Below are positions 1-64,000 of a stretch of DNA of 64,000 nucleotides, in pieces. The notes under the pieces were generated by a model. It made no database searches. It was not told where the DNA came from and was given only the letters and a program-made list of their open reading frames with translations. Position 1 is the stretch's first letter. Each line of letters starts with the position of its first letter. The translations under genes and the position numbers were made by a program. The DNA comes from Eubacteriales bacterium (lineage in GTDB: Bacteria; Bacillota; Clostridia; Oscillospirales; CAG-382), in assembly GCA_028705495.1 (NCBI GenBank), contig JAQWDK010000002.1:124001-188000 (forward strand), read 5' to 3'.

Positions 1-2
1 AA

Positions 3-156
3 ATTCCGATAAACGAAGTTTCGAAAATGCACGGAATTCAAGACGAAAATTACTATATAAGAGCCTTTAAAAAAACAATATCATAAAACGCCTCTTGCAT
101 TCCGCAAAGCTGGGTTGATAGAGCGGATTAACGAGCACAAATTTTGTGACGAATAA
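3..156 (+). pseudogene. C-terminal end of an AraC/XylS-family regulator, frameshifted
   Basis: The window opens inside a coding region. Frame 3 (bases 3-77) reads like the second helix-turn-helix of an AraC-type regulator, with EVSKMHGIQDENYYIRAFKK, and then hits a stop at 84-86. The family's usual continuation, HKTPLAFRKAGLIERINEH, lies in frame 1 and ends at the stop at 154-156. The break coincides with a run of seven A (69-75). Removing one A restores FKKQYHKTPLAFRK, a normal AraC C-terminus. So this is a pseudogene, a sequencing or assembly indel, or a site of slippage on poly-A. The N-terminal effector domain lies outside the window. Its link to the following helicase gene is unknown. 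Confidence 0.7.
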
Positions 157-184
157 TTTATGAAACGGTAGTAGTGAAATAAAA

Positions 185-213
185 TTGACAAACACTCTTC
201 TCTATGATATAAT
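185..213 (+). promoter_or_regulatory. Sigma-A promoter of the DEAD-box helicase gene
   Basis: TTGACA (185-190) and TATAAT (208-213) are separated by 17 bases, a consensus housekeeping promoter. Transcription would start near 220 and give a leader of about 110 nt before the chosen start codon. Confidence 0.85.
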
Positions 214-243
214 AAGAGTGTATTCAAAATAATTGCTTTGCTT

Positions 244-296
244 CACATGTTTGCGAATCATTTTTATTTGATGATTTGCGGCATGTGCTTTTTTTT
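244..296 (+). terminator. Leader terminator (attenuator candidate) upstream of the helicase
   Basis: Bases 244-261 pair with 271-287 to form a stem of about 17 bp with one bulged T and some G-U pairs, around a 9-nt loop. The stem is followed by C and eight T (289-296). The hairpin lies between the promoter at 185-213 and the start codon at 331, so it belongs to the helicase transcript and should terminate many of its transcripts unless an antiterminator forms. The effector and any alternative fold are not evident by eye. Confidence 0.75.
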
Positions 297-330
297 CGAA
301 CACAATTATAAATGTAAATATTGGAGAATT

Positions 331-1575
331 ATGCTGTTTAAAGAAATGAATTTAATAAGTCCGCTTTTAAAAGCTGTTGAAAAAGCTGGATATAGTGCCC
401 CAACCCCCATACAGAAAGAAACAATACCCCATGTCCTAAACGGACGCGATATACTCGGTTGTGCTCAAACAGGAACCGGAAAAACAGCCGCATTTGCGCT
501 GCCTATTTTGCAAAAGCTCGCAACATCAGGTGAAAACAAAAACAATAAACACGTGATCAGGGCGTTAATACTAACCCCTACAAGAGAACTGGCGATGCAG
601 ATATACGAGAACTTTGTGATCTATGGCAAAAATCTACCTTTGCGTACAGCTGTTATATTCGGAGGTGTGAGCCAAAACCCGCAGGTTAAAGCTTTAACAA
701 CCGGAATAGATATACTTGTCGCAACTCCGGGGCGTCTGAACGATTTAATTAATCAAGGATTTGTTAATCTAAGTTCCGTGGAAACTTTTGTTTTAGATGA
801 AGCAGACCGTATGCTTGATATGGGATTTATAAGAGATGTAAAGAAAATAGTACCGCTCCTACCGTCAGATAAGCAAATGCTTCTGTTTTCCGCAACTATG
901 CCTAGTGAGGTTGAAACACTCGCCCTTGATTTGCTGGCTGATCCTGTTACAGTTAAGGTAACACCTGTATCGAGTACAGTAGACAGAACAGAGCAGAGTG
1001 TGTATTTTGTAAGTAAATCCGATAAAACAACTCTTCTTTTAGACCTACTAAACAACAAAGGTATATCTACTGCGCTTGTGTTTACAAGGACAAAGTACGG
1101 GGCGGACCAAGTTTCACGGCTGATCGAAAAAAACGGTATTAAGACAATGGCGATTCACGGGAACAAGAGTCAGATTGCTCGTCAAGCTGCGCTGGATAAA
1201 TTTAAGGATGGTAGAATCAGTGTTCTTGTAGCTACTGATATTGCCGCAAGAGGGATTGATATATCGGGACTACCTTATGTTATCAACTACAATGTGCCGG
1301 AAGAAGCGGAGTCCTATGTTCACCGAATTGGAAGAACGGGACGCGCCGGTCTTGACGGAACAGCAATTACTTTTTGCTGCGAAGAGGAGTTAGGTAATTG
1401 GCGCAGTGTCGAAAAACTAATAGGTAAAAGCGTACCAGTCCAAACTTGTGAATGGAGCTTAACTGATATAAAAGAGGTTGCACCACCTTCCGCACCGATA
1501 CGTTACTATAAAATGCCACGCAAGAGCAGAAATAGAAATTCAGGCAGAGGCGGTCGCAATAGAAAATACGTTTAA
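331..1575 (+). CDS. DEAD-box ATP-dependent RNA helicase
   Basis: A 414-residue RNA helicase that probably remodels structured RNA in ribosome assembly or mRNA decay. All superfamily 2 motifs are visible in order: Q motif (APTPIQKE), I (AQTGTGKT), Ia (PTRELA), Ib (TPGR), II (LDEADRMLDMGF), III (SAT), IV (ALVFTRT), V (ARGIDISG) and VI (HRIGRTGRAG). The protein ends in a short basic Arg/Gly/Asn-rich tail, as in RhlE-like enzymes. It lacks the long C-terminal RNA-binding domain of DbpA or CsdA. The start at 331 has GGAG just upstream, and the reading frame upstream of it is occupied by the leader hairpin. The gene is monocistronic, with a terminator at 1590-1620. The cellular role is inferred from the family. 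Confidence 0.95.
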   Translation: MLFKEMNLISPLLKAVEKAGYSAPTPIQKETIPHVLNGRDILGCAQTGTGKTAAFALPILQKLATSGENKNNKHVIRALILTPTRELAMQIYENFVIYGKNLPLRTAVIFGGVSQNPQVKALTTGIDILVATPGRLNDLINQGFVNLSSVETFVLDEADRMLDMGFIRDVKKIVPLLPSDKQMLLFSATMPSEVETLALDLLADPVTVKVTPVSSTVDRTEQSVYFVSKSDKTTLLLDLLNNKGISTALVFTRTKYGADQVSRLIEKNGIKTMAIHGNKSQIARQAALDKFKDGRISVLVATDIAARGIDISGLPYVINYNVPEEAESYVHRIGRTGRAGLDGTAITFCCEEELGNWRSVEKLIGKSVPVQTCEWSLTDIKEVAPPSAPIRYYKMPRKSRNRNSGRGGRNRKYV

Positions 1576-1589
1576 CATATAAAAAGATA

Positions 1590-1620
1590 GCCGAGACTCA
1601 CTTTTGAGACTCGGCTTTAT
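1590..1620. terminator. Bidirectional terminator between converging genes
   Basis: GCCGAG and CTCGGC arms (1590-1595 and 1610-1615) enclose an A-A mismatch and a CTCA/TGAG inner stem. T-rich sequence follows on the plus strand and also on the minus strand, where it follows the protease gene's stop. Confidence 0.8.
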
Positions 1621-2787
1621 TTAGCTATTAGATATGGTTTTTTCGATATGTAGTTTATCTACATATTCGTAGAAGAATCTTTCTGTTTCGATTACTTTAG
1701 GGTATTTTGATTTTTTTGCTATTTGGTTGAAAATCTTGAGTGTTTTTGATGTAGCTTTTTCATCACGATTAATAAGAAGCTCAAAAGCATAACGCGCACG
1801 AAGTGCTGTAAAATCGTTTATTGATCTTTTCATCTGCTTTTCGAGTTTTCGATTCAAATAAACATTTATGAGTGCGGGTTTTGCTTCGCCAATAGCAACT
1901 AAATAGACAAGAATAAGACGAGCGGTGTTTTTATAGGAATCGACTGCCCTGCTTTCGGGTGAAATCAGTGTCTCGCAGAGCGATTTTGCTTCTTCGAAAT
2001 TTCCTAAAGCCAAAGCTCGGTCGGCACTTACAAGCGGTATATACGAGGAGACCGGGTTAAATACATCCTCGTCCTCCGGTGTAAAAAGTTCCTGGGGCAT
2101 ATCTTTGTAGTAGTTGCCGTCAAGGGTCTGAACAAACAATTTTATCATAGTTCTGTACGCTTTAACGGCTCTTTTATCTTTGTATATAGAAATGATGTTC
2201 ATACCGTCATTGTTGATTGCAAGTTTCATCGGTATACCGTTTGTCAAAGCGAGTACAACACCCATAACTACGCAGTAAAACAGAAAATAATTTATTACTG
2301 TTCCCTGTTTCGATATATTCAGAAGAAGAATAAATAAAGGCACCGACACCAAATTCAGTATAGCTCCACCGAGGTTGTATAGAACATATGGAAACGGTTT
2401 TTCTTCACCGTTCTCATCATATACAGGCTCAGGAGGAATCATTATACACTGTCCAGATGTTCCTGGTACACCGAAGAGGGTAAATTTCAATTTACCTTCT
2501 TTTTTATATAACATAAAGATCAAAATTCTTATTGAATGAAACTTGTATCCCGTCATCAATCCGAAGATCATATGTCCAACTTCATGGATAGTTGTCTGAA
2601 CCAACATAGATGCGATAAACAAAAGTAAAAAGGTGATATAAAAGTTACCAAATTCGAATTCAATAAGTCCTAAAGCATCAATCGAAAACTCAGCGGAATA
2701 AAAGGCACAAATGAAACCGCCAATTCCTGAAATTGTAAAGGCAAGCCAAGTTTGCTTTGATTTTGACCTTTTAATTTTCTCAATCAT
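1621..2787 (-). CDS. Site-2 protease-like M50 membrane metalloprotease
   Basis: A 388-residue integral membrane protein with the zinc-protease signature HEVGH at about residues 68-72, inside a hydrophobic segment. A second M50-type signature, TNGIP...NNDG, lies near residue 185 and supplies the likely third ligand. Several membrane segments occupy the first 220 residues. The C-terminal 160 residues are soluble and helical, possibly repeat-like. The family cleaves substrates within or near the membrane; the substrate here is unknown. It is the last gene of the his-punA transcription unit, 8 nt after punA, and its SD is weak (AGGGA). It lacks the PDZ domain of RseP, which this genome encodes separately at 13371-14414. 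Confidence 0.8.
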   Translation of the reverse strand: MIEKIKRSKSKQTWLAFTISGIGGFICAFYSAEFSIDALGLIEFEFGNFYITFLLLFIASMLVQTTIHEVGHMIFGLMTGYKFHSIRILIFMLYKKEGKLKFTLFGVPGTSGQCIMIPPEPVYDENGEEKPFPYVLYNLGGAILNLVSVPLFILLLNISKQGTVINYFLFYCVVMGVVLALTNGIPMKLAINNDGMNIISIYKDKRAVKAYRTMIKLFVQTLDGNYYKDMPQELFTPEDEDVFNPVSSYIPLVSADRALALGNFEEAKSLCETLISPESRAVDSYKNTARLILVYLVAIGEAKPALINVYLNRKLEKQMKRSINDFTALRARYAFELLINRDEKATSKTLKIFNQIAKKSKYPKVIETERFFYEYVDKLHIEKTISNS

Positions 2788-2795
2788 GATGTTCC

Positions 2796-3629
2796 CTATT
2801 TTCTTAAATTTAATAGAATATCGTTTAGGAGCTTTGAAAACAGTGGGAAAGACTCTTGTGCAATGGCAGCCACATCTTTGTGAGCTAACTTTTTATCACT
2901 GACGCCTGCAGCCATATTTGTAATACAGCTTATACCAAAAACCCTCATACCCATATGCTTTGCGGCTATTGCTTCGATTGCAGTGCTCATCCCGACCGCA
3001 TCAGCACCTAATGTTCGGCACATTCTTACCTCTGCTGGGGTTTCATACTGTGGCCCGGGGAGCTGCATATAAACGCCTTTTCGAAGTGGTATGTTTGCCA
3101 TTTTTTCTGCTTGCTCGGTTAAAGCTGTATCGTATACATTTGTCATATCGGGGAACCTGTCACCGAGGAAGTCTAAGTTTTCGCCTCTAAGGGGGGAGCT
3201 GACAAATGAAGAAATATGGTCTGATATAATCATTAGGTCGCCGACATTAAAGCTACTGTTGACAGCTCCAGCCGCATTTGTGAGTATAATCATTTCAGCA
3301 CCGAGCAGTCCCATCAAACGAATCGGGAGCACGGATTCTGCCGCACTGAACCCTTCGTACATATGAACTCTACCTTGCATAATCGCTACTGGAACATCAT
3401 TAACTTTGTCGAAGACAAATCTTCCTTCGTGTCCTGAAACCGTTGAAACAGGAAAACCGGAGATTTCGTTATACTTGATTATAAATGGTTCTTCACACAA
3501 ATCCGCAAACTTACCTAAGCCGCTGCCTAAAACAATAGCAACTTGCGGCTTAAATCCTGGTTTTGCTCTAGTTAAGCGTTCTTTAACTAGTTCGTAAGCT
3601 GAAGTTAGTTTTGTTTTGTATGATTCCAT
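2796..3629 (-). CDS. punA: Purine nucleoside phosphorylase (trimeric type)
   Basis: A 277-residue enzyme that splits inosine and guanosine with phosphate for purine salvage. Family motifs are the phosphate loop VLGSGLGKF, SGHEGRFVF, LTNAAGAVN, a purine-site segment AVGMSTAIEAIAA, and CITNMAAG near the C-terminus. The ATG at 3629 is preferred because GGAG lies 11 nt upstream; a TTG at 3638 would be too close to it. It follows hisC in the his cluster. The symbol is that of the low-molecular-mass trimeric family (PunA/PupG); the hexameric DeoD type is excluded by these motifs. Confidence 0.92.
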   Translation of the reverse strand: MESYKTKLTSAYELVKERLTRAKPGFKPQVAIVLGSGLGKFADLCEEPFIIKYNEISGFPVSTVSGHEGRFVFDKVNDVPVAIMQGRVHMYEGFSAAESVLPIRLMGLLGAEMIILTNAAGAVNSSFNVGDLMIISDHISSFVSSPLRGENLDFLGDRFPDMTNVYDTALTEQAEKMANIPLRKGVYMQLPGPQYETPAEVRMCRTLGADAVGMSTAIEAIAAKHMGMRVFGISCITNMAAGVSDKKLAHKDVAAIAQESFPLFSKLLNDILLNLRK

Positions 3630-3671
3630 ATCAAGCAAATCTCCAGTTTCATTTTATTCAGCTGGTTAAGA

Positions 3672-4703
3672 TTATAATACTTCTCCAAGCGCTTCAATCA
3701 GAGTTTCGTTGTCTTCAGTTGTTCCGACTGTTATTCTAAGGAGATTACCGAGCCTTCTGACTGCTATTCTTTTCTTTAGAAGTGCATTATAAACATCCTC
3801 TGCTTTGTCGTACTCAACGAGGTTGAAGTTAGCGACGGTCTTATACACCTTCGCTCCCTTTGCTTCAAAAAGGGTTTTTAGCTTCTTGTATAACTCATCA
3901 CGGGTTCTGATGATGTATGAACGCCTCTCCTCAATCTGTCCAGTGCAGTTGCGGATGGTGTATGCTGCGAGCGCCATTGAGAAGGAGTTGACATTGTAAG
4001 GGCTTTTAGCTTTACGAATTGCTGAAATGAGTTTTTCATTACCAATTGCAAAGCCTACACGCAGTGCCGCAAGTCCGTAGAGTTTTGACATCGTTTTAAG
4101 CACAATGATATTATCACGTTTAACAGCTTTATTTGCAATGCTGTCATTTTGAAAATCCATATACGCTTCGTCGGCAATAACGAAGAAACCAGTTCTGTCT
4201 GCGAAAGACAGAATATCGCTTGATGACAGACCTTGACCTGTGGGATTGCACGGATTCGAGAAAATGACAGCTCTGCTGCCGCTTTTTCTCATATGTTCTT
4301 CGAGGTCTTCAAGGTTGAGAATTAGGTTTTCTTTATTAAAAACATCAACTTGCAGCTCTGCGAGTTCAGCATAGAACTGGTACATCGGAAAATCGGGCGG
4401 ACATATTGTTATTCTGTCACCTTTGCCGAAAAAGCCGTTTACAATAACAGAGATTAATTCATCTGAACCGTTACCTGCGACAATGTTCATCGGTTCAAGA
4501 CCTGTGTGGTCGGCATAAGCGTTGCAAAGCTCCTCCGCTGTTGGGTCCGGGTATCTGTTAAGCAGCACCTCGGAAAGCGCATTATCGAGCTGTGACGGGC
4601 TCAGAACGCTATCAAAAGGGCTTTCGTTTGCGTCAAGTCTTAGATAGTTTCCTGACAGGGGTTTATATTCAGCTATTTTTTCTAACTTTTCGGGTATAAT
4701 CAT
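3672..4703 (-). CDS. hisC: Histidinol-phosphate aminotransferase
   Basis: A 343-residue class I/II PLP enzyme that converts imidazole-acetol phosphate to histidinol phosphate in histidine synthesis. The N-terminus carries RLDANESPFD, typical of HisC. The active site has NPCNPTG, the aspartate-containing VIADEAYMDF, and the PLP-binding lysine in TMSKLYGLAALRVG. The C-terminal RITVGT holds the carboxylate-binding arginine. The gene follows hisD by 17 nt in the same transcription unit. Length is normal for the family. Confidence 0.96.
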   Translation of the reverse strand: MIIPEKLEKIAEYKPLSGNYLRLDANESPFDSVLSPSQLDNALSEVLLNRYPDPTAEELCNAYADHTGLEPMNIVAGNGSDELISVIVNGFFGKGDRITICPPDFPMYQFYAELAELQVDVFNKENLILNLEDLEEHMRKSGSRAVIFSNPCNPTGQGLSSSDILSFADRTGFFVIADEAYMDFQNDSIANKAVKRDNIIVLKTMSKLYGLAALRVGFAIGNEKLISAIRKAKSPYNVNSFSMALAAYTIRNCTGQIEERRSYIIRTRDELYKKLKTLFEAKGAKVYKTVANFNLVEYDKAEDVYNALLKKRIAVRRLGNLLRITVGTTEDNETLIEALGEVL

Positions 4704-4720
4704 TTGATGACCGCCTAATA

Positions 4721-6013
4721 TTATATTTTTCCTAATTCTTTAAGTCTAATCCTGACGGCTGCAGCATGGGCTGTAAGACCTTCAGAGTCGGCAAATAGTG
4801 CTGTATCTGCAGCGTCCTCGGCAAAGGATTCAGCATCGTATTCAAGATAGCTAAACTTTTTCACAAAGTCGTCAACCGAAAGCGGAGAGCTGAATCTTGC
4901 GCTGCCGTTTGTCGGTAAAACATGGTTCGTTCCTGCAAAATAATCGCCGAGTGGCTCGGTTGTGTAATTTCCCAAGAAAACACTGCCTGCGTTTTTCACA
5001 AAACTAAGCCACTTTTTTGGTTCTCTGCATTGCAGTTCAAGATGTTCCGGTGCTATATTGTTTGCTATTTTCATCGCTTCGTTTAAGTCAGAACAAACAA
5101 GTGCGGCTGCAAACTTTTCGGCCGAAACTGCTGCAATGCCTTTTCTTGACAAGCCCTCGAGCTGATTCTCGAGTGCTATCTTTGTTTTGTCAGCGATTTC
5201 CGGTGAGTCAGTCAAAAGTACAGCAGCAGCTGACGGGTCGTGCTCAAGTTGTGAGAGCATATCGGCGGCAATAAACTCCGGATTAGCAGTTTCGTCAGCA
5301 ACAATCAGCACCTCACTGGGACCTGCAATCATATCTATGTCAACATAACCGAAAACCTGTCTTTTGGCTTCAGCGACATAGACATTTCCGGGCCCTACAA
5401 TTTTATCGACGCATGGTACAGATTCTGTACCGTAAGCTAATGCCGCAACAGCCTGCGCTCCACCCATTGCGAATATGCGTGTAACACCTGCTATTTTTGC
5501 TGCAGCAGCAATCACAGGAGAAAGACGGCCATCTTTGCTCGGTGTCGCCATTATTATTTCTTTGACACCGGCAAGTTTTGCAGGTATGCAGTCCATAAGC
5601 ACAGTTGATGGATACGCTGCTGTACCACCTGGAATGTAAACACCTACCCTCTCGAGTGGTCTTACTATTCTACCGAATTTTCGTCCGCCTCTGGTGAATT
5701 CATATCCTGATGTTATCTGAAGTTTATGGTATTCTTCAATATTTGCAGCTGCTTTTTCCATCACCTTGACAATCTGTTTGTCAGCAGCATCAGCGGCTAT
5801 ATTTATTTGTTCGGTGGTAAACTCAAGAGAGGAAGGAGAGGATTCACCGAATTTTTCGGTATAAAAGCGAACTCCATAATCTCCGTTTCTTCTAACATTG
5901 TCTATTATTTCAGAAACGCTTTCCTTTACGTCAGCACTCAATCCACCATTTCGTTTTTCAAGTATATCATAAAGTAGCTTTTCGCCACCGCTTTTGGTAT
6001 CTAAAATCTTCAT
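4721..6013 (-). CDS. hisD: Histidinol dehydrogenase
   Basis: A 430-residue zinc-dependent NAD+ enzyme that oxidises L-histidinol to L-histidine in two steps, the last steps of the pathway. Characteristic segments are RVGVYIPGGTAAYPSTVLM, GPGNVYVAEAKR, DMIAGPSEVLI, APEHLEL and GDYFAGTNHVLPT. Length is typical. A good SD (GGAG) precedes ATG at 6013. The gene lies between hisG and hisC, 20 nt downstream of hisG. Confidence 0.97.
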   Translation of the reverse strand: MKILDTKSGGEKLLYDILEKRNGGLSADVKESVSEIIDNVRRNGDYGVRFYTEKFGESSPSSLEFTTEQINIAADAADKQIVKVMEKAAANIEEYHKLQITSGYEFTRGGRKFGRIVRPLERVGVYIPGGTAAYPSTVLMDCIPAKLAGVKEIIMATPSKDGRLSPVIAAAAKIAGVTRIFAMGGAQAVAALAYGTESVPCVDKIVGPGNVYVAEAKRQVFGYVDIDMIAGPSEVLIVADETANPEFIAADMLSQLEHDPSAAAVLLTDSPEIADKTKIALENQLEGLSRKGIAAVSAEKFAAALVCSDLNEAMKIANNIAPEHLELQCREPKKWLSFVKNAGSVFLGNYTTEPLGDYFAGTNHVLPTNGSARFSSPLSVDDFVKKFSYLEYDAESFAEDAADTALFADSEGLTAHAAAVRIRLKELGKI

Positions 6014-6033
6014 TCCAGCTTTCTCCTTCTCTG

Positions 6034-6654
6034 TTAGTCTTCAAGCTGTGTGCGCAATTTGGAAACAAACTCTGTAATTTCAGAGTTTTTTAGTTTCATC
6101 GATGCTACATTTGCTATACAGCGAGCGGATATATATGAAATGTCTTCGTAAACCTCAAGTCCGTTTTCAACAAGCGTGGCTCCTGTTTCTACTATATCGA
6201 CAATGGCATCAGCCATTCCCAAAAGTGGTGCAAGCTCTACCGAACCTTCAATCTTAACTATTTCAGCATCGATACCCTTTGTCATAAAATATCGCTTTGC
6301 TACATTTGGATATTTTGTGGCAACGACTTTATGTGTATAACCGTTATAAAAATTCTTTCCCTTAATGCCTGCGAGAGCAAAACGGCATTTTCCGAAACCT
6401 AAATCTAAGAGCTCGTAAAATTCCCCTTCGCTCTCAAGAATTGTATCTCTCCCGACAATTCCGACATCACAAACACCGCGTTCTATATAGGTTATTACAT
6501 CGGCTGCCTTCGCAAGTACAAGCTCAAGGTTTCCTGCCGTCACAATAAGTCTGCGGTTTTTTGAGTCGTAATCGCTCAAGTCATAACCGCATTTTCTTAT
6601 CATCTCTACAGCGCTTTTTTCTATTCTTCCTTTTGTCAACGCAACTCTAAGCAT
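6034..6654 (-). CDS. hisG: ATP phosphoribosyltransferase, short form catalytic subunit
   Basis: A 206-residue catalytic subunit for the first, feedback-inhibited step of histidine synthesis (ATP plus PRPP). The N-terminus MLRVALTKGRIEKSA and the PRPP-binding region DAIVDIVETGATLVENGLE are typical. The ATG at 6654 follows AAGGTGG at good spacing; the longer reading frame upstream overlaps the end of hisZ and is not needed. The protein lacks the C-terminal regulatory domain of long HisG, so activity and histidine feedback should require the HisZ encoded just upstream. Confidence 0.95.
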   Translation of the reverse strand: MLRVALTKGRIEKSAVEMIRKCGYDLSDYDSKNRRLIVTAGNLELVLAKAADVITYIERGVCDVGIVGRDTILESEGEFYELLDLGFGKCRFALAGIKGKNFYNGYTHKVVATKYPNVAKRYFMTKGIDAEIVKIEGSVELAPLLGMADAIVDIVETGATLVENGLEVYEDISYISARCIANVASMKLKNSEITEFVSKLRTQLED

Positions 6655-6688
6655 ATTTGTACCCACCTTGCCTACGGCTATATTTCGT

Positions 6689-7771
6689 TTAGATTTCAAT
6701 ATCGAGAATAAATCCTTCTCTTTTTGCTTTCTCAATCTGCTCGGCGATATTTGAAACTGAATCGGCATCGAGAGAAACCTTAACCTTTTTCGTTTCGGTT
6801 CTTTTTATAATATCGTTCTTTTCTGAAACGGCTGAGATATTTACCGTAAAACCGCAAGCTATCCTGCTTTTACCGTAACTGTTATACAAGGTGTCATACC
6901 TTCCGCCCGAAAGAACAGCATTACCGATTCCTTCGATATAACCTTTGAAAACAATGCCGGTGTAATAATCAATCTTTTGAACAATGCCCATATCGTACAT
7001 GATATATTCACCATAACCGGAATCTTCAAATGATTTGTAAAGTTTTTCAAGATAGTCCAGAACCTGCAGTGCTTTTTCCTTACCTTTGGCAAGTGATCTC
7101 GCTTTTGACATAGCTTCAGCCCCACCGTTGAGGGTTGGTAAAGTGCGGGCTATTTTGAGCGCTTTCGGATCGATTGTAGAACCGAAATCAAGCGCTGTAG
7201 TATTAAGCGATGCAATAGAATTTTTTATACGCTGAAACTCAGCTTCAGAAAGATTGATGTCTTCAAGGAGCAGTCTTAAAAGCTCCGAATGTCCGATTTC
7301 AATTTTAAAGCTCCTGCCAATCGATTTGAGCGACTCAAAAGCTGTCATAAGTGCGCAGAGGTCTGCCTTTTCCATTGTTCCGCCGATAATCTCAACTCCG
7401 CACTGGTGTTCTTCTGTGTTCATTGCGCGATAGCTTGGATGCTGACGGAAGATGGATTGATTATAATATATCTTCAACTTATCAGCATTTTTAAGTTTTG
7501 TTGATACAGCTCTCGCAATCGGAGCAGTCGAGTCAGGACGTAGAACAAGTATTCTTCCGTTTAAATCATGAGTTTTGAGCATACTTTCTTGAGTTATATA
7601 TCTATTTTCTGTATCAAATAAATCGTAGAACTCAACTGTTGGTGTTTTTATAGGTAAAAAACCAAGAAGCTCAAAGTTATCGCAAAGTAAATCCTCAAGA
7701 GCTTTTACCCTGTCACATTCCTCAAAAATCAAATCCCTTGTACCTTCAGGGGTTATATTTGAATAAGACAT
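6689..7771 (-). CDS. hisZ: ATP phosphoribosyltransferase regulatory subunit
   Basis: A 360-residue paralogue of histidyl-tRNA synthetase that assembles with short HisG and confers histidine feedback inhibition. The class II synthetase fold is seen in the N-terminal TPEGTRDLIFEE, the motif 2 region LRPDSTAPIARAVS and the late GGRYDTLYNSYG. The anticodon-binding domain is reduced, which separates it from true HisRS. It is the first gene of the his unit, with AAAGG upstream of ATG at 7771. The palindrome at 7798-7817 sits 27 bp upstream of the start. Confidence 0.93.
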   Translation of the reverse strand: MSYSNITPEGTRDLIFEECDRVKALEDLLCDNFELLGFLPIKTPTVEFYDLFDTENRYITQESMLKTHDLNGRILVLRPDSTAPIARAVSTKLKNADKLKIYYNQSIFRQHPSYRAMNTEEHQCGVEIIGGTMEKADLCALMTAFESLKSIGRSFKIEIGHSELLRLLLEDINLSEAEFQRIKNSIASLNTTALDFGSTIDPKALKIARTLPTLNGGAEAMSKARSLAKGKEKALQVLDYLEKLYKSFEDSGYGEYIMYDMGIVQKIDYYTGIVFKGYIEGIGNAVLSGGRYDTLYNSYGKSRIACGFTVNISAVSEKNDIIKRTETKKVKVSLDADSVSNIAEQIEKAKREGFILDIEI

Positions 7772-7797
7772 AAGTCTAAACCTTTCTTTTAATCATA

Positions 7798-7817
7798 TTA
7801 GCATGTTATCATACTAA
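7798..7817. promoter_or_regulatory. 20-bp palindrome, candidate operator of the his unit
   Basis: TTAGCATG-TTAT-CATACTAA has two 8-bp half sites that match except for one position and are separated by 4 bp. It lies just downstream of a TATACT -10 box (7821-7826 on the minus strand), so it would overlap the start of transcription toward hisZ. No good -35 is seen. Position and symmetry suggest a dimeric repressor site. A TrpR-family histidine repressor (YerC/HisR type) is one guess. Confidence 0.5.
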
Positions 7818-7865
7818 CATAGTATACGCCCGCATAATTATTAAGTGTGTAAACATTCTGTGAAC

Positions 7866-10800
7866 TTATAAAAACAGAGAGAGCTGTTCAGATTCCGGCA
7901 AACCACCAAGACAATCATTTTTCACAAGAGTGTCTACCACGCTCTGGGACAGTGATGCTTTTACCTTCAGTTCTTCCAAACTCCCAATATTATCGTCGTG
8001 GATACAGGCGTAAATCTTTTCTGCGGCATTGTTACCAAGCCCGTTTAAGGTATTTAGCGGTAATCTAATGTTTCCGTCTTCGGGTAAGAACATTGTTTTG
8101 TGGGATTTATATAGATCAATCTGAAGGAATTTTATATTCCTTGCGTACATCTCATTAACAAGTTCAAGAGCTGTTCTTGTGTCTTCTTCCTTTTGTGTAG
8201 CCTCAGTTCCCTTAGCGGTAATTTCGTTTATCATTCTCACTACATGTTGTTTACCTTTTATAACTTCTTCCGCATCAATTCCTTCGGGTTGAACGCTAAA
8301 ATAACAGGCGTAAAAAGCAAGAGGTTCATAAACTTTGTACCACGCAAGTCTAAGTGCTGAAATCATATACGCAGCAGCGTGGGCCTTCGGGAACATATAC
8401 TTTATTTTTTTACATGAAGCAATATACCAATCGGGAACATTCTTTTCCCTCATAGCACTTTCAAATTCAGGTTTCAGTCCCTTCCCTTTTCTGACATCCT
8501 CTGTAATTTTAAAAGCAAGGGATGGTTCAAGACCGTGCTTTATTAAAAACAGCATTATACTGTCACGGGTTCCGATAATTTCAGAGATGGTGCATATTTT
8601 CTGGTCGATTAGGTCCTTACCGTTACCTATCCAAATCCCCTCTCCGTGGGACAGACCTGAAATTTGCAAAAGGTCGGCAAAATACTTCGGCTGCGCATCT
8701 ATCATCATCTGACGAACATATTTTGTTCCACACTCTGGTATTCCGAGAGTACCCGTTTCAACACCTGCGGCTTCCGGTGTCACTCCTAATGCTTCCGTGG
8801 AGGTAAACAGAGACATAACTTTTCTGTCATTAAGTGGTACTGACTTAACTTCAATACCTGTAAAACCTTCGAGAACTTTATATTTTGTCGGAACATCATG
8901 CCCGAGTATATCAAGTTTTTGCAGAGTGTCATGCAGATAGTCAAAAGCGAAGTGGGTTGTGATAACATCAGAATCCGTTTTATCAGCTGGGTGCTGAACG
9001 GGTGTAAAGTCAAAAATTGAATACGGGCGCGGAACGACAACTATACCACCGGGGTGCTGTCCTGTGGTTCTCTTAACACCGATACAGCCTTCAATAAGCC
9101 GATTTTCCTCAGCTTTTGTAAGCACTTTACCCTTGTTCTCAAGGTACTTTTTCACAAAACCATAAGCTGTTTTAAACGCAAGGGTGCCTATAGTTCCTGC
9201 ACGGTAAACATTGTTTTCTCCGAACAAAACTTCGGTATATTTATGGGCTCCTGCTTGAATTTCACCTGAAAAATTAAGGTCGATATCGGGCGCCTTTTCG
9301 CCTTTAAAACCTAAGAAGGTTTCAAATGGTATATCGTGACCGTCGCAGACTCTCATTGCCCCGCATTTCGGACATGTATCGTTGTCAAGATCAAATCCGC
9401 TTCCGACACTACCGTCAAGTATAAAATCGGTGTATCTGCAGTTCGGGCAACGCCTGTGGGGTAGCAGCGGGTTTACTTCTGAAATGCCGGCGAGAGCGGC
9501 AATAACACTGCTGCCGACCGAGCCTCTTGAGCCGACAAGATAGCCGTTTCTTTCGCTGAATGCTACAAGCTCACGAGCGGCAATGTAGAGAGCTGAGAAT
9601 CCGTTTGCAATAACTGAGCTTAACTCTTTCTCAAGTCTGTTAGTTACTACATCAGGAATTTTACCTTCGTAACCATACAGTTCCTCTGCTCTTTTATAAC
9701 AAACATCACGAAGTATTTCGTCTGAATTTTCGATGGATGGGTTAAAGGCACCTTTGGGGATCGGCCTAACTTCAGCATCAACTAAATCTGCTATTTTCCT
9801 TGTGTTTTCAACGACTACTTCATAAGCAGCTTTTTCACCAAGATAGCTAAATTCTTCGAGCATTTCATCGGTTGTACGAAGATAAAACTTACTCTCTTTG
9901 TCAGAATCTGAAAACTGCATTCCAAACTGCAGAATCGTTCTGTAAATTTCATCTTCCGGTTCAAGATAATGAACGTCACCTGTTGCAACAACTGGTTTCT
10001 TTAATTTTTTTCCAAGGTCATAAATAACCTTGTTCATCCTTTTTAGCTCTTTTATACCGCTTTCACGGTCGGTTCCGACTCTGTGTTCATCGACGAGAAA
10101 CATATTGTTGTCGATAGGCATTATCTCGAAATAGTCATAAAAATCTGCGATTTTCCTCAGCTCTGATTCGCTTTTTCCTTCGAGCACAGCTGCATAAAGT
10201 TCACCTGCTTGACAAGCGCTTCCGATTAGAAGTCCATCACGATAAGACGAAAGCACAGTCTTTGGTATTCTCGGCGAACGGTAGAAATATTCAAGATAGC
10301 TCATTGAAATGAGCTTATAAAGGTTTTGAAGACCAGCCTTATTCTTTGTTAAAATCGTCATATGATGAGGACGCAGTTTTTTGGGGTTTGCTTTGTTAGC
10401 AGTAGCGAGTTCCATTTCGTTTATGGTTGTAATGCCGTCATCTTGCAGTTTCTCGATCATCTTTTCAAATATAGCTGCAAGCATCTTTGTGTCATCAGAT
10501 GCACGGTGATGGTTGAACTCACCGAGCTTGAAGTAATCACGAAGTGAATCAAGTCTGTGCCTTGACAGTTCTGGGTTAACAAACCTTGAGAGTGCAACAG
10601 TATCTAAATATGGATTGGTAAATGATATACCGTTGTCGTCAGCGGTTTTTCTGATAAAACCTATATCAAAGTTCGCATTATGTGCAATTAAAATGTCATT
10701 GCCTGCAAATTTCAGAAAGCTTTTTACCGCATCAGCAGGTAAAGGAGCGCCCTTTACCATATCATCAGTGATACCCGTGAGTTCGGTTATATTCTCCGGT

Positions 10801-12257
10801 ATTGGCATCGTAGGGTCTACATAAGTTTCGAAAATATCAACAACTTTACCGCCGCGATATCTCACCGCACCAATTTCGGTGATGCCGCAGTTCACAGGAG
10901 AAAGTCCCGTGGTTTCAATGTCAAATATAACAAATTCATCTATTGCGAATCGTTTTTTACCTTCACTTTCGCCACCGTAGAAAATTCGAGCGGTGTCGTC
11001 CACGAGATAACCTTCCATGCCATAAATGACTTTCACACCCGCTTTTTCAGCTGCTAACATCATTTCAGGAAAGCTTTGTACATTGCCGTGATCTGTGACA
11101 GCAATAGCCGGCATATTCCATTCCTTTGCGAGCTTTACAACATCTGCAGGTTTGCATATACCATCCATAGCAGACATATTTGTATGTAGGTGAAGTTCGA
11201 CTCTCGGCTTTTCTGCCGCATCTTTTCTCGAAAGCTTTTTTATACGGCAAATAGAGCTTGGGGTAACAACAAGCTCGTTATCGAATTTATCGATTTTAGT
11301 TTTACCAGTAACATAAACTGCTTCACCGGACTTGAGCTTTTTTATGTCTCCATCTTCATCTCTTGGCACCAAAAACTTTAGGGAAACAGAGCTGTCATTG
11401 TCCGTAACGGTAATGTTATATCTAACTTTTGTTTGGTCCCTTGTTTCCTTTGAGTCACTTTTTACGACTATACCGCAAAAGGCAACCGCTTCACCAGCAG
11501 ATGCGGCAACAACACGGACGGGAATGAGCTTTCGTCTTGAAAACCTGCCTAAAACAGGTTTGGGTTCAGAGAGATCAAAAGTAATTTTTCCGCTTGTAAT
11601 TAAATCAGATTCGGTATGTTCTACAATTTCGGTACTGCTTTCTTCTGCATTAAGAGATGCTGATGCTTCTTCGGCTGGTGTTTGTGATTGGGTTATATAC
11701 ATGCGCTCATACGCCGCTGCTGCATCGCGCTCTAATTCCTCGGAGTTATCTGGTATAAAACTGTCAGACACTTCACCACAAAATTCGATATTTATTTTTG
11801 CACCGAAAACCTTTTCTACTGTTTGGCAAAGCATTCTATCAAGTCCAGCATTGTAAAGAAGCGAGGAAGAATGTCCATCTGCAAGGGTTATTTTTAATGT
11901 ATTTGAACTTTTTATATAATCGTCACAAGCTCCATCAAAAAAACCATTTACCATGCTTCCGTAATATTTTCTGACTAATTCAATAATGTCGGCTAGTCTA
12001 AAGTCTTGCCATGATAATGTTTGATAGGTAGGTAAAAATATTACACTGTTTATTGAATAAGCGCATCTGACACGGTTTTCAAGGTCTGATAACAAATTGA
12101 GCGATATCTTTTTTGAAAAATCGACATCGCACTCAATCGCTTTCGCTTGTTTATTGACACGAACCGCAATATCCGTGATTGAAGCTATTAGCTTTTCATC
12201 AGATGGTTGGGGCGTGTATTTGTTAAAGGTCTTTAGAAATCTTTCAGAGGCAGTCAT
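7866..12257 (-). CDS. polC: DNA polymerase III alpha subunit, PolC type
   Basis: A 1463-residue replicative polymerase of the Gram-positive type, with built-in proofreading. In order: an N-terminal domain, an OB-fold region near residue 240, a split PHP domain (HLHTNMSAMDG, VTDHGNVQSF) interrupted by a DEDD exonuclease (FDIETTGLSP to HNANFDIGF, HRASDD), then the polymerase core with a zinc-binding insert (CPNCRYTDF, CPKCGAM) and the catalytic segment PDIDLNFSGE. The C-terminal helix-hairpin-helix region is present. Length is near the usual 1440. It is the last gene of the pyrH-to-polC run and starts 27 nt after ispG with a weak SD. Confidence 0.98.
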   Translation of the reverse strand: MTASERFLKTFNKYTPQPSDEKLIASITDIAVRVNKQAKAIECDVDFSKKISLNLLSDLENRVRCAYSINSVIFLPTYQTLSWQDFRLADIIELVRKYYGSMVNGFFDGACDDYIKSSNTLKITLADGHSSSLLYNAGLDRMLCQTVEKVFGAKINIEFCGEVSDSFIPDNSEELERDAAAAYERMYITQSQTPAEEASASLNAEESSTEIVEHTESDLITSGKITFDLSEPKPVLGRFSRRKLIPVRVVAASAGEAVAFCGIVVKSDSKETRDQTKVRYNITVTDNDSSVSLKFLVPRDEDGDIKKLKSGEAVYVTGKTKIDKFDNELVVTPSSICRIKKLSRKDAAEKPRVELHLHTNMSAMDGICKPADVVKLAKEWNMPAIAVTDHGNVQSFPEMMLAAEKAGVKVIYGMEGYLVDDTARIFYGGESEGKKRFAIDEFVIFDIETTGLSPVNCGITEIGAVRYRGGKVVDIFETYVDPTMPIPENITELTGITDDMVKGAPLPADAVKSFLKFAGNDILIAHNANFDIGFIRKTADDNGISFTNPYLDTVALSRFVNPELSRHRLDSLRDYFKLGEFNHHRASDDTKMLAAIFEKMIEKLQDDGITTINEMELATANKANPKKLRPHHMTILTKNKAGLQNLYKLISMSYLEYFYRSPRIPKTVLSSYRDGLLIGSACQAGELYAAVLEGKSESELRKIADFYDYFEIMPIDNNMFLVDEHRVGTDRESGIKELKRMNKVIYDLGKKLKKPVVATGDVHYLEPEDEIYRTILQFGMQFSDSDKESKFYLRTTDEMLEEFSYLGEKAAYEVVVENTRKIADLVDAEVRPIPKGAFNPSIENSDEILRDVCYKRAEELYGYEGKIPDVVTNRLEKELSSVIANGFSALYIAARELVAFSERNGYLVGSRGSVGSSVIAALAGISEVNPLLPHRRCPNCRYTDFILDGSVGSGFDLDNDTCPKCGAMRVCDGHDIPFETFLGFKGEKAPDIDLNFSGEIQAGAHKYTEVLFGENNVYRAGTIGTLAFKTAYGFVKKYLENKGKVLTKAEENRLIEGCIGVKRTTGQHPGGIVVVPRPYSIFDFTPVQHPADKTDSDVITTHFAFDYLHDTLQKLDILGHDVPTKYKVLEGFTGIEVKSVPLNDRKVMSLFTSTEALGVTPEAAGVETGTLGIPECGTKYVRQMMIDAQPKYFADLLQISGLSHGEGIWIGNGKDLIDQKICTISEIIGTRDSIMLFLIKHGLEPSLAFKITEDVRKGKGLKPEFESAMREKNVPDWYIASCKKIKYMFPKAHAAAYMISALRLAWYKVYEPLAFYACYFSVQPEGIDAEEVIKGKQHVVRMINEITAKGTEATQKEEDTRTALELVNEMYARNIKFLQIDLYKSHKTMFLPEDGNIRLPLNTLNGLGNNAAEKIYACIHDDNIGSLEELKVKASLSQSVVDTLVKNDCLGGLPESEQLSLFL

Positions 12258-12283
12258 TTATTAGAATCCGTTTCGTTTTATTT

Positions 12284-13354
12284 TTATTCCTTCGATATCA
12301 TCGATTTAATTTCCGCGAGAAGTGTGTCTATTACTTCACTTTCAGGTATTTTTCTGACAATTTCACCCTTGCGGAAAATTATCGCTTCACCGTTTCCGCC
12401 TGCGACACCGATATCAGCGTGTCGCGCCTCGCCTGGTCCGTTGACGGCACAGCCCATAACGGCGATATCTATATTTTCGTTTATATTGAGCTTGTCCAGC
12501 TCCTCTTCTAATTTTGTTGCAATTCCGATTAAGTCAATACCGGTTCTTCCGCAAGTCGGGCATGAAATTATATTAGGGCGCTTTGTTAGTCTTAAGGCGG
12601 ATAATATATCCTTCGCTGCAGGAATCTCTTCCTCTGGTTTTGCTGTCAGCGAAACTCTAATTGTGTCACCAATCCCGTCGGCAAGAAGTGAACCGATACC
12701 TATTGCTGATTTTATGATTCCCATTCTTGGTGTACCAGCTTCAGTAACACCAATATGCAAGGGATAATCCGTTTTTGAAGCGACGATTCTATTCGCTTTT
12801 ATCATTTCTGCAACATTTGATGATTTTATAGAAACGACAATATCTCGAACGCCGTATTCCTCAAAAAGCGATGCATTGTAAATTGCACTCTCAGCCAAAG
12901 CTTCAGCGGTTGCAGAACCGTATTTTTCGAGTATCTTTTTTTCAACAGAACCGCTGTTGACTCCGATTCTTACTGGAATATTGTTTTTTACAAGGCTTTC
13001 AGCGACCTTTTTTATTCGGTCGCTATCACCGATATTACCAGGATTGATCCTAATCTTATCAATACCGAGATCAGCTGCAGCAAGCGCTAACTTGTAGTCA
13101 AAATGAATGTCGGCAACGAGTGGAATCATTGTATTTTCTTTGTAAAAAGGGATGTTTTCAGCGGCTTTCATATTGTTAACAGTAAAGCGGACAATATCAC
13201 ATCCCGCCTCTTCAAGCCTTTTTATCTGGGCAAGAGTTGCGGCTCTATCAGCTGTGTCAGTATTGGTCATCGATTGAACCGATATCGGAAAGTTGTGACC
13301 GATTCGGATTCTACCGCTGTCTATAATTCTTGTCATTCTTCTTTTAATATTCAT
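12284..13354 (-). CDS. ispG: 4-hydroxy-3-methylbut-2-en-1-yl diphosphate synthase
   Basis: A 356-residue iron-sulfur enzyme of the MEP isoprenoid pathway that reduces MEcPP to HMBPP. SVQSMTNTDTADRAAT opens the TIM-barrel part. The C-terminal 4Fe-4S part has CPTCGRTGIDL and MGCAVNGPGEA, which supply the three cysteine ligands. The start could be ATG at 13354 or at 13336 (MTRIIDSG); both are compatible with the family. It lies between rseP and polC, so two MEP genes (dxr, ispG) share this cluster. Confidence 0.97.
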   Translation of the reverse strand: MNIKRRMTRIIDSGRIRIGHNFPISVQSMTNTDTADRAATLAQIKRLEEAGCDIVRFTVNNMKAAENIPFYKENTMIPLVADIHFDYKLALAAADLGIDKIRINPGNIGDSDRIKKVAESLVKNNIPVRIGVNSGSVEKKILEKYGSATAEALAESAIYNASLFEEYGVRDIVVSIKSSNVAEMIKANRIVASKTDYPLHIGVTEAGTPRMGIIKSAIGIGSLLADGIGDTIRVSLTAKPEEEIPAAKDILSALRLTKRPNIISCPTCGRTGIDLIGIATKLEEELDKLNINENIDIAVMGCAVNGPGEARHADIGVAGGNGEAIIFRKGEIVRKIPESEVIDTLLAEIKSMISKE

Positions 13355-13370
13355 TGTCTTTGCTGAAGCC

Positions 13371-14414
13371 CTAACTAAAAAGATTTATTGTGTCCTTGAA
13401 TGCTATAAAGATCGCAAAGAGTATTAAGATCACCATAAAAAACATCGTAATAGCCGCTTCAACCTTTTCAGGAACTCTGCGGCGGAATATTGCTTCGTAA
13501 ATCAAGAACATAATCATACCGCCATCGAGCATGGGAATGGGTAGTAGGTTGAATATTCCGAGGTTCAGTGCTATGGTAACAAAGAGTGAGCTTAAACTTC
13601 TTACTGGCGTAGATGAAGCTTTTGCTTCTCCAACGACTTCACCTATACCGATTGGCCCGGAGACACCCTCTATTCCAAATCGTCCTTTAAGTGTTTCACC
13701 TATTAAGCGGTATATCATCTTCACATTTGAAATTGATTGGTGATAAATTTCACTAATCGCCCTTCCAAAGGTTCTTTGTACACTTTGAACTTTAAAATCA
13801 GGAGATGCTAAAAGTACTCCAGAAGCGCTAATAGTATTAAACTGTATAGAAAATGACTTTTTCTCGCCATCTCTTAAAACAGTTACATCAAGCGGTTCAA
13901 TACCGTCAATTTGAAGAAGAAAGAACAAATCATTTGCGGAATCGATGTTCTTTCCGTTAAGCTTTATAATTTTGTCACCGACTTCAAGGCCTTGATAATT
14001 ACTGACTGCATCTTCTGTAAACGCCCCGATTGTGGTTGTTGCGTATGATTTTTGGCTTGCGACAAGTATTGCAAGTACAATAAGGCCGGCAAGTATATTC
14101 ATAATCGAGCCTGAAAGCGCGACTATCAATCTCTGCCAAATTGGTTTACTCCGGAAGGCTATACTTTTCTCCGCTTCGTCCTCTACCTCTTCAGTTTCGC
14201 CAATCATGCTCACATATCCGCCCATAGGAATCGCTCGGATACTGAATAGATTGTATTTGCCTTTTTTTTGATAAAGCTTTGGACCGAATCCAATTGAAAA
14301 TTCACGCACACCAATCCTAAAAGCACGAGCGGCTATATAATGGCCAGTTTCGTGTATGAGAACAAGAAGTCCGAATATCAAAAGTGTGAGCAGAATAGTC
14401 GTTAATACACCCAT
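13371..14414 (-). CDS. rseP: RIP metalloprotease RseP, site-2 protease with PDZ domain
   Basis: A 347-residue membrane zinc protease that performs regulated intramembrane proteolysis of anti-sigma factors or similar substrates. HETGH lies in the first membrane helix (about residues 21-25). A PDZ domain covers roughly residues 115-200 (QGLEVGDKIIKLNGKN). The second signature NLLPIPMLDGG supplies the third metal ligand near residue 285, and a final membrane helix closes the protein. A good SD (AAAGGA) precedes ATG. The position between dxr and ispG is the usual Firmicute order. Confidence 0.96.
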   Translation of the reverse strand: MGVLTTILLTLLIFGLLVLIHETGHYIAARAFRIGVREFSIGFGPKLYQKKGKYNLFSIRAIPMGGYVSMIGETEEVEDEAEKSIAFRSKPIWQRLIVALSGSIMNILAGLIVLAILVASQKSYATTTIGAFTEDAVSNYQGLEVGDKIIKLNGKNIDSANDLFFLLQIDGIEPLDVTVLRDGEKKSFSIQFNTISASGVLLASPDFKVQSVQRTFGRAISEIYHQSISNVKMIYRLIGETLKGRFGIEGVSGPIGIGEVVGEAKASSTPVRSLSSLFVTIALNLGIFNLLPIPMLDGGMIMFLIYEAIFRRRVPEKVEAAITMFFMVILILFAIFIAFKDTINLFS

Positions 14415-14445
14415 AAAGATTTCCTTTCGGCGATACTATTTGATT

Positions 14446-15579
14446 TCAAATTTTAGAGTATACATATTGCCTTGCTTGTAAATCCGCTTCGAAAATATCA
14501 TCAACTGAGTTAATAGCTTTATTTCTGATGTTCTCAGTAGCTGAGATAACAAGATCAGATATATTATTAAAAGATATTTTTTTGTTTAGGAATAAAGCTA
14601 CAGCTGCTTCATTCGCACCGTTCATAACAGCAGGCATTATTCCACCGTTGTTGAATGTCACCATCGCCAATTTTAATAGTGGGAAGTTTTCGTAATCAGG
14701 TTTAGCGAAATTCAAGACACCAATAGCTGTAAAATCAAGCTTTTTTGCAAGAGATGACCTGCGTTGCGGATAGGTGATTGCATATTGAATAGGTATACGC
14801 ATATCGTGGGAACCAAGCTGAGCAATTATAGAGCCGTCTGTAAATTCAACCATCGAGTGAATAATACTCTCACGGTGGATAACAACATCAATTTTATCTG
14901 CGTCCATACTGAATAAATGTGCGGCTTCAATAAATTCAAGCCCTTTATTCATCAGTGTTGCTGAATCTACGGTTATTTTTGCACCCATATTCCAGTTTGG
15001 ATGTTTTAATGTCTCCTCAACAGTAACATTTTCAAGTGAAGCTCTGTTTCTGCCGTAAAATGTTCCACCTGAGGCGGTTAAAATGAGCTTTTCGGGTTTC
15101 TGCTGTCCTTGTAGGCACTGAAAAATAGCTGAGTGTTCACTATCGACGGGTATTATGTCAACCTTGTTTTCAAAAGCTGCTTTCATTACAAGGCTGCCGC
15201 CAGCAACAAGAGTTTCTTTGTTAGCAAGAGCAAGCTTTTTTTTCGCTTCTATTGCCGCAAGAGTCGGTGAAAGTCCTGAAATCCCAAGCAGTGAATTGAA
15301 CACAAGCGTAGCATCTGTTTCTGAAGCAAGAGCGCAAAGCTGCTCATTTCCAGTAAGCACTTTTATATTTGTGTCAGCGAGAGCCGTTTTCAGGTTTTGA
15401 TAATGTTCCTCAGATATCCAGCATTTTTCAGGTCTGAACTCTCTGCACTGCTTTTCTAACAGTTTATGATTGCCGAACGCGCTTAATGCTTTAATTTCAA
15501 TTCCTAAATGCTTTGCGACCTCAAGTGCTTGAGTGCCAATTGAACCGGTCGAGCCGAGAAGTACAATGCTTTTTGTCAT
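14446..15579 (-). CDS. dxr: 1-deoxy-D-xylulose 5-phosphate reductoisomerase
   Basis: A 377-residue NADPH enzyme that makes MEP from DXP, the committed step of the MEP pathway. Signatures are the Rossmann loop GSTGSIGTQALEV, ANKETLVAGG, metal and substrate ligands in VDSEHSAIFQCL, TASGGTFYGR, and HPNWNMGAKITVDSATLMNK. The ATG at 15579 is chosen because AGGA stands 6 nt upstream; an ATG two codons earlier touches the SD. It follows cdsA closely. Confidence 0.97.
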   Translation of the reverse strand: MTKSIVLLGSTGSIGTQALEVAKHLGIEIKALSAFGNHKLLEKQCREFRPEKCWISEEHYQNLKTALADTNIKVLTGNEQLCALASETDATLVFNSLLGISGLSPTLAAIEAKKKLALANKETLVAGGSLVMKAAFENKVDIIPVDSEHSAIFQCLQGQQKPEKLILTASGGTFYGRNRASLENVTVEETLKHPNWNMGAKITVDSATLMNKGLEFIEAAHLFSMDADKIDVVIHRESIIHSMVEFTDGSIIAQLGSHDMRIPIQYAITYPQRRSSLAKKLDFTAIGVLNFAKPDYENFPLLKLAMVTFNNGGIMPAVMNGANEAAVALFLNKKISFNNISDLVISATENIRNKAINSVDDIFEADLQARQYVYSKI

Positions 15580-15587
15580 AATCATTC

Positions 15588-16388
15588 CTAAATAAGTGAG
15601 TATATAATAGCAAATGCGTTGAAAACATGTGCCACAAGTAAAACGCTGTCAAATCTGTCCATTACACCACCGTGTCCGGGAAATACCTTACTGTAATCTT
15701 TTATTTCATAAGCTCTCTTTAAGGCAGATGCGAGAAGATCCCCGCACTGTGCTGCTACGGACAGTAAAAGCCCGAGAAACACACAAATAAGTATCGACTC
15801 TTCAACTATAAGCGCATAAATAATAAATGCGACTACCGCAGCTACAGTTCCTCCGATTGCACCTTCAACGGTTTTTTTAGGGCTGATTGTCGGGCTTAGC
15901 TTTTTCTTGCCAAACAGCTTCCCTGAGAAAAGCGCAAACGAATCAGTTACCCACGAGGTAATAAAAAACATTAGAAAAACAAGAGGATATACTTCATAAC
16001 GCTCGTAAAAGACTACAAGACCAAGTCCTGCCGAAGGATATAGGACGGCGGCAATATATATCGGGAGAAACATCCTTTTCGGGCGGAAAGAATAGGTCAT
16101 TAATATAATAGCAACGGAAAAAACTGCAGCTGGTAATGCGGTATGCCTAAATAGTGCTGCGACATAGTCGCCTGCTATATCAATATCAGCGGCAACCGGT
16201 AGAGCTAGCCCGATTATGACACCGATCATTTTTAATGACTTAGGTGCTTCGATGCAAGTTGTCATTTCGTATACAGCAACAGCTGAAAGAAGTGATATGA
16301 CGATTGTCAGAACAATTGTATCATGTAATATCAGAACTGGTATAAATAAAATTAGTGCGATTATCGCTGTAGTTACTCTGGTTTTCAT
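15588..16388 (-). CDS. cdsA: Phosphatidate cytidylyltransferase
   Basis: A 266-residue polytopic membrane enzyme that makes CDP-diacylglycerol from phosphatidic acid and CTP for phospholipid synthesis. The C-terminal signature SKVFPGHGGVMDRFDSVL is diagnostic, and the cytosolic loop SPKKTVEGAIGG precedes it. About eight hydrophobic helices are apparent. It lies between uppS and dxr, with no strong SD, so translation may be coupled to uppS. Confidence 0.96.
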   Translation of the reverse strand: MKTRVTTAIIALILFIPVLILHDTIVLTIVISLLSAVAVYEMTTCIEAPKSLKMIGVIIGLALPVAADIDIAGDYVAALFRHTALPAAVFSVAIILMTYSFRPKRMFLPIYIAAVLYPSAGLGLVVFYERYEVYPLVFLMFFITSWVTDSFALFSGKLFGKKKLSPTISPKKTVEGAIGGTVAAVVAFIIYALIVEESILICVFLGLLLSVAAQCGDLLASALKRAYEIKDYSKVFPGHGGVMDRFDSVLLVAHVFNAFAIIYSLI

Positions 16389-16403
16389 AAAATTGATTGC
16401 GGT

Positions 16404-17126
16404 TTAAACGCCGCCAAACCTCCTGATTCTCCCGGAATAGCTCTCAAGAGCCGCAATTAGTTCTTTGCGGTCAAAATCAGGCCATAAAACGTCCGTAAAA
16501 TAAAGCTCCGAATACGCTGTCTGCCACAAAAGAAAGTTTGACATTCTCTCTTCTCCGCTTGTTCTTATAACAAGCTCAGGGTCGGGTATTCCGGAGGTAT
16601 AGAGCGCGGATGCGATGTCCTCCTCAGCCACTACGGTTTTGCCGCTTTTTATGAGTAGGTTAACAGCATGGACAATGTCGTCCCTACCACCGTAATTTAA
16701 AGCAATGCAAAGGGTCATACCTGTATTATGCTTTAGTTTTTCCACACTTTCGTCAAGAGCTTTTACTGTAAGAGCATCAAATGCACTATAATCTCCAAGA
16801 AGGCGCAGACTTATATTTAGTTCCATAAGCTTCGGTGTGTGCTTGACGATGTATTTATGCATAAGACTTACAAGAGAGGAAATCTCATCACTGCTCCTCT
16901 TCCAGTTTTCGGTAGAAAAAGCGAATACTGTCAGATATCCCACACCAAGTTTATTGCAATCACCGACGATTTTAATAAAAGCTTCTCCACCTGCCGAATG
17001 CCCCATTTTACGAGGTAAACCACGCTTTTTAGCCCATCTGCCGTTGCCATCCATAATTATGGCGATATGCTGTGGTATTTTTAGCTGTTCATTAGCGTTT
17101 GAATCAGTTTTTATTTTTTGCGGCAT
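16404..17126 (-). CDS. uppS: Undecaprenyl diphosphate synthase (cis-prenyltransferase)
   Basis: A 240-residue enzyme that extends farnesyl diphosphate to the C55 carrier for peptidoglycan. Motifs are AIIMDGNGRWAKKRG (catalytic Asp), FAFSTENW, and RTSGEERMSNFLLWQ with SELYF near the end. ATG at 17126 is preferred over an upstream in-frame ATG because AAAGGG stands 8 nt before it. It uses the product of the MEP genes nearby. Confidence 0.97.
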   Translation of the reverse strand: MPQKIKTDSNANEQLKIPQHIAIIMDGNGRWAKKRGLPRKMGHSAGGEAFIKIVGDCNKLGVGYLTVFAFSTENWKRSSDEISSLVSLMHKYIVKHTPKLMELNISLRLLGDYSAFDALTVKALDESVEKLKHNTGMTLCIALNYGGRDDIVHAVNLLIKSGKTVVAEEDIASALYTSGIPDPELVIRTSGEERMSNFLLWQTAYSELYFTDVLWPDFDRKELIAALESYSGRIRRFGGV

Positions 17127-17202
17127 ACTGGCTACCCTTTCTTCCGAGAAGTTACAAATTAGCATAATCCGATACGGATAAACCGTATCGGAATTGCGTT
17201 GT

Positions 17203-17757
17203 CTATATTTCCATAATTTCTTTGTTCTTTTTAGCAGCTATATTATCGATTTCTGTAATGAGTTTGTCTGTTATTTCCTGAATTTCTTTTTCAGAAACCT
17301 TAAGCTCATCTTCCGTCATTTCGGATTTTTTCTTCATATCCTTAGCTTTGTCATTTGCTTCACGTCTTATGTTGCGAAGTGCAATTTTAGTATTTTCTGC
17401 AAGCTTGCCGACCTGTTTTGTACGGTCCTGTCTTCTCTCCTCTGTTAGCTGAGGGAAAACGAGTTTTAGTGATTTACCATCATTGGCAGGTGTAATGCCG
17501 AGATCCGATGCCACAATTGCTTTTTCAATCGCTTTAAGGCTTGTTGCATCCCAAGGGGTGATTGTTAGCATACGAGGTTCGGGAACTTTGATTTCTGCCA
17601 TTTGGTTAACAGGGGTCTGTGTACCGTAATAAAGGACAGATACCTTATCAAGTACCTTTGCATTTGCTCTGCCAACTCTTATAGAACCGAGCTCTTCCTC
17701 ATATACCGTTATGCTTTTTTTCATTCTTTCTTCAAATGGTTTAATGTCAAGTTTCAT
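17203..17757 (-). CDS. frr: Ribosome recycling factor
   Basis: A 184-residue factor that, with EF-G, splits post-termination ribosomes. The sequence is full length and typical: GSIRVGRANAKVLDKVSVLYYG at the hinge region, PEPRMLTITPWD, and the long C-terminal helix ending in DNIAAKKNKEIMEI. A GGAG SD precedes ATG. It sits 42 nt after pyrH, the standard pairing in bacteria. Confidence 0.98.
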   Translation of the reverse strand: MKLDIKPFEERMKKSITVYEEELGSIRVGRANAKVLDKVSVLYYGTQTPVNQMAEIKVPEPRMLTITPWDATSLKAIEKAIVASDLGITPANDGKSLKLVFPQLTEERRQDRTKQVGKLAENTKIALRNIRREANDKAKDMKKKSEMTEDELKVSEKEIQEITDKLITEIDNIAAKKNKEIMEI

Positions 17758-17799
17758 AACAACTGTCTCCGTTTCTTTTAATTTTTATTAGACTGATGA

Positions 17800-18504
17800 T
17801 CAATACACTACTGTTCCGATATCTTCGCCCATGACTGCACTTTTTATATTTTCGGGCTCCTGTAACCCAAACAAGAGCACCTTTTGCGCATTTTCTCTGC
17901 CGAATCCTGCTGCTGCAAGGTCTATGACCTTCAGATCGTTTTTAAGTATATAGTCATATGTGACTTCTTTTAGTCTAACAGCATTCGAGTCTTTCTTTGG
18001 GTCGGCTGTGTAAACTCCGTCTATATTTTTTGCTAAAAATGTTATATCAGCATCGATCTCTGCTGCTCTTAAAAGTCCTGCTGTATCAGTTGAGAAGAAC
18101 GGGTTTCCAGTACCCCCGGCAATAATGACTGTGTAACCTCTTTCGAGATAATCTACCGCGAGGTCTCTGGAGTAGATTTCAGCAACTCCGGGGATTTGCT
18201 TTGCGCTGAGTACAACTGCTTTCTGTCCTGATGCTTCCAGCTCATCTTGAAGAGCAAGGGAATTTATCACTGTTGCAAGCATACCCATTGCGTCGCTTCT
18301 TGATCTGTTACGACATTTACCGCCTCTACCACGCCAGATATTGCCTGCACCTACAACAATTCCAAATTGAACACCGAGCTCTGAACACTCTTTTATCTGT
18401 GTACAAATTCTTCCCATAAAATCAAAATTTAAAATACCTTCACCGCCGTCAGCCATTGCTTCACCCGAGAGCTTCAATAGCACTCTGCGGTATTTTGGTT
18501 TCAT
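17800..18504 (-). CDS. pyrH: Uridylate kinase
   Basis: A hexameric amino-acid-kinase-fold enzyme of 234 residues that phosphorylates UMP to UDP. Motifs are LLKLSGEAMA at the N-terminus, VVGAGNIWRG, IAGGTGNPFFSTDTA and FLAKNIDGVYTADP. The start is taken at MKPKYRR (18504) by family comparison; ATG at 18519 in the same frame is possible. It heads the pyrH-frr-uppS-cdsA-dxr-rseP-ispG-polC run. rpsB and tsf, which often precede pyrH, are not upstream here. No clear promoter is seen in the 80 bases upstream. Confidence 0.97.
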   Translation of the reverse strand: MKPKYRRVLLKLSGEAMADGGEGILNFDFMGRICTQIKECSELGVQFGIVVGAGNIWRGRGGKCRNRSRSDAMGMLATVINSLALQDELEASGQKAVVLSAKQIPGVAEIYSRDLAVDYLERGYTVIIAGGTGNPFFSTDTAGLLRAAEIDADITFLAKNIDGVYTADPKKDSNAVRLKEVTYDYILKNDLKVIDLAAAGFGRENAQKVLLFGLQEPENIKSAVMGEDIGTVVY

Positions 18505-18583
18505 GCACTCATTTTCCATCTTTTGTCTCACACTTTCGGTTTTTATATATAGTTTTCAGGATTATTAAATTTTTCTGTATTTG

Positions 18584-20029
18584 TTATTCAGGCACAACAG
18601 CATCAAATAACGCAAGCTGGTCGTCAAGGTACGGAAATAGACCGACCTTAAAGGCGGTAAATTTGCTGATTGTTGCATCATAGATGTTGTCAGCAGGGGT
18701 GTATCTCATAATCTCATTCCAAAAGTAGCTGTTTGCAAGATCCGCTCTCTCGCTATTTTCGTCATAAGGATAATATAAGTCAAGAGCACCGTATAGATGC
18801 AATATTTCATGAGCATAAGTCGAGGGACAAATAAAATAGTCATACATAAAGTCGGTTGAGTAAAACATTACTGCTCGTTCGGTGTAGTACTCATTGCTGT
18901 CATAATATTCAGGGTTGCAGTACATAGCATAACTTCTACCCTGCTTATTCAGATGAAGGAGAACACCATAATTGTCATATCCCTCTAGCACTGATGATGA
19001 AATATTATCTGCTATATATTGTCCGAGAGCATCTACTCCGTCATAGTCGAAAATATAATTCGTCCAAAGGTTATCATTTAAGTCGTCCGGTATAATACCG
19101 TTGTAGTTAAAAAAGAGAGAGTTTTGCGAATCGGTGAAATCAATATCGATTTCACTACCATAATCTGATGCCGCATCTTTGAGATAGTCTACAGCTTCCG
19201 TCAGGTATTCAAGAACACTATTTACAGTATCGATATCAAATTCTGACTCACCATCATCAATGAAAACATTGATAAGAAGAGTGCTGCCGGTAAGTGTTGT
19301 CGCACTTCCGCTATTCATTCCACCTTCGGTGATATTGTCGAGCCAGTTTGATTTTATCAGCTCTGCTTCTTCTGCCCTAAGCATGCTTAAAAAAAGGCTA
19401 TCATCAAGGAGCCATTCACCATCATCGGTTAAGGATATTGTTATATCTGTTGTAAAACTATCTCCAGCCGTCTTAAAGCTTACAGTTGCTTGATTTTCAG
19501 TTATATCAGTTACTTTGGCTGAATTCGGAATGATTTCAAATTTATCGCCGCCAATGTAGTTATCGCTGATAACGAGTTGGTCAAAAGTAACAAACATAGC
19601 GGAGGGACCGTAGTATGGATAAGAGAAAAATGAATCTATAGTTGAGGTGAAATCAGTATAAACACCAGAGAAGTAGTTTGCAATTTTTTCTGTAGTAGAA
19701 AATTGATGACCTTCCGGTAGCTTGTAGTAGACAAATGGATATTCACCATCATATGTTTCGAGGTTATTTTCTTCTATTATGTCTCTGTTTATCAAAAAGT
19801 CTACAAAGACTGTTTCTTTCTCCAAGGCTGATTCAAAAGCATTGATAACATCTTCCTTCAAACTTTCAAAATCAGGTTTTGATTCTTCCGATGAAGTTCC
19901 CGTAGTTACATAGGTATAGGAGCTTGTATCAGACGATTCTAAAACACTACTGCCAGCGTAATCTACACAACCGGTTAGCAGAAAAACAAGAGCGAGTAAA
20001 AGGAAGGCAGTCTTTTTTATGTTTTCCAT
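18584..20029 (-). CDS. Metzincin-like zinc peptidase, predicted lipoprotein
   Basis: A 481-residue exported protein with a lipoprotein signal: a hydrophobic stretch ending in LLTGCVDY, with Cys about residue 21. A Ser/Thr-rich linker follows. Near the C-terminus (about residue 407) is HEILHLYGALD, which fits the metzincin pattern HExxHxxGxxD. NEIMRYTP about 25 residues later resembles a Met-turn. The middle region has no motif I recognise. It is probably an extracellular membrane-anchored protease, substrate unknown. ATG at 20029 follows GGAG by 8 nt. The gene has its own promoter (20073-20101) and lies upstream of pyrH. Confidence 0.7.
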   Translation of the reverse strand: MENIKKTAFLLLALVFLLTGCVDYAGSSVLESSDTSSYTYVTTGTSSEESKPDFESLKEDVINAFESALEKETVFVDFLINRDIIEENNLETYDGEYPFVYYKLPEGHQFSTTEKIANYFSGVYTDFTSTIDSFFSYPYYGPSAMFVTFDQLVISDNYIGGDKFEIIPNSAKVTDITENQATVSFKTAGDSFTTDITISLTDDGEWLLDDSLFLSMLRAEEAELIKSNWLDNITEGGMNSGSATTLTGSTLLINVFIDDGESEFDIDTVNSVLEYLTEAVDYLKDAASDYGSEIDIDFTDSQNSLFFNYNGIIPDDLNDNLWTNYIFDYDGVDALGQYIADNISSSVLEGYDNYGVLLHLNKQGRSYAMYCNPEYYDSNEYYTERAVMFYSTDFMYDYFICPSTYAHEILHLYGALDLYYPYDENSERADLANSYFWNEIMRYTPADNIYDATISKFTAFKVGLFPYLDDQLALFDAVVPE

Positions 20030-20072
20030 GCCTTTCACTCCTTCTATTTAGATCATACGATTACTTGAATCT

Positions 20073-20101
20073 ATTTTAACACAAACGCGTAGCCCTTTCA
20101 A
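20073..20101 (-). promoter_or_regulatory. Promoter of the metzincin-like lipoprotein gene
   Basis: On the minus strand TTGAAA (20096-20101) and TAAAAT (20073-20078) are spaced by 17 bases, about 45 bp upstream of the start codon. Confidence 0.65.
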
Positions 20102-20232
20102 GTATTAAATTATTGAATATGCGTTTCAACTGAAGCTTACAAAGGAATATAGAATAATAAAGTTTCAAAAAGGGATAATATTATTAGACAAGCCAAATCG
20201 TCTGATATTTAATTTCATAAAAGGAGACTGCT

Positions 20233-20439
20233 ATGAAAGAAAAAGAGCCAAGGAAACATCCGAGTGAAGACGCTTTTATCAGAAATCCCATTGCGTCTAA
20301 TCAAGATGCGACAGGTTTTGTACCTTCAATTCCGCAAGATAATTGTGAAGCGAATGCTTACAGAGACATCGTAAATGTCCCGGTAACAGCAAAAGAACCT
20401 GAAGCAGAAGACAAAATAAGAAGAAAAAAGCAGAAGTAA
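20233..20439 (+). CDS. Small hydrophilic protein of unknown function
   Basis: A 68-residue, highly charged, soluble protein with no cysteine, membrane segment or signal peptide. It begins with a Lys/Glu-rich stretch, has a central region IPQDNCEANAYRDIVNVPV, and ends in a basic RRKKQK tail. I do not recognise it. An AAAGGAG SD 6 nt before ATG and a terminator directly after the stop (20452-20486) argue that it is a real single gene. A weak promoter (TAGACA/TTTAAT) may lie at about 20180-20210. The central region recalls small Clostridia-specific proteins of unknown function, but I cannot assign it. Confidence 0.6.
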   Translation: MKEKEPRKHPSEDAFIRNPIASNQDATGFVPSIPQDNCEANAYRDIVNVPVTAKEPEAEDKIRRKKQK

Positions 20440-20451
20440 GCAGAAATTAAA

Positions 20452-20486
20452 AAAAGCGGTTCTGGATTAAATCCAAAACCGCTTTT
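20452..20486. terminator. Bidirectional terminator closing the rplJL unit and the small plus-strand gene
   Basis: AAAAGCGGT (20452-20460) and TGGATT pair with AATCCA and AACCGCTTTT (20477-20486). The stem of about 15 bp is flanked by A and T runs. It ends rplL on the minus strand, so rpoB and rpoC do not follow in this operon. Confidence 0.85.
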
Positions 20487-20501
20487 ATTGTAGAAATTAA
20501 A

Positions 20502-20885
20502 TTACTTAAGTTCGATTGTTGCGCCTGCGTCAGTAAGCTGCTTCTTGAGGTCTTCAGCTTCGTCTTTGCTAACGCCTTCTTTGATTGCCTTAGGAGCTGA
20601 TTCAACGAGTTCCTTAGCTTCTTTGAGTCCAAGGCCTGTGATGCTGCGGACAACCTTGATAACATCAAGTTTCTTTTCACCGAAGGAAGCAAGAATTACG
20701 TCGAATTCTGTCTTCTCTTCAGCTGCGGGAGCTGCTGCGCCTGCTGCGGGAGCTGCTGCTACTGCAACGGGAGCTGCTGCGGATACGCCGAATACTTCCT
20801 CGAGTTCCTTTACGAGCTCAGAGAGTTCGAGAACTGTGAGTGATTTGATTTCTTCAATAAGGTTGAGAGTCTTTTCGCTTGCCAT
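20502..20885 (-). CDS. rplL: 50S ribosomal protein L7/L12
   Basis: The 127-residue stalk protein that recruits translation GTPases. An N-terminal dimerisation helix pair ([20 protein letters not shown]) is followed by an Ala/Pro-rich hinge and the conserved C-terminal domain ([32 protein letters not shown]). It follows rplJ by 25 nt with a GGAGG-type SD. It is the last gene before the terminator at 20452-20486. Confidence 0.98.
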
Positions 20886-20910
20886 TTTAAATAATCCTCC
20901 ATTAATACGT

Positions 20911-21447
20911 TTAGGCTGATGCCTCTTGTTTTTCTTTGATTGCGTTGAGGGCTACAACGAGTCCTCTGATGTTGCCGTTGAGTACTGTTACGAGTCCGCT
21001 TATCGGAGCGTTCATGCTGCCGAGCATCTTCGCGATGAGTTCTTCCTTACTCGGAAGTTTTGCGAGTTTACCGACTTCGTTGTTGTCGATGACCTTTCCT
21101 TGAACAAAGCCAAGCTTGATTTTATAATTATCATGCTTTTCTGCATATTCGGAAAGAATCTTTGCCGCTGCTACAGGGTCGGTTTCTGAGAATGCGATTG
21201 CGGTCATTCCGGTGAGCGAAGATTTCATCTCATCGAAACCAACGATATCACATGCTTTAGATAACAGTGTATTTTTTACAACTGTATATTCAACGCCTGC
21301 TTTGCGAAGGTTAGCTCTGAGTGCTGTGTCATCTTCAACCGTAATGCCCTGATAGTTTACCAGAACGCCGGCTATCGAGTTTTGCATTTTAGATGCAATA
21401 TCTTCGACAAATTTTTTCTTTTGCTCTAATACCGATGCGCTTGCCAT
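20911..21447 (-). CDS. rplJ: 50S ribosomal protein L10
   Basis: The 178-residue stalk base protein that binds 23S rRNA and carries L7/L12 dimers. [12 protein letters not shown] and the C-terminal helix that anchors L12 are recognisable. Length is typical. It is preceded by the L10 leader and an attenuator hairpin (21515-21540), which together should let the L10-L12 complex control its own synthesis. Confidence 0.98.
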
Positions 21448-21514
21448 TTGTACACCTCCAGTGCGTGTGGATGTAGTCAGCCTTCCCTTATCAATTTTGC
21501 ATTATAAAAGTAAA

Positions 21515-21540
21515 GCTCTTCCGCATAGCCGCGGAAGAGC
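21515..21540 (-). terminator. Attenuator hairpin between the L10 leader and rplJ
   Basis: A perfect 10-bp stem (GCTCTTCCGC/GCGGAAGAGC, loop of 6) is followed on the minus strand by a U-rich run. It lies directly downstream of the L10 leader and upstream of rplJ. Confidence 0.85.
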
Positions 21541-21663
21541 GAAAAATCAGCATAAAGGTTTATGACCTTAGCGTTGTTGCTCATCCTCGGCAGGCGACAT
21601 TCTTTACACCTATAACCAAAATCGGTTTCGGTACCTGCTGTCTTTGGACAGTATTTAACTTAC
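21541..21663 (-). ncRNA. L10 leader (ribosomal protein leader RNA)
   Basis: The transcript from the promoter at 21670-21698 carries the conserved L10-binding elements, including GACAGCAGGTACC and CCTGCCGAGGAT, as known from Firmicute rplJL leaders (Rfam L10_leader). It is followed by the attenuator at 21515-21540. L10 or the L10-L12 complex binds such leaders and lowers rplJL expression. The boundaries are approximate. Confidence 0.85.
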
Positions 21664-21669
21664 CTTGTT

Positions 21670-21698
21670 ATTATAACCTGGTAATTTACTTTTGTCAA
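21670..21698 (-). promoter_or_regulatory. Promoter of the L10 leader and rplJ-rplL
   Basis: TTGACA and TATAAT on the minus strand with a 17-base spacer, placed just after the rplA stop. It makes rplJL separately transcribed from rplKA. Confidence 0.88.
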
Positions 21699-21711
21699 TA
21701 GTTTTTTTAAA

Positions 21712-22407
21712 TTAATCGCTGATCTTAGCTGTGTTGAGTTTAACACCAGGTCCCATGGTAGATGCGATTACGCAGCTCTTGAGGTACTGACCCTTAGCTG
21801 CTGACGGCTTTGCTTTAACAACAGCCGAGAGAAGGGTGTTAAGGTTGTCGTAAAGCTTTTCTGAACCGAACGAAACCTTGCCAACCGGGCAGTGGATTAT
21901 GTTCGTTTTATCAAGTCTGTATTCGATCTTACCAGCTTTTGCTTCGGCAACAGCTTTTGCAACATCCGTTGTGACGGTTCCAGCCTTCGGGTTAGGCATC
22001 AGTCCCTTAGGACCGAGGATCTTACCAAGACGACCGATAACGCCCATCATGTCAGGTGTAGCGATAACAACATCAAACTCGAACCAGTTCTCGCTCTGAA
22101 TTTTAGCTACCATATCTTCTGCGCCAACATAGTCGCTTCCTGCTTCCTCTGCAGCTTTAGCTTTGTCGCCCTTTGCAAAAACAAGAGTGCGAACCTTTTT
22201 GCCCGTTCCGTGAGGAAGAACAACTGCGCCTCTTACCTGCTGGTCTGCGTGACGAGAGTCAACACCAAGTCTAATATGGCATTCAACGGTTTCGTCGAAC
22301 TTAGCTTTGGGAAGCGAGCAAAGGAGATCGAGTGCTTCTTTTGTATCGTAAACTTTTGTTTTATCGACAGCTTTTACGCTGTCTTGATATTTCTTTCCGC
22401 GTTTCAT
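21712..22407 (-). CDS. rplA: 50S ribosomal protein L1
   Basis: A 231-residue protein of the L1 stalk, involved in E-site tRNA release. Typical segments are [47 protein letters not shown] and GPGVKLNT. It follows rplK by 19 nt with a GGAGG-type SD and shares its transcript. Confidence 0.98.
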
Positions 22408-22426
22408 TATTTATATACCCTCCCTA

Positions 22427-22852
22427 TTATTCGGTCACTGTAACGCCCATACTGCGCGCTGTGCCTGCTATCATGCGCTCAGCGGCTTCGATCGAAGCGG
22501 CGTTAAGGTCGGGCATCTTCGTTTCGGCAATTTTTCTGAGCTGTTCTTTGGTAATGGTTGCAACTTTAGTCTTGTTGGGGACTGCTGAACCACTTTCAAC
22601 ACCGCATGCCTTCTTAATAAGAACTGCTGCGGGAGGGGTTTTGGTGATGAATGTGAACGAACGGTCTGCGTAAACAGTTATGACAACGGGGATTATAAGA
22701 CCGATGTCGTTCTTTGTACGTTCATTAAATTCTTTTGTAAAAACAGGGATCGCAACACCGTGCTGACCGAGAGCCGGTCCTACGGGGGGTTGAGGAGTCG
22801 CTTTTCCTGCAGGTAATTGAAGCTTGATATATGCGACTATTTTCTTTGCCAT
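22427..22852 (-). CDS. rplK: 50S ribosomal protein L11
   Basis: A 141-residue protein of the GTPase-associated centre. The start [20 protein letters not shown] at 22852 is the family start and has GGAGGTG upstream; the longer open frame upstream is excluded. [11 protein letters not shown] is the proline-rich N-terminal signature. It lies between nusG and rplA as in most bacteria. Confidence 0.98.
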
Positions 22853-22946
22853 TTTATTACACCTCCATGTGGTAAAATTGTTTTCGGGAGCTTTGCTCCC
22901 TCCCACTTACAAGCACACAAGGCATGGCTACCTTTGTGCCATTATG
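22853..22946 (-). other. nusG-rplK spacer with two hairpins
   Basis: On the minus strand a GCAC..AAGG/CCTTGTGTGC stem comes first. Then GGGAGCAAAGCTCCC forms a short stem followed by GAAAACAATTTT. Either could be an RNA processing site or a weak attenuator before rplKA. The match to a known leader is not evident. Confidence 0.4.
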
Positions 22947-23474
22947 TTATTGTATCGGGCTTACTTGTGTTGTGTCGAGCTCAGCTGCTGTATCACGCCC
23001 GAAGAGCGATACAGTTGCTTTGACTTTCTTTTTATCGGGTGAGATCTCATCGACAATACCCGTAAAGCCAACCAGTGGTCCGTCGTTGATTTTTATGCTG
23101 TCGCCAACTTTGAACAGCACTTCTACAACATGAACTTCAACTCCGAGAGCTTCTACTTCTGCGTCGCTCAGGGGCACCGGTTTTGAACCCGGACCAACAA
23201 AGCCTGTAACGCCGCGTGTGTTTCTGACCGCGTGCCAGCTCTCGTCATTCATTATCATCTTTACCAGAACATAGCTCGGGAACAGCTTTCTTTCGACTTC
23301 TTTACCTTCCTTATCAGAGCTGTCTGAAACAAGCTCCACAGGGATTTTTATGTCGAAGATATAGTGTTCCAACCCTCGGTTTTCAACCATTTTTTCTATG
23401 CTTGAGGCAACCTTGTTTTCATACCCGGAATAGGTATGCACAACGTACCACAAAGCTTTTTCGTCGTTTGACAT
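22947..23474 (-). CDS. nusG: Transcription termination/antitermination factor NusG
   Basis: A 175-residue elongation factor that binds RNA polymerase. The NGN domain (ALWYVVHTYSGYENKV to FPSYVLVKM, RNTRGVTGFVG) is followed by a KOW motif (VGDSIKINDGPLVGFTGIVDE). The start is set at MSNDEKALWY (23474) with AGAAAGG upstream; an in-frame codon 48 nt earlier adds an unrelated extension. It follows secE. Confidence 0.97.
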   Translation of the reverse strand: MSNDEKALWYVVHTYSGYENKVASSIEKMVENRGLEHYIFDIKIPVELVSDSSDKEGKEVERKLFPSYVLVKMIMNDESWHAVRNTRGVTGFVGPGSKPVPLSDAEVEALGVEVHVVEVLFKVGDSIKINDGPLVGFTGIVDEISPDKKKVKATVSLFGRDTAAELDTTQVSPIQ

Positions 23475-23566
23475 GCTGCTTAACCTTTCTAAACTCCAAA
23501 GAGGACTTCTTTTCAGCCTCATGCATTGATTGCTTCTCGGAATTTTATCCCGTTAAGCCGTCGTGC

Positions 23567-23815
23567 TTAGAAAATTGAACCGAGCAAAAGGATAAGTTGT
23601 ATGAAACCAAAGTCAATCAAACCGATTACAGCACCGCTAATGATTAATGAAACTGCAACAACCGATGATTTTTTCAGAGTTTCCTCTTTCGTAGGCCATA
23701 CAATTTTATTAAGCTCGCTTTTGTAATCTTTGAAAAACTTGACGACTTTGTTGCCACCCGGAGCTTTTGCTTTTTTTGCGGTCTTTGTTTCTTTGCTGAG
23801 TTTGTCTTCTGCCAT
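23567..23815 (-). CDS. secE: Preprotein translocase subunit SecE
   Basis: An 82-residue single-span subunit of the SecYEG channel. A lysine-rich N-terminus precedes KVVKFFKDYKSELNKIVWPT, the conserved amphipathic helix, then one membrane helix. An SD is present (GGAGGAAC). It sits between rpmG and nusG. Confidence 0.96.
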   Translation of the reverse strand: MAEDKLSKETKTAKKAKAPGGNKVVKFFKDYKSELNKIVWPTKEETLKKSSVVAVSLIISGAVIGLIDFGFIQLILLLGSIF

Positions 23816-23880
23816 AACTTGTTCCTCCGTTCACCACAGTTAGGTGTCAATTCACCTTATGCGGCTACATAATTCCGCTG

Positions 23881-24030
23881 TTATTTGCTTTCCTTGTGCT
23901 CCGTGTGCTTGCGGCAGAACCTGCAATGTTTTTTCATTGTAAGTCTGTCGGGGTCGTTCTTCTTGTTCTTTACGCTATCGTAATTTCTCTGCTTGCATTC
24001 GCTACAGACTAGGGTTATTTTTACCCTCAT
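23881..24030 (-). CDS. rpmG: 50S ribosomal protein L33
   Basis: A 49-residue zinc-ribbon ribosomal protein that is too short for most gene callers. The reading frame begins [19 protein letters not shown] and ends [14 protein letters not shown]. The two CxxC pairs (CSEC and CRFC) are intact, so this is the zinc-binding form. A GGAGG SD stands 7 nt before ATG at 24030. It is the first gene of the secE-nusG-rplKA transcription unit. Confidence 0.96.
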
Positions 24031-24156
24031 ATCGGCACCTCCAATGTCTTATTCTTCTTGTACCTCCCTCTTGCATGTTAGAATCAACAAGCCGGAAAGC
24101 GGGAATACTCATCATCCAAACATCATTTTTACTGCGATTTTTGGACGACAAAAAAC

Positions 24157-24172
24157 CACCTCCGCAGAGGTG
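24157..24172 (-). terminator. Hairpin with poly-U at the transcription start of the rpmG unit
   Basis: CACCTC-TGCG-GAGGTG is followed on the minus strand by GTTTTTT. The predicted start site of the promoter at 24178-24207 falls at about 24171, within the first base or two of this stem. It may stop read-through from ttcA while sparing transcripts begun here. Confidence 0.6.
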
Positions 24173-24177
24173 ATTTA

Positions 24178-24207
24178 AGTATATCAAACAAAGTTGTGTT
24201 TTGTCAA
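24178..24207 (-). promoter_or_regulatory. Promoter of rpmG-secE-nusG-rplK-rplA
   Basis: TTGACA (24202-24207) and TATACT (24178-24183) on the minus strand with an 18-base spacer. It is followed by a 140-nt leader that begins with the hairpin at 24157-24172. Confidence 0.8.
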
Positions 24208-24230
24208 GTGTTTTTTCAAACTTTTTCAAT

Positions 24231-24992
24231 TTAATCGATGTCGCCGCGAATCGGTTTACCTTCATTCTTATGAAATCCTGAAATTTCAGCCTTCTCCATT
24301 GCTCCGAATATGCGAGTTTTGAGTCCTTTATCATCCTTCTCAAGCTCAGCAAGCAGCTGTTTGATCCTTGTGCGATCAGTGAATCCGTCAGCTTTACAAG
24401 CTCTCGGAGGAATAACAATATTTTCTCTTCTCACAAAGCGCGAGGTCATCTTTTCGGGGAGATAAATAAGTGGTCTTATTAATGTAATATCTCTTCTATC
24501 AAGATATGTGACGGGTGAGAAGCATCCTATTCTACCCTCGTTGAAAAGATTCATCATAAGCGTTTCCACAGCGTCGTCGAAATGATGCCCGAGTGCAACT
24601 TTGTGACAACCAGCTGATAGTGCCGCTTCATGGAGCGCACCGCGACGCATCTTAGCGCATAACGAACAGGGGTTTTTCTCTTCTCTTATTTCAAAGACAA
24701 CTTGATATATATCTGTTGGAACAATAATCAGTTCAACTTCAATTTCATCACAAAGCTTCTTTATATGATCAAGGCTCCCACCTGGGGTTTTCAGATCAAG
24801 AGTTATTGCCTTTAAACCGAATTTCTTTGGATAAAACCTCTGTAACCCTTTTAATGCACAAATTAAGGTCATGCTGTCCTTACCGCCAGAAACGCCAACA
24901 GCTATATTATCTCCGTCGGAAATCATATTGTAATCGTCAACTGCTCGTCTTGTGTAGCTTAAAATTTGTTGCAGGTCCTTAAATTCGCGCAT
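24231..24992 (-). CDS. TtcA-family tRNA thiolation ATPase
   Basis: A 253-residue PP-loop ATPase related to TtcA, which thiolates a cytidine in tRNA using an iron-sulfur cluster. The ATP loop AVGVSGGKDSMTL and a CxxC pair in PCSLCAKMRRGAL are visible, as is GHHFDDAVETLMMN, typical of TtcA. The late cysteine in PPRACKADG may be a further cluster ligand. Whether it modifies C32 or another position cannot be told from sequence. A promoter lies at 25019-25047, and the rpmG promoter follows its stop directly. Confidence 0.85.
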   Translation of the reverse strand: MREFKDLQQILSYTRRAVDDYNMISDGDNIAVGVSGGKDSMTLICALKGLQRFYPKKFGLKAITLDLKTPGGSLDHIKKLCDEIEVELIIVPTDIYQVVFEIREEKNPCSLCAKMRRGALHEAALSAGCHKVALGHHFDDAVETLMMNLFNEGRIGCFSPVTYLDRRDITLIRPLIYLPEKMTSRFVRRENIVIPPRACKADGFTDRTRIKQLLAELEKDDKGLKTRIFGAMEKAEISGFHKNEGKPIRGDID

Positions 24993-25018
24993 AAATACCT
25001 CGTGATTGCATTTTCTAA

Positions 25019-25047
25019 ATCATATCACAAAGCTATGGTTGGGTCAA
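25019..25047 (-). promoter_or_regulatory. Promoter of the ttcA-like gene
   Basis: TTGACC (25042-25047) and TATGAT (25019-25024) on the minus strand with a 17-base spacer, 27 bp upstream of the start codon. Confidence 0.7.
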
Positions 25048-25151
25048 TACAAGAATCTTATATTTTTATTCCTTAAGAGTCCGAAAAATGGAGAAAAACG
25101 AAGATTTCATTAAAAAAACGCCCGTTTTTGAAATTATTTTTCAAAATGCTA

Positions 25152-25180
25152 TTGACATCAGTTATTCTGATGTGTATAAT
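25152..25180 (+). promoter_or_regulatory. Promoter of rplM-rpsI with an inverted repeat in its spacer
   Basis: TTGACA (25152-25157), 17-base spacer, TATAAT (25175-25180). A perfect 7-bp inverted repeat, ACATCAG/CTGATGT (25155-25173), occupies the spacer and overlaps the -35. The bases after the -10, up to TGTCGCTTG, nearly repeat those after the tRNA-Val promoter at 36598-36625. Confidence 0.85.
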
Positions 25181-25186
25181 AAATCC

Positions 25187-25262
25187 TGTCGCTTGCGATT
25201 AAAATAACAAGCTGACTTTATCACCGCTCATTTTCGGCGGCAAAATTTCAGGAGGAATAAAA
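25187..25262 (+). promoter_or_regulatory. rplM leader, possible L13 leader
   Basis: A leader of about 75 nt with a short CCGC/GCGG hairpin (25224-25240) just before the AGGAGG SD. In Firmicutes rplM-rpsI is often controlled by an L13-binding leader. The position fits, but I cannot confirm the consensus by eye. Confidence 0.4.
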
Positions 25263-25694
25263 ATGTCCACATACATGGCAAAAAAAGAAGCGCTGGACCG
25301 TAACTGGTATGTCATTGACGCCGCCGGTAAAACGCTTGGCAAGGTTGCCGTTACCGCAGCAACCATTTTAAACGGTAAGCACAGACCCGAATACACACCC
25401 CATGTCGATTGCGGTGAATTCGTTATTGTCGTAAACGCTGACAAAATCGTTCTCACCGGTAATAAGCTCGATCAGAAGTACTACACCCGCCACACCGGCT
25501 ACATCGGTGGTCTAAAGCAGGTTAAGTATCGCAGCCTCATGGCAAGCCGTCCCGAACTCGCTGTTCGTCTCGCTGTCAAGGGTATGCTCCCTCACAACTC
25601 CATCGGCGACGCAAGCATCACAAGGCTTCTCGTTTACAAAGGCTCAGAGCATAAACAGCAAGCTCAGAAGCCGACTCCCGTTGAAGTAAAGTAA
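25263..25694 (+). CDS. rplM: 50S ribosomal protein L13
   Basis: A 143-residue early-assembly protein of the large subunit. Typical segments are [36 protein letters not shown]-like [11 protein letters not shown] and VKGMLPHN. A strong SD (AGGAGG) precedes ATG. It is followed 18 nt later by rpsI, the usual pair. Confidence 0.98.
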
Positions 25695-25712
25695 GAAAGG
25701 ATAATAGAAGAT

Positions 25713-26114
25713 ATGTATAAATCAGCAAAACCGTACTTCTACGGAACAGGCAGAAGAAAGCAGTCAGTTGCCCGTGTTCGCCTTCTCCAGGGAACAGGTG
25801 CAGTTACAATAAACAACCGCGACATCGATGATTATTTCGGTCTCGGAACGCTTAAACTTATTGTTCGTCAGCCTTTTGGTGTTACCTCAACAGAAAATAA
25901 ATTCGATGTTGTCTGCACAGTTAAAGGTGGCGGCGTTTCCGGTCAGGCAGGCGCTATCAGACATGGTATTTCAAGAGCCCTCCTTCAGGTAACAGACGAG
26001 TATAGACTCCCCCTCAAAAAGGCAGGACTCCTCACTCGTGACCCGAGAATGAAGGAAAGAAAGAAATACGGTCTCAAAGCTGCTCGTCGTGCTTCACAGT
26101 TCTCGAAGAGATAA
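25713..26114 (+). CDS. rpsI: 30S ribosomal protein S9
   Basis: A 133-residue small-subunit protein whose basic C-terminal tail reaches the P-site t[20 protein letters not shown] opens the protein, [19 protein letters not shown] is the core signature, and it ends RRASQFSKR as expected. A terminator follows at 26148-26184. Confidence 0.98.
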
Positions 26115-26147
26115 TAATATTTCCCAAGATAACAAAAGTAATATATT

Positions 26148-26184
26148 CGAACTCCGTACAGTATCGTACGGAGTTCGTTTTTTT
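26148..26184 (+). terminator. Terminator of rplM-rpsI
   Basis: A perfect 12-bp stem CGAACTCCGTAC/GTACGGAGTTCG with a 6-nt loop, followed by seven T. It also lies 16 bp beyond the end of the converging phosphatase gene. Confidence 0.93.
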
Positions 26185-26199
26185 ATTTAATGATATAGA

Positions 26200-26973
26200 T
26201 TAACCCGGTATATCCGCCACAGAATCTAAAATAATTCTTGGTCTGTAAGGATATGCATTTATACCTTCTCTCGAAGTAACACCGCTGAGTACAAGCACTG
26301 TATCAAGTCCGCTTTCAATGCCTGCGATAATGTCGGTATCCATTCTGTCACCGATCATTGCAGTGTCTTCGGAATGAACGCCTAAAATTCTAAGACCTGT
26401 TCTCATCATAAGTGGGTTTGGTTTTCCGACATAGTATGCTTGTTTGCCCGTTGTAACCTCGATCGGAGTTAATAGAGCTCTACACGCTGGAATAATACCG
26501 CTATCAGAGGGTCCCGTTAAATCATAGTTCGTGCCAATTAGCTTCGCGCCTTTATTGACAAGCCTCATAGCTTTTGTTATTGCATCGTAATTGTACAGCG
26601 ATGATTCGCCAATAACCACATAATCGGGGTCGATGTCGTTTATTGTAATACCAGCATCATGAAGTGCATTATAAAGCCCCGCTTCGCCAATAACAAATGC
26701 GCTACACCCTGGTTTTTGATTGCTCAAAAACTTTGCGGTAGCTAATGCGCTTGTATAAAACGCCTTCTCGTCTACATCAAGACCCATGCGTCTGAGTTTT
26801 AATTGAAGCTCTCTCGGTGTTTTTCCACTATTGTTTGTTATAAAGAGAAATTTTTTATCTTCTTTATACATCCAGTCCACAAATTCTTTTACCCCATTAA
26901 GTAGTCTATTCCCATGATAGATTACACCGTCCATATCGCATAAAAAACCTTTTTTACTTCTTAATGTTTCCAC
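26200..26973 (-). CDS. HAD superfamily IIA phosphatase, NagD-like
   Basis: A 257-residue HAD hydrolase with the type IIA cap, related to NagD, AraL and PGP-type phosphatases. Motif I is LCDMDGVIYHG (nucleophile Asp and acid/base Asp), motif II FITNNSGKT, the lysine lies in YYVGKPNPLM, and motif III is MIGDRMDTDI. The substrate is unknown; relatives dephosphorylate sugar phosphates or nucleotides. The GTG start at 26973 has GGAAGGAAAGAGG upstream. A longer open frame to 27030 has no supporting SD. The upstream region is packed with repeats and TATAAT boxes. Confidence 0.88.
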   Translation of the reverse strand: METLRSKKGFLCDMDGVIYHGNRLLNGVKEFVDWMYKEDKKFLFITNNSGKTPRELQLKLRRMGLDVDEKAFYTSALATAKFLSNQKPGCSAFVIGEAGLYNALHDAGITINDIDPDYVVIGESSLYNYDAITKAMRLVNKGAKLIGTNYDLTGPSDSGIIPACRALLTPIEVTTGKQAYYVGKPNPLMMRTGLRILGVHSEDTAMIGDRMDTDIIAGIESGLDTVLVLSGVTSREGINAYPYRPRIILDSVADIPG

Positions 26974-27004
26974 TGCCTCTTTCCTTCCGTTGCTTCTATT
27001 GTTT

Positions 27005-27022
27005 TGCACGACTATTATACCA
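27005..27022 (-). promoter_or_regulatory. Extended -10 box upstream of the NagD-like gene
   Basis: TGGTATAAT on the minus strand (27014-27022), followed by AGTCGTGC. The same TGGTATAAT recurs at about 27110-27118, 27217-27225 and 27312-27320, all reading toward this gene. No matching -35 elements are evident. Confidence 0.5.
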
Positions 27023-27023
27023 T

Positions 27024-27225
27024 GACGCACATTTACCTTGATAAAAATATATCGTCAGTTGGTGCGTCCCATTAAAAGCTCCGCTTTTGTGAATGTTATT
27101 CTAAAGACATTATACCATAGACGCACATTTACCTTGATAAAAATATATCGTCAGTTGGTGCGTAAACGCAAGCGTCTTCAAAAGCTCCGCTTTTGTGAAT
27201 GTTATTCTCAAGACATTATACCATA
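27024..27225. repeat. Tandem duplication of a roughly 100-bp unit (copies R1 and R2)
   Basis: Copy 1 (27024-27119) and copy 2 (27120-27225) share a 44-base identical first part and a 46-base second part with one mismatch. They differ by a 6- versus 16-base middle piece. Each holds a module bounded by inverted arms (GACGCAC...GTGCGTC at 27024-27068; GACGCAC...GTGCGT at 27120-27163), then an AAAAGC-TCC-GCTTTT hairpin, then ATTATACCATA. Confidence 0.9.
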
Positions 27226-27237
27226 TCATAAACCTAA

Positions 27238-27310
27238 CCTTCACAAAATCTAAGATTTTGATGGTCGTGCCGGTTGGCGGTAATTGATTAGGTTATAGTG
27301 GATGCACGAC
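27238..27310 (-). repeat. Dispersed repeat copy R3
   Basis: Read on the minus strand: GTCGTGC (27304-27310), a 33-base core, GCACGAC (27264-27270), then AAAATC-TTA-GATTTT and GTGAAGG. An extended -10 box stands just upstream at 27312-27320. Arms are perfectly inverted over a 47-bp module. Confidence 0.8.
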
Positions 27311-27424
27311 TATTATACCATAAAAGCAGTCTTTTTTCCACAGAATCATTGCTCTCAGTTGTCTTTAAATCTGTTTATTTATTGCATTATATTATATTTT
27401 GTTAGATTTTTTTGGTAAATAGTA

Positions 27425-27452
27425 TTGACTTTCCATTTTTTAGGAGTATAAT
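27425..27452 (+). promoter_or_regulatory. Promoter of the DUF6514-like gene
   Basis: TTGACT (27425-27430) and TATAAT (27447-27452) with a 16-base spacer, 41 bp upstream of the start codon. Confidence 0.78.
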
Positions 27453-27493
27453 ATTCACAATACCATTTTATTACATTTTACGGAGGATTTACA

Positions 27494-27775
27494 ATGAACT
27501 TTTTCCCAATTAAGACACCGTCTAATCTGCTTGAAAAGTATCTTGAAGAACCATTCTACGAATTGCTGACCTCCGAAAAAGAAATCGACGGTGCAGGCAC
27601 TGTCAGAGTCTTCGGAATCGCGATAACCAATGGCGACTGTACGGTTAAAGTCGAAGACATCTCAACGAATGCAAGCACCGTCTTAGCACTACTTAATTTG
27701 CTTGAAGAAAACTTATGCTCTCCACTTCATCTTCACGATGTTGTTGAGGATTATTTGAGTAGTTTAGAGTCTTAG
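27494..27775 (+). CDS. DUF6514-like small protein
   Basis: A 93-residue soluble protein of unknown function. The pattern LLTSEKEIDGAGTVRVFGIA, VEDISTNAS, then LLEENLCSPLHLHDVVEDYL matches my memory of the Clostridia-restricted family DUF6514. No catalytic motif is seen. A GGAGG SD precedes ATG, and a good promoter lies at 27425-27452. Its stop codon overlaps that of clpC on the opposite strand (27772-27775), and no terminator separates them. Confidence 0.75.
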   Translation: MNFFPIKTPSNLLEKYLEEPFYELLTSEKEIDGAGTVRVFGIAITNGDCTVKVEDISTNASTVLALLNLLEENLCSPLHLHDVVEDYLSSLES

Positions 27776-30045
27776 ATGCTAATGAGTTTCTGTGCAAGAC
27801 TGTTTTCAAGCTGTCTGCGTAGCCTATTTTTTAGCTCTCTCGCTCCATAACCCACACATTCTTCTGCAATCATACGCACTTCAGTTTCTGATATTTCCTC
27901 ATATATACCCTTCGTGGCGAGCTTAAGACGTAATTTTTCAGCTTGCCTTAGTGCGATTTCAATGAGAGCGTTTTTGTCAAGTTGTTTGAACCTGATTATT
28001 TCATCTATTCTACTAAGAAGCTCTGATGAAAGCATCTGCTTCAACTCTCTATCCTCCGCGCTTATACTTTCACTTTGGTTGAAACCGACTGCGGTTTTAT
28101 CGCTTCCGATATTAGAAGTCATTATGATAATCGAATGCCGGAAAGATGCCGTTCTGCCCATTGCGTCCGAGAGTATACCCTCATCGAGTATCTGCAACAG
28201 AAGTGCCGTAACGTCAGGATGAGCTTTCTCAATTTCATCAAACAAAACTACGGAATAGGGGCATCTTCTAACCTTTTCCGTAAGCTTTCCGCCCTCACCG
28301 TAACCTACATAACCCGGTGGAGAGCCGATGAGTTTTGACACGCTGTGCCGTTCGCTGAACTCCGACATATCGAACCTAATAAGTCGGTCGTTTCTACCGA
28401 AAAGCACTTCCGCAAGCGCTTTGGCTGTCTCGGTTTTTCCAACACCCGGTCGCCCGAGAAACAGGAACGACCCGACCGGTCTTGTTTCGTCACCCAATCC
28501 TGTTCTCGATCTTCGGATCGCTGATGCTAAAGCAGAAATCGCTTCTTCCTGACCAACAACCATTTTTTCAAGCTCAATTTCAAGCATTGAAAGTTTTTCA
28601 CGCTCTTTGTCGTCTGCGTTGCATGGTATTCCTGTATTTCTTTCAACAACAGCTCTAATATCATCAGCTGTAACTGTTCGACTTTCACTGAGAAAATCGT
28701 TATCAACAGCCACCTTCAGTGAGTTTTCTTCTTCACAAAGTCTTGCTGCTCGATCGAATTCGCCCAAACGCAGAGCATCGTTTTTTTGTCTCGTGACATC
28801 TCCAAGAACAGGCATCCCCTCACCGTAAAAAAGCATGCTGTTTCTGCTCGCTGCAGCTTCATCGATAATGTCTATCGCTTTGTCAGGAAGATGTCTGTCA
28901 CCGATACAGCTCGATGATAGCTTAACTGCTGTTTCGAGAGCTTCGTCTGATATTATGACATTATGGAATTGCTCGTATTTATGACGGATACCTTTTAAAA
29001 TAATAAGGCATTCGCTTTCACTTGGTTCGTTGATCATAACGCTCTGGAAACGCCTTTCAAGCGCTCCATCGCGTTCGATACTTTTTTTGAATTCAGCAAG
29101 AGTTGTCGCTCCGATTAGCTGTATCTCTCCTCTCGCAAGGGCAGGTTTTAAGATATTTGATGCGTCAACAGCGCCCTCCGCTGCTCCCGCTCCTACAAGT
29201 GTGTGAACCTCGTCGATGAAAAGTATAACTTCACCGTCGTTCTTGACTTCATTTATTATATTTTTCATCCGCTCTTCGAATTCACCGCGGTATTTTGTGC
29301 CGGCAACAAGCCCCGACATATCGAGTGAGATAAGTCGTTTGTTCAAGAGACTTGGCGGCACCCTGCCTTCTGTAATGCGCTGAGCGACTGCTTCAACGAC
29401 TGCCGTCTTTCCCACACCAGCTTCTCCGATAAGGCAAGGGTTGTTCTTTGTACGACGCAACAAAATTTGGATGACACGTTCTTCCTCTTTCTCGCGCCCG
29501 ATTACGGGATCAAGAAGTCCGTCAGCCGCCATTTTTGTCATATCTCTACCCTGTTTGTTTAATAGCGGTGTTCTCTCTTCATCTCGTAACCTAATGTGCG
29601 CGGTGTCGTAAGAGCCCTTCGAAACCATCCCGTCAAGCATCAAATATAGTTCCGTTAATTTAACTCCCTCGGCGGAAATCAGTTTTGACGCTACGCAATC
29701 CTCCTGGAGCATAGCCATCAAGATATGCTCAGAGCCAATATAGCACTGCATAAGTGTTTTAGATTCATCCGCAGCACGCTTTAAAATCAGTTTACATCTT
29801 GGAGTCATATCAGAAGCCGAAACACTGCTTGAACTGCCACTTCCGACAAGTTTGACAACTCTGACTCTGATTTTTTCATATGTCACACCGCGTTCCGTCA
29901 AGAGCTTTGAAGCTGTCGACGACGGCTCGTCAAGTATACCCAGCAGAAGATGCTCGCTACCGACATAAGTGTGACCTAAATTTCGTGCATTATTAAGGGA
30001 ATTTTCAAGCACTTTTTTAGCGTTTTCTGTAAATCTTCCCGTCAT
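27772..30045 (-). CDS. clpC: ATP-dependent Clp protease ATP-binding subunit ClpC
   Basis: A 757-residue AAA+ unfoldase that feeds ClpP. Two Clp_N repeats ([40 protein letters not shown]) are followed by D1 with GEAGVGKTA and [13 protein letters not shown], a UVR-like segment ([17 protein letters not shown]) in the linker, then D2 with GRPGVGKTE and [22 protein letters not shown] resembles the ClpP-docking loop. The start at 30045 matches the family N-terminus. GGAGG lies 28 nt upstream, separated from it by a 6-bp hairpin. A GTG at 30084 would add 13 atypical residues. ctsR, mcsA and mcsB, the usual partners, are not adjacent. Confidence 0.93.
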
Positions 30046-30078
30046 AGTCAGCAGTACGGTAAACGCCGTACTTCCTCC
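30046..30078 (-). promoter_or_regulatory. clpC ribosome binding site split from its start by a hairpin
   Basis: On the minus strand GGAGG (30074-30078) is followed by GTACGG-loop-CCGTAC (30054-30071) and then ATG at 30045. With the stem folded, SD-to-ATG spacing drops from 28 to about 10 nt. Confidence 0.5.
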
Positions 30079-30170
30079 TTCCACATTCAGACCTTTTTGT
30101 TTTCATATTATAAGTTTATGATATTTTTTTATAAAAAGTTCAATTAATAGTACCATCGGCAAAAGTTTTA

Positions 30171-30254
30171 TGCTATAATAATCGTGCATATACCTTTTTC
30201 TAATAAATAACGTCAACCAGCACGATATTTTAAAATCTTCGATTTTATGAAGGC
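30171..30254 (+). repeat. Dispersed repeat copy R4 with extended -10
   Basis: TGCTATAAT (30171-30179) precedes ATCGTGC (30181-30187), a core, and GCACGAT (30220-30226), then AAAATC-TTC-GATTTT and ATGAAGG. The module is 46 bp with perfect 7-bp arms. It lies in the likely leader of the membrane protein gene at 30363. A weak TATAAT toward clpC lies at 30107-30112 on the minus strand. Confidence 0.78.
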
Positions 30255-30268
30255 TAGTTCTTATGATA

Positions 30269-30314
30269 GCTATGCATTTACCCTTTCCTAATTAATAGCG
30301 TAATTAAGCACGAC
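30269..30314 (+). repeat. Dispersed repeat copy R5, degenerate
   Basis: GCTATGC (30269-30275), a core similar to R4 (GCATTTACC...TAATTAATAGCG) and GCACGAC (30308-30314). Spacing is the same as R4, but the left arm has diverged and the second hairpin is lost. Confidence 0.6.
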
Positions 30315-30362
30315 CAGTTAAAATCATAACGATAAATTTAAGAAATTGAAGGGAGCAGTAGT

Positions 30363-31136
30363 ATGAGCGAACAAGAAAAAAAACCGAATATAGCAAGCTC
30401 TGCGGCTGCTTCTAAGACAAAGCGAACTTCTTCTACCTTAAAAAAGAAGCCTATTAAAAAAGTCGGAGTCAAAAAAAGGGTTGTTTTACCGATTTCAAAA
30501 AAGGATGCTGCCCGAAACCAACGTGCGATCAGCGAAAAAAACAGGCGAAAGCGTGAAGTTTTTTTAGTTAAGCTGATTGTATTCTTGACCTTTTATATTC
30601 TGATTAGTCTTATTATTGCCGGTTTTATCTTTTTTTCGTTAAAAACACAAGCTAATGCCCTTAAAGTTAACCGAATTGATATGGTATTTGATGAGAGCAG
30701 AACAGTAAAAATTGCCGGTGATACCCTTGTAAAAGACAACATTGTATACATCCCTTATGAAAAGCTTGATTTGATGTGTAATTTTGTTCTAACAGGAGAC
30801 AGTAATAAAATTACACTGATAATTAGTTCCGGTATCGACTATGTTTCATTTTACAGGAATTCAAATCTTGCTTTTATTGGCGGTTCTTCTTATCGCATAT
30901 CTTCACCCGTTCTTTTTGAAAAAGATGATTACTACATCCCGCTTGACTTCATTAATAATTATATGAAAGGAATAGCTGTAGAATTTGACGAAAAAGAAAA
31001 TGTCTATCAACTTATTTACACTGGCGAAAATATAACTTTCGCGGGAAAATTCCCTTCCGAAACCGAAAAGATTGATATTGACACCGCACCGTCAATACCA
31101 CCACCGGACACATCAACTGATACATCTGAAAATTAA
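30363..31136 (+). CDS. Single-span membrane protein with a stalk-type extracellular domain
   Basis: A 257-residue protein. Residues 1-66 are lysine/arginine-rich and presumably cytosolic, a membrane helix follows (about 67-93), and the rest is predicted outside the cell. The outer part (VYIPYEKLDLMCNF, FEKDDYYIPLDFINNYMKGI) resembles the copper amine oxidase N-terminal-like 'stalk' domain of Firmicute surface proteins. It ends in a Pro/Thr/Ser-rich tail. The function is unknown; I infer a cell-envelope role. The SD (GGGAG) is good. The repeat copies R4 and R5 lie in the leader and a terminator follows. Confidence 0.7.
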   Translation: MSEQEKKPNIASSAAASKTKRTSSTLKKKPIKKVGVKKRVVLPISKKDAARNQRAISEKNRRKREVFLVKLIVFLTFYILISLIIAGFIFFSLKTQANALKVNRIDMVFDESRTVKIAGDTLVKDNIVYIPYEKLDLMCNFVLTGDSNKITLIISSGIDYVSFYRNSNLAFIGGSSYRISSPVLFEKDDYYIPLDFINNYMKGIAVEFDEKENVYQLIYTGENITFAGKFPSETEKIDIDTAPSIPPPDTSTDTSEN

Positions 31137-31140
31137 AATA

Positions 31141-31175
31141 AAACGTTGCTTTAAAAAATAGAGCAACGTTTTTCT
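31141..31175 (+). terminator. Terminator of the stalk-domain gene
   Basis: AACGTTGCT (31142-31150) pairs with AGCAACGTT (31162-31170), followed by TTTCTC. Confidence 0.85.
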
Positions 31176-31228
31176 CATTATTTCCCTTCAACTATACAAA
31201 CATTTGATGTATTTTATTAAATTGATGT

Positions 31229-31274
31229 GTAATAATAATAGCGCCGATGAAAATGTCATCCGGCGATTTATTAC
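31229..31274. repeat. Long inverted repeat upstream of the SASP gene
   Basis: GTAATAA (31229-31235) pairs with TTATTAC (31268-31274), and inside it CGCCGATGA pairs with TCATCCGGCG with one bulge. It lies about 135 bp upstream of the spore protein gene. It is not a typical terminator because no T-run follows. I see no convincing sigma-G promoter in the remaining spacer. Confidence 0.6.
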
Positions 31275-31407
31275 AACAATTAAGTTTGATGAAAAAATTG
31301 GCTGTAATAAATTATCTGAATTATGTAAAAATAATAACAGAGCAAATAGCTCCGCAAAATCAATCCATTAGGTTTTGATATTGCGAAATGATTAAGGAGA
31401 CAAAAAA

Positions 31408-31608
31408 ATGGCACGTAATAGAATAATTGTACCTGAAGCAAAGAATGCAATGGAACAGTTTAAGATGGAAGCTGCTAACGAAGTTGGTGTACAGCTTAAC
31501 AACGGTTACAATGGCGATCTCACATCCAAGCAGGCAGGCTCTGTTGGTGGACAGATGGTTAAGAAAATGATCCAGAGTGCCGAGAATCAGCTTAAAGGCA
31601 GCAAATAA
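31408..31608 (+). CDS. Alpha/beta-type small acid-soluble spore protein
   Basis: A 66-residue DNA-binding protein that coats spore chromosomes and protects them from UV. MEAANEVGVQ is the region cut by the germination protease, and GDLTSKQAGSVGGQMVKKMI is the DNA-binding helix-turn-helix signature. A GGAG SD precedes ATG. Such genes are transcribed by sigma-G in the forespore. It marks the organism as spore-forming. Confidence 0.96.
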   Translation: MARNRIIVPEAKNAMEQFKMEAANEVGVQLNNGYNGDLTSKQAGSVGGQMVKKMIQSAENQLKGSK

Positions 31609-31721
31609 ATCTACTTTTAACCTAAAGCAATTTTTCTGGTCCGTTATCGACTACTATAATCTTAGACCTGTTGTTTATGGTTTTAAGTATGCGGTTGACG
31701 ATTTTAGGAACAGAATAGAGA

Positions 31722-31755
31722 AAGGACGGGAACCCCGTCCTTCTTCTTTTTAATA
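31722..31755 (+). terminator. Terminator between the SASP gene and spoIIIAH
   Basis: AAGGACGGG-AAC-CCCGTCCTT followed by CTTCTTTTT. It lies between the ends of two converging units. The 110 bases before it hold nothing I recognise. Confidence 0.88.
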
Positions 31756-32394
31756 TTAATTTTCTCCAGTTTCGATTTTTATAGTTTCTATAAGTTTGAT
31801 ATCTTTAGGATGAATTCCTGTTTCAAGATAAACTATCTCTTGGATTTGTGCTACCTTTGCCTCTTTAAGTTCTTCGGAGGACTTGACAATAATGTTACAT
31901 TTATCACCGGAAAGAACTGCGAGTACATTTTCAATACCTTTAGCTTTAATAAGAGCTTCGATATTCACTTCTTTTGTCATTTCTTTAGCAAGGGCTTGAA
32001 GGTCAGCAAGAGCCTCATCTTTTGTGTCGGGTAACACATCAGGGCTGTCAATTATTGATTGAAGCACACTCATTGCTTCTTCTCTTACGCTCTCGCGTGT
32101 CATTGCCGTAACCGTAAAGTAATCCTGGTTATCGACATTCTTATCAATTCCGCTTACATCTCCGTTTGCAAGCACTGACTGTCCAAGTGAGCGACGGCTT
32201 TCTTCAGCCATAGCATCCTTAGCTTGGTCGATGTTATTGCTTATTACCGCTACCGATACCACTACCGCGCCAAGCAGAAGTATACTTCCGCATGCTACGG
32301 CAATTTTATTGTTCAAGAGACTCTTGTAATCAAATTCCTTGATTTTGGTAGCGATTTTTTTTACTCCGTTGCGAGTTTTCTCAAGCAAGTTCAT
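31756..32394 (-). CDS. spoIIIAH: Stage III sporulation protein AH
   Basis: A 212-residue mother-cell membrane protein whose outer domain meets SpoIIQ across the septum to form the feeding-tube channel. A cytosolic N-terminus, one membrane helix (about residues 32-52), then a ring-building domain ending LKEAKVAQIQEIVYLETG and a short tail. It is the last gene of spoIIIA, with a terminator beyond it. Confidence 0.94.
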   Translation of the reverse strand: MNLLEKTRNGVKKIATKIKEFDYKSLLNNKIAVACGSILLLGAVVVSVAVISNNIDQAKDAMAEESRRSLGQSVLANGDVSGIDKNVDNQDYFTVTAMTRESVREEAMSVLQSIIDSPDVLPDTKDEALADLQALAKEMTKEVNIEALIKAKGIENVLAVLSGDKCNIIVKSSEELKEAKVAQIQEIVYLETGIHPKDIKLIETIKIETGEN

Positions 32395-32448
32395 AAATTC
32401 TCCATTCTGCCGCGTCGCGGTCGTTTATTTGTTCCTATATCATTTATA

Positions 32449-32931
32449 TTAGGATGTAACATATATATATTCTTCAGATATACCGAAAAGTACAGATAAA
32501 AGTGTTTTTATTCTACCAGCTGCCGAAGCATCGCCCTCATATACCACCGCAACGCCTGAAATCTTGGGTGTATATTCGCAAATTATTATTGGGCTTTGCT
32601 TGCCATCGGTCGTTATTATGACAACCTCCTTCTCTACATCACGCGCATCTCCATCATTTTTTAACTTTTGGTTGCTTGCATACAAATAGCTGTAACCGTC
32701 AGAAAGCGTTATCATAATCTGGCTACTTTTTACACCTCCGATCTGGTTTATAAGCGCTCTCGCCTGTTTCTCAGCATCTGCCGCATAAGCTTCTGAACTT
32801 GACGGCGTTGCAGTCGCCATTTGTTTCGCGGAATTGTCCGGCCATATCAGAAGCAGCACACCTGCCACCAACGCAAGAATGATAAAGCCTATACCTTTAA
32901 AGCCCGACAGCTTTTTTATAAGATTATCCAA
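32449..32931 (-). CDS. spoIIIAG: Stage III sporulation protein AG
   Basis: A 160-residue mother-cell protein that forms the large SpoIIIAG ring. One N-terminal membrane helix (GFIILALVAGVLLLIWP), then the ring-building motif region (ALINQIGGVKSSQIMITLSD, IKTLLSVLFGISEEYIYV). The start is TTG at 32931 with GGAGGAG upstream, overlapping the end of spoIIIAF by 8 nt. Confidence 0.93.
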   Translation of the reverse strand: MDNLIKKLSGFKGIGFIILALVAGVLLLIWPDNSAKQMATATPSSSEAYAADAEKQARALINQIGGVKSSQIMITLSDGYSYLYASNQKLKNDGDARDVEKEVVIITTDGKQSPIIICEYTPKISGVAVVYEGDASAAGRIKTLLSVLFGISEEYIYVTS

Positions 32932-33391
32932 CCTCTTCTCCTCCCGCAGCTACATTAATCTCCACCCCAAGCAGAGCGGAAAGATAATTTTTAATTTCAT
33001 CAGCTTTATTCGAATCTTCTGTTTTCAATGTGATATCAATTTTTTCAGCCGATATACCGTCTTCGGTGTTCACAAACACAACTTCGATATTAACAGGTGT
33101 CACATTGAAACGTTTTAATATCGCATCATTAACGGCTTCAATCACCCTTTCTTTACTGAGCTCGAGTATTAAACCTTCACTCCCCGATGTTTCCAATATA
33201 CTTTCGTTATATGTATATGTTTCAAAATTCGTAGCAAGCCCTAAAAGTCCTTTCAACGGCATTAAAATTATTAATATGCAAATAAGTGAAACAATGTATT
33301 TAACATACTTCTCAAATGTGCCGCTCGCTATCATCGAAAGCACCGTTCCAATAACGGAAGCAACTACAAGCGACATAAAATAATCTCTCAT
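32924..33391 (-). CDS. spoIIIAF: Stage III sporulation protein AF
   Basis: A 155-residue protein with two N-terminal membrane helices (VVASVIGTVLSMIAS; YIVSLICILIILMPL) and a ring-building-type soluble domain ending in NYLSALLGVEINV. It is part of the SpoIIIA complex that links mother cell and forespore during engulfment. It lies between AE and AG. Confidence 0.92.
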   Translation of the reverse strand: MRDYFMSLVVASVIGTVLSMIASGTFEKYVKYIVSLICILIILMPLKGLLGLATNFETYTYNESILETSGSEGLILELSKERVIEAVNDAILKRFNVTPVNIEVVFVNTEDGISAEKIDITLKTEDSNKADEIKNYLSALLGVEINVAAGGEEVG

Positions 33392-33405
33392 TTTGCAATC
33401 ATTCC

Positions 33406-34515
33406 TTATATTTGACCTGAGTTAGTGTTTAAGAATACTGCCACAGCAATAAAAAATACAACTGAAGCCCCAGCAATAATCGCAAGAAGTACACCGAAAA
33501 GGCTGTTGACCTCGTATAAAAGCCTGCTTTCCCGTTCAAGCCCTAATATGCGGCCGAGCATACCCGCAAGAAGTATCGAGAGTTTCGCCGTTACAACAAA
33601 TATAAGTGGAGGAACCGCAATTGACAGCATCGCTATGATCCCCGCCACACCCGTAGTTGCTTTGATAACCCCGACACTCGTATAAACGCTTTTGGCTGAT
33701 TCGCCGATGATACCGCCTATGACCGGTATAAAAACTCCCGATGCAAATTTTGCTGCTCTCATCGCTTGAGAATCGGCTGCTGCTGCTATTGTGGTTTGGA
33801 AATACAGCACAAAAGACAGCATCGCGAATAAAAATGCAAGTATCGTCGTAACGCTATTTCTTATTAGCGACGAGAGTGAACCGAGCTGTATGCAAGAAGG
33901 AAGAGCCGAAACAATGCAAAGGGCAAAGCAGACGGTCAGAAACGGCATGAGCAGCTTGCTGGCAACTGTTTCTATCAAGGTTAAAAAAATAGAGAGAGAC
34001 GACCAGCTTGCCGCAGCAGCTGCGGGATTTCCTCCGAGGGTGTATAGCGTTGTGGTAATAGGAAGATACGAGAGCATGAAGGAGGATATTGTGTTGAGCG
34101 CGACAATTGTCACCTCAAAAACTGTTTTTGCTGTGGTAAAAAGTGCTGCCGACAGCACCAGTATACTTATGTATTCGTATGTGTTAGTAAGAACCGGGTT
34201 TTCACCCTTTAGCCCAGATAACAAAGACGCTGCTATCAATATGCCAGCAAGCACTGAAAAACTGCGAAAGACGCTTGAAAAAGATTTTGTCAGCGAATCC
34301 GTGATTATTTCCAACAGTTTTGAAAATATATTGACCTGCTTGTTACCATTTTGTTCTTCATCATCAACATAATCACCGTAGCTCACATCATCAATTTTTT
34401 CAGCGATTGAATTTGTCAGCTCGTCCTCAAACGCTGATGCAGTTATTGGTAAAGAAAAAAGTATTAAAAAACACAGTAGTATTGACTTTATCAAACCTCT
34501 ATTTTTTATATTCAT
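33406..34515 (-). CDS. spoIIIAE: Stage III sporulation protein AE
   Basis: A 369-residue polytopic protein with an N-terminal signal-like helix ending ITASAFEDE and about seven membrane helices. It is one of the most conserved SpoIIIA membrane subunits and probably forms the channel base with AD and AC. SYLPITTTLYTLGGNPAAAA and KFASGVFIPVIGGIIGES are typical family segments. Confidence 0.93.
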   Translation of the reverse strand: MNIKNRGLIKSILLCFLILFSLPITASAFEDELTNSIAEKIDDVSYGDYVDDEEQNGNKQVNIFSKLLEIITDSLTKSFSSVFRSFSVLAGILIAASLLSGLKGENPVLTNTYEYISILVLSAALFTTAKTVFEVTIVALNTISSFMLSYLPITTTLYTLGGNPAAAAASWSSLSIFLTLIETVASKLLMPFLTVCFALCIVSALPSCIQLGSLSSLIRNSVTTILAFLFAMLSFVLYFQTTIAAAADSQAMRAAKFASGVFIPVIGGIIGESAKSVYTSVGVIKATTGVAGIIAMLSIAVPPLIFVVTAKLSILLAGMLGRILGLERESRLLYEVNSLFGVLLAIIAGASVVFFIAVAVFLNTNSGQI

Positions 34516-34520
34516 CTTAT

Positions 34521-34907
34521 TTATACCAATCCGTCAATTGAGTTGACTATTTGTTGCAACAAAGGGAGTGACAGGAGCAAAATGCCTATTTTCCCACCAA
34601 GCTCCACTTTTACGGCAATCGAATTTTCTCCGCAATCTCTGCATATCTCGGCACAAACTCTACTGCACAAAGCGATCCCGAGCGCTTTCATCATAATGCC
34701 GAGATAGCCACCCATACCGTATGAATTAGCGAGCGCTTTCGTAAAATCGAGCACCGGTAAAGCAAGTCGCAATAGCACCGCAAGTAAAGCGATAGTCGCT
34801 GCAATCGCAAGCCCCGGTGCGAGTTCTTCACGCAGTCGGCGTACTGTTATTACAATAATACTAATACCGACAGCCGCAAAACTAATAGTGACAGCGTCCA
34901 TTGTCAA
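34521..34907 (-). CDS. spoIIIAD: Stage III sporulation protein AD
   Basis: A 128-residue protein with four predicted membrane helices (VTISFAAVGISIIVIT, LAIAATIALLAVLL). The middle segment YLGIMMKALGIALCSRVCAE is characteristic. Its start overlaps the spoIIIAC stop (ATGA at 34904-34907), which indicates coupled translation. Confidence 0.93.
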   Translation of the reverse strand: MTMDAVTISFAAVGISIIVITVRRLREELAPGLAIAATIALLAVLLRLALPVLDFTKALANSYGMGGYLGIMMKALGIALCSRVCAEICRDCGENSIAVKVELGGKIGILLLSLPLLQQIVNSIDGLV

Positions 34908-35098
34908 AGACCGAAGATGTTGCGAATTGTCGAGAAAAGGTTGTCAATTTCGGCAATCAACAGTAGCGCGACTATTATGACACCTGCTAAGCTGACGAAA
35001 GTCGCTTGCTCGTCCCTTCCCGATTTATGCAGTATTTGATAAGCTACACTTACAAGCAGGCCTATACCAGCGATTTTTAAGAGAAGTGCTATATTCAA
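34904..35098 (-). CDS. spoIIIAC: Stage III sporulation protein AC
   Basis: A 64-residue protein with two membrane helices (LLLKIAGIGLLVSVAYQIL; FVSLAGVIIVALLLIAEI). The start is a TTG at 35098, 6 nt after AAAGGGA, giving exactly the family length; a longer open frame upstream overlaps spoIIIAB. HKSGRDEQA in the loop is a hallmark of AC. Confidence 0.94.
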   Translation of the reverse strand: MNIALLLKIAGIGLLVSVAYQILHKSGRDEQATFVSLAGVIIVALLLIAEIDNLFSTIRNIFGL

Positions 35099-35129
35099 TG
35101 ATATTCCCTTTCTTTCATATAATGCAGTT

Positions 35130-35621
35130 TTACAGAAGAAGTATCGAAATAACAACACCGATAAGCAGCGAAACCGATTTATAGACCTTCTGTTTTCCTT
35201 CAAGTGTTCTTCTCTGTTCTTTGAGGCAATCCTCAAGCACCTTTTCGAGATAGACAAGCTGTTCAATCTGTGTTTTCAAATCGCAACGGCCTAACTCTGC
35301 GCCGACGCCGAGAGCTGAAACCTCAGCATCCTTTGGCAGAAGAAGAAGTTTAACAGCCTTTTGCCAGCGTTTTGCATAATCTTCTGTCGACACAGGGTTG
35401 TTGATACAAGAGAGAAAACCACATTCGTTAAGAACATTGTCCTCATAACCTCCGAATATTTGTGAAAGTGGAATTCTTGTTGCTAAAATCGAACTTCTGA
35501 TATGTACCACAAGCTTACCCAGTGCATAAATTCTGTCGCATATCACTTTTTCGGACCGAGATGCAACCACTCCGAGGAAGAAGAATGCACAGCACAGCAT
35601 TACTGCTCCTACAAGCTCCAT
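35130..35621 (-). CDS. spoIIIAB: Stage III sporulation protein AB
   Basis: A 163-residue protein with membrane helices at both ends and a helical domain between them. The fold is related to GspF of type II secretion. VGVVAS-like GVVASRSEKVICDRI, LGAELGRCDLKTQIEQL and the C-terminal SLLIGVVISILLL are as expected. It starts 4 nt after spoIIIAA. Confidence 0.92.
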   Translation of the reverse strand: MELVGAVMLCCAFFFLGVVASRSEKVICDRIYALGKLVVHIRSSILATRIPLSQIFGGYEDNVLNECGFLSCINNPVSTEDYAKRWQKAVKLLLLPKDAEVSALGVGAELGRCDLKTQIEQLVYLEKVLEDCLKEQRRTLEGKQKVYKSVSLLIGVVISILLL

Positions 35622-35625
35622 GATC

Positions 35626-36540
35626 TCATATCCTTTCTATTTTCACACTGTAACCGTCCCCGATATTAACTGAATAATCAAATATTCCGCTGTCAAAAAG
35701 CTTTTTCATAAAAGGCCTCCTGAAAATACCCTCAAGGCTGTTACCGTGCGCAGAAGCAATTAGCACAACACCGCTGTTTTGTGCATTCATCAATGGTTCG
35801 CAATCGCTCTCAGAGAGTTCGTCACAAATAATAATTTGAGGCGACATGGACCTGGTGACAAGCTCAATTCCCTCCGATTTACGACATCCGCTGATAACAT
35901 CAATCAATCTCCCGCTCATTTCCGGTAAGAATACCTCGCTACGTTCGTCAACGAGCGCTGTTCTCAATTCCAATCCGAACTCCGCACCAGACAGCAGCAC
36001 CGCTGCAGAGCGTAAAAACGAGGTTTTGCCGAGCCCTGGTGGTGAGAACACTAATGTTCCACTCGGCCCGTCTTTACGGAACAGCTCGGCCAAGGGATAG
36101 GCAAAGTTGGGATATAGCCTATGGATTCGAAGATTGACTGAAGTTATTTCGGAGAAAGTTATTATGCCGCTTGTCCCACTGACAGCAGTACCACATATAC
36201 CAGCTCTACCTCCGTCAGGTAAGGGGATGTAGCCTTTTTTTATCGTCTCTTCAAATGTGTAAAGTGAATATCTCGAAAGCAGCGATATGCAGTCATCGAT
36301 ATCTTTTTTCGTACACTTTACGCCACCGCTAATTGGACAAGGTTTTCCATCATTATTTAGAGCAACCGACTTTCCTTTTACTGTTATTGTAAACGGAGAG
36401 CCTGTACGCAGTCTTATTTCCGTTGCTCCTACCCATATTTTTTCTGGCACCGCAGCAAGGATTCTGGTCAGTTTTTCCGGCAAGTATTTGAAAAGTGATG
36501 TAATATCTGAATAAATAACCTCACCACCATCCATTTCCAC
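35626..36540 (-). CDS. spoIIIAA: Stage III sporulation protein AA (secretion ATPase)
   Basis: A 304-residue cytosolic ATPase related to type II/IV secretion motors that powers the SpoIIIA-SpoIIQ channel. Walker A is FSPPGLGKTSFL, followed by LVDERSEV and the Walker B region IIICDELSES, with ASAHGNSLEGIFRRPF near the end. The start is GTG at 36540 or ATG at 36534; neither has a strong SD. The probable sigma-E promoter at 36560-36588 leaves only about 13 nt of leader. Confidence 0.94.
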   Translation of the reverse strand: MEMDGGEVIYSDITSLFKYLPEKLTRILAAVPEKIWVGATEIRLRTGSPFTITVKGKSVALNNDGKPCPISGGVKCTKKDIDDCISLLSRYSLYTFEETIKKGYIPLPDGGRAGICGTAVSGTSGIITFSEITSVNLRIHRLYPNFAYPLAELFRKDGPSGTLVFSPPGLGKTSFLRSAAVLLSGAEFGLELRTALVDERSEVFLPEMSGRLIDVISGCRKSEGIELVTRSMSPQIIICDELSESDCEPLMNAQNSGVVLIASAHGNSLEGIFRRPFMKKLFDSGIFDYSVNIGDGYSVKIERI

Positions 36541-36559
36541 TTTCTTCTGCCTTTGATTA

Positions 36560-36588
36560 ATAATATAAATAGGAGTCAGAAAATATGC
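36560..36588 (-). promoter_or_regulatory. Candidate sigma-E promoter of the spoIIIA operon
   Basis: On the minus strand GCATATT (36582-36588) matches the sigma-E -35 pattern KMATATT. TATATTAT (36560-36567), 14 bases on, matches the CATAnnAT-type -10 at most positions. Confidence 0.65.
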
Positions 36589-36597
36589 TCGTCGGTA

Positions 36598-36625
36598 TTG
36601 ACAAAAGTGAAATAATGTGTATAAT
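36598..36625 (+). promoter_or_regulatory. Promoter of tRNA-Val
   Basis: TTGACA (36598-36603), 16-base spacer, TATAAT (36620-36625). The sequence from TGTGTATAAT to TGTCGCTTG nearly repeats the rplM promoter region at 25171-25195. Confidence 0.85.
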
Positions 36626-36665
36626 ATATCTTGTCGCTTGAAATAATACTTGCGGCAAATTATTT

Positions 36666-36741
36666 GGGCGTTTAGCTCAGCTGGTAGAGCACTCGCTTGA
36701 CGTGCGAGTGGTCAGGGATTCGAGTTCCTTAACGCCCACCA
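36666..36741 (+). tRNA. tRNA-Val (anticodon GAC)
   Basis: A full cloverleaf: acceptor GGGCGTT/AACGCCC, D-arm GCTC..GAGC, anticodon stem CTCGC/GCGAG with loop TTGACGT (anticodon GAC), T-arm AGGGA-TTCGAGT-TCCTT, discriminator A, and an encoded CCA (36739-36741). Confidence 0.97.
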
Positions 36742-36744
36742 AGA

Positions 36745-36793
36745 AAAAATCTCATTTTAAAAAGCGCAAGCGCTTTTAAAATGAGATTTTTTA
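36745..36793 (+). terminator. Terminator of tRNA-Val
   Basis: AAATCTCATTTTAAAA and AGCGC pair with GCGCT and TTTTAAAATGAGATTT around a two-base loop, with a one-base bulge, followed by TTTATT. Confidence 0.8.
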
Positions 36794-36913
36794 TTATATC
36801 CGTTCCTAACAGAATGGATATAATATATCTTCGATGTGATATCGCACTTCGTGCGGTGATATATCATGAGGCGAAGCCGTATATTGTATCGCATAAGCGA
36901 TATATTATTATGC
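36794..36913. repeat. Cluster of palindromes with TTC/GAA-type loops
   Basis: Successive inverted repeats: TTATATCC/GGATATAA (36794-36823), ATATCGCAC-TTC-GTGCG..ATAT (about 36838-36862), GGC-GAA-GCC (about 36870-36878), and TATCGC-ATAA-GCGATA (about 36886-36903). No reading frame is preserved. It looks like an intergenic palindromic repeat array. Confidence 0.65.
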
Positions 36914-36915
36914 AA

Positions 36916-36946
36916 AATTCTCCCCCGTAAACTACGGGGGAGAATT
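36916..36946. terminator. Terminator of the peptide-binding protein gene
   Basis: A perfect 14-bp stem AATTCTCCCCCGTA/TACGGGGGAGAATT with a 3-nt loop, ten bases beyond the stop codon of the minus-strand gene. Confidence 0.9.
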
Positions 36947-36955
36947 GTTTCATTA

Positions 36956-38692
36956 CTATTCTGAGGTACCTGTTGACTTCTTTGCATCTTCGATTGCAGC
37001 ATTTATTTCAAGGTAGCCTTTGAGATTGAGCTTTGTAAGGTCCTTAAAACCGAAGTATGATGTTTTAAGACCTGACAGAGATTTGCTTATGATATAGCTG
37101 TCTACATTAAAATAGAGAGGTGCGGAAGGCATAAGCTCGACTAGCTTCTTCTCAGCGTTGTGAAGAAGTCCTGCTCTCTCGCCAAGGTCAGTAACATTGA
37201 CAATCGAATCGATCAGATCATCATATTCCTGGCTCTCAATACCGGTGTAGTGCGGTGTATAAGCCGCTGCTTCAAGGTCTATGGAGACAACACTACCACT
37301 GTAATATCTTGCGTAAGGAGCAAGGTATCCGAAAGCATCGGTCATATTGCCGATTATGTCAAGTCCGAGAACGTCGAAATCTCTTTCGTAAAGCTTTGTG
37401 CGCAGCTGGTTGTATCTGAGTTCTTCAAGGTTTACGGTATAACCAAGACCTTCCCAAACGCTCTTAGCATATTCAGCAACAGCTTTTTCAACTGTGTTTG
37501 TTTTGCTTGCGTAATAGGAGATGGTGAAAGAACCTTTACTTGCTCCAGCTTCGCTCAAGAGCCTGTTAGCTTCTGAGATATTCGCTTCTGGGGCAATGGT
37601 ATTTCCTGCGACTGCTCTGAACTCGGTTTTGTATGTAGTGTCAAAAACACCATGTGGAACAAATCCGGTCGCTGGTACAACACCTCTGCCGACTATTTTT
37701 GCTATCTCGTTTCTATCAAGAGCGGCGGAAAGTGCCTGCCTTGTCTTAGCGTCAGAAAACAAAGAATTTGTTGTGTTAAAGTAGTAGTTGTAGGATGAAA
37801 GCTGTTTTGTGGTCTTAACATCCTTACCATACTTTTCATAGCCTTCTTTTGTAAAGTTGCCGAGGTAGAAGGTATTACCAGCGTCAAACTGTTCTTCTTG
37901 GAACTCAGCACCCACTTTATCGTTGCCATCAAACTCAACGATGATTCTGTATGGTTTTACATATTTATCGAAAGCTTCGTCCTTGATAATACGGTAGTAA
38001 GAAGAGCGTTCAAGTACGATTGATTTACCATTTTCTATGGACGAAAGTCTAAAAGGTCCGTTTGTTACTATTGTTGTGCTCTTAGAAGCCCAGTTTTTCA
38101 CATCTTTTGATACAATGTTCTCGCGGAGTGGAGAAAGTCCGATACAAGCAACTGTTTCTGCAAAAAGGTTAAGGTCGTATTCTTCATTAAATGTAACTTG
38201 AAGCTCGTAGTCGCCACTCGCTTCTATACCAATTTTATCAGTTGTCATAACGCCGCTTTTAACTTCTTTTGCATTCTTAATCGGGAACAGCAAAGAAGCA
38301 TAGGGGCTTTCGGTCTCTGGCTCTAAAATTCTTCTCCAAGCGTAAACTACGTCTTCAGCTCTTACACCGATTCCGTCGCTCCATCTTGTTTCAACAAGTT
38401 CGAATACTATTTTATACTCTCCATCAATCGCATCAACTTTAGAATACCAGTTTTTTGCGAGCGCGGGTTGAACCTTTCCGTTTTCATCAATTCGGGTCAG
38501 AGGTTCGAAAATCAATCCCAGGAATTTTGTAATTTCGGAATCCATCTGCATTATTGTGGGGTCGAGGCTTTCAGGAAAAGACCCGAGATACATCTTGATC
38601 ATCGCGCCCTTATCATTCTCGTCCCTTGCACAAGATGCAAATACCCCGAGGCTCATGATGAGCACAAGCATTAAAGCTATAACTCTTTTCAT
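36956..38692 (-). CDS. Peptide ABC transporter substrate-binding lipoprotein (OppA-like)
   Basis: A 578-residue family 5 solute-binding protein. A signal peptide with lipobox GVFASC puts the modified Cys near residue 21. The family signature region is GLIFEPLTRIDENGKVQPALAKNW, followed by RWSDGIGVRAEDVVYAWRR and ALSAALDRNEIAKIVGRG. It probably binds oligopeptides at the cell surface. No permease or ATPase genes are adjacent, so it is an orphan or serves a transporter elsewhere. Its own promoter (38797-38825) and a leader hairpin (38748-38772) precede it. Confidence 0.92.
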   Translation of the reverse strand: MKRVIALMLVLIMSLGVFASCARDENDKGAMIKMYLGSFPESLDPTIMQMDSEITKFLGLIFEPLTRIDENGKVQPALAKNWYSKVDAIDGEYKIVFELVETRWSDGIGVRAEDVVYAWRRILEPETESPYASLLFPIKNAKEVKSGVMTTDKIGIEASGDYELQVTFNEEYDLNLFAETVACIGLSPLRENIVSKDVKNWASKSTTIVTNGPFRLSSIENGKSIVLERSSYYRIIKDEAFDKYVKPYRIIVEFDGNDKVGAEFQEEQFDAGNTFYLGNFTKEGYEKYGKDVKTTKQLSSYNYYFNTTNSLFSDAKTRQALSAALDRNEIAKIVGRGVVPATGFVPHGVFDTTYKTEFRAVAGNTIAPEANISEANRLLSEAGASKGSFTISYYASKTNTVEKAVAEYAKSVWEGLGYTVNLEELRYNQLRTKLYERDFDVLGLDIIGNMTDAFGYLAPYARYYSGSVVSIDLEAAAYTPHYTGIESQEYDDLIDSIVNVTDLGERAGLLHNAEKKLVELMPSAPLYFNVDSYIISKSLSGLKTSYFGFKDLTKLNLKGYLEINAAIEDAKKSTGTSE

Positions 38693-38747
38693 TAAACTGT
38701 CATCCTTCCGCTACTGTTTGAAAATATGCCGATACTGTACGAACATA

Positions 38748-38772
38748 ACTGCCGTAAGCTGATTACGGCAGT
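38748..38772 (-). other. Leader hairpin of the peptide-binding protein gene
   Basis: A perfect 10-bp inverted repeat ACTGCCGTAA/TTACGGCAGT with a 5-nt loop in the 5' leader. No T-run follows on the minus strand, so it is not an intrinsic terminator. Confidence 0.6.
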
Positions 38773-38796
38773 GTGTCCGGCAGAAACGCTTGAAGT

Positions 38797-38825
38797 ATTA
38801 TAGCATGTTGATGAAAAATAATCAA
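38797..38825 (-). promoter_or_regulatory. Promoter of the peptide-binding protein gene
   Basis: TTGATT (38820-38825) and TGC-TATAAT (38797-38802) on the minus strand, 17-base spacer. The leader is about 100 nt. The rest of 38826-38914 shows nothing else. Confidence 0.7.
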
Positions 38826-38914
38826 TGAGGAAAAAACATATTCTTTTTAATTCACAAAATAATCTGCACATTTTTGTTGATGTTGCACAAATCTGAAACT
38901 GCTCTTTGAAACTA

Positions 38915-38943
38915 TTGCTAAGAAGATAAAGTTATTATATAAT
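38915..38943 (+). promoter_or_regulatory. Promoter of the membrane protein gene at 39000
   Basis: TTGCTA (38915-38920), 17-base spacer, TATAAT (38938-38943). Confidence 0.65.
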
Positions 38944-38999
38944 ATACATATACTATGAAATAGAAATCCTAACCGCTTAGCGGTGGAAAGAATGGGGAC

Positions 39000-39473
39000 A
39001 TGATAATAAAAACAAGTACCACTGAAGTAAACGCTGAGGCTGTACACTCGCGCATAAAAAATAATTTTGATTATATGACCTCTGAGGCTTATTATGCCGG
39101 AAATGACGAATTTCTCGACAACGTTTTTATGGGGAAACGTAAAGACGAAAAAATTTACCTCATTAACCGCCCGGCAAAGTCTTTTTCAGTGTTTTCAACA
39201 GTTTTCAGAGGAATAATTGTCTGTTCTGACGGATCGTGCTATATAAAAGGCTACTTCGGAAAGAGATATTTTGATTATTTTATCTTTTTACTCTTAAGCG
39301 CAGCTGTTTTGTATTTCGCAAGTGAAATGACAAGATTATCGTCGCAATCAGATGCTATAGGTGTCGCTTTAATTTGGGGTGTCATTTCCTTATTCATCCT
39401 CATTCCTTCTAAAAAGACAAAGCAGAAATATACGGACTTCCTTCAGCGCATCGCCGATATGAATATTCAGTAA
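39000..39473 (+). CDS. Unknown membrane protein with two helices
   Basis: A 157-residue protein I do not recognise. Residues 1-85 are soluble and mixed. Two membrane helices follow (about 97-113 YFIFLLLSAAVLYFAS, 124-143 GVALIWGVISLFILI), then a short basic tail KKTKQKYTDF. No signal peptide. The SD is GGTGGAAAG 8-14 nt upstream. The gene stands alone between its promoter and the histidine phosphatase gene, which has its own SD about 130 bp later. The layout (soluble head, paired helices) occurs in many small Firmicute membrane proteins and gives no function. Confidence 0.6.
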   Translation: MIIKTSTTEVNAEAVHSRIKNNFDYMTSEAYYAGNDEFLDNVFMGKRKDEKIYLINRPAKSFSVFSTVFRGIIVCSDGSCYIKGYFGKRYFDYFIFLLLSAAVLYFASEMTRLSSQSDAIGVALIWGVISLFILIPSKKTKQKYTDFLQRIADMNIQ

Positions 39474-39613
39474 ATATTCTGACTACATTAACCCCAAATC
39501 ACAGGGTTTTTATATTTACAAATGTTAATATTTATGTTATACTGTTTTAAATGCTTTAGGAAGTTTGTCCTGACTGCTGGAGCATCCCTATTTTATTGAA
39601 AGGATGGTCGAAT

Positions 39614-40249
39614 ATGGAACTTTATATTATCAGACATGGTGATCCGGACTACGCCAACGACACTCTCACTGAAAAAGGATGGGAGCAAGCGAAGCTTCTC
39701 GCTGAACGGATGGCGCTGATCAAACCTACAAAAATATATGCATCTCCGCGAGGCAGGGCTAAGGATACAGCAAAAGTAACTTGTGAAAAGCTCGCTATGA
39801 CATACAAAGTTGAAGAGTGGACAACGGAGAGTATGGATTACATGCAGTACCCCCCTCACAAAAAAGGCAAACTGCCAAGATGTAAATGGGAAACAAGTCT
39901 TAACGACGGAGTCGAGAATTATAAGGATTTTTCTGACGAAGACAGGTATTACACATTAGATGAGCTACCAATTTGCTCGGACGATTTTCTTTCTCGTCAC
40001 GGTTATGCAAGAGTTGGTCTTGCATATAAAGCGAAAAAACCCAATGACGATAAAATAGCGGTGTTCTGTCATGGAGGTTTCGGTGGTGCATGGATTTCAC
40101 ATCTTTTGTCCTTACCACCCGCAATGGGATGGTTACAATTTGCGCTCCAGACAACATCCGTTTCAAAATTTCTATTTGAAAACACCGATGACAACCTTAC
40201 ATATCCCAGATGTATCTATTTAAATAACATCGTTCATCTCCAAAAATAA
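39614..40249 (+). CDS. Histidine phosphatase family protein
   Basis: A 211-residue member of the phosphoglycerate mutase-like superfamily. The catalytic ELYIIRHGDPDY holds the phosphorylated His. IYASPRGRAKDTA supplies arginines, and VFCHGGFGGAW carries the second His. An acidic residue region (EWTTESMDYM) is also present. The substrate is unknown; relatives act on phosphosugars, cobalamin precursors or nucleotides. ATG at 39614 lies 9 nt after AAAGGA. A terminator follows at 40255-40300. Confidence 0.87.
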   Translation: MELYIIRHGDPDYANDTLTEKGWEQAKLLAERMALIKPTKIYASPRGRAKDTAKVTCEKLAMTYKVEEWTTESMDYMQYPPHKKGKLPRCKWETSLNDGVENYKDFSDEDRYYTLDELPICSDDFLSRHGYARVGLAYKAKKPNDDKIAVFCHGGFGGAWISHLLSLPPAMGWLQFALQTTSVSKFLFENTDDNLTYPRCIYLNNIVHLQK

Positions 40250-40254
40250 AATTT

Positions 40255-40300
40255 CACCCCTTCATTTAGATGATTTGTCTAAGAAGGGGTGTTATTTATC
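40255..40300. terminator. Bidirectional terminator between the phosphatase and pyk genes
   Basis: CACCCCTTC (40255-40263) pairs with GAAGGGGTG (40283-40291), followed by TTATTTAT. The inner part TTTAGA/TCTAAG extends the stem. Confidence 0.8.
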
Positions 40301-41722
40301 TTATTCTACTGTGTGAACCTTTAACATATTGGTGTTAACCGTAGCATCAAGCGGGATTCCTGCGGTTATAACAACCATATCTCCTGCACTTACAAGGTCG
40401 TCCTGTTTAGCACAGTCAATAGCATGTCTTATGAGTTCGTCAAAATTAGTCTGCCAGCGAGCAAGAACAGGATGAACGCCCCACGACAACGCGAGCTGGT
40501 AGAATGTTTTTTCAAAAGGAGTTGCAGCGACAATCGGATGATGAGGTCTGAATTTCGACATGCGTCTCGCGGTATGGCCACCTCTTGTTACCGCAATTAT
40601 CGCTTTTACATTTACATCACGAGCAGTTATTGCCGCAGCTTCACAGATTGCGTTTGTTACGTCACCTGTCACTGTTTCATAGGAGATGTCTTTGTAATAA
40701 TCCATCTCTAAAGCATCTTTTTCGGCTTGACTGACTATTTTAGACATAACTTTTACAGCTTGTATTGGGAATTTACCCGATGCACTTTCACCGGAGAGCA
40801 TTACTGCCGATGTGCCATCGAAAACAGCGTTAGCTACATCCGTTATCTCCGCACGAGTTGGGGTCGGATTTACTATCATCGATTCCAGCATTTGAGTGGC
40901 AGTGATAACCATTTTACCCGTTTTATAGCATTTTTTAATAAACTTCTTTTGTAGACCAGGGAGCTTTTCATATGGAACTTCAACAGCCATATCGCCTCTT
41001 GCTACCATAATCCCGTCTGAAAGCTTCAGTATTTCTTCGAAGTTCTCAACGCCTTCAAGACTCTCTATTTTCGAAATAATTTTAATTTCATGTCCGCCAT
41101 TGTAATCGATAAACTTTCTTAATGTAACTACATCTTCCTTTGTTCTGACGAAAGATGCAGCAACAAAATCGATATTGTTTTCAATTCCAAAAAGTAAATC
41201 CTTCTTATCGTTTTCGCTCAGATATGGGCTGTCAAAATGTGATCCAGGTATGTTAATACCCTTATTGTTGCGAATAATACCGCCATTAATAACCCTACAG
41301 TAGACATTTTCAGCGTCAACTTTTTCAACTTCGAGATTAACTTTACCGTCATCAATGAGCACTGCGCTTCCCTGTTTCAGTGCTTTGGGTAAGTCCTTAA
41401 AAGTTACAGATGCGATTTTATTATTTCCGATAACTTCTTTAACTGTGAGTATAAATTCTTCTCCGTCAATAAGTTCCGTCATGCCGTTTTCAAAATCTTT
41501 GAGCCTGATTTCAGGTCCCTTTGTATCAAGAAGAATGGCGACAGGAAGCCCAAGCTTCTCACGAACTTTTTTTACTTTATCAATTGTTTCCTTATGGCTC
41601 TCATGATTACCATGAGAAAAATTCATTCTTGCGACATTCATACCCGCAAGCATCATTTCTTTTATGGTTTTTTCGCTATTTGAAGAAGGACCAAGTGTGC
41701 ATACAATTTTAGTCTTGCGCAT
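40301..41722 (-). CDS. pyk: Pyruvate kinase
   Basis: A 473-residue glycolytic enzyme that makes pyruvate and ATP from PEP. Motifs are RKTKIVCTLGPSS, ARMNFSHG, LLDTKGPEIR, IISKIESLEGVEN (catalytic Lys and Glu), MVARGDMAVEVP and TATQMLESM. It lacks the extra C-terminal PEP-utiliser domain found in Bacillus pyruvate kinase. The gene is monocistronic. A convincing promoter is not obvious in the upstream 230 bases, which otherwise hold only the next unit's terminator. Confidence 0.97.
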   Translation of the reverse strand: MRKTKIVCTLGPSSNSEKTIKEMMLAGMNVARMNFSHGNHESHKETIDKVKKVREKLGLPVAILLDTKGPEIRLKDFENGMTELIDGEEFILTVKEVIGNNKIASVTFKDLPKALKQGSAVLIDDGKVNLEVEKVDAENVYCRVINGGIIRNNKGINIPGSHFDSPYLSENDKKDLLFGIENNIDFVAASFVRTKEDVVTLRKFIDYNGGHEIKIISKIESLEGVENFEEILKLSDGIMVARGDMAVEVPYEKLPGLQKKFIKKCYKTGKMVITATQMLESMIVNPTPTRAEITDVANAVFDGTSAVMLSGESASGKFPIQAVKVMSKIVSQAEKDALEMDYYKDISYETVTGDVTNAICEAAAITARDVNVKAIIAVTRGGHTARRMSKFRPHHPIVAATPFEKTFYQLALSWGVHPVLARWQTNFDELIRHAIDCAKQDDLVSAGDMVVITAGIPLDATVNTNMLKVHTVE

Positions 41723-41899
41723 GGATTATAAAATCTCCCTGATATGGTTTGTAAGAAGTGTATGTAATAATGCAGAGTTAAAATAAAATTTCTACATGAT
41801 TTTTTGCACGAATTCTCTAATGATACTGTATCACATAAATGTTAAGATTTTTAACGACCTCTGCTAAGCTTTCGTAAATCTTAAAAATATAACAAACAA

Positions 41900-41930
41900 A
41901 ACTGCCGCGATAAACGCGGCAGTTACTGTC
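41900..41930 (-). terminator. Terminator of the sugar oxidoreductase/isomerase unit
   Basis: A perfect 10-bp stem AACTGCCGCG/CGCGGCAGTT (41900-41924) followed on the minus strand by TTGTTTGTT. Confidence 0.85.
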
Positions 41931-41951
41931 ATATTACACAATTGTTCTTTG

Positions 41952-42920
41952 TTATGCCCAAAACATACTTGTCGGAATCGGTTCAGTCATGATAGCATCC
42001 TTCAAAAAGCTGACCGCTTTTTCAAGTCCCTCTTTAGATGTCATAAGGCTGTCTTCATGTTCTATACTCAGAACACCGTCATAACCCACCATACGCAGAT
42101 TGCTGAGCATGTCTCTCCAGTACTGCATATCGTTTCCATAACCGACTGAGCGGAAAATCCACGAACGGTGTATCTCGTCACCATAATGTTTTGTGTCAAG
42201 CACACCATTTACTGAAGTGTTGTATTTATCGACCTTTGTATCTTTTGCGTGTACATGATAGATTGCTTTGCCCAGTGCTCTTATCGATGCAACAGGGTCG
42301 ATTCCCTGCCAGATAAGGTGAGAAGGGTCAAAGTTTGCTCCCAAAGTATCACCGACTGCATTTCTGAGCTTTAGCATTGTCTCTGTGTTATATACGCAAA
42401 AACCGGGGTGCATTTCAAGCGCAATTTGATTGACACCGTGTGATTTTGCAAATTCTGCTGCTTTAATCCAATATGGTACAAGAACTTCCTCCCACTGCCA
42501 TTTGAGTATTTTAGAATAGTCATCAGGCCAGAAGCAGGTTACCCAGTTTGGAAACTTAGAATTTTCAGAGTCGCCAGGGCAGCCAGAAAAGGTTATAATT
42601 TTCGAAACACCGATTCTTTCTGCAAGCAGAACTGTGTTCTCAAAGTCTTTCTGGAAACGAGCTGCGATTTCTTTGTTCGGATGAATGCAGTTGCCATGGG
42701 TAGAGAGCGCGGCGATATTCATACCATGGTCTTTTATTGTGCCAATAAATGCATCAAGCTTTGATTTGTCTTCTAAAAGTTCAGCAGTTCTGCAGTGCTG
42801 ACTACTCGGATAACCGCCAGCGCCTATCTCCAGCTCGGTAATACCGAGCGTCTGAAGATAATCAAGCGCTTCCGATAACGGTCTGTCTCCGAAAAGAACG
42901 GTTATAACACCAATTTTCAT
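41952..42920 (-). CDS. Sugar phosphate isomerase/epimerase, TIM-barrel (first)
   Basis: A 322-residue member of the xylose isomerase-like TIM-barrel superfamily (AP_endonuc_2 type). Metal-ligand segments are visible: ALEMHPGF (Glu), ANFDPSHLIWQG (Asp and His), YHVHAKDT (His) and LSIEHED (Glu). They imply a divalent-metal active site acting on a sugar or keto-sugar. It is the last gene of a four-gene cassette, 28 nt after the oxidoreductase. The SD GGGAGG is strong. The substrate is unknown; inositol, keto-glycoside or rare-sugar metabolism are all possible. Confidence 0.85.
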   Translation of the reverse strand: MKIGVITVLFGDRPLSEALDYLQTLGITELEIGAGGYPSSQHCRTAELLEDKSKLDAFIGTIKDHGMNIAALSTHGNCIHPNKEIAARFQKDFENTVLLAERIGVSKIITFSGCPGDSENSKFPNWVTCFWPDDYSKILKWQWEEVLVPYWIKAAEFAKSHGVNQIALEMHPGFCVYNTETMLKLRNAVGDTLGANFDPSHLIWQGIDPVASIRALGKAIYHVHAKDTKVDKYNTSVNGVLDTKHYGDEIHRSWIFRSVGYGNDMQYWRDMLSNLRMVGYDGVLSIEHEDSLMTSKEGLEKAVSFLKDAIMTEPIPTSMFWA

Positions 42921-42948
42921 CTTCGGTTCCTCCCTCTTGTTTTACTAC

Positions 42949-44049
42949 TTATGCGAAATAATAAGGTTTGCCTGTTTTTGCGGATTCGTATATACCTTCG
43001 AGAATAACTGAAACGGTATACGCCTGCTCAGGAGTTACAAAAGGTGTTGTGTCATTTATAATAGCATCGATCCAAAGTTTCGCTTCGCGATCTTCAGGAT
43101 TTGCACTTCCAACGCCTTCATAGAATGCTGCACCGCCGCTTGAGAGGTCAGGTTTCAGAACATAACGTCTTCCCTGTCTGATACCGTTAATGCGAACACC
43201 ATCACGCATATCTATACCGCCGAGTGTTCCGCAAAGGGTTGTCTTTGCTTCGCCGATGTCAAGTGTGTTAAGTGCCCAGCTTGACTCGAGGTTTATTGTT
43301 GCACCGTTTTCCATAACGATAAAACCAAAAGCTGAATCCTCGACTGTGAACTGTTCTCTATCCCATTCGCCCCATGCGTTACCACTCGGAACTATGTCAC
43401 CGAGTTTTTTGTAGGTTGTACCGACGCAGTATTTGGGTTTGTAGTTGTCCATTGTCCATAAAGTCAGGTCAAGTGCATGTGTGCCGATATCAATAAGAGG
43501 ACCGCCGCCTTGTTCGTATTCATTGAGGAATACACCCCAAGTCGGTACCTCGCGTCTGCGAACAGCGTGAGCTTTTGCATAATAGATCTCGCCAAGTGTG
43601 CCGCTTTCAACTTCACCCTTAACAAAAAGCGCTTCGGGGGTGTGTCTGTTCTGATAGCCTATTGTGAGTTTCTTGCCTGTACGCTTTGCGGCATCAAGCA
43701 TCTTTTTAGCTTCAGTAGCATTGATCGCCATCGGTTTTTCGCAGCAAACATGCTTTCCTGATTCCAAAGCGTCAACAGTAATAAAGCTGTGGCTTCTGTT
43801 GGGTGTAAGTACATGAACAACGTCGATTGTTTTGTCCTCAAGCAGCTTTTTATACTCTGTATAAATTACTGCGTCAGGGGTACCGTAGTTTGCTTTTGCA
43901 TATTCGGCTCTTTCAGGTATAAGGTCACAAAAAGCAACCAGTTCAACATTTGCAAGTCTTTTTAAAGCAGGAAGATGCTTGCCCCTTGCTATGCCTCCGC
44001 AACCTATAATACCGATTCTTACTTTGTCAGATGCTCCTATTTTACTCAT
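42949..44049 (-). CDS. Gfo/Idh/MocA family NAD(P)-dependent oxidoreductase
   Basis: A 366-residue dehydrogenase with an N-terminal Rossmann fold (IGIIGCGGIARGKHLPAL), the CCEKPMAINATEA motif with the catalytic Lys, and LIDIGTHALDLTLW with the catalytic Asp/His. These enzymes oxidise a sugar or inositol hydroxyl, often at C3. The start is the second of two tandem ATG codons, 6 nt after GGAGGA. Flanking isomerase-like genes on both sides suggest that the oxidation product is handled by them. Confidence 0.9.
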   Translation of the reverse strand: MSKIGASDKVRIGIIGCGGIARGKHLPALKRLANVELVAFCDLIPERAEYAKANYGTPDAVIYTEYKKLLEDKTIDVVHVLTPNRSHSFITVDALESGKHVCCEKPMAINATEAKKMLDAAKRTGKKLTIGYQNRHTPEALFVKGEVESGTLGEIYYAKAHAVRRREVPTWGVFLNEYEQGGGPLIDIGTHALDLTLWTMDNYKPKYCVGTTYKKLGDIVPSGNAWGEWDREQFTVEDSAFGFIVMENGATINLESSWALNTLDIGEAKTTLCGTLGGIDMRDGVRINGIRQGRRYVLKPDLSSGGAAFYEGVGSANPEDREAKLWIDAIINDTTPFVTPEQAYTVSVILEGIYESAKTGKPYYFA

Positions 44050-44070
44050 CATATTCCTCCGGAATTATTT

Positions 44071-44403
44071 TTACTTTCTATAATAACTGTAATAAGCAGT
44101 TATAGACCGTTCTTTGTTTTCTTCAAGGTCGAATCCGCTGATTACGACCCCGTTAAGACTCATAAATTCCCATGCGTTTAAATCGGCGACTTTTATTCTG
44201 AATATTATCTTGCTGTCGCCATTGACGATAAGCTCATCATCACGAAGGTTAATCGAACCGCCTCTACTGATGATGCGTTCTTCATCTCCGTCCTTTTCAA
44301 GGGCGTATTTAACAGGCTTTCCATCTAACTTCTCAGCCATATACTTTTTATAAGCAAGGCTCGAGGTGTCTTTGGGTGGTTTTTTACCAAACAGCCTAAA
44401 CAT
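44071..44403 (-). CDS. Small protein of unknown function in the sugar cassette
   Basis: A 110-residue soluble protein. A basic N-terminus (MFRLFGKKPPKDTS) precedes a probable beta-rich domain: RGGSINLRDDELIVNGDSKI, then LNAWEFMSLNGVVISGFD, ending ITAYYSYYRK. I recognise no family. Its stop overlaps the start of the upstream isomerase (44403), and it precedes the oxidoreductase by 21 nt, so it is translationally embedded in the cassette. Small beta-subunits occur with TIM-barrel partners in C-glycoside deglycosidases, but I see no sequence proof of that here. Confidence 0.6.
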   Translation of the reverse strand: MFRLFGKKPPKDTSSLAYKKYMAEKLDGKPVKYALEKDGDEERIISRGGSINLRDDELIVNGDSKIIFRIKVADLNAWEFMSLNGVVISGFDLEENKERSITAYYSYYRK

Positions 44404-45188
44404 CAGACTTCGAATAACAGCTTCTTGAAGTAATCGATGGAGTAGCGAACTCCCTTATCTCCAATCTCACCTTGCCAAACCGCTGAATGTGGTTCAAGGG
44501 AGAGAACACCGCTGTATTTTTTTGCTCTTAATATAGAGATAAGTTCAGGCCAGTTTGTCATATCAAGACCTGCCGGCGGGTCATCGATATGTCTTCCGCC
44601 GATGTTGATGGTGCCTTTAAGATGAACATGATAGAACCTGTCACCCCAGTCGGCAGCTTCTGCGCGGTAATCACCACCGCCGTTTATGGAATGGGATGAA
44701 TCGAATTTAATACCGAGTTTCGGGAGATGACCGAGGAATATCGACCATTCTTTCGGACCGGTGATGTAGTTATTCCAATGACAATTAACAACGCAGACTT
44801 TAACATCGTCTCCAGCGTAATTTATGAGTGCTTCTAAATAACTCATTGACGATTTAAGATTCGAGAAATAGCTGATGGAGTTTACATAATTCATCGTAAG
44901 CATGTAAACGGGACACCCGTTTCTGCGGCAAAAGTCGATGAGTGTAAACTCTTTTTTCTGTTCGGATTCAATTATAGAGCCGTCGTCAGCGATTTTCGCA
45001 ATTCCCCATCTTCCGACAGCGGACAAGCTGACATTGTGTTCTTTCATAGCCGCTGCAATTCCGGCTTCCTCTGCAAAGAGGTAGTCGATGTTTTCAGCAT
45101 TTACATCCATCTCAGCAAAACCGAGACCAAGGTCACGAACATATTTTATACCGTCAGCGTTATGGCTTGTGATAATTCCGAGCTTCAT
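44403..45188 (-). CDS. Sugar phosphate isomerase/epimerase, TIM-barrel (second)
   Basis: A 261-residue TIM-barrel protein of the same superfamily as the gene at 41952, but only distantly similar to it. IKFDSSHSINGGGDYRAEA supplies Asp and His, FYHVHLKGTI a further His, and LSLEPHSAVW a Glu. The N-terminus MKLGIITSHNADGIKYV is typical. It opens the cassette (isomerase, small protein, oxidoreductase, isomerase). A truncated copy of the dispersed repeat, with an extended -10, lies just upstream (45238-45296). Confidence 0.82.
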   Translation of the reverse strand: MKLGIITSHNADGIKYVRDLGLGFAEMDVNAENIDYLFAEEAGIAAAMKEHNVSLSAVGRWGIAKIADDGSIIESEQKKEFTLIDFCRRNGCPVYMLTMNYVNSISYFSNLKSSMSYLEALINYAGDDVKVCVVNCHWNNYITGPKEWSIFLGHLPKLGIKFDSSHSINGGGDYRAEAADWGDRFYHVHLKGTINIGGRHIDDPPAGLDMTNWPELISILRAKKYSGVLSLEPHSAVWQGEIGDKGVRYSIDYFKKLLFEV

Positions 45189-45241
45189 TTTTGTATCCTC
45201 TCAAGTTCAGTATTTATGTGATAAACCAAATTATACATCAA

Positions 45242-45296
45242 ACCTTCACAAAATCAAAGGTTTTGGTGGGTCGTGCCGATTACGACTATTATAACA
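45242..45296 (-). repeat. Dispersed repeat copy R6, internally deleted, with extended -10
   Basis: On the minus strand TGT-TATAAT (45288-45296) is followed by AGTCGT, a shortened core, GCACGAC (45270-45276), and AAAACC-TTT-GATTTT-GTGAAGG. It resembles R3 but has lost most of the central module. It lies 50 bp upstream of the isomerase gene and could supply its promoter. Confidence 0.65.
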
Positions 45297-45298
45297 TA

Positions 45299-46789
45299 TT
45301 ATTCTTTGATAGGCGTGCATAATCGGAAAAATATTTTAGATTTTTTATAATAGTACCTGATCTTTTCGAGTATTCGAGCTTTCTTGACACTTCTTTGTGT
45401 TATAGCCTTATATTTTTCAGGGTTACTGGCATAAATTTTCGTTTTGTTCCTATATGTTGGAAACTGTGTTAGATAGATGAGATTAAACCAGAAATCGCGT
45501 TCCTCGTCTGATGAAACACCCCAGAATGAATTATAAACCTCATCTGCTGTTCCATACATTAGACTTTCAAGCTGTTCCTTGGTATAAATTCCGCTTTCTA
45601 CAGCTTTGTTACAAATATCAGTACCAGGTAGAAATCCAAGTCCATGAAGCTGTAGGCTAAAGGGAGGTTTTAGTTTCATACAAAGGGTGTAAGTTTCTTT
45701 TATATCGTCCAGCGTTTCAAAGGGATGCCTAAGCATAAAATCATACACAACATTAGGAACACCGCAGCTACTTAAAATTTCCGATGAACGCAGTATCTGC
45801 TTTTCGCTCTCAAAACGGTTAAAGACCTCTCTTCTAACTCGCTCCGAACCGCTTTGTATACCAACGGTTATCTCATAAAGTCCAGCTTGTACGAGCTTTT
45901 TGATTGTATACTCATTTATTCTCAGCGGATGACCCCAAACTTCAAACGGAAGACCTATTTCTGAACGGTATCTTTTAGAGAATTCATCAATCCATTCCTT
46001 TTTGTCCGGAAATATTTCATCCCAAAAGTGAACGAATCTTAGTTTTGAAATCTGTCTTTTCGCTTCCGACAACTCTGAAAGAAGATGACCTACACTTCTA
46101 TGTCTGACAAAGTTTTTATCGTTATACATCCGCTTAAGACAAACCGAGGAACAGTAGGAACACTGGAAAGGGCATCCCCTTGTAGCAGATAATTCATAGC
46201 CGTATGAATCTAAATTCGGATCACGCCGTTGTATTTTATCATTATCTAAAAGAATCCTGTTTTTCGAGCAGGGTTTAGGCATGCCGTAATCATCTACGCT
46301 TTTTTTAAGTGGTAGCAAAGGGTTCGATAGTATTTTGCTATCAACTTTTCTTATAAGGTTTGGAACATCAGAAATATTACTACCGCTTCTTAATGCTTTT
46401 GCAAATTCTACAATTGCATCTTCACCTTCGCCAGCAATAATTAGTTTTGCTCCAAATTCAAAAGCTTTGTCCGGTTCTATAGTTGGAAAAACTCCACCCC
46501 AAAGTGAGGTTATGCCAAGATTGTCTAACATTTTGGCGACTATAGAAACAAGTTCAAGATTAAAAGAGGTGTTGACGCTGATTCCAACGAATAGAGGTTT
46601 GAATTCTGTTATACACTCTTCGAGAAGACGAAGTTCGGTTCCAGTAAGACGACCCGGCTTCTTGCTGTTATACTTTTTCAGCGCAATAACCAGCACCTCG
46701 AAGCCGTTTTCTTCCAATGATGCTTGAAGATATTTTACTCCGATTTGCTTAGGGTTGCAGAAGGATATAAGAACAATTTTGTTATTCAA
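45299..46789 (-). CDS. B12-binding-domain radical SAM protein
   Basis: A 496-residue enzyme with an N-terminal cobalamin-binding-type Rossmann domain (GVKYLQASLEENGFEVLV, FVGISVNTSF, LWGGVFPTIEP, IIAGEGEDAI) and a radical SAM core whose cluster cysteines lie in RGCPFQCSYCSSVC (CxxxCxxC). The family performs difficult methylations and rearrangements. No DxHxxG cobalamin ligand is seen. The start is TTG at 46789, 4 nt after the glycosyltransferase stop, so the two are probably co-translated. A modification of a lipid-linked sugar or surface polymer is a possible role. Confidence 0.85.
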   Translation of the reverse strand: MNNKIVLISFCNPKQIGVKYLQASLEENGFEVLVIALKKYNSKKPGRLTGTELRLLEECITEFKPLFVGISVNTSFNLELVSIVAKMLDNLGITSLWGGVFPTIEPDKAFEFGAKLIIAGEGEDAIVEFAKALRSGSNISDVPNLIRKVDSKILSNPLLPLKKSVDDYGMPKPCSKNRILLDNDKIQRRDPNLDSYGYELSATRGCPFQCSYCSSVCLKRMYNDKNFVRHRSVGHLLSELSEAKRQISKLRFVHFWDEIFPDKKEWIDEFSKRYRSEIGLPFEVWGHPLRINEYTIKKLVQAGLYEITVGIQSGSERVRREVFNRFESEKQILRSSEILSSCGVPNVVYDFMLRHPFETLDDIKETYTLCMKLKPPFSLQLHGLGFLPGTDICNKAVESGIYTKEQLESLMYGTADEVYNSFWGVSSDEERDFWFNLIYLTQFPTYRNKTKIYASNPEKYKAITQRSVKKARILEKIRYYYKKSKIFFRLCTPIKE

Positions 46790-46792
46790 GTC

Positions 46793-47773
46793 TTATTCTT
46801 TCCCAGTATCGTTTTTTATATCTTCTTCAGTCTCTCTAACCAGATAAATTGGTCTTTTCTTTGTTTCAAGATAGGTTTTTGACAGATATTGTCCTAATAT
46901 ACCTATCGAAAAAATCTGTATGCCACCGATTAGAAGGATAACAACCATCGTTGAAGGCCAGCCTGCGGCGGACACTTCCCACACAAGTTCTCTGATGATC
47001 AAAGCGATAATACTGATGAATGCAATCGCTGTAAAAAGTATACCAATAAAAGAAGCGAGAACGAGCGGAGCTGTTGAGAAGGCTATGATACATTCGAGGG
47101 AGTATTTAAACAGCTTCCAGAAGTTAAATTTTGTTGTTCCTGCAACTCTTTCAATGTTTTCGTATTCAAGCCATTTTGTCTTGTATCCGACCCACGAGAA
47201 AATGCCTTTTGTAAAACGGTTATACTCTTCAAGGGACAGCACCGCATCGGTCATTTTACGGTTCATCATCCTGAAATCCCTTGCTCCCTCAACCATTTCG
47301 GTGTCGGATATTCTATTTATAATCTTATAAAATATTCTAGCAAAAAATGAACGAATAGGTGGCTCACCTTTTCTTGTACTGCGGCGAGTTGCTACAGAGT
47401 CAAAATCTTCGTTTTTCACAGAATTGTACATCTCCGGAATCAGCGCAGGCGGATCCTGAAGGTCAGCGTCCATTATTGCGACGAACCCCCCCCTGCTTTC
47501 CTTTAGTCCGGCGTACATCGCAGGTTCTTTTCCGAAGTTCCGTGAAAATGATATATACCTGACTCTTTTGTCTTGCTTTGCAAGATCGCGAAGCTTTTCA
47601 ACCGTTTTATCTTTTGAACCATCGTCAACAAATATAAACTCAAATTCCACAGAATCCATTTCAGCGGCTACTTTTGTTATTTCATTATAAAAGTGAGGTA
47701 CTGTTTCCGCTTCGTTATAGCAGGGTACAACAATTGATATCAAATCCTTTTTTGTCTTTTCGGAAAGATTCAT
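46793..47773 (-). CDS. GT2 family polyprenyl-phosphate glycosyltransferase
   Basis: A 326-residue membrane glycosyltransferase of the DPM1/GtrB/YkcC type. The GT-A domain has IVVPCYNEAETV, FIFVDDGSKDKT, ISFSRNFGKEPA and the acceptor/metal motif MDADLQDPP. Two C-terminal membrane helices follow (about 232-256 and 268-290). Such enzymes load a sugar on undecaprenyl phosphate for transfer outside. It lies between murQ and the radical SAM gene. Confidence 0.93.
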   Translation of the reverse strand: MNLSEKTKKDLISIVVPCYNEAETVPHFYNEITKVAAEMDSVEFEFIFVDDGSKDKTVEKLRDLAKQDKRVRYISFSRNFGKEPAMYAGLKESRGGFVAIMDADLQDPPALIPEMYNSVKNEDFDSVATRRSTRKGEPPIRSFFARIFYKIINRISDTEMVEGARDFRMMNRKMTDAVLSLEEYNRFTKGIFSWVGYKTKWLEYENIERVAGTTKFNFWKLFKYSLECIIAFSTAPLVLASFIGILFTAIAFISIIALIIRELVWEVSAAGWPSTMVVILLIGGIQIFSIGILGQYLSKTYLETKKRPIYLVRETEEDIKNDTGKE

Positions 47774-47799
47774 TTTTGTATTATACCTTTCTTACTTTT

Positions 47800-48624
47800 T
47801 TATTTCTTCAAAAGTTCGATTGCATCTGTTATAACGTTTCCGCTTCTTTCAAGTGCATTCAGCGCTTCTTCAAAGCTTGCTCCTGTTTCAGCCATAACTG
47901 TCCTTGCAGCTCTGTCAAGGAGTTTTTTATTTGAGGGTATCATACAAACCATTCGGTTACCTTTTACTTTACCAAGCAGCACCATTGCGGTTGTAGACAC
48001 CATATTAAGCACCATTTTCTGTGCTGTTCCAGACTTCATCCTTGTAGAACCGCTTACGACTTCAGGACCGACAATAGGTGTTATTGCGATATCTGCTATA
48101 CTGGAGATTTTACTTTTTTCATTGCATGAAAGTGCGATTGTTGCAGCTCCAATTGATTTTGCATAATCTAATGTACCGATAACGCATTCCGCTGTTCCGC
48201 TTGCCGATATACCGAAACAGATATCTTTAGAGCTGAAATTTCTTTCTTTCATCTGCTTAACAATCGACTGCGGATCATCTTCCGCGTCTTCAATTGATTT
48301 ATAAGTAGCATCATATCCGCCGGCAATTAGTCCCTGTACTACATCAGGAGAAACCCCATATGTTGGAGGGCATTCGGAAGCATCGAGAACACCTAATCGT
48401 CCGGAAGTTCCTGCACCTGTATAAAATAGTCTTCCTCCACCGCTTAGCTTTTCAGCAACAAGCTCTGCTGCTTTCGCAATTTGAGGTAGGACTTTTTCTA
48501 CAGCAAGTGCGACTGTTTTATCCTCGTCATTAATAATTTTTACAATTTCTGATGCGGGAAGCTTGTCCAACTCCCTGCTGTTCTCGTTTATTGCTTCTGT
48601 ATAAAGCTGCGAATAATTGTTCAA
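47800..48624 (-). CDS. murQ: N-acetylmuramic acid 6-phosphate etherase
   Basis: A 274-residue SIS-fold lyase that splits D-lactate from MurNAc-6-phosphate to give GlcNAc-6-phosphate in cell-wall recycling. Motifs are RLFYTGAGTSGRLGVLDASE, CPPTYG, GISASGTAECVIG and VSGSTRMKSGTAQKMVLNM. It is somewhat shorter than the usual 300 residues, mainly at the C-terminus. The start is TTG at 48624, 10 nt after GGAG. murP/mupG or nagK partners are not adjacent. It is the first gene of the unit that runs into the glycosyltransferase gene. Confidence 0.95.
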   Translation of the reverse strand: MNNYSQLYTEAINENSRELDKLPASEIVKIINDEDKTVALAVEKVLPQIAKAAELVAEKLSGGGRLFYTGAGTSGRLGVLDASECPPTYGVSPDVVQGLIAGGYDATYKSIEDAEDDPQSIVKQMKERNFSSKDICFGISASGTAECVIGTLDYAKSIGAATIALSCNEKSKISSIADIAITPIVGPEVVSGSTRMKSGTAQKMVLNMVSTTAMVLLGKVKGNRMVCMIPSNKKLLDRAARTVMAETGASFEEALNALERSGNVITDAIELLKK

Positions 48625-48673
48625 GTTATTTTACTCCTATTCAGCACCAAATTACTGTTATATCTATGAAAAG

Positions 48674-48702
48674 ATTATAAACCAAAATATCTATGCTGTC
48701 AA
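48674..48702 (-). promoter_or_regulatory. Promoter of murQ and downstream genes
   Basis: TTGACA (48697-48702) and TATAAT (48674-48679) on the minus strand with a 17-base spacer. Confidence 0.85.
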
Positions 48703-48796
48703 GACAAGAGCGTTCTTTATAATTATTAAAAGCTTTTGCTTTAAATGTTCATACTTCTAATTATTTCAATCAGACTTGTAAACTTTGGCTGTACCC

Positions 48797-48825
48797 TTGT
48801 ATAAAACATTTTTGTGAGGTATACT
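48797..48825 (+). promoter_or_regulatory. Promoter of the metallophosphoesterase lipoprotein gene
   Basis: TTGTAT (48797-48802), 17-base spacer, TATACT (48820-48825), divergent from the murQ promoter. Confidence 0.7.
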
Positions 48826-48861
48826 TTACTTATATATAACATTAGAAAGGATTTTATTGTG

Positions 48862-50886
48862 ATGAAAAGATCTTTGATGTTTTTTGTTCTAATTATTTCC
48901 TTACTTCTGTCCCTTTTATCCGGTTGTATTATCGGCAGTAACAATTCTGATTCTACGTCTTTAGGCGAGAGCCAATTTGAATCCGAAGTTTCTTCTGAAG
49001 AATCGGAGCCAAGCTTATCTAAGGATGTAGTCCTACGTTTTGCTGCAATGAGTGATATACATATCAACGGTTCCTCCACTCAAACAGAAAACAAACGCTT
49101 CCGTCAAGCACTCGATTTTATGTACAGCTATTCCGACGGACAAGATTATAAAAACTTTGACCTGCTTCTTGTTGCTGGAGATATGACAAACTATGGCTAC
49201 GAAAACGAACTTAATGCCTTTAAGGCTGTTGTTGACGAAAAGCTTAAAGAAGGCACAGAAAAGCTCTTCGTTATGGGGAACCATGAATATTATAACAACG
49301 GTCCTACCGCCGAGTCGCAGGAAAGATGGGAAAACATCACAGGTGAAACAAAAAACTCCCACAAAGTAATAGATGGTTATCACTTCATTGGAGTTTCCCT
49401 AAATGATACATCCGATTTTCAATATGCTGCCACTTGGCTTGAAGACGAAATTAAAAAAGCAATAGAGGAAGACCCCGATAAACCGATATTTGTAACTCAG
49501 CACTTCCATATATCAAACACTGTTTATGGCAGCGCAGATTGGGGTACCTCTTCACTTACCTCTGTGTTAAATAAATACCCTCAAGTCGTCAATTTCTCCG
49601 GACATTCGCACTACCCGATAAATGACCCACGCTCAATTATGCAGACTAAATTTACTTCACTCGGTTGCGGAACGCTTTCTTATTATGAGCTTGAAAAAGG
49701 AATGGTTTACGGTCCCTTCCCTCCTGGTAACAGTAATGCCGCACAGTTCTGGGTTGTAGAGGTTTATTCAGACAATAGCGTTGCATTTAAACCTTACGAT
49801 TTAATAACAAGTCAGTTTTTCCCTGTTGATTACAGAATTAAAAATCCTACAAGTACAGATACTTTTATCTACACTGCTGAACGTGCTAATAATGCAGATA
49901 AGCCATCTTTCCCATCTAACGCGAAACTTGAAGTTAGTGAAGTCAAAGATTCAACTGCGAAACTTGTTTTTGATCATGCCGTCGATGGCGAAATGGTTCA
50001 CAGTTATCGTTACAATTTCTACACGACTTCGGACAACAAACTTAGCACCTCTTTCTCTACTTTTTCAGACTTTTTCTATCTTGACCGCCCGGAAAAGATG
50101 ACATACATCGTTACAGGCCTTAAGCCAGGAACCGATTACAAGCTCGAAATTACAGCGATCGATTCCTATGGCAAAGAGTCAGAAAATACGCTTACCGCAA
50201 CTTTCAAAACAACAGGTGAACCGCCAATTCCTGAAGATCCCAATGCGCCTTTACCTGATGCTGATTTTCTCGACATAGTTTTTGATGACAAGGGTAGTTC
50301 TGATAAGGGCGACCTTAGCAAAACAGTTGAGAGCATTAATGCGAAGATTGAAAAAGACACTGAGCTTGACGCTTATGTTGCTAAATTCACAGGTAAAGGT
50401 GACTATCTCAAAATACCTTTCAGCCAAGCCGAGTATAATACCTTGACTGAAGCAATATCGCTTTCTGCCAAAATCAAAATAAATGAATTCAACGCATCGG
50501 ATTATATGGATGCCCTCGGTAACATGCAGTCCGGCGGTTATGGTTTTGAAATAACCAGCGGCAAACAGCTTGAGTTTTGGATTTCAATTGGTGGCAGTTA
50601 TACAGTTGTTACTACACCTATAGAGAAAGGCAAATACTACTCTGTCACCGGAACTTATGACGGTCAGAAGGTTGTCTTGTATATAGATGGCGAAAAGGTC
50701 GGCGAAGCTGCTGCAAGTGGTTTTATTACTTATCCTTCTGATACATCAGCTCATGCAATGTGTATCGGAGCAGATGTGAACCCCGGTGGTACCGGAACCG
50801 CATTCTTCAACGGTAATGTAGCGTATGTAAAAATACATAGTAAAGCACTTACTGAAAATCAAGTCATAAAGCTTGCTGAAAAATAA
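48862..50886 (+). CDS. Secreted metallophosphoesterase lipoprotein with Fn3-like and LamG-like domains
   Basis: A 674-residue modular surface protein. A signal peptide ends in the lipobox LLSGCI. A calcineurin-like phosphoesterase domain follows (AMSDIHINGS, LLLVAGDMTNYG, MGNHEYY, QHFH, FSGHSHYP), with all five metal-ligand motifs. A fibronectin type III-like domain (about 340-445) and a C-terminal concanavalin/LamG-type domain (about 490-674, with GTYDGQKVVLYIDGEKVGEA) complete it. It is probably a membrane-anchored phosphodiesterase or nucleotidase that binds glycans. ATG at 48862 follows AAAGGA. A strong terminator follows. Confidence 0.9.
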   Translation: MKRSLMFFVLIISLLLSLLSGCIIGSNNSDSTSLGESQFESEVSSEESEPSLSKDVVLRFAAMSDIHINGSSTQTENKRFRQALDFMYSYSDGQDYKNFDLLLVAGDMTNYGYENELNAFKAVVDEKLKEGTEKLFVMGNHEYYNNGPTAESQERWENITGETKNSHKVIDGYHFIGVSLNDTSDFQYAATWLEDEIKKAIEEDPDKPIFVTQHFHISNTVYGSADWGTSSLTSVLNKYPQVVNFSGHSHYPINDPRSIMQTKFTSLGCGTLSYYELEKGMVYGPFPPGNSNAAQFWVVEVYSDNSVAFKPYDLITSQFFPVDYRIKNPTSTDTFIYTAERANNADKPSFPSNAKLEVSEVKDSTAKLVFDHAVDGEMVHSYRYNFYTTSDNKLSTSFSTFSDFFYLDRPEKMTYIVTGLKPGTDYKLEITAIDSYGKESENTLTATFKTTGEPPIPEDPNAPLPDADFLDIVFDDKGSSDKGDLSKTVESINAKIEKDTELDAYVAKFTGKGDYLKIPFSQAEYNTLTEAISLSAKIKINEFNASDYMDALGNMQSGGYGFEITSGKQLEFWISIGGSYTVVTTPIEKGKYYSVTGTYDGQKVVLYIDGEKVGEAAASGFITYPSDTSAHAMCIGADVNPGGTGTAFFNGNVAYVKIHSKALTENQVIKLAEK

Positions 50887-50890
50887 AAAA

Positions 50891-50921
50891 ATAGTCTCCC
50901 CGTTACGGGGAGACTATTTTA
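50891..50921. terminator. Bidirectional terminator after the metallophosphoesterase gene
   Basis: A perfect 12-bp stem ATAGTCTCCCCG/CGGGGAGACTAT with a TTA loop and flanking A/T runs. It serves both converging genes. Confidence 0.92.
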
Positions 50922-50927
50922 TGTAAA

Positions 50928-51353
50928 TTAAGCGCGTTTTTTACGGAGCTTCTTAATTCTTTTTTTAGCATCTCCTGAGCTGCTCGAAAACCTTCCGGCA
51001 ATAGGAACAACGGCGGCTCCAATAATTAAAGCAAGAGGTATGCCAAGCCTTAAAAGAAGATTCCCGCTACCTCCGAATAGCAGCGATATTACAAGAATCA
51101 AAGCAGCGATAGCACCGCTTGTTGTCATTGACAGGAAAAATGTTCTATCTCCACCTGCTTTTCTACTTAAAAGACCACAAAATAGCCCAGTCAGCAATGC
51201 AGAAGCGATTGCTGCGTAATCGATGTATTTCACCGGATTATCCAGTCCGGTTAATATAACCGAGATCACGAGCGAAATAATAATAAATGCAATAATGCTC
51301 CCACCAGCCGTTATCATCGCAGGAGATAACCCGCTTTTCTTTTTTTTCAACAC
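50928..51353 (-). CDS. TIGR04086-like small membrane protein
   Basis: A 141-residue protein with four predicted membrane helices (MITAGGSIIAFIIISLVISV, YAAIASALLTGLFCGLLS, MTTSGAIAALILVISLLF, LGIPLALIIGAAVVPIAG) and a basic C-terminal tail RIKKLRKKRA. The arrangement fits the Firmicute family TIGR04086 (YrzE-like), of unknown function. The start is GTG at 51353, 5 nt after GGCGG. It follows a 45-codon membrane peptide gene on the same strand. Confidence 0.68.
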   Translation of the reverse strand: MLKKKKSGLSPAMITAGGSIIAFIIISLVISVILTGLDNPVKYIDYAAIASALLTGLFCGLLSRKAGGDRTFFLSMTTSGAIAALILVISLLFGGSGNLLLRLGIPLALIIGAAVVPIAGRFSSSSGDAKKRIKKLRKKRA

Positions 51354-51456
51354 TTTACCGCCCTTTCCCAAAATTAGGTTTTCACTTTGGTACAAGTATA
51401 TGCGGACATCCCCCACAATATAATATCATGGGGTTAAATATATTGAAAAATACAGA

Positions 51457-51594
51457 TCAATGATTAAAAAGCTGCATTATTATGTTTTTAAAAAAATCAC
51501 CGCCAAGCACTGCTCTGTAAATCATCGCTAAACAAATCATAGCTGTACAAACGATCAGTATTGTCATTTTAAAGCGTATGGAGTCTTTTTTCAT
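51457..51594 (-). CDS. 45-residue single-span membrane peptide
   Basis: A small reading frame MKKDSIRFKMTILIVC... with one membrane helix (about residues 9-27) and an amphipathic tail. GGGAG lies 8 nt before ATG at 51594. It is 100 bp upstream of the TIGR04086-like gene and divergent from thrS. No homologue is known to me. It could be a short structural or regulatory membrane peptide, or a chance frame. Confidence 0.45.
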   Translation of the reverse strand: MKKDSIRFKMTILIVCTAMICLAMIYRAVLGGDFFKNIIMQLFNH

Positions 51595-51772
51595 CCCGGT
51601 TTCTCCCATTTTGCCAAACTTCCTACTAAAATTATTACCAATTGAAGGCACCTATATACATGTAATAATTGCCGCTGTTCTACTTATAATACCCGTAGAA
51701 AGTGCATTTTGTTACATGCTGTCGAAATATTTACAAATTGATTTCAAAATAAAATTTTCTGATTTTTGCTTA

Positions 51773-51801
51773 TTGACATAATTCGGCTAATGTGATAAGA
51801 T
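51773..51801 (+). promoter_or_regulatory. Promoter of the T-box-thrS unit
   Basis: TTGACA (51773-51778), 17-base spacer, TAAGAT (51796-51801). Confidence 0.75.
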
Positions 51802-51807
51802 AATCTA

Positions 51808-52012
51808 AAGGCTATGAAGGAACGAGTAATCTTATCCGTCAACCAGAGATAAAGGATACACTACGGTGTGCTGAAAGTCCTTTTTTGATTTCGAAAAGAT
51901 GAAAACCACTCCTGAGCCGCTTACGAACGCAGATTTATGCCAAAGTAAAGCCGCACCCCGCGTTAGAGGATTTACGAGTTAAACATCAAGGTGGAACCGT
52001 GTATTCTATGCA
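51808..52012 (+). promoter_or_regulatory. T-box riboswitch, threonine specifier ACC
   Basis: The leader upstream of thrS carries the T-box hallmarks: AGAGA (about 51847-51851), GCTGAAAG in stem I, the specifier loop with ACC (51905-51907, a Thr codon) followed by ACTCCTGAG, and the T-box core AAGGTGGAACCGTG (about 51988-52001). Uncharged tRNA-Thr would pair at both sites and favour the antiterminator, raising thrS expression when threonine is scarce. Confidence 0.93.
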
Positions 52013-52052
52013 CCCTTGAGAGCAGCGAGAAACTGCTCTCAAGGGATTTTTT
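52013..52052 (+). terminator. T-box attenuator terminator
   Basis: A perfect 13-bp stem CCCTTGAGAGCAG/CTGCTCTCAAGGG followed by ATTTTTTC. It competes with the T-box antiterminator. Confidence 0.93.
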
Positions 52053-52102
52053 CTTATAAATCGTGAAATTTATAAAGTTCAACTATGAAGCGTTCACGCC
52101 CC

Positions 52103-52152
52103 GAAATTCAATTAATTGAATTTCATGATTATTTGATCGGCCGCTTCGCGGC
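52103..52152. repeat. 22-bp perfect palindrome and GC hairpin between T-box and thrS
   Basis: A self-complementary 22-mer (52103-52124) with half site GAAATTCAATT is followed by GCCGC-TTC-GCGGC (52140-52152), which ends 4 bp before the GGAG of thrS. These elements are not part of a standard T-box and are transcribed when antitermination succeeds. Confidence 0.75.
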
Positions 52153-52167
52153 AGAATGGAGATTATT

Positions 52168-53931
52168 ATGAAAATTATTGAAAAAGACGGCTCTATTGTC
52201 GAATGTAATTTTACTGACGAAGTCGGCAAACACGCATTCCGTCATACAGCCTCCCACATTTTAGCCCAAGCAGTAAAACGCCTATATCCCGATACAAAAC
52301 TTGCTATCGGACCTGCTATAGACGATGGCTTCTACTACGACTTTGATACGGAGGTTCCGTTTACTCTCGAAACTCTTCCCGAAATTGAAGCCGAAATGCA
52401 GAAGATTATCAAAGAAAACATCGCTCTTGAGCGTTTTACAATGCCGAGAGATGAAGCTATCGCTTTTGTTGAAAAGCAAGGCGAACCTTACAAGGTTGAA
52501 CTCATTCGTGACCTTCCCGAAGGCGAAACAATCAGCTTCTTCAAGCAAGGTGACTTCACCGACCTATGTGCAGGCCCCCATGTACGTTACACAAGCGCGA
52601 TAAAAGCTTTTAAGCTGACATCGGTCGCAGGTGCATACTGGCGTGGAAGTGAAAAGAATAAGATGCTAACCCGTATTTATGGAACGGCATTTCCGGCAAA
52701 AGCCGATCTTGAGCAGTATCTTGATAGGCTTGAAGAGGCGAAAAAACGCGACCACCGCAAGCTTGGTAAAGAGTTAGGTCTGTTTATGATGCTTGATGAA
52801 GGCCCTGGATTCCCCTTCTTCTTACCAGATGGTATGATTTTAAAGAATAAACTCATCGACTTTTGGAGAGAGATTCACAGACGCGAGAATTATGTTGAAA
52901 TTGCATCTCCTGTAATACTCAGTAGAAAACTCTGGGAAACATCCGGCCACTGGGGTCATTACAAGAATAACATGTACACAACAACAATAGACGAAGAAGA
53001 TTTTGCGATAAAACCGATGAACTGCCCCGGTGGACTTCTTGTTTATAAATCTGATATGCATTCATATAGAGACTTACCAATTAGAATGGGTGAACTCGGG
53101 CTTGTGCATCGCCACGAAAAGTCCGGTGCACTCCATGGTTTGATGCGTGTTCGCTGCTTCACTCAGGACGATGCGCACATTTTCATGACAGAAGACCAAA
53201 TAACAAGCGAAATCAAAGCTGTGGCGAAGCTTATTGATGAGGTTTACAGCCTCTTTGGATTCAAGTATCATGTTGAACTTTCAACTATGCCGGAAGACCA
53301 CATGGGAAGTGAAGAAGAATGGGCTCACGCAACACAAGCACTCAGACTTGCTCTTGACGAATTAAACCTCCCATACAAGATTAACGAAGGTGATGGTGCT
53401 TTCTACGGTCCAAAGATAGATTTCCACCTTGAGGATTCCATCGGCAGAACATGGCAGTGCGGAACTATTCAGCTTGACTTCCAGCTACCGCAAAGATTCG
53501 AGCTTGAATATACCGGAGCAGACGGTGAGAAGCACAGACCAATAATGATTCACCGTGTTGTCTTTGGTTCAATTGAAAGATTTATTGGTATTCTTATTGA
53601 GCATTATGCGGGCAAATTCCCGACTTGGCTTGCTCCTATGCAGGTTAAGGTTCTTCCGATATCGGACAAGGTAAACGATTATGCTCAGCTTGTCGTCAAC
53701 GAACTAAAATCCACTGGAATCAGATGTGAGCTTGATACAAGGCCTGAGAAGATCGGATATAAAATAAGAGAAGCTCAGATGCGCAAGGTTCCATATATGC
53801 TTGTTGTCGGTGTAAAAGAAGCTGAGGAAGGCACGGTATCAGTCAGAAGCCGTGACAACGGAGATAAGGGTGCAATGCTGCTTTCCGACTTTTTAGCAGA
53901 TATAAAAGCTGAAATAGACCAAAAGAAATAA
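52168..53931 (+). CDS. thrS: Threonyl-tRNA synthetase lacking the TGS domain
   Basis: A 587-residue class II synthetase. The protein begins almost directly at the editing domain (HTASHILAQAVKRLYP, YYDFD, with the zinc-type DLCAGPHV). The catalytic core has FLPDGMILKNKL, the zinc ligand region MNCPGG, HEKSGALHGLMRVR (motif 2) and HRVVFGSIERFIGILIEH (motif 3). The anticodon domain follows. The N-terminal TGS domain of standard ThrRS (about 640 residues) is absent; such short forms are seen in Clostridia. ATG at 52168 follows GGAG by 6 nt. T-box control is described upstream. Confidence 0.97.
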   Translation: MKIIEKDGSIVECNFTDEVGKHAFRHTASHILAQAVKRLYPDTKLAIGPAIDDGFYYDFDTEVPFTLETLPEIEAEMQKIIKENIALERFTMPRDEAIAFVEKQGEPYKVELIRDLPEGETISFFKQGDFTDLCAGPHVRYTSAIKAFKLTSVAGAYWRGSEKNKMLTRIYGTAFPAKADLEQYLDRLEEAKKRDHRKLGKELGLFMMLDEGPGFPFFLPDGMILKNKLIDFWREIHRRENYVEIASPVILSRKLWETSGHWGHYKNNMYTTTIDEEDFAIKPMNCPGGLLVYKSDMHSYRDLPIRMGELGLVHRHEKSGALHGLMRVRCFTQDDAHIFMTEDQITSEIKAVAKLIDEVYSLFGFKYHVELSTMPEDHMGSEEEWAHATQALRLALDELNLPYKINEGDGAFYGPKIDFHLEDSIGRTWQCGTIQLDFQLPQRFELEYTGADGEKHRPIMIHRVVFGSIERFIGILIEHYAGKFPTWLAPMQVKVLPISDKVNDYAQLVVNELKSTGIRCELDTRPEKIGYKIREAQMRKVPYMLVVGVKEAEEGTVSVRSRDNGDKGAMLLSDFLADIKAEIDQKK

Positions 53932-53942
53932 TAAAAGAGGAT

Positions 53943-53985
53943 AAAACAAAACCTGAACCGTTGCGGTTCAGGTTTTGTTTTATAT
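53943..53985. terminator. Bidirectional terminator after thrS
   Basis: AAAACAAAACCTGAACCG pairs with its complement ending at 53981, an 18-bp stem with A and T flanks. It also lies beyond the stop of the converging lipoprotein gene. Confidence 0.92.
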
Positions 53986-53993
53986 ATAAATCT

Positions 53994-55454
53994 TTATGAC
54001 ATCTGTGAAGCGAGGAGAGTGTCGATACTGCTTTCTGTACAGAAAACAATAACATAGTCCGCGCCGGTTTTGGTCTTGTTGTGCGTCAAGTCAACTTTTC
54101 TCGGTGTGAGCGAATTCATTGTGAAATAAATCGTCGTTGAGAATTTCTCAGCAAGCATATTGTAGATAGGTGTTGCCGACTCATCACGATAGATAACAGC
54201 ACTCGGATAACCTGCTTTTGAAGTCTTTATTTCACGTCTACTTGAAAGAGCGTTCGCAGCCTTATTGGTTACGTTAAAGGTGAAATCATCGGGACCGTTA
54301 TAAAAATCACCAGTCTGGAAAGTATAACTGAATTTCGGTTCTAAAACAGTGAAGGTGTCTCTTGCAGTTGTTCTGTCAAGATAGGTATATCCTGCAAGGT
54401 CTCCGCCCATAACATCTTTTGTGACTATATTGAAGTCTGAAAGAGGACGCGGCGAGGAAACAGGATAATCCTCAGCAATAACTTTCAAAAGTTCTTCATA
54501 AGCGAAATAAGCTGCGTAATCAGACCAGTTGGAATATGTTCTGCTGAAAAGGTTGTATCCGTCATCTTTATGCGCTTGGAGTATAGGAAGCATATCGATA
54601 ACTTTTGTCTTAATATCGGCATCATCTCTGAATGCTTTTATAAGTTGCTGATATCTTGTTGTGTTGGTATCAGTCTTCATATCTTCGGGCACAAGTTCCG
54701 GGTAAAGCGTGATTGCGTTCGGTATCATAACATAAATTACTTCAACGGGTGTGTAATCCTGGCGTACGATATCGCGAAGCATTTCAAGATACTCAAGGTC
54801 CGTCATACCATCAGGCTTTTTAACCCCTGTTTGAAGTAATGCGAGGTCAGCGATTCTCTTTTCCTGGATAGATGTGTAGTTGTCCTTAAGCATCGTCTGG
54901 AATGCTTTAATTTCAGTTGTGCTCAGTACGTTTTCACCATTGTATTCTTTATAGGACTTATTCAGGAAGAGCTGGGAATTCAGACCAACCATAACATCAA
55001 GACCGTCAGGACGCTGAGAAACAGTTGCTTTGTAATCAGCATAGAAGATTCTTGCTGTGCTCTCTTCTTTGTCCTCGACTTTAGCTGTCATTTCAAGTCT
55101 GTTGCTTCCGGAAGTCGCGAGAGTAACCTCAGTTATAAAGTATCCGCCGACGCTTTGAACGCTGACAGGTTCTTTTCCCTTCGTTATTGTTACAACAGCT
55201 CCATCTTCGCATGTTCCGGCAATAACAACGCGGTCAGCTGTAACATTGACTATTTGGGTATATTTTGGTCTTTCTGTAAAACCGGGTTCTGTTGATTCCT
55301 CTATCTGAGAAGTCGGTGCTTCCGAAACCTCTTTGGAATTGTTCAAATCCGGGAAACTCTCGATATCGAGCGGCGGTATTGAGACGCACGATGTAATCGT
55401 GAGTGCAGTCAATGCGAGTAGGAGCATTGTCGCAATAATTTTTTGTACTTTCAT
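53994..55454 (-). CDS. DHHW/AlgX-like SGNH-type lipoprotein
   Basis: A 486-residue predicted lipoprotein (signal peptide with lipobox TITSCV, Cys about residue 23). An acidic Ser/Thr-rich linker and a short Ig-like region (YTQIVNVTADRVVIAGTCED) come first. Then comes a domain resembling the AlgJ/AlgX/DHHW polysaccharide acetylation family: MVGLNSQLFLNKSY, VIYVMIPNAITLYPELVPE, and YSNWSDYAAYFAYEELLKVI in place of the usual DxHW. A membrane O-acyltransferase partner is not adjacent. The altered DxHW raises doubt about catalysis. Role: probably cell-surface glycan binding or modification. Confidence 0.7.
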   Translation of the reverse strand: MKVQKIIATMLLLALTALTITSCVSIPPLDIESFPDLNNSKEVSEAPTSQIEESTEPGFTERPKYTQIVNVTADRVVIAGTCEDGAVVTITKGKEPVSVQSVGGYFITEVTLATSGSNRLEMTAKVEDKEESTARIFYADYKATVSQRPDGLDVMVGLNSQLFLNKSYKEYNGENVLSTTEIKAFQTMLKDNYTSIQEKRIADLALLQTGVKKPDGMTDLEYLEMLRDIVRQDYTPVEVIYVMIPNAITLYPELVPEDMKTDTNTTRYQQLIKAFRDDADIKTKVIDMLPILQAHKDDGYNLFSRTYSNWSDYAAYFAYEELLKVIAEDYPVSSPRPLSDFNIVTKDVMGGDLAGYTYLDRTTARDTFTVLEPKFSYTFQTGDFYNGPDDFTFNVTNKAANALSSRREIKTSKAGYPSAVIYRDESATPIYNMLAEKFSTTIYFTMNSLTPRKVDLTHNKTKTGADYVIVFCTESSIDTLLASQMS

Positions 55455-55485
55455 AAACTACCTCTTTCCTGAAGGAATTGTCGGT

Positions 55486-57570
55486 TTATTCAGAATCAGC
55501 GGTATTCTTTGATTCGGCTATGATTTTTTGTGCAACCGGTGCGGGAGCTTCTTCATATCTTGTAAAATCAAAAGAATAAGTTCCTCTGCCCTGAGTAATT
55601 GCTCTGAGCTGCACCGAATATGTTCCCATCTCCGAAGAGGGAATTTCCGCTTCTACAACCGTATAACCTTTTTTTGCGCTCTGATCCGTACCAAGGATAC
55701 GTCCTCTGCGCTTATTTATATCACCGATTATGTCGCCCATCATGGCGTCGGGGATATTAACTCTTAATGTGCCAATCGGTTCAAGTAGGGTAGGATTACC
55801 CTGTTTCATACCTTCTTTAAACGCAAGGTTGGCAGCTAATTTAAAGGACATTTCAGATGAGTCGACATCGTGGTATGAACCATCAAAGAGATTTGCTTTA
55901 ACCTTAATAACAGGATAACCTGCAAGCACACCCTTCGCCATCGATTCTTGAAGTCCTTTCTCAACCGCTGGATGGAAATTCTTCGGGACAGATCCTCCGA
56001 ATATTGTTTCGGTAAACTCAAGTCCTTCTTCTTCTCCCGGCGAGAATTCAATTTTTACATGACCGTATTGACCGTGACCGCCTGATTGTTTCTTATGTTT
56101 TCCTTCAACAGAGACTTTCTTTTTGATGGTCTCTCTGTAAGGAACTTTAGCTGGCTCAAGATCAACTGATACACCGAACCTGTTTTTCAGCTTTGATGTC
56201 ATTACATCAAGTTGAGTTTCTCCAAGGCCTATAAGACAAATTTGTTTTGTCTCGGCATTGTTTTCGTATTTTATAGTATTGTCTTCATCAAGAAGTTTAC
56301 TTATACCCGTGGAAATCTTATCCTCATCACCTTTAGCTTTAGGGACAATGGCAAGACGAAGATAAGGAGTAGGAAATTCGATTTTAGAATATGGCAGTGC
56401 GATTTCACCTGCTGTCAAAGTATCGTTTGTGTTTGTGTTAAGCAGTTTTGAGGTGATACCGATATCGCCGCAACAAAGTTCATCAACATCCGTTTGCTTT
56501 GATCCTCTTGCAGTTGATATTTTCGCAAACTTTTCACTTTGGCCTGTTGTAAGATTTTGCAAAATGGTATCCTTCTTAAGTGTACCATTCATAACTTTAA
56601 AATATGACATCTTACCGACAAATGGGTCGGCGACTGTTTTGAAAACGAATATTGCAGGTTCACCGTCAGGATTCATCTTAACTTCAACAGTTTCACCGTT
56701 TTCTTTAACAACAGTTTCAATCCCCTTATCGGAAGGTGAGCAAAAAGATGTTGTAATGCCATCAAGAAGACTTCTAATCCCCATAAGACCCATCGCAGAG
56801 CCACAGAAAACCGGACTGATTAGTCCATCAATGAAACCTTTATGTAATGCCTTTACGGTTTCGTCATGAGTGAATGATTCACCTGCAAAGAACTTTTCCA
56901 TAAGCTCATCGCTTGTTTCAGCGAGTGCTTCGGCTAGTGCATTAGAATACTCTGAAAGCTTATCGGTAAAACTGCTCGGGACTGCAATTTCTTTAAGTCC
57001 ATCTTTTTCGTCAGTTGAATAGGCTTTTTCAGTGATTAAGCTATAAAAGCCAATAAGTTTTTCATGTTCGTGAATTGGAACAAACACAGGACAAACGCTC
57101 GTTCCAAACTGGTTTTGAAGGCTTGCAAATGCTTTATCAAAGTTGGAGTTTTCGTCTTCCATTTTATTGATGAAAAACGCTTTCGGAACAACCCTGTCGC
57201 CCGTTGCTGCATCCCATGCAAGCTCTGTACCGGCCTTACAGCCCGATTTGCCGCTGATTACTATAATTGCACTATCAGCAACTCGTAAAGTTTGATTGAC
57301 TTCCCCAACGAAATCAAAAAATCCAGGTGCATCAAGCAAATTGATTTTTATATCATTCCACTCAACATATGCGAGTGATGTAGAAATTGATATAGTACGC
57401 TTTCTTTCTTCGGGATCAAAATCGCTGACTGTTGTTCCGTCACTTGATTTCCCGAGTCTGTCGATCGCCTTGGAGAGAAAGAGCATTGCTTCAGTGAGAG
57501 AGGTCTTTCCGTCTCCGCCATGTCCAATCAAAGCGACGTTTCTAATCTGACCGGTTTGATATTTTGCCAT
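55486..57570 (-). CDS. Elongation factor G-like GTPase (FusA2 type)
   Basis: A 694-residue paralogue of EF-G with full domain order: G domain, domains II and III, domain IV (GGHGQYGHVKIEF, GYPVIKVKANLFDGSYHDVD) and V (RRGRILGTD). G1 is GHGGDGKTS. G3 reads DAPGFFDF, where EF-G has DxPGH, so the catalytic His is replaced by Phe. G4 reads NKME where NKMD is standard. These changes fit the EF-G-like (FusA2) group rather than housekeeping EF-G. Role unknown; translation under stress or ribosome recycling are possibilities. The gene is single, with a weak promoter at 57621-57649. Confidence 0.88.
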   Translation of the reverse strand: MAKYQTGQIRNVALIGHGGDGKTSLTEAMLFLSKAIDRLGKSSDGTTVSDFDPEERKRTISISTSLAYVEWNDIKINLLDAPGFFDFVGEVNQTLRVADSAIIVISGKSGCKAGTELAWDAATGDRVVPKAFFINKMEDENSNFDKAFASLQNQFGTSVCPVFVPIHEHEKLIGFYSLITEKAYSTDEKDGLKEIAVPSSFTDKLSEYSNALAEALAETSDELMEKFFAGESFTHDETVKALHKGFIDGLISPVFCGSAMGLMGIRSLLDGITTSFCSPSDKGIETVVKENGETVEVKMNPDGEPAIFVFKTVADPFVGKMSYFKVMNGTLKKDTILQNLTTGQSEKFAKISTARGSKQTDVDELCCGDIGITSKLLNTNTNDTLTAGEIALPYSKIEFPTPYLRLAIVPKAKGDEDKISTGISKLLDEDNTIKYENNAETKQICLIGLGETQLDVMTSKLKNRFGVSVDLEPAKVPYRETIKKKVSVEGKHKKQSGGHGQYGHVKIEFSPGEEEGLEFTETIFGGSVPKNFHPAVEKGLQESMAKGVLAGYPVIKVKANLFDGSYHDVDSSEMSFKLAANLAFKEGMKQGNPTLLEPIGTLRVNIPDAMMGDIIGDINKRRGRILGTDQSAKKGYTVVEAEIPSSEMGTYSVQLRAITQGRGTYSFDFTRYEEAPAPVAQKIIAESKNTADSE

Positions 57571-57620
57571 TTCCTTTGCTCCTTATAATCAATTGTCATA
57601 TTTATGACGCAGTAATAATA

Positions 57621-57649
57621 ATTATAAGGCATTTTGCACAAAAAAACAA
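57621..57649 (-). promoter_or_regulatory. Promoter of the EF-G-like gene
   Basis: TTGTTT (57644-57649) and TATAAT (57621-57626) on the minus strand, 17-base spacer. The remaining spacer to 57787 shows no terminator that I can see. Confidence 0.55.
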
Positions 57650-57787
57650 TAGCTTAATTCGGAAATGGGTTGCGTAGCGATGTAAAATCTTAAGGTCAAT
57701 TTTTGTGCAGAATATACAAAAACCATAAGCTTTGTTCTACACGTGAGTAAAATTGAGCGAAATATTTGTCCTTATTTTGGATAATAT

Positions 57788-60373
57788 CTACGAAATATAA
57801 GTGATTACACCGAGTGAGCCAAGCCATAACAGCTGGAATAGCAGAGCGTAGACTGAGGTGAGATATCCGGCAGAACCAGTCAATATAAGGAATGCCGCTA
57901 TACCTAACGAGAGAATCATACTTGCCATCGTTATTACAATGTTAGATTTTATCGAGTGTCTTGTCTTATCACAAAGAATAAACATCCTCAAGAAGGTGTG
58001 AAGTGAACCGTTTGTTGCAATGGCAGAGGAAATCGATTCAGCTTTACCAAGTATGTCTTCAGGTTTATCTGCCTTTAGAATTGCAATAGGGCATTTCTTA
58101 AATTTAATGTTGCGTGTTAAAAGCTCGTTGCTTATATTTGGATCAAGAGTTTTTATTCCTACGCACATACCGGCTTTATACATATCTTTTAGGAGATAGT
58201 CAAACTTGGAATTGATTCTATAACGAAGGTTTAATTTCGCTACAAGGTCGTCGTTTATTCCTAAATACATTATCGAACCGTTTCCGGATTCAAATTCGTT
58301 ATCTCCAGCTTCGTAGGGTATCTCAAACATATAGTTGCGCATAAAAGAGCGTTTGCCTATGTAGATATCCTTGCCTCCACTTGATACAACGAGCCCGTCA
58401 GAAACGCATTCAATAAGTCTGCAGCTCATGGATGTCATGTTTTCACTATCAACGACTACTTTACTAAGCACTTCAGCGAGAGGTCCGCCAAGTTTTTCGA
58501 AAATTCCAGCTAAATCTTGAATAACCTTGTCGATCCTATAATCGCCATATGTTTTAAGGCTTGTGAGCTTTATGTTCGACGATGGGAACACTTCGGTATC
58601 AGCAAATGATATTACAGCTGCTGAATCATACTCTTCGGTAAAAGAGTTTCCTATAAGAGCTGATTCACTTCGCCTTGCAATTTTATTTGCTTTGACTGTA
58701 GGGAGGACAGAGGCAAATATTGCACTCATTGGCATTGCAGTCGCAATAAGGGCAGAAGCAAATTTATATGAGTCAAAAATGCTGTAACTGCGCAGATAAG
58801 ATACAGCAAAAATCAAAACAGCGGCGATAACTACAATGAATATCTGCCATATCATTACATCGTCGCTTTTCGCTCTTGATGTAATCCTCTTGAAAAATCC
58901 GCTAATAAAATCTGTTTTCTTTACTGTATAGAGTGCGGAATCATCAAAAAGGTATTTGTAGAATTCATCAGCTTCTTTACTTGCTCCTACGAGAGATTCT
59001 GCAGCATATTTTGGTCTATCATCACTGATTATTTCAAAGCATTCCGCATCACGTTTACTTTGAATGAGTTTTGATAAGGCAACAAAAAACGCAGTCGCTG
59101 CACCGCCGAGATTGAACAAGCTGAGGGCGGATGATGTAGGATCGGTAAAAATACAGTAGATTGTATGTATAACTGGAAGGAGTATAGATATAAATAAAAG
59201 GCTGTCAGAGGTTGGTGCTAATTTAAAGATGTCTCTTATACCTTTTTTTACGCTCCCAAGCATTGTTATTGCGATAAACAAGAGAAGCTGTAAGTCAACG
59301 AGTGCATAAAGCATCCCGTATCTTCCTTGTTTGAGGAAGATTGGATGGAGGGCAGAAGTTTTGGTAGCTGTTTCGAGGAAAAGTATTCCCAATGCAAAAA
59401 CAAAAACGATAGCTGTCTTTATTCCCCAGCCTTTAACTGCTTTGCGTAGTATCGCTTCAACTTCAGAATCTTGTTCGTGACTTTCGTATTCATATCCATC
59501 GTATTGGTCTTCTGTTGAATTCTCTATATCTATTTCGTCAGAAGTTGAATCTTTAATAACGCCACGGCGTTTCTTTTTATGTGAAACTTTATCGAATATT
59601 TCTTTGTCAGGTAGATTCTTGATATCGTCAGGAATATCGAACCCATCGTCGAGCATATTAAATGCAAGACGCAAATTTATATCGGTTGCATCAAGTGTTT
59701 CACCGCTCCCGCTTACCGCTTCTGATTCTGCAGTGTCATTTGTTGAAAGCTTTAATTGATCGGCTGCAGTCGTATCGTCACGAAAAGCAGAGATATCACT
59801 GCTTAAAATCCTCTCAGTGAGGTCAGCAAAATCATCTGATAAACCGGAAGTATCTTCACGCGAAGCTCTTGCGATTTCTTCAAGTAGCTCGTCGTCGCTT
59901 TCTTCGTTGATTTCACCAGATTCAAAAAGCATTGTCTGTTCATAGTTTTTATTTGATTCTGTATAAGGTTGTGAGTTTGAGAGGCGTGAGCTCACAACAC
60001 GATCGGGTTCATCATCGTTTACATATTTATAGAGTTCGCCGACCTTATCGGTCGAAAGATTTTTCTTACTTCCTGTTAAATAGCCGGTTAAATCTTTATC
60101 TTTTTTTATTTTTTTGGCGAAGTCGCGTACTAAAAGATCATTGTGATCAGGTTCAGCGGCGAAGACAATCTGTGGAATATCGGTGTCCGTTGTCAAAGAA
60201 TACGGTTCATCATTATTCACACTTACTTTGTCAACTGTGTCTGTAATTCTTGTTACCGCGAGAGCGTTTTCCGTTGTTTTCTGGGCTTCCTCCAGGATGT
60301 CCTCGATGTTCTTTAGTGTCCGGTTGACAGCGGTATTTTCGTCGCTGAGTTTCTTTTGTTCCTTAATCGACAC
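57788..60373 (-). CDS. Degenerate P-type ATPase-like membrane protein with a long acidic N-terminus
   Basis: An 861-residue protein. Residues 1-315 are acidic, low-complexity and probably disordered, with a KKKRR cluster near 270. Four membrane helices follow (about 320-440), then two more (about 510-562), a soluble region (565-800) and two C-terminal helices, the layout of a P1B-type pump. The line MPMSAIFASVLPTVKANKIARR matches the CPC-x-TP...G region of pumps, and FADTEVFP sits where DKTGTLT belongs: the Asp is kept and KTGT is lost. VGIKTLDPN replaces the TGD motif. Ion transport is therefore unlikely. GTG at 60373 overlaps the rlmB end region and follows GGAG by 9 nt. Confidence 0.75.
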   Translation of the reverse strand: MSIKEQKKLSDENTAVNRTLKNIEDILEEAQKTTENALAVTRITDTVDKVSVNNDEPYSLTTDTDIPQIVFAAEPDHNDLLVRDFAKKIKKDKDLTGYLTGSKKNLSTDKVGELYKYVNDDEPDRVVSSRLSNSQPYTESNKNYEQTMLFESGEINEESDDELLEEIARASREDTSGLSDDFADLTERILSSDISAFRDDTTAADQLKLSTNDTAESEAVSGSGETLDATDINLRLAFNMLDDGFDIPDDIKNLPDKEIFDKVSHKKKRRGVIKDSTSDEIDIENSTEDQYDGYEYESHEQDSEVEAILRKAVKGWGIKTAIVFVFALGILFLETATKTSALHPIFLKQGRYGMLYALVDLQLLLFIAITMLGSVKKGIRDIFKLAPTSDSLLFISILLPVIHTIYCIFTDPTSSALSLFNLGGAATAFFVALSKLIQSKRDAECFEIISDDRPKYAAESLVGASKEADEFYKYLFDDSALYTVKKTDFISGFFKRITSRAKSDDVMIWQIFIVVIAAVLIFAVSYLRSYSIFDSYKFASALIATAMPMSAIFASVLPTVKANKIARRSESALIGNSFTEEYDSAAVISFADTEVFPSSNIKLTSLKTYGDYRIDKVIQDLAGIFEKLGGPLAEVLSKVVVDSENMTSMSCRLIECVSDGLVVSSGGKDIYIGKRSFMRNYMFEIPYEAGDNEFESGNGSIMYLGINDDLVAKLNLRYRINSKFDYLLKDMYKAGMCVGIKTLDPNISNELLTRNIKFKKCPIAILKADKPEDILGKAESISSAIATNGSLHTFLRMFILCDKTRHSIKSNIVITMASMILSLGIAAFLILTGSAGYLTSVYALLFQLLWLGSLGVITYIS

Positions 60374-60379
60374 CGTCAA

Positions 60380-61156
60380 TCACTCCGTTTCATTCTTCTG
60401 TTTTGCCGCTTCCATAAGTACGACTGCTGTCGCTGCTGAAACATTCAGAGAAGTTACCTTTCCGTACATTGGTATGGAAATAATAAAGTCGCTTCTTTCT
60501 TTTATAAGTCTTGATACGCCCTCGCCTTCACTGCCAAGAACAAAAGCAGAAGGTGAATCGAATTTTTCTTTGTAATAAGCCTTACCGCCCGCTTCGAGAG
60601 CGTATATCCAGATTCCCTTTTTCTTTAGTTCTTCGATTGCGGCTACAATATTCGACACTTTGGCGAACGCTATGTGTGCGACTGCTCCTGCGGATGCTTT
60701 CACGACTGTTGGGGTAATGCCCGAACCTCCGCGTTTGGGTATTATAATTCCGTGCACACCTGCGGCATCAGCTGTGCGAATTATTGCCCCGAGGTTATGA
60801 GGGTCATTTATCGAGTCGCATATAACAATAAAAGGCTTTTCACCTTTTTCTTTAGCTATTTCAAGAATGTGGTCAATATCAACATAATCGACTGCAGAAG
60901 CTGCTGCCGCGATACCCTGATGTATTACACCACAGGCCATCTCGTCAAGCTTTTTCTTACTCGCTTCAACTACTGGTATTGAACTGCTCCTCGCTTCGGC
61001 GACAATTTTAACTGCGCTACCGTCGCGTTTTCCGGACTGAATATATATTTTATCAACAGTCCTACCGCTTTTCAAGAGTTCTGCTACGGCATTTCTGCCG
61101 AATACAAGCCCCTTGTCTTCCGGTTCAGACTGATGATGATCTATTTCATTTTTCAA
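60380..61156 (-). CDS. rlmB: TrmH/RlmB-family rRNA 2'-O-methyltransferase
   Basis: A 258-residue SPOUT methyltransferase, probably acting on 23S rRNA in the RlmB manner. An N-terminal L30e-like substrate domain (VFGRNAVAELLKSGRTVDKI) is followed by the SPOUT core: NDPHNLGAIIRTADAAG, LGSEGEGVSRL and IPMYGKVTSLNVSAATAV (knot and SAM site). It is the first gene of a unit with the P-type ATPase-like gene 7 nt downstream. The exact methylation site is not proven by sequence. Confidence 0.9.
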   Translation of the reverse strand: MKNEIDHHQSEPEDKGLVFGRNAVAELLKSGRTVDKIYIQSGKRDGSAVKIVAEARSSSIPVVEASKKKLDEMACGVIHQGIAAAASAVDYVDIDHILEIAKEKGEKPFIVICDSINDPHNLGAIIRTADAAGVHGIIIPKRGGSGITPTVVKASAGAVAHIAFAKVSNIVAAIEELKKKGIWIYALEAGGKAYYKEKFDSPSAFVLGSEGEGVSRLIKERSDFIISIPMYGKVTSLNVSAATAVVLMEAAKQKNETE

Positions 61157-61200
61157 AATAGTGCCTCATTCAAAAAAATAATCAAACATTTACAAGCGTA

Positions 61201-61230
61201 ATTATACCATAATAACTTGTCCGTTGTCAA
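61201..61230 (-). promoter_or_regulatory. Promoter of rlmB
   Basis: TTGACA (61225-61230), 18-base spacer, TGG-TATAAT (61201-61206) on the minus strand. Confidence 0.8.
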
Positions 61231-61258
61231 GGCAAACACAGTACTGATAAAGTAACTT

Positions 61259-61708
61259 TTATTGCCGTTTTTCTTCGCTTATTTTTTTATACACTACAAA
61301 ATAAACCGGGATGAAACAGATGTTTATTATCAGATAAATTAGGGATAAGAGCATTGTTGTAATTCCGGTGTAGTCAGTTAGCGCAAAACGAAAAGCATTT
61401 ATAAAGTCAAAAATCAAAGATGTAAAAATCCCAACAATGGTTACACACAAAAAATCTTTGATTATATACGCCCATATAGAGGTAGTGTTATCATTGCCTT
61501 TTTTTATCTTCGCCATAGTCATAAAAAACGGTAAGGTAAAAAATACTCCGGAACATGCCAAAATCAAAACATATCCGAAAGCGTTAAATGTGTATGAAAC
61601 ATTTTCTAAAACTATAAAAGTAATTATGACAACAAGAGCCGTGTACACAGCTCTTGTTATAAGTGAAAAAATCTCCGGATTTTCTTGTAATAGCTTTTTA
61701 GTTTTCAT
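61259..61708 (-). CDS. Four-helix membrane protein of unknown function
   Basis: A 149-residue protein with four predicted membrane helices and short charged ends (MKTKKLLQENPE; KKISEEKRQ). No motif recognised. It starts within the last codons of the acyl-CoA synthetase gene: ATG at 61708 lies inside that gene's end at 61698, with AAGGA 6 nt upstream. The overlap suggests coupled translation and a shared role, perhaps in acid uptake, which I cannot test. Confidence 0.6.
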   Translation of the reverse strand: MKTKKLLQENPEIFSLITRAVYTALVVIITFIVLENVSYTFNAFGYVLILACSGVFFTLPFFMTMAKIKKGNDNTTSIWAYIIKDFLCVTIVGIFTSLIFDFINAFRFALTDYTGITTMLLSLIYLIINICFIPVYFVVYKKISEEKRQ

Positions 61709-63359
61709 CACATTTCCTTATATCAGCACGTTTTATCTTGCCGCTGATGGTTTTCGGAAGTTCCTTAACAAATTCAACGATACGCGGATATTTATACGGT
61801 GCAGTGACATGCTTTACATGATCTTGAAGTTCCTTTTTAAGAACATCGCTCGCTTCATAGCCCCTTGCAAGAACGATTGTAGCTTTAACAACTTGGCCAC
61901 GAACTGGGTCGGGTGCTGCTGTAACTGCACATTCAAGCACCGCTTTGTGCGTCATAAGTGCGCTCTCAACTTCAAAAGGTCCAATTCTATATCCCGAGCA
62001 TTTTATTACATCGTCAGAGCGGCCAACGAACCAAAAATATCCTTCGCCATCTCTCCATGCTGTGTCGCCGGTATCATAATTGCCGTTCTTAAAAGCTTTA
62101 GCATTAGCTTCTGGGTCGTTATAATACTCCTTGATTAGTCCAACCGGGCGACATTTATCGATGTTTTTTACAACGATTCTTCCGACGATACCGTCGTCGC
62201 AAGTTTTTCCGTTTTCATCAACAATATCAATATCGTAAAGTGGAGAAGGTTTACCAGTAGAACCTGGTCTTATATCAAACCATGGATAATTTGCTAGTAT
62301 GACAGGTGTTTCTGTCTGCCCAAAACCCTCGCAGAGTGTAAGACCAGTTAGCTCACGGAAACGCTCCCACACTTCTGGGTTAAGAGGCTCACCAGCTATT
62401 GAACAATGTTTAATAGAAGAAAAATCATAATGTGCGATATCTTCTTTTATAAGGAATCTGAAAACGGTGGGAGGTGCACAGAAGCTGTATATCCCCAATG
62501 ATGTTATTGTTTCGAGGGTGTTTTTAGCGTCAAATTTTTCGTTATCGTAAGCAACAATAGTCGCGCCGCAAATCCATTGACCGTAAATCTTACCCCATGC
62601 GAATTTTGCCCAACCTGAGTCGGACATTGTTAGATGAAGCTTGTCCTCTTTGACATTCTGCCAATATTTAGCCGTTATAATATGTCCTAAAGGATAGGTG
62701 AAATCGTGGGTGATCATTTTCGGCATACCGGTAGTTCCGGATGAAAAATACATAAGCATTATATCATAATTCTGAGTGAGACGTTCAATCGCACCAACAG
62801 GCTCATTTTCAAGTTCTCTCTTGAAATCATATCTTCCCGGTAAAGAATCTTCAATCGGATTTTCTGAAACATAAAAAATGTTTTTCAGTTCTTTGCAATC
62901 TGGTGCCGCTTTGTTTATGTGGTCAATAAGCTCACCGTCGTCAACAGATATGATCGAGCATACACCAGCTGCATTACAGCGATACACGATATCTTTTGGA
63001 GTTAGCTGATAAGTTGCAGGGATACATATAGCACCTAACTTACAGAGTGCGAGAAAGCATATCCAAGCTTCGGGGCGTTGTTTGAGCATCAGCATAACAC
63101 GGTCGCCCTTACCGACACCATGACGTTTTAGCACACATGCAGCCTTATCGGATAAAAGAGCCATATCAGCAAATGTGTAGTCCCGTCTGTTGCCCTTCCC
63201 GTCAACCCAAACAAGAGCCATCTTCGATTTATCAGTCTTTGCCCATTCATCTACTACATCAAACGCAAAATTAAAGTTATTAGGTACATTTATCTTAAAA
63301 TTAGCTTTAAAATCCTCATATGATTCAAATTCCATTTGTGGGAGATATTTTTCAAGCAT
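61698..63359 (-). CDS. AMP-forming acyl-CoA synthetase (acetyl-CoA synthetase/MACS-like)
   Basis: A 553-residue adenylate-forming enzyme that activates a short or medium-chain carboxylic acid to its CoA thioester. Motifs: LMYFSSGTTGMPKM (P-loop), FGQTETP, YDTGDTAWRDG, VIKCSGYRIGPFEVES (hinge), and PKTISGKIKRADIR with the catalytic Lys. The N-terminus and overall length fit the medium-chain acyl-CoA synthetase group. The true substrate is open. A consensus promoter lies at 63407-63435, and the membrane protein gene downstream overlaps it by 11 nt. Confidence 0.9.
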   Translation of the reverse strand: MLEKYLPQMEFESYEDFKANFKINVPNNFNFAFDVVDEWAKTDKSKMALVWVDGKGNRRDYTFADMALLSDKAACVLKRHGVGKGDRVMLMLKQRPEAWICFLALCKLGAICIPATYQLTPKDIVYRCNAAGVCSIISVDDGELIDHINKAAPDCKELKNIFYVSENPIEDSLPGRYDFKRELENEPVGAIERLTQNYDIMLMYFSSGTTGMPKMITHDFTYPLGHIITAKYWQNVKEDKLHLTMSDSGWAKFAWGKIYGQWICGATIVAYDNEKFDAKNTLETITSLGIYSFCAPPTVFRFLIKEDIAHYDFSSIKHCSIAGEPLNPEVWERFRELTGLTLCEGFGQTETPVILANYPWFDIRPGSTGKPSPLYDIDIVDENGKTCDDGIVGRIVVKNIDKCRPVGLIKEYYNDPEANAKAFKNGNYDTGDTAWRDGEGYFWFVGRSDDVIKCSGYRIGPFEVESALMTHKAVLECAVTAAPDPVRGQVVKATIVLARGYEASDVLKKELQDHVKHVTAPYKYPRIVEFVKELPKTISGKIKRADIRKCDEN

Positions 63360-63406
63360 CGTTTTTTTCCTTTCGAGAGCCAGCGCACGGTTTTTTATAA
63401 CGATTT

Positions 63407-63435
63407 ATTATATCAGTGTGATAATATATTGTCAA
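63407..63435 (-). promoter_or_regulatory. Promoter of the acyl-CoA synthetase gene
   Basis: TTGACA (63430-63435) and TATAAT (63407-63412) on the minus strand, 17-base spacer. Confidence 0.88.
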
Positions 63436-63451
63436 GTCAAACAAATATTAG

Positions 63452-63491
63452 GAAAAATGAACCCGAGGCAGATTAACACTGCTTCGGGTTC
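63452..63491 (-). terminator. Terminator of the partial surface-type gene
   Basis: GAACCCGA-GCAG and CTGC-TCGGGTTC arms (63459-63491) with one-base bulges, followed on the minus strand by ATTTTTCC. Confidence 0.85.
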
Positions 63492-63508
63492 TAATTTTTG
63501 CTTGTCTT

Positions 63509-64000
63509 TTATTTCTCTCTTACAACAACTGAGTATGTTAATTGCGTTGAATATATACCTCTGGCAGGTATGTCTTGTGTATCAAGGACTATTTTTCCGG
63601 TATATGTTATATCTACACCTGGTTCGCTTATGATAAATTCAATTGGGTTTGTGTTATAGGTTATTTCTCCAAATTTCAATGCGAATGGTATGGTATTCGT
63701 ACCGTCACTTAAAATGTAATTTGAGTTTAGCTGTAATACTACTTCCCTCTCATTAAATAGGTTTTCCGCTTTGTTTACAATAAGTGTAAACTCCGTTTCC
63801 GTGATACTCTCAGTCTCAGTGCGTTTCATTGTCTGTTCAGGAATCACCGGGAAGCTAATATTGCATACGGCATTAGGAATTTCTGCATTAACCTTAACAT
63901 CGACCGATCCGGTTTCAGGAACTGAGTTGTACACAGTCCCCCCACCTCCAATTGCATTTGTAGGACTTGTACCAGCAAGAACGGTTCCACCTGTGTAGTA
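63509..64000 (-). CDS. Partial surface-type beta-rich protein, cut by the window end
   Basis: The frame is open to the window edge, so only the C-terminal 163 residues or so are seen. A Gly/Thr-rich segment (GTSPTNAIGGGGT) leads into a probable beta-sandwich domain ending ARGIYSTQLTYSVVVREK. The ending resembles Ig-like or fimbrial-type domains that close with a GTYS.TLTYTV strand. No sorting signal or membrane helix is seen at the C-terminus. Function unknown. The start lies beyond the window, so an internal GTG at 63934 should not be taken as the start. Confidence 0.6.
   Translation of the reverse strand, partial: YYTGGTVLAGTSPTNAIGGGGTVYNSVPETGSVDVKVNAEIPNAVCNISFPVIPEQTMKRTETESITETEFTLIVNKAENLFNEREVVLQLNSNYILSDGTNTIPFALKFGEITYNTNPIEFIISEPGVDITYTGKIVLDTQDIPARGIYSTQLTYSVVVREK

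Follow-up and report, generated by a model that had tools for sequence, protein, structure and literature searches.

P-type ATPases are textbook pumps. Degenerate versions of the fold have been described in eukaryotes. In TMEM94 (ERMA) of animals the phosphorylation motif DKTGT reads DKQGI, GDGVND is replaced by GSSANL, TGES is missing and the nucleotide pocket is inaccessible (PMC13322241; PMC12134183), and GC-beta of Plasmodium carries a degenerate P4-ATPase domain from which most of the signatures have been lost (PMC6592433). In the open-licence literature searched, no description was found of bacterial P-type pseudo-enzymes or of the pseudo-ATPase family analysed here, and a scaffold or sensor role for the P-type fold in bacteria is likewise undescribed there.

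The window (the whole 64,000-nucleotide stretch of DNA that was analysed) carries on its minus strand an ORF with its stop at 57788. Two candidate starts were read, GTG at 60373 (861 codons) and TTG at 60379 (863 codons), both preceded by the purine-rich stretch ACGGAGTGA; residue numbers refer to the 863-codon form. The gene abuts the stop of rlmB at 60380 with zero gap. It encodes a membrane protein of 861–863 residues that consists of an acidic disordered N-terminus and a P1B-type ATPase-like core. Hydropathy and the helices of an AlphaFold2 model place eight hydrophobic segments in the P1B order: four segments, a small A-domain remnant, two segments, the P/N domain and two further segments. 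The features of the locus are listed in Table 1.

Table 1. Features of the pseudo-ATPase locus, in window coordinates.
Feature	Position	Strand	Basis
rlmB-linked pseudo-P-type ATPase gene	57788..60379	-	intact ORF; one full-length homologue per genome across the order; core dN/dS 0.02-0.09
EF-G-like GTPase, downstream neighbour	55486..57570	-	Pfam EF-G domains; frequent, in only part of the loci
Stretch with GDGxND segment deleted, followed by last two helices	57949..58133	-	hhalign
TGD hinge counterpart IKTLDPNI, residues 742-749	58133..58156	-	column counts
N-domain glycine strand SDGLVVSSGGKDIYIG, residues 660-675	58355..58402	-	G662 104/107, G675 105/107
N-domain site of SEHPL, GGPLAE, residues 631-636	58472..58489	-	G 91, G 93, P 94, L 96 of 107
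Phosphorylation-loop site SFADTEVFP, residues 591-599	58583..58609	-	family signature D-x-[ED]-[VIL]-[FY]-P, column counts
M4 site of CPC, AMPMSA, residues 548-553	58721..58738	-	Pro 99/107; flanks variable
Shrunken A-domain remnant without TGE, residues 445-505	58865..59047	-	gap in P1B alignment; model
First four membrane helices MA, MB, M1, M2, residues 315-440	59060..59437	-	hydropathy, AlphaFold2, hhalign to P1B
Acidic disordered cytosolic N-terminus, residues 1-313	59441..60379	-	composition, FoldIndex
Second conserved linear motif LDATDINLRLAFNML, residues 229-243	59651..59695	-	conserved in the family around the window's genome
N-terminal linear motif NIEDILEEAQ, residues 24-33	60281..60310	-	local form of [FYI]S[LIV][DE][DE]ILxE[FYV]
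rlmB, SpoU-type 23S rRNA 2'-O-methyltransferase, upstream neighbour	60380..61156	-	Pfam SpoU_methylase 5.7e-44, SpoU_sub_bind 1.8e-18

Searches with the single sequence gave weak results. The Pfam profile E1-E2_ATPase scored 7.5 bits (E = 3.7) against a cut-off of 28.1 bits, NCBIfam TIGR01525 scored 32 bits (E = 6e-8), about a tenth of its cut-off of 346 bits, and LpCopA matched at E = 0.005. The window's own genome contains nine E1-E2_ATPase matches, all above the cut-off, and the pseudo-ATPase is not among them. Profile–profile comparison with an alignment of 47 homologues (A1) was decisive. With this alignment hhalign matched the P1B ATPases of the class at a probability of 99.95% (E = 1.1e-37), the 550 matched columns running from the first helix through to the last; the P2-type ATPases were matched at E = 3.6e-5, and the family profile found LpCopA at E = 3.5e-32. 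The AlphaFold2 model (pLDDT 90.5, pTM 0.84) had copper ATPases as its best structural matches, with a Foldseek E of 2e-16 for PDB entry 4bbj and a Z score of 23.5 (rmsd 8.0, 487 residues aligned) for LpCopA, PDB entry 3rfu. The P-type fold and P1B membrane topology proposed in the first-pass annotation are borne out by the profile–profile match and the CopA score, and the structure prediction and structural search that it called for likewise returned copper ATPases as the best matches. Of the profile searches that it proposed, E1-E2_ATPase stayed below its cut-off, and the P-type relationship, the absence of which would have counted against the proposal, was found through TIGR01525 and profile–profile comparison. 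In a tree, one long and fully supported branch separates the pseudo-ATPase family from all true P-type ATPases.

The catalytic motifs were followed through 107 distinct homologue sequences, to which all column counts refer. DKTGT is absent from the window protein and from every member of the order (Oscillospirales in GTDB) that was examined, and the string GDGxND is absent from every order member examined; TGE is absent from the window protein, with isolated TGEA strings in only two order sequences. In the ungapped alignment DKTGT lies over A-D-T-E-V, so that the phospho-Asp column holds Ala in the window protein and D594 falls on the Lys column. The first-pass annotation, which read DKTGT as DTEVF, was right about the loss and out of register in the reading. 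Across the family the phospho-Asp column is occupied by Ala in 40 sequences, Asp in 37 and other residues in 30; the next column, D594, is kept in 102 and E/D596 in 104, followed by V/I/L, F/Y and P, and this D-x-E motif recurs across the order. At the CPC position the proline alone is conserved, the Cys ligands are lost and the other metal-site residues are variable too, in agreement with the earlier statement that the metal site is absent. Most of the sequences have GGPL in place of SEHPL, and the ATP-binding Glu and His are lost. The A domain appears as a long gap in the P1B alignment, with the TGE region inside the gap, and as two strands in the model. The template stretch that includes GDGIND is unmatched by hhalign, which fits the claim that GDGxND is unrecognisable; the same claim made for TGD was mistaken, as the counterpart T-x-D-P-N-I (T744 97, D746 105, P747 95 and N748 93 of 107) retains the Asp, the Gly not being kept. 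The CxxC metal-binding domain is lost relative to CopA. Besides the motif sites, G662, G675, Y720 and W852 are near-invariant. D-x-[ED]-[VIL]-[FY]-P and T-x-D-P-N-I are replacement signatures of the whole order.

In the alignment and the 107-sequence counts DKTGT, TGE, CPC, SEHPL and GDGxND are gone, and the pumping chemistry has been lost, as had been proposed. The motif loss is common to the whole order and is therefore ancient. By hhalign, the model and the CopA match the protein has the fold and membrane layout of the P1B subfamily; the five signature motifs are missing and both curated scores fall below their cut-offs. By this membership test it is a member of a P1B-derived pseudo-enzyme family and not a P1B ATPase. 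Homology to P-type ATPases, their fold and descent from P1B-like ATPases are taken as established, and the dead-enzyme part of the explanation, an ancient pseudo-ATPase, is well supported. From the motif losses we infer that enzymatic activity is probably absent.

Two observations speak against a pseudo-enzyme: Asp stands in the phospho-Asp column of the 37 sequences mentioned, and the conservation of D594, E596 and D746 could serve other chemistry. The headpiece might be an altered enzyme, no longer part of a pump, which uses D594-x-E596 and D746 for HAD-type chemistry as a phosphatase or phosphotransferase. The acidic pair stands at the place of the HAD D-x-D, in the model residue 593 is the last of strand beta-1, and D594, E/D596, T744 and D746 are well kept by the counts given above. 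However, both the HAD Lys and the acid pair of GDGxND fall within the deleted segment, the Glu–His pair of the N domain is lost and, in the ungapped alignment, D594 occupies the Lys column and not that of the nucleophile. We regard this reading as unlikely, though deserving of consideration. A passive or regulated transporter, in which the membrane domain conducts an ion or small molecule and the headpiece acts as a gate, seems rather unlikely as well. All eight helices are retained, as is the M4 proline, and Mg2+ movement has been reported for the degenerate P-type fold of TMEM94/ERMA (PMC13322241) and disputed (PMC12134183), but the CPC ligands and the other metal-site residues are variable.

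In the order survey a match was found in 184 of 197 genomes (150 of 155 of high quality), nearly always as one copy, and in 57 of 60 sampled relatives within the order; most of the surveyed genomes are metagenome-assembled. Outside the order, about 143 genomes of the class and 147 further ones of the phylum gave no full-length match, and the best translated matches there are intact copper ATPases that cover only part of the profile. Five high-quality order genomes are without a match. In one (G206) the pseudo-ATPase gene begins after rlmB and is then cut by the contig end; the other four (G007, G239, G304 and G277) are also without an rlmB-grade match, having only weak SpoU-family matches in its place, and may represent co-loss of both genes or assembly gaps.

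The coupling to rlmB noted in the first-pass annotation recurs widely. Among 54 loci, which represent 22 families, 53 have rlmB directly upstream in the same orientation; in the remaining one the pseudo-ATPase gene lies 577 bases from the end of its contig. Of 80 further named records, 78 contain rlmB, and it is the sole invariant neighbour. Two genes downstream, the window encodes an AlgX/DHHW-like protein with a lipoprotein-like signal start (53994-55454), an arrangement seen in eight loci. From this linkage, and from the four high-quality genomes that apparently lack both genes, the protein could be read as an accessory subunit that acts through RlmB on the methylation of rRNA or on the traffic of ribosomes. 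Elsewhere in the class, though, rlmB is present without the pseudo-ATPase, RlmB works without such a partner and no physical link to RlmB is known; we consider this role improbable, and the linkage may be merely an old gene order. The genes that come after rlmB in those other members of the class are often one of NYN type (rae1/yacP-like) and one that is sigma-factor-like, the names having been assigned by eye. In one family of the class (f42; L312-L316) an intact CopA-type ATPase with CxxC, TGES, CPC, DKTGT, SEHP, TGDN and GDGIND lies directly behind rlmB in five of five genomes. The synteny fits, and suggests, common descent with the rlmB–copA slot of f42 as the ancestral state. A grouping of f42 with the order was not recovered in the P1B tree, the RlmB tree (both weakened by long branches) or the profile scores; since the gene trees do not put f42 beside the order, common descent is offered as a suggestion.

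The window also holds a stage III sporulation cluster (31756-35621; SpoIIIAH, AF, AE, AC/AD family and AB by Pfam), and the host may sporulate. A sporulation-only role for the pseudo-ATPase was considered and is unlikely: G230, G245, G258 and G282, which belong to a single genus, keep the gene and have no spoIIIAE match, and the four genomes without either gene of the rlmB pair have spoIIIAE.

The core of the gene is under purifying selection, with dN/dS of 0.02-0.09 between close pairs (only pairs with unsaturated dS were used, those with saturated dS being left out), so the pseudo-ATPase is functional. By its order-wide presence, its low dN/dS and the lack of a full-length match outside the order in the genomes searched, the loss is ancient and the protein under purifying selection, and the view that the protein has been repurposed rather than left to decay is upheld by these data and by the conserved new motifs. 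No homologue with an intact DKTGT, which might have indicated recent decay, was seen among those examined in the order. In one homologue (L049, genome G057) there is a single in-frame TGA between the first helices and the A-domain remnant, which could be an error, decay or recoding. Recent decay, a pseudogene or an assembly artefact, to which the lost motifs, the failure of Pfam recognition and this TGA might point, is ruled out for practical purposes by intact ORFs in almost all order genomes, the dN/dS values and the new conserved motifs.

The acidic disordered N-terminus that had been described was confirmed: residues 1-313 contain 75 D/E against 38 K/R, with a FoldIndex of -0.15 (predicted disordered), and nearly every homologue whose N-terminus is complete has an acidic tail. 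The peptide [FYI]S[LIV][DE][DE]ILxE[FYV] recurs near the N-terminus of homologues from many families. A profile of this tail motif was run against whole genomes and returned the pseudo-ATPase as its first match; the other good matches are few, and for a profile this short the E-values are rough. In 20 genomes significant matches were almost confined to the pseudo-ATPase, VanW proteins and one ABC-2 permease, and a widespread signal was thereby ruled out. The VanW/PG_binding_4 proteins with the N-terminal motif come from four genomes of family f13, one match being weak (E = 0.2), and the ABC-2 export permease, which has the motif near its N-terminus, from genome G281. The VanW/PG_binding_4 proteins at L244:1032-3104, L245:1896-4025, L261 and L268 share with the pseudo-ATPase tail an ISVDDILxEY-type peptide in their cytosolic N-terminus. 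The ABC-2 export permease at L220, a 441-residue open frame on the minus strand, has gained a charged extension at its N-terminus, which starts SDKFSIDDILAEI. A sortase (L235) with a weaker version of the motif (E = 0.015) was excluded from the count, and a MazG-like match in G045 was judged to be due to chance. As the motif-bearing VanW and ABC-2 proteins are envelope membrane proteins, a shared cytosolic organiser is suggested.

On balance we lean towards a P1B-descended pseudo-enzyme that serves as a scaffold anchored in the membrane, or as a receptor responding to a ligand, and docks a partner with its tail via the N-terminal peptide; the conserved N-terminal motif helps the case for this presumed role, docking and partner. 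The membrane domain with its eight helices is kept, as is the P/N headpiece, but a phosphorylation cycle would be impossible, since the phospho-Asp column varies freely, neither TGE nor GDGxND is left, other residues stand in for the Glu–His pair and the metal ligands have been lost. Strong selection has retained the single-copy gene directly behind rlmB in the whole order, and the long acidic tail would dock a cytosolic partner through the peptide [FYI]S[LIV][DE][DE]ILxE. The rebuilt headpiece, with its D-x-E loop facing T-x-D-P-N-I, may offer a second conserved binding or sensing surface. A more specific and tentative proposal is that of a membrane hub with a rebuilt pseudo-active site, the tail of which joins an organiser that also recruits VanW-type and ABC-2 proteins in some lineages. 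If this hub reading were true, the order would possess an envelope-organising system of its own, with a former copper pump as its origin.

A whole order that keeps a core gene without its pumping chemistry would show that the P-type fold can be repurposed in bacteria. The family would also provide a natural test for the TMEM94 debate, namely what job a P-type scaffold can do without catalysis, and the conserved tail peptide could be used as bait for a putative organiser protein in abundant and genetically little-studied gut clostridia. The order comprises gut and sediment clostridia.

Among known systems, the CopA copper ATPases share with the pseudo-ATPase the eight-helix and A/P/N layout, a full-length profile match and the best structural match, and in f42 the place behind rlmB, which the pseudo-ATPase fills in the window's order, is taken by an intact copA. 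In contrast to CopA, the pseudo-ATPase is without DKTGT, TGE, CPC, SEHPL, GDGxND and the CxxC domain, its A domain is shrunken and it carries an acidic tail of 300 residues. For the action of the tail, the envelope proteins that dock to GpsB may serve as a model by analogy: one adaptor binds a short N-terminal cytosolic motif of several envelope membrane proteins (PMC6335420). The GpsB motif is arginine-rich, SRxxR[RK] (PMC6335420), whereas that of the pseudo-ATPase is acidic–hydrophobic and its receptor putative. Closest in kind are TMEM94/ERMA and the P4 domain of Plasmodium GC-beta. TMEM94/ERMA, compared here by its published description, likewise combines a P-type architecture with broken motifs, but has ten helices and a disputed Mg2+ function, whereas the pseudo-ATPase is bacterial, derived from P1B and has lost even the GDGxND segment. 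The GC-beta domain is also a P-type ATPase domain that has lost the greater part of its signatures (PMC6592433), but it is fused to a guanylate cyclase, belongs to the P4 lineage and is found in a eukaryote.
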